A stretch of DNA of 5,435 bases from JBHIBR01 sp046759145 [NCBI: Nitrospinota bacterium] (GTDB lineage: Bacteria > UBA8248). The stretch covers positions 1 to 5,435 of the forward strand of contig JBHIBR010000143.1 in assembly GCA_046759145.1 (NCBI GenBank), given 5' to 3'. Under the pieces are notes generated by a model. It saw only the letters and a list, made by a program, of their open reading frames with translations. It made no database searches and was not told the DNA's origin. Positions 1 through 5,435 of this stretch are shown piece after piece (the stretch's first letter is position 1; each line of letters starts with the position of its first letter). Made by a program: the position numbers and the translations under genes.

Positions 1-701
1 AGCTCGGGCCTCCCGAAATCGGCCGAGAGGATGGGCCACATCCCCGTCCGCCAGAGGGGGGGGAGGTGGAAGAGGAGCTGGAGTAGCCCTCCTGCCACCG
101 CGCCCCAGGCCAGCGCCGCCGCCGGCTCCGCCCCCCAGGCGAGCGCCCCGAGCAGCGCGCTGATCATCGCCACGTTCAGCAGCGCCGGTGAGAGAGCGGG
201 GGCGAAGAAGTGGCGCGCCGCGTTCAGCACGCCCGCCGCCAGGACGGAGAGGCCGATGAAGAAGAGATAGGGGAACATGATGCGGGTCAGGCGGGCGGTG
301 AGGGCGAGCTTGCCGGGCACGGCCCCGAAGCCCGGCACCAGGGCCCAAGCCAGGGGCTCTGCGAGAACCATCCCCAGGACGGTGACCACAAGCAGCGCCC
401 CCCCCAGCGCCAGGAAGGAGGCACCCGCCAGCCGGCGGGCCGAGGTGCGGGGCTCGCGCTGGAGGACCGAGGCGAAGACGGGGATGAAGGAGGCCTGGAG
501 CGCCCCCTCGCCGAAGAGCCTCCGCAGCAGGTTCGCGATGCCGAAGGAAGCGAAGAAGGCGTCCGCGGCGAGCCCCGAACCGAAGGCGCGCGCGATCAAG
601 ATGTCCCGCACGAACCCGAGGAGGCGGCTCACCAGCGTGGCCAGGCTCACCACGCCGGCCGCCCGGGAGACGTGGGGGCGCTGGTCGGGGACTCCTCTCA
701 T
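1..701 (-). CDS. murJ: MurJ lipid II flippase, N-terminal part (runs off the left edge)
   Basis: MurJ is the inner-membrane MOP-superfamily flippase that moves lipid II to the periplasmic face for peptidoglycan synthesis. The window holds 233 complete codons of a protein that is usually about 500 residues; the rest lies to the left. Family signatures are clear: SRLLGFVRD at residues 25-33, a FGSGLAADAFF segment at 40-50, NLLRRLF at 57-63 followed by EGALQASFIPVF, and FPYLFFIGLS near 145. Arg26, Arg32, Asp47 and Arg60 line up with E. coli Arg18, Arg24, Asp39 and Arg52, which are known to matter for function. Several hydrophobic membrane segments follow. The motif usually read as (R/K)-(I/L)-P-N is G-I-A-N here, so a proline is lost. 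The ATG at 701 is the only possible start: the frame is closed upstream by a TGA and has no other ATG, GTG or TTG. Only a weak GAGG precedes it, and that lies inside a hairpin. Divergent from rpsT. Confidence 0.95.
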   Translation of the reverse strand, partial: MRGVPDQRPHVSRAAGVVSLATLVSRLLGFVRDILIARAFGSGLAADAFFASFGIANLLRRLFGEGALQASFIPVFASVLQREPRTSARRLAGASFLALGGALLVVTVLGMVLAEPLAWALVPGFGAVPGKLALTARLTRIMFPYLFFIGLSVLAAGVLNAARHFFAPALSPALLNVAMISALLGALAWGAEPAAALAWGAVAGGLLQLLFHLPPLWRTGMWPILSADFGRPE

Positions 702-705
702 CGGG

Positions 706-722
706 CCTCGCCGCTTGCGAGG
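706..722 (-). promoter_or_regulatory. Hairpin covering the murJ ribosome-binding region
   Basis: Read on the minus strand, CCTCGC and GCGAGG form a perfect 6-bp stem around a 5-base loop. Its 3' arm contains the only Shine-Dalgarno-like sequence (GAGG) before the murJ ATG, four bases from the start codon. The pairing is seen directly. A role in limiting murJ translation is inference, and in DNA this GC-rich a 6-bp stem can occur by chance. Confidence 0.35.
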
Positions 723-739
723 GCGGGGGGGAGGTCGTG

Positions 740-768
740 AAAAACGTCACCCCTTGACAGGGGTCGAC
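740..768 (-). terminator. Possible intrinsic terminator or attenuator on the minus strand, upstream of murJ
   Basis: On the minus strand, GTC plus ACCCC (with one bulged G between them) pairs with GGGGT-GAC around the loop TGTCAA. One G and five Ts follow, at 744-740. That gives an 8-bp stem with a single bulge and a U-tract, the form of a short intrinsic terminator. It could stop minus-strand transcripts that read through from holA across rpsT before they reach murJ, or act as a murJ attenuator. The same bases also carry the -35 box of the rpsT promoter, so the symmetry could instead be a regulator-binding site. Confidence 0.4.
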
Positions 769-781
769 CGCGTGCTATGTT
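754..781 (+). promoter_or_regulatory. Sigma-70-type promoter of rpsT
   Basis: A consensus -35 TTGACA (754-759) is separated by 16 bases from a -10 TATGTT (776-781). The -10 box is preceded by TG one base away (773-774), making an extended -10. An A-tract (740-744) lies about where a proximal UP element would contact the RNA polymerase alpha subunit. Transcription is expected to start near 786-789, giving a leader of about 140 bases before the rpsT ATG. This is the only convincing promoter in the window and fits a highly expressed ribosomal protein gene. Confidence 0.8.
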
Positions 782-797
782 AAGCGGCCGGGTCGGG

Positions 798-887
798 CCC
801 CGCAAGGGGTCCCCAGCGTGCAGGCACGCTGGGGTACCCCGCAAGGGGCCCCCAACGCGCCCGCGCGCTGGGGTACCCCCCAAGGGG
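798..887. repeat. 39-base tandem palindromic repeat, 2.3 copies, in the rpsT leader
   Basis: Unit 1 is 798-836, unit 2 is 837-875, and a partial third unit is 876-887. Each full unit begins with CCCC-GCAA-GGGG, a stem closed by a GNRA-type tetraloop; the partial unit has CCAA instead. A long palindrome follows. In unit 1, arms CCCCAGCGTGC and GCACGCTGGGG (811-821 and 824-834) pair perfectly across two central bases. In unit 2, arms at 850-860 and 863-873 pair with one A-C mismatch. GGGGTACCCC occurs at 831-840 and again at 870-879. The GGGG at 806-809 could also pair with CCCC at 837-840, enclosing the long hairpin, in competition with the small GCAA stems. The repeat lies wholly in the predicted rpsT 5' leader. 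A related palindrome is found at the start of holA. Confidence 0.85.
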
Positions 888-892
888 CGGGG

Positions 893-922
893 CCGGGGGC
901 GCAGCGGCGCTCTCGGCAGGAG
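893..922 (+). promoter_or_regulatory. Hairpin abutting the rpsT Shine-Dalgarno sequence
   Basis: CCGGGGGCGC (893-902) pairs with GCGCTCTCGG (907-916) around the loop AGCG, giving a 10-bp stem with two G-U pairs. One base later comes AGGAG (918-922), a strong Shine-Dalgarno seven bases before the rpsT ATG. That spacing fixes the rpsT start at 930. The stem does not cover the Shine-Dalgarno itself, so it could present the site openly or serve as a binding site for S20 autoregulation. S20 autoregulates in E. coli, but nothing here proves it does so in this organism. Confidence 0.5.
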
Positions 923-929
923 CCAAGGG

Positions 930-1211
930 ATGCGGAGAAGTCCATCTGTCCTCAAGCGCCAGCGCCAGAACGAGCGCCGGCGTCGGTACAACGCCTCCAT
1001 ACGCCACCACGTCAAGACGGCCATCAAGCGCACCCAGCAGGCCCTCGAGACCAAGGAGCCCGCGGCCGCAGAGAGCGCCCTCAAGAGGGCCCACTCGGTC
1101 CTCTCCCGGGCCTCTGCCAAGGGGGTGCTCCACCGGAGGACGGCCGCCCGCAAGGCCTCCCGTCTCGCCAAGAGGGTCCACCGGGCGCTCTCCAGCGGGG
1201 AGAAGCCCTAG
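930..1211 (+). CDS. rpsT: Small ribosomal subunit protein bS20
   Basis: S20 binds 16S rRNA directly and is a primary assembly protein of the 30S subunit. The 93-residue product is close to the usual length and strongly basic, with the family pattern of helices rich in Arg, Lys and Ala. It shows SVLKRQRQNERRRRYN at 6-21, then the AIKRTQQAL stretch, and a C-terminal GVLHRRTAARKASRLAKRV region matching the conserved helix of S20. Arginine replaces lysine at many sites, as expected at high GC. The start is the ATG at 930 with AGGAG seven bases upstream. The frame is open back to an ATG at 777, but that codon lies inside the promoter -10 box and cannot be the start. It is monocistronic, divergent from murJ and convergent with holA, and the two convergent genes share their terminal CTAG. 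No downstream terminator is visible. Confidence 0.96.
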   Translation: MRRSPSVLKRQRQNERRRRYNASIRHHVKTAIKRTQQALETKEPAAAESALKRAHSVLSRASAKGVLHRRTAARKASRLAKRVHRALSSGEKP

Positions 1212-2281
1212 AGCCTCTGCCCCTCCCCTTCCCGGGCCCGGCGGAAGAGGAACAAAAAGCCCTCCAGCAGACGAGCGGGGTCGCTGCTCGCGCCCAGCTT
1301 GAGCTGGAGGTCCACCTTCCTCAGCTCGCCCATCATACTGCGCAAGAGCGCCCCCGGGAGCACCCTCGCCTGGGCCTCCACCTCTCGCGCCGCGCGGGGG
1401 GAGCGGAGGCCGAGCGCCTCCATCCTGGCCCTCTCTCCCATGCGTTTTCGGAGGAGCGCGCGGGCGACGAGCCAGCGCCGCAAGGCCCCCCGGAGGTAGC
1501 CCACCACCACCTCGGGCCTCACCCCTCCTTCGAGGAGCTTGCGGAGGCTGCGGAGGGCGCCCTCCCAGTCACCCCCCGCCAGGTGCCCCCTGAGGGCGAA
1601 GAGCTCCTCGGGGCGGCTCTCCCCCACCAGCGCCTCCACCGCCGAGGGGCCGATGGAACCTTCAGGCCCTCCGTAGAGGGCGAGTTTCTCCAGCTCCGCG
1701 GCGAGCCGGCCGAGAGGGGGACCGACGAGCTCGAGAAGCAACGGGGCCGCCCCCTCCTCGAGGTGGCAGCCCAAGCCCTCCGCGCGCCGGACGAGCCAGG
1801 CGATGAGCTCCTGTCCCCGGGGGGGTTCCAGGGCCACCGTGCGCGCCCGGCTCTGGAGCACGCGGAAAAGACGCCGCCGCCCGTCCGCCCTCCCCGCGAG
1901 GAACACCAGGCAGGAGGTGGCGGGCGGCCGCTCGGCGTAGGCCTCGAGCGCCTCCACCCCTTCGTCCCCCAGCGCCTCCGCCCGCCGCACCACCACCAGG
2001 CGCCGCAGGGCGAGGAAGGGCAGCTGGCGGGCCGAGGCGAGGACCGTCGGCAGGTCGGAGGATTCCCCATCGAAGCTCTCCCGGTTGAACTCGGGCGGGG
2101 CGCCCGAGAGGAGAAGCCCTTCGAGGGCGGCCAGGAACTCCTCGGCCAGAAGGACCTCAGGGCCCAGGAGGAGGTAGAGGGCCTCCGCCCCTCCTGCGCG
2201 AAGCTCCCGGAGGGCCTCCCCGAACCCCCCAGGGTCCCCAAGCGGCCTGCCGCTTGGGGTCCCCCTCCCAGCGCGCGCCAT
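1208..2281 (-). CDS. holA: DNA polymerase III, delta subunit (clamp loader)
   Basis: The delta subunit opens the beta sliding clamp within the clamp-loader complex. The 357-residue product has the family outline: a YLLLGPEVLLAEEFL segment near 36-50 (start of the N-terminal AAA-like domain, with no Walker A motif, as usual for delta), the stretch LPFLALRRLVVVRRAE near 87-102, an LVFLAGRADGRRRLF segment, and EELFALRGHLAGGDWEGAL and LLEGGVRPEVVVGYL in the C-terminal helical collar. The ATG at 2281 overlaps the lptE stop as TGATG and has GAGG seven bases upstream (2289-2292), suggesting translational coupling. Residues 7-17 (GTP-x5-GDP) are encoded by a palindromic element rather than by conserved sequence; the recognisable family sequence begins around residue 20. 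The gene ends at TAG 1210-1208, overlapping the rpsT stop. Confidence 0.92.
   Translation of the reverse strand: MARAGRGTPSGRPLGDPGGFGEALRELRAGGAEALYLLLGPEVLLAEEFLAALEGLLLSGAPPEFNRESFDGESSDLPTVLASARQLPFLALRRLVVVRRAEALGDEGVEALEAYAERPPATSCLVFLAGRADGRRRLFRVLQSRARTVALEPPRGQELIAWLVRRAEGLGCHLEEGAAPLLLELVGPPLGRLAAELEKLALYGGPEGSIGPSAVEALVGESRPEELFALRGHLAGGDWEGALRSLRKLLEGGVRPEVVVGYLRGALRRWLVARALLRKRMGERARMEALGLRSPRAAREVEAQARVLPGALLRSMMGELRKVDLQLKLGASSDPARLLEGFLFLFRRAREGEGQRL
2231..2264. repeat. Palindromic element inside the 5' end of holA
   Basis: Arms CCCCAAGCGGC (2236-2246) and GCCGCTTGGGG (2249-2259) pair perfectly over 11 bp around two central bases. They are flanked by GGGT on one side and TCCCC on the other. 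Arm length, the two-base centre, the CCCCA base and the GGG/CCC flanks are the same as in the rpsT-leader repeat. Read in the holA frame it encodes GTPSGRPLGDP; the leader copy read on the minus strand encodes GTPACLHAGDP in the same register. It therefore looks like a dispersed copy of the same family sitting in frame within a coding region. Confidence 0.7.
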
Positions 2282-2811
2282 CAGAACCCCTCGATGACGA
2301 GGCTCGTGAGGAGCTCGGCTAGCTCGGCCGCGGCCTGGTCGAGGGCATTGCGGCGGGCCTCGTCGCTGAGGGCGATGCTGGTGGCCACCGTGTAGGTCCG
2401 GTCGGACTCCACATCCTGCTGGAACACCACGCGGTCGCGGTTGCGGTCGCGCAGCACCACCTCCACCCGCACGCGCAGGCGGTACTGCGCCACGGCGTCC
2501 TCTCGGTTGAAGGAGATGGGCTCGAGGGAGTAGCTCTTGACCCTGCCCTCGAGGATGGCGTCCGCCACCTCCGTCTCCACCACCTGGAGGCGGCCGTCTT
2601 GGATGAACTGGTTCCGGACGGCGCTGCTGATGGTGGTCTCGATGCCCGGCTCGCGGGTGATGTTGTCGAAGATGGGGATGGAGATGCGATGGATGCCCCG
2701 CAGGGCCTCCGAGCGGGCGGTGCCGACCAGGCCGTAGCCGCAGCCCGGGAGGATCAGCAGGAGGGCCGCCAGGGCCCTAGAGCACGATGTTGACCAGCTT
2801 CTTGGGGACAA
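2281..2811 (-). CDS. lptE: LPS-assembly lipoprotein LptE
   Basis: LptE is an outer-membrane lipoprotein that plugs the LptD barrel and helps insert lipopolysaccharide into the outer leaflet. The chosen start gives 176 residues. It has a short n-region with two or three arginines, a hydrophobic ALAALLLIL core and a lipobox LPGC with the lipidated cysteine at residue 24. Family features follow: CGYGLVG after cleavage, ISIPIFDN, the [16 protein letters not shown] segment, GRLQVV, and [19 protein letters not shown]. The frame is open to an ATG at 2862, but that start would put the cysteine at residue 41 behind an implausibly long n-region and has no Shine-Dalgarno. The TTG at 2811 has GGAAGG six bases upstream. 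It overlaps the leuS end by 35 bases and the holA start by one base, so coupled translation is likely. The family call is from sequence pattern; LptE is a divergent family. Confidence 0.85.
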
Positions 2812-5257
2812 CGATGACCTTCCGGATGGGCCTGCTACCCACCCAACCCTGGATCTTCTCATCCGCGAGCGCCAGACTCTTCAGCCGCTCGTCGCTGGCA
2901 TCGGCTTCCACCCGCAGGCGGCTGCGGACGCGGCCGTTCACCTGGACGACCAGGGTGATCTCCTCCTCGGCCGCCACCTCCCCGTCCCAGCGCGGCCAGG
3001 CCGTCCGGGCGAGGAGCTCCGCGTGGCCCGTCCGCTCCCAGAGCTCCTCGGCGATGTGGGGGGTGAAGGGGCTGAGGAGGATGAGGAGGCTCTCCACCGC
3101 CTCCCGCAGCACCCCCCCCTCGCCGGGCGCGGCCTCGTAGTCGCCCAAGAGGTTGGCGAGCTCCATGAGGGCGCTGATGGCGGTGTTCATCTGGGAGCGC
3201 TCTTCGAGGTCGCGGGTCACCTTGCGGATGGTCTGGTGGACCTTCTTTCGCACCGCCCGCGCCTCGGGCCTGAGGCCCTCCAGGGGCGGGGGCTCGGGCG
3301 GGGCGGCGCGCACCGCCTGGGCGCGCGCGTTCACCAGGCGCCACATGCGGCCGAGGAAACGCGAGGCCCCCTCCACCCCGGCGTCGCTCCACTCCAGCTC
3401 CTTAGGGGGCGGAGAGGCGAAGAGGATGAACAGTCGCGCCGTGTCCGCCCCGTAGCGGGCCACGATGGCGTCGGGTTCCACCACGTTGCCGCGCGACTTG
3501 CTCATCTTGGCCCCGTCCTTGATGACCATGCCCTGGGTGAGGAGCTTCGTGAAGGGCTCCCCGAAGGGGAGGAGCCCCATGTCCCGCATGGCCATGGTGA
3601 AGAAGCGGGCGTAGAGGAGGTGCAGGACGGCGTGCTCGACGCCCCCCACATACTGGTCCACGGGCAGCCAGTAGGTCGCCTCCTCCCGCTTGAAGGGCCC
3701 CTCCCCGTGGTGGGGCGAGCAGAAGCGGGCGAAGTACCAGGAGGAATCCACGAAGGTGTCCATGGTGTCCGTCTCGCGGCGGGCCGGAGCGCCGCAGCGG
3801 GGGCAGGGGGCGGTGAGGAAGCTCCCCAGCGCCGCCAGGGGCGAGGGCCCGCCGAAGCGAAACTCGAACTCCAGGGGCAAGATGACCGGGAGGTCCCGGT
3901 CGGGGACGGGCACCGCGCCGCAGGCGTCGCAGTAGAGGACGGGGATGGGGGTCCCCCAGTAGCGCTGACGACTGATGCCCCAGTCGCGCAAGCGGCAGTG
4001 GACCGCCCGCTTCCCCATTCCCTCCCGCTCCAGGTGGTCCGCAACCCGCTCCTTGCCCTCCTCGCTGGGAAGCCCGCTGAAGGGGCCCGAGTTCACCATG
4101 ACGCCCGGCTCGACGTAAGCCTCAGACAGGCTCTCCGCATCGAGCCGCTCCCCGGGGGGCTCGATCACCACCCGGACCGGGAGGCGACACTGGCGGGCGA
4201 ACTCCAGGTCCCTCTGGTCATGGGCCGGCACAGCCATCACCGCCCCCGTGCCGTACTCCATCAGGACGAAGTTGGCCACCCAGATGGGGATGGCCTCCCC
4301 CGTCAGGGGGTTGCGGCAGAAGGCCCCCGTGAAGACGCCCCGCTTCTCGGCGCTCTCGGCGGTGCGCAGGAAGCGGTCCTCCCGGCTCACCTCCTCGGCG
4401 AAGCGCCGCGTCCCATCCTCATAGGGAGTCCCGCGGGAGAGCTCCCCCACCAGCGGGTGCTCCGGGGCGAGGAGCATGAAGGTGGCCCCGTAGAGGGTGT
4501 CTTGGCGGGTGGTGTACACGCGGATGGCCCCGGGCCGGCCCACCAGGGGGAAATCCACCTCGCAGCCGCTGCTCCGGCCGATCCAGTTGCGCTGCATGGT
4601 GAGCACCTGCTCGGGCCACCCCTCGGCGAGGCGGTCGAGCTCGGCCAGGAGCTCCTCGGCGTAGCGGGTGATGCGGAGGAACCAGCCCGAGACCTCCCGC
4701 TGCCTCACCGGGTGGCCGCAGCGCCAGCAGCAACCGCCCTCCACCTGCTCGTTGGCGAGGACGGTGGCGCAGCTCTCGCACCAGTTCACGGCCGAGAGGC
4801 TGCGGTAGGCGAGGTCCCGCTCCAGCATCCGCAAGAAGAACCACTGGTTCCACCGGTAGTACTCGGGGTCGCAGGTGGCCACCTCCCGCCCCCACTCGTA
4901 GCTGTAGCCCAGGCGCTTGAGCTGGGCCCGCATGGCATCGATGTTGCGCCGCGTCCAGAGGACCGGGTGGATCTGGTTCTCGATGGCGGCGTTCTCGGCC
5001 GGGAGCCCGAAGGCATCCCACCCCATGGGGTGGAGAACGTTGAAGCCCCGCATGCGCTGGAAGCGGGCGAGGGCGTCCCCGATGGAGTAGTTGCGGACGT
5101 GGCCCATGTGGATCTTGCCCGAGGGGTAGGGGAACATCTCCAGGAGGTAGTACTTGGGACGGCGGGGGTCGGCACCCGTCCGAAAGGCGTTCTCCGCCTC
5201 CCAGCGGGCCTGCCAGTAGGTCTCGACCGCCTCGAAGTCGTAACGGTCTTCCCTCAC
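2777..5257 (-). CDS. leuS: Leucyl-tRNA synthetase
   Basis: This class I synthetase charges tRNA-Leu with leucine using ATP and hydrolyses misacylated products. From the chosen start it has 826 residues, a normal bacterial length. In order: the HIGH motif as HMGH at 50-53; a zinc-type module with Cys160, Cys163, Cys177 and Cys180; the CP1 editing domain with the threonine-rich TTRQDT at 249-254 and the AHDQRD segment carrying the conserved editing Asp at 347; [10 protein letters not shown] near 426; a second cysteine set (443/446 and 485/488); [15 protein letters not shown] at 495-509; KMSKS at 584-588; an anticodon-binding helical domain; and the C-terminal domain with VVQVNGRVR. All active-site motifs are intact. 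The frame also opens at GTG 5281, but the GTG at 5257 has AGAGG six bases upstream and yields the typical N-terminus MREDRYDF. It follows nusB after about 63 bases with no terminator, and lptE begins within its 3' end. Confidence 0.97.
2818..2823 (-). promoter_or_regulatory. Ribosome-binding site deciding the lptE start
   Basis: GGAAGG on the minus strand lies six bases before the TTG at 2811, inside the last codons of leuS. It supports the short signal peptide over the upstream ATG at 2862, which lacks a comparable site. Confidence 0.5.
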
Positions 5258-5263
5258 CGGTTC

Positions 5264-5268
5264 CCTCT
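5264..5268 (-). promoter_or_regulatory. Ribosome-binding site deciding the leuS start
   Basis: AGAGG on the minus strand sits six bases before the GTG at 5257. The alternative GTG at 5281 has GAGG directly touching the start codon, which is too close to work, so the shorter protein is preferred. Confidence 0.55.
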
Positions 5269-5320
5269 TGCCCTGCGGCACCCTCGGCCCAAAGCAGGGC
5301 CCGGGCGGCCAGGGCTGGTC

Positions 5321-5435
5321 CTAGCCCCCCGCCGCCTGGGCCGCCTGGGCCCTCAGTCGGCGGCTCAGCTTATCCAGGATGCCGTTGATGAAGGGCGCGG
5401 CGTCGGCGGTGCCGTACTTCTTGGCCACCTCCACC
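5321..5435 (-). CDS. nusB: Transcription antitermination factor NusB, C-terminal end
   Basis: NusB pairs with NusE (S10) on boxA RNA to promote antitermination in rRNA operons. Only the last 37 codons are in the window; the gene continues past the right edge. VEVAKKYGTADAAPFINGILDKLSRRL matches the conserved C-terminal helix region of NusB, where the family usually reads A-K-x-(F/Y)-G-x(4-5)-(K/P)-F-(V/I)-N-G-(V/I)-L-D. A short Ala/Gln/Gly tail follows before TAG at 5323-5321. It lies just upstream of leuS on the same strand with no terminator between them, so it is probably co-transcribed. The call rests on a short stretch, but the FINGILDKL motif is characteristic. Confidence 0.88.
   Translation of the reverse strand, partial: VEVAKKYGTADAAPFINGILDKLSRRLRAQAAQAAGG

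Follow-up and report, generated by a model that had tools for sequence, protein, structure and literature searches.

A palindromic repeat within the N-terminal coding region of holA: a probable copy of a short REP/RPE-like element

The stretch of DNA under study (5,435 nt with a GC content of 71.6%, referred to as the window in the following) contains murJ (minus strand), rpsT (plus strand), holA, lptE and leuS (minus strand each) and raises the question of how a long, perfect palindrome came to lie within the coding sequence of holA. Palindromes inserted in frame are known above all from Rickettsia, and the original prediction had regarded the holA palindrome as an insertion of such an RPE-like kind. 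The gene encodes the delta subunit of DNA polymerase III (positions 1208-2281, minus strand; 357 aa; TIGR01128 at 9.6e-59, residues 35-344); its ATG at 2281 overlaps with the stop codon of the upstream lptE frame in the sequence TGATG (lptE: 2281-2862, minus strand; PF04390 at 1.1e-18; N-terminus provisional, the frame overlapping leuS), and it is adjoined on the other side by rpsT for ribosomal protein S20 (930-1211, plus strand; PF01649 at 2.7e-21; TIGR00029). According to the analyses presented here, the holA palindrome is probably a copy of a short REP/RPE-like element that was inserted after the start codon and is tolerated as a disordered tail: the repeat family, its translation, the disordered extension and the lack of the peptide in every orthologue examined bear out the prediction, whereas the insertion event in holA is one that we infer.

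The holA palindrome (2236-2259; CCCCAAGCGGC-CT-GCCGCTTGGGG on the plus strand) is perfect, with arms of 11 nt and a 2-nt centre; together with its tag (2231-2235), the copy reads A-CCCCAAGCGGC-AG-GCCGCTTGGGG-ACCCT on the coding strand (2231-2260, minus strand). Arm and centre are equal in a first copy in the rpsT leader (806-835, minus strand: A-CCCCAGCGTGC-CT-GCACGCTGGGG-ACCCC; palindrome 811-834, CCCCAGCGTGC-AG-GCACGCTGGGG on the plus strand; tag 806-810), and the predicted agreement of the palindrome at holA codons 7-17 with the leader repeat in arm, centre and flanks was thus confirmed. To this earlier account, a promoter-like site (754-781, see below) and a third, degenerate copy have to be added: the latter (845-874, minus strand; tag GCCCC; imperfect palindrome 850-873) follows leader copy 1 in tandem at 39 nt, and its single stem mismatch becomes G.U when the minus strand is read. 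The order A-CCCCA-stem-TGGGG-tag is common to all three copies when read on the holA strand (ACCCCAAGCGGC-AG-GCCGCTTGGGG-ACCCT in holA, ACCCCAGCGTGC-CT-GCACGCTGGGG-ACCCC in leader copy 1, ACCCCAGCGCGC-GG-GCGCGTTGGGG-GCCCC in leader copy 2); the stems consist of different letters with the pairing kept, apart from the one G.U in leader copy 2, and the holA tag ACCCT is one letter away from ACCCC. On the plus strand, GGGGT, GGGGC and AGGGT stand ahead of the copies, and TA, TA and TC behind them, respectively.

In a DNA of such high GC content, the palindrome could be a coincidence of base composition or of protein-level selection, i.e. an ordinary Gly/Pro-rich HolA tail; Gly/Pro/Ala-rich HolA N-termini are indeed present in some Desulfarculia relatives. 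When perfect arms separated by 0-12 nt were scanned for, the palindromes of holA and leader copy 1 were the two longest in the window. Among first-order Markov sequences modelled on the window, an arm of 11 occurred in 1 of 100 cases for a centre of 2 and in 2 of 40 when the centre could have any length from 0 to 12 nt. Since such sequences sometimes attain this arm length, one palindrome alone would be weak evidence, but two with matching ends and flanks are not. The pattern GGGTCCCCA-N14-TGGGGTNCCC with up to three mismatches was matched six times, corresponding to three sites on both strands (806-839, 845-878 and 2231-2264), as compared with a mean of 0.04 in 200 shuffles, none of which contained six; the relaxed pattern CCCCAN{8,24}TGGGGACCCC, i.e. 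the strict pattern devoid of its left flank, was fitted exactly by leader copy 1 and by nothing in 200 shuffles of the window. Furthermore, holA codons 7-17 have a codon adaptation index of 0.34 versus a mean of 0.75, and of the 1609 overlapping windows of 11 codons in the local genes, 0.56% score as low; the rare codons CCA, CTT and CCT are located exactly in the holA palindrome and its tag. A chance palindrome was rejected on these counts, and coincidence or protein-level selection is considered highly improbable. The element is likewise not unique, as three copies are present in these 5.4 kb alone.

The predicted common reading register, yielding GTP-x5-GDP in both perfect copies, is evident from both translations: residues 7-17 of HolA read GTPSGRPLGDP in frame, and leader copy 1 gives GTPACLHAGDP on the minus strand (open reading frame 698-1171). 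For REPs at the 5' ends of open reading frames, the available part of PMC3733652 warns that they may in fact be extragenic. In the holA frame, there is no further ATG, GTG or TTG besides the ATG at 2281 between the preceding stop and the conserved Tyr-36; a downstream HolA start was ruled out on this ground, and the lone start codon answers the warning in the case of holA. As the hairpin lies downstream of the sole start codon, it must be translated. The AlphaFold model of HolA (16 sequences; mean pLDDT 85.8, pTM 0.57) places the first helix from residue 20 onwards, and residues 1-17 form the only segment with a pLDDT below 50; the model thus supports the palindrome peptide being part of a disordered N-terminal extension of HolA. 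With TIGR01128 starting at residue 35 and Tyr-36 being conserved, the element is indeed positioned between the start codon and the first conserved delta-subunit sequence, as had been proposed.

HolA orthologues were drawn from 109 loci matching HolA; in 92 of them, residue 36 was aligned. Within the 40 residues preceding the Tyr-36 position, all 92 were free of a GTP-x5-GDP-like peptide; conservation of residues 7-17 in palindrome-free orthologues, which would have spoken against an insertion, was accordingly not observed. In the orthologues with a single possible start (n = 36), 2-28 residues precede the Tyr-36 position versus 35 in the window HolA, and the latter would have 21-22 residues left after subtraction of 13-14; on account of this difference, the extra N-terminal length corresponds approximately to the length of the element. 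The farthest ATG was at least 35 residues from the Tyr-36 position in 7 of the 74 orthologues that have an ATG within 60 codons upstream. As the N-terminal length of HolA varies widely, up to 28 residues even in single-start orthologues, the extension alone is not proof of an insertion. The best HolA identities were about 37% among the matches listed (80 of 183 loci from genome contigs were kept, and nearer kin may lie beyond the matches listed; 231 of 297 Desulfobacterota genomes had a match), and no empty holA site of a close relative was found among the relatives reached at this identity. For LeuS, compared in 16, 63 and 149 genomes, the best identity was about 60% (62% over a part). Neither HolA nor LeuS comparisons revealed close kin of the window in the groups sampled; a relative search in three genomes gave no match at a cut-off of 1e-36, and viral contigs contained no HolA.

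A different function of the palindromes would be that of local regulatory hairpins: cis-acting RNA structures would tune holA (by translational coupling with lptE) and rpsT, with the eleven coded residues being incidental. The calculated hairpins are strong, amounting at the holA copy to -27.8 kcal/mol on the plus strand (z -3.9) and -29.7 kcal/mol on the minus strand (z -2.2), with z values of -5.3 and -7.4 in the rpsT leader. Both leader copies lie between the rpsT start codon and the promoter-like site (TTGACA-16-TATGTT, 754-781, plus strand; 10 of 12 positions matched, one found versus a shuffle mean of 0.0) and, given this site, would fall in the rpsT 5'UTR; the G.U character of the sole stem mismatch in leader copy 2 would preserve pairing on the minus strand, and a post-transcriptional action of some 5'-end REPs is suggested in the available part of PMC3733652. 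On the other hand, the holA copy has to be translated, and Rfam gave eight weak matches in the window with none at the palindromes, as well as none at gathering score in ten pattern-match loci. A scan of positions 600-2400 for intrinsic terminators (hairpin plus T run) revealed none at the three copies. The sole terminator-like hairpin of this region (749-764, minus strand, with a T-rich tail) overlaps the rpsT promoter-like site on the murJ-ward strand; its number, one found versus 0.7 expected, is within chance. The region 798-887 additionally shows CCCC-GCAA-GGGG (twice) and CCCC-CCAA-GGGG interspersed with the leader palindromes, which could fold as short competing hairpins.

Beyond the window, the strict pattern was rare (2/245 Nitrospirota, 1/297 Desulfobacterota, 0/249 Pseudomonadota and 0/179 Acidobacteriota genomes); both Nitrospirota matches are hairpins, and the one from Desulfobacterota is a poor palindrome with 6 of 11 pairs. 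The relaxed pattern, however, was matched 162 times in 23 of the 245 Nitrospirota genomes as compared with 20 matches of the reversed control pattern, with 57 matches in genome G549, 34 in G694, 24 in G714, 11 in G523, 9 in G665 and 5 each in G737 and G639 (control: zero in each of them), whereas Nitrospirota genomes with one match were at control level, several such matches not being palindromes. From the Nitrospirota, 94 distinct copies were read, covering the copy-rich genomes only in part (e.g. 17 distinct copies versus 57 matches in G549); the ACCCC tag was the search criterion for these copies and was thus chosen rather than discovered. A perfect arm of at least 9 nt is present in 77 of the 94, comprising 47 different sequences, and in 14 Nitrospirota copies, arms of 10 nt flank a 2-nt centre. 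A copy from G694, CCCCAAGCGCTTGCGCTTGGGGACCCC, is close to the holA copy CCCCAAGCGGCAGGCCGCTTGGGGACCCT. With a size of 23-39 nt including the tag and up to 57 matches per genome, the Nitrospirota copies are short high-copy palindromes in the sense of REPs. The signature is not confined to the high-GC setting named in the earlier account: the richest holders found are Nitrospirota with mostly A/T-rich stems.

Many copies of G549, G665, G639 and G694 have long flanks in common, and because of these shared flanks the hairpin is counted as part of larger repeats in the four genomes. In G714, G523 and G737, the flanks mostly differ, but four G523 copies are alike. At two further places, a larger imperfect palindrome encloses the hairpin, namely at locus L094 (tcattccgag...cgaggaatctc) and on the viral contigs L100 and L102 (cctcatcctgagg...ctcgaaggatg).

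Whether the window copies and those of Nitrospirota have a common origin is a question of descent only, and an independent origin would be compatible with the in-frame insertion in holA: CCCCA...TGGGG hairpins may have arisen in many lineages, the window copies representing a purely local family unrelated to that of Nitrospirota. Nine IMG/VR viral contigs carry GGGTCCCCA...TGGGGTNCCC, mostly as near-perfect hairpins in high-GC DNA, in different contexts and with different stems except for the identical L100 and L102; in one of these contigs, an open frame of 1464 residues contains the hairpin at around residue 1335. In addition to these viral matches, independent origin is favored by the absence of the strict pattern from two phyla (Pseudomonadota and Acidobacteriota) and by the LeuS tree (32 rows), in which the window belongs to none of the sampled lineages. 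The shared ACCCC tag, in contrast, argues for a common source, as does the A ahead of CCCCA, which is present in 56 of the 77 Nitrospirota copies with an arm of at least 9 and in all three window copies; the same holds for the geometry (arm 10 and 2-nt centre in the 14 Nitrospirota copies versus arm 11 and an equal centre in the window) and for the tandem arrays, which occur in the window and at four Nitrospirota loci alike. Independent origin is therefore regarded as possible, although we rather lean against it; common descent would rest on ends, tag and geometry as read from the sequence, not on the stems. BLAST searches of plasmids with the leader, the holA region and one viral copy retrieved 1, 5 and 5 records, respectively, all of them short matches.

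The fate of the element in coding sequences was followed in 85 of the 94 Nitrospirota copies (nine single copies with an arm below 9 were left out). Taking the longest frame per copy, open frames of at least 120 aa contain 36 of them, whereas 49 are outside (raw counts, which may include chance placements). For 27 of the 36 (in 26 open reading frames), the frame extends by 20 codons or more to either side. These 27 copies are read in at least five frames, in sense orientation with GTP (5), GDP (4) or another register (1), and in antisense orientation with GSP (9), GVP (5) or GPQ (3). A Pfam scan of 20 of the 26 open reading frames assigned domains to all 20: the insert is located within one domain in 11, between domains in 3, and terminal or outside in 6. 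Nine inserts are spanned by a single Pfam stretch (ABC ATPase, prepilin peptidase, HAMP, RecQ, Mfd, HATPase, guanylate kinase, M16 peptidase and SNase); the HemD domain was matched as two stretches, and for the DNA ligase the within-domain position is a judgement from the alignment to a solved ligase. The HemD copy, from genome G605, has its hairpin nested in a larger palindrome that lies in frame; the encoded protein combines TP_methylase and HEM4 domains.

In the SNase gene, the 14-residue insert is absent in 24 of 24 relatives fetched, all belonging to one taxonomic order with the query (matches were obtained in 35 of 61 genomes, including the query's own; the best 25 were fetched, its own genome among them). 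The guanylate kinase has 13 extra residues at the insert compared with both solved structures aligned, and its copy is read in the same GDP register as that of holA (GTPSGRPLGDP in HolA, GAPKSRRLFGDP in the kinase). The insert is also missing from the DNA ligase and the pyruvate kinase used for comparison (one each), where it falls inside a longer unaligned stretch; the Mfd alignment has gaps around the insert. In the ligA product of G714 (residues ~121-140), a second repetitive peptide (GDMVGDMVSDMAGD) directly follows the palindrome insert and is unaligned in one solved ligase. RPE-like behavior, i.e. in-frame insertion in unrelated genes with absence from orthologues, was thus found for copies of the same signature elsewhere (in several frames, and with empty sites for one gene), and in part for holA, where the peptide is missing from the 92 orthologues. 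The occurrence of the signature deep within Nitrospirota genes of unrelated function also speaks against the local regulatory hairpins considered above; as the main function of the window palindromes, such a role is judged unlikely.

The substrates of TnpA-REP are hairpins with a tag at the foot, and REPs are mobile through a single-stranded hairpin. The element resembles the REP/RAYT systems in the hairpin and the tag at its foot but differs from them in the missing association of the Nitrospirota copies with a Y1 transposase: Y1_Tnp (PF01797) was encoded by 5 of 7 copy-rich and by 9 of 14 copy-free Nitrospirota genomes and absent from G694 and G714 with their 34 and 24 matches. A CCCCA...TGGGG hairpin was missing from each of the 30 Y1 loci fetched, which included 10 of the 14 Y1 matches of the copy-rich genomes. 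A RAYT/Y1 transposase partner was rejected on the basis of this lack of association in Nitrospirota and of flanking repeats at the Y1 loci. As for MITE features, the inverted ends follow from the palindrome, and no clear duplication was visible by eye at the SNase site, with boundaries uncertain by a few bases.

With the GTAG and CGTC REPs described in the available part of PMC3733652, the element has in common the size class, the one-sided tag on a hairpin, the occurrence as singles and tandem arrays, and the intragenic copies, many intragenic REPs being found there in genes of DNA synthesis and repair. It differs from them in its tag (ACCCC/GGGGT) and in its stems, which are mostly 10-12 bp as compared with 5-13 bp (GTAG) and 8-9 bp (CGTC) in Table 1 of PMC3733652; Nitrospirota are not among the phyla named in the passages of that paper considered here. 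Membership in either group was ruled out by the tag, neither tetranucleotide being present at the feet of the window copies. RPE, too, are palindromic repeats occurring both in intergenic regions and in frame within unrelated genes, and the several frames of the Nitrospirota copies extend this likeness; with an RPE reported within gmk in the accessible text of PMC2229807, guanylate kinase is a target in Rickettsia and in a Nitrospirota copy alike. Unlike the RPE, for which lengths of 105-146 bp and about 150 bp are given in the parts of PMC2229807 and PMC10969869 available, the unit is about 27-39 nt here, and its hosts belong to other phyla; the two are likened by behavior and description, not by RPE sequence. 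RPE-4 and RPE-6, which are shorter, are classed with the CGTC REPs in the same part of PMC3733652; the CGTC tag is absent from the element described here. A literature survey by titles (sequence strings, Nitrospirae palindromic repeats, coding palindromes and REPs) yielded no title describing a CCCCA...TGGGG family.

Taken together, the element is built as a hairpin of the form CCCCA-stem-loop-stem-TGGGG. Its conserved tag, ACCCC, adjoins the hairpin 3' and appears on the opposite strand as GGGGT, 5' of the hairpin; the letters of the stem vary between copies while complementarity is maintained. As a non-autonomous hairpin, it might be moved in trans by an enzyme, perhaps through a single-stranded hairpin, and would be kept where the frame is open and the site is a loop, a linker or a tail. 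In the window, an insertion of roughly 39 nt, equal to 13 codons, would have occurred directly after the holA start codon, and a tandem pair of the same element is present in the rpsT leader; being open in the holA frame and ahead of the folded domain, the holA insert could survive as a disordered extension of delta, for which it would be nearly neutral.

In a wider interpretation, which is offered tentatively and as somewhat doubtful at present, the copies would constitute an undescribed, phylum-crossing family (CCCCA...TGGGG with ACCCC tag, devoid of a RAYT partner) that spreads in free-living bacteria and has been fixed repeatedly in frame in essential enzymes such as HolA, LigA, Mfd, RecQ, Gmk and pyruvate kinase. 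If this were true, coding palindromes of the Rickettsia type would be a general bacterial phenomenon and would provide a natural route for adding small peptides to essential enzymes. The recognisable signature in housekeeping genes, together with orthologues free of it, makes the movement of the element, the neutrality of the peptides and the recurrence of replication and repair targets directly testable.
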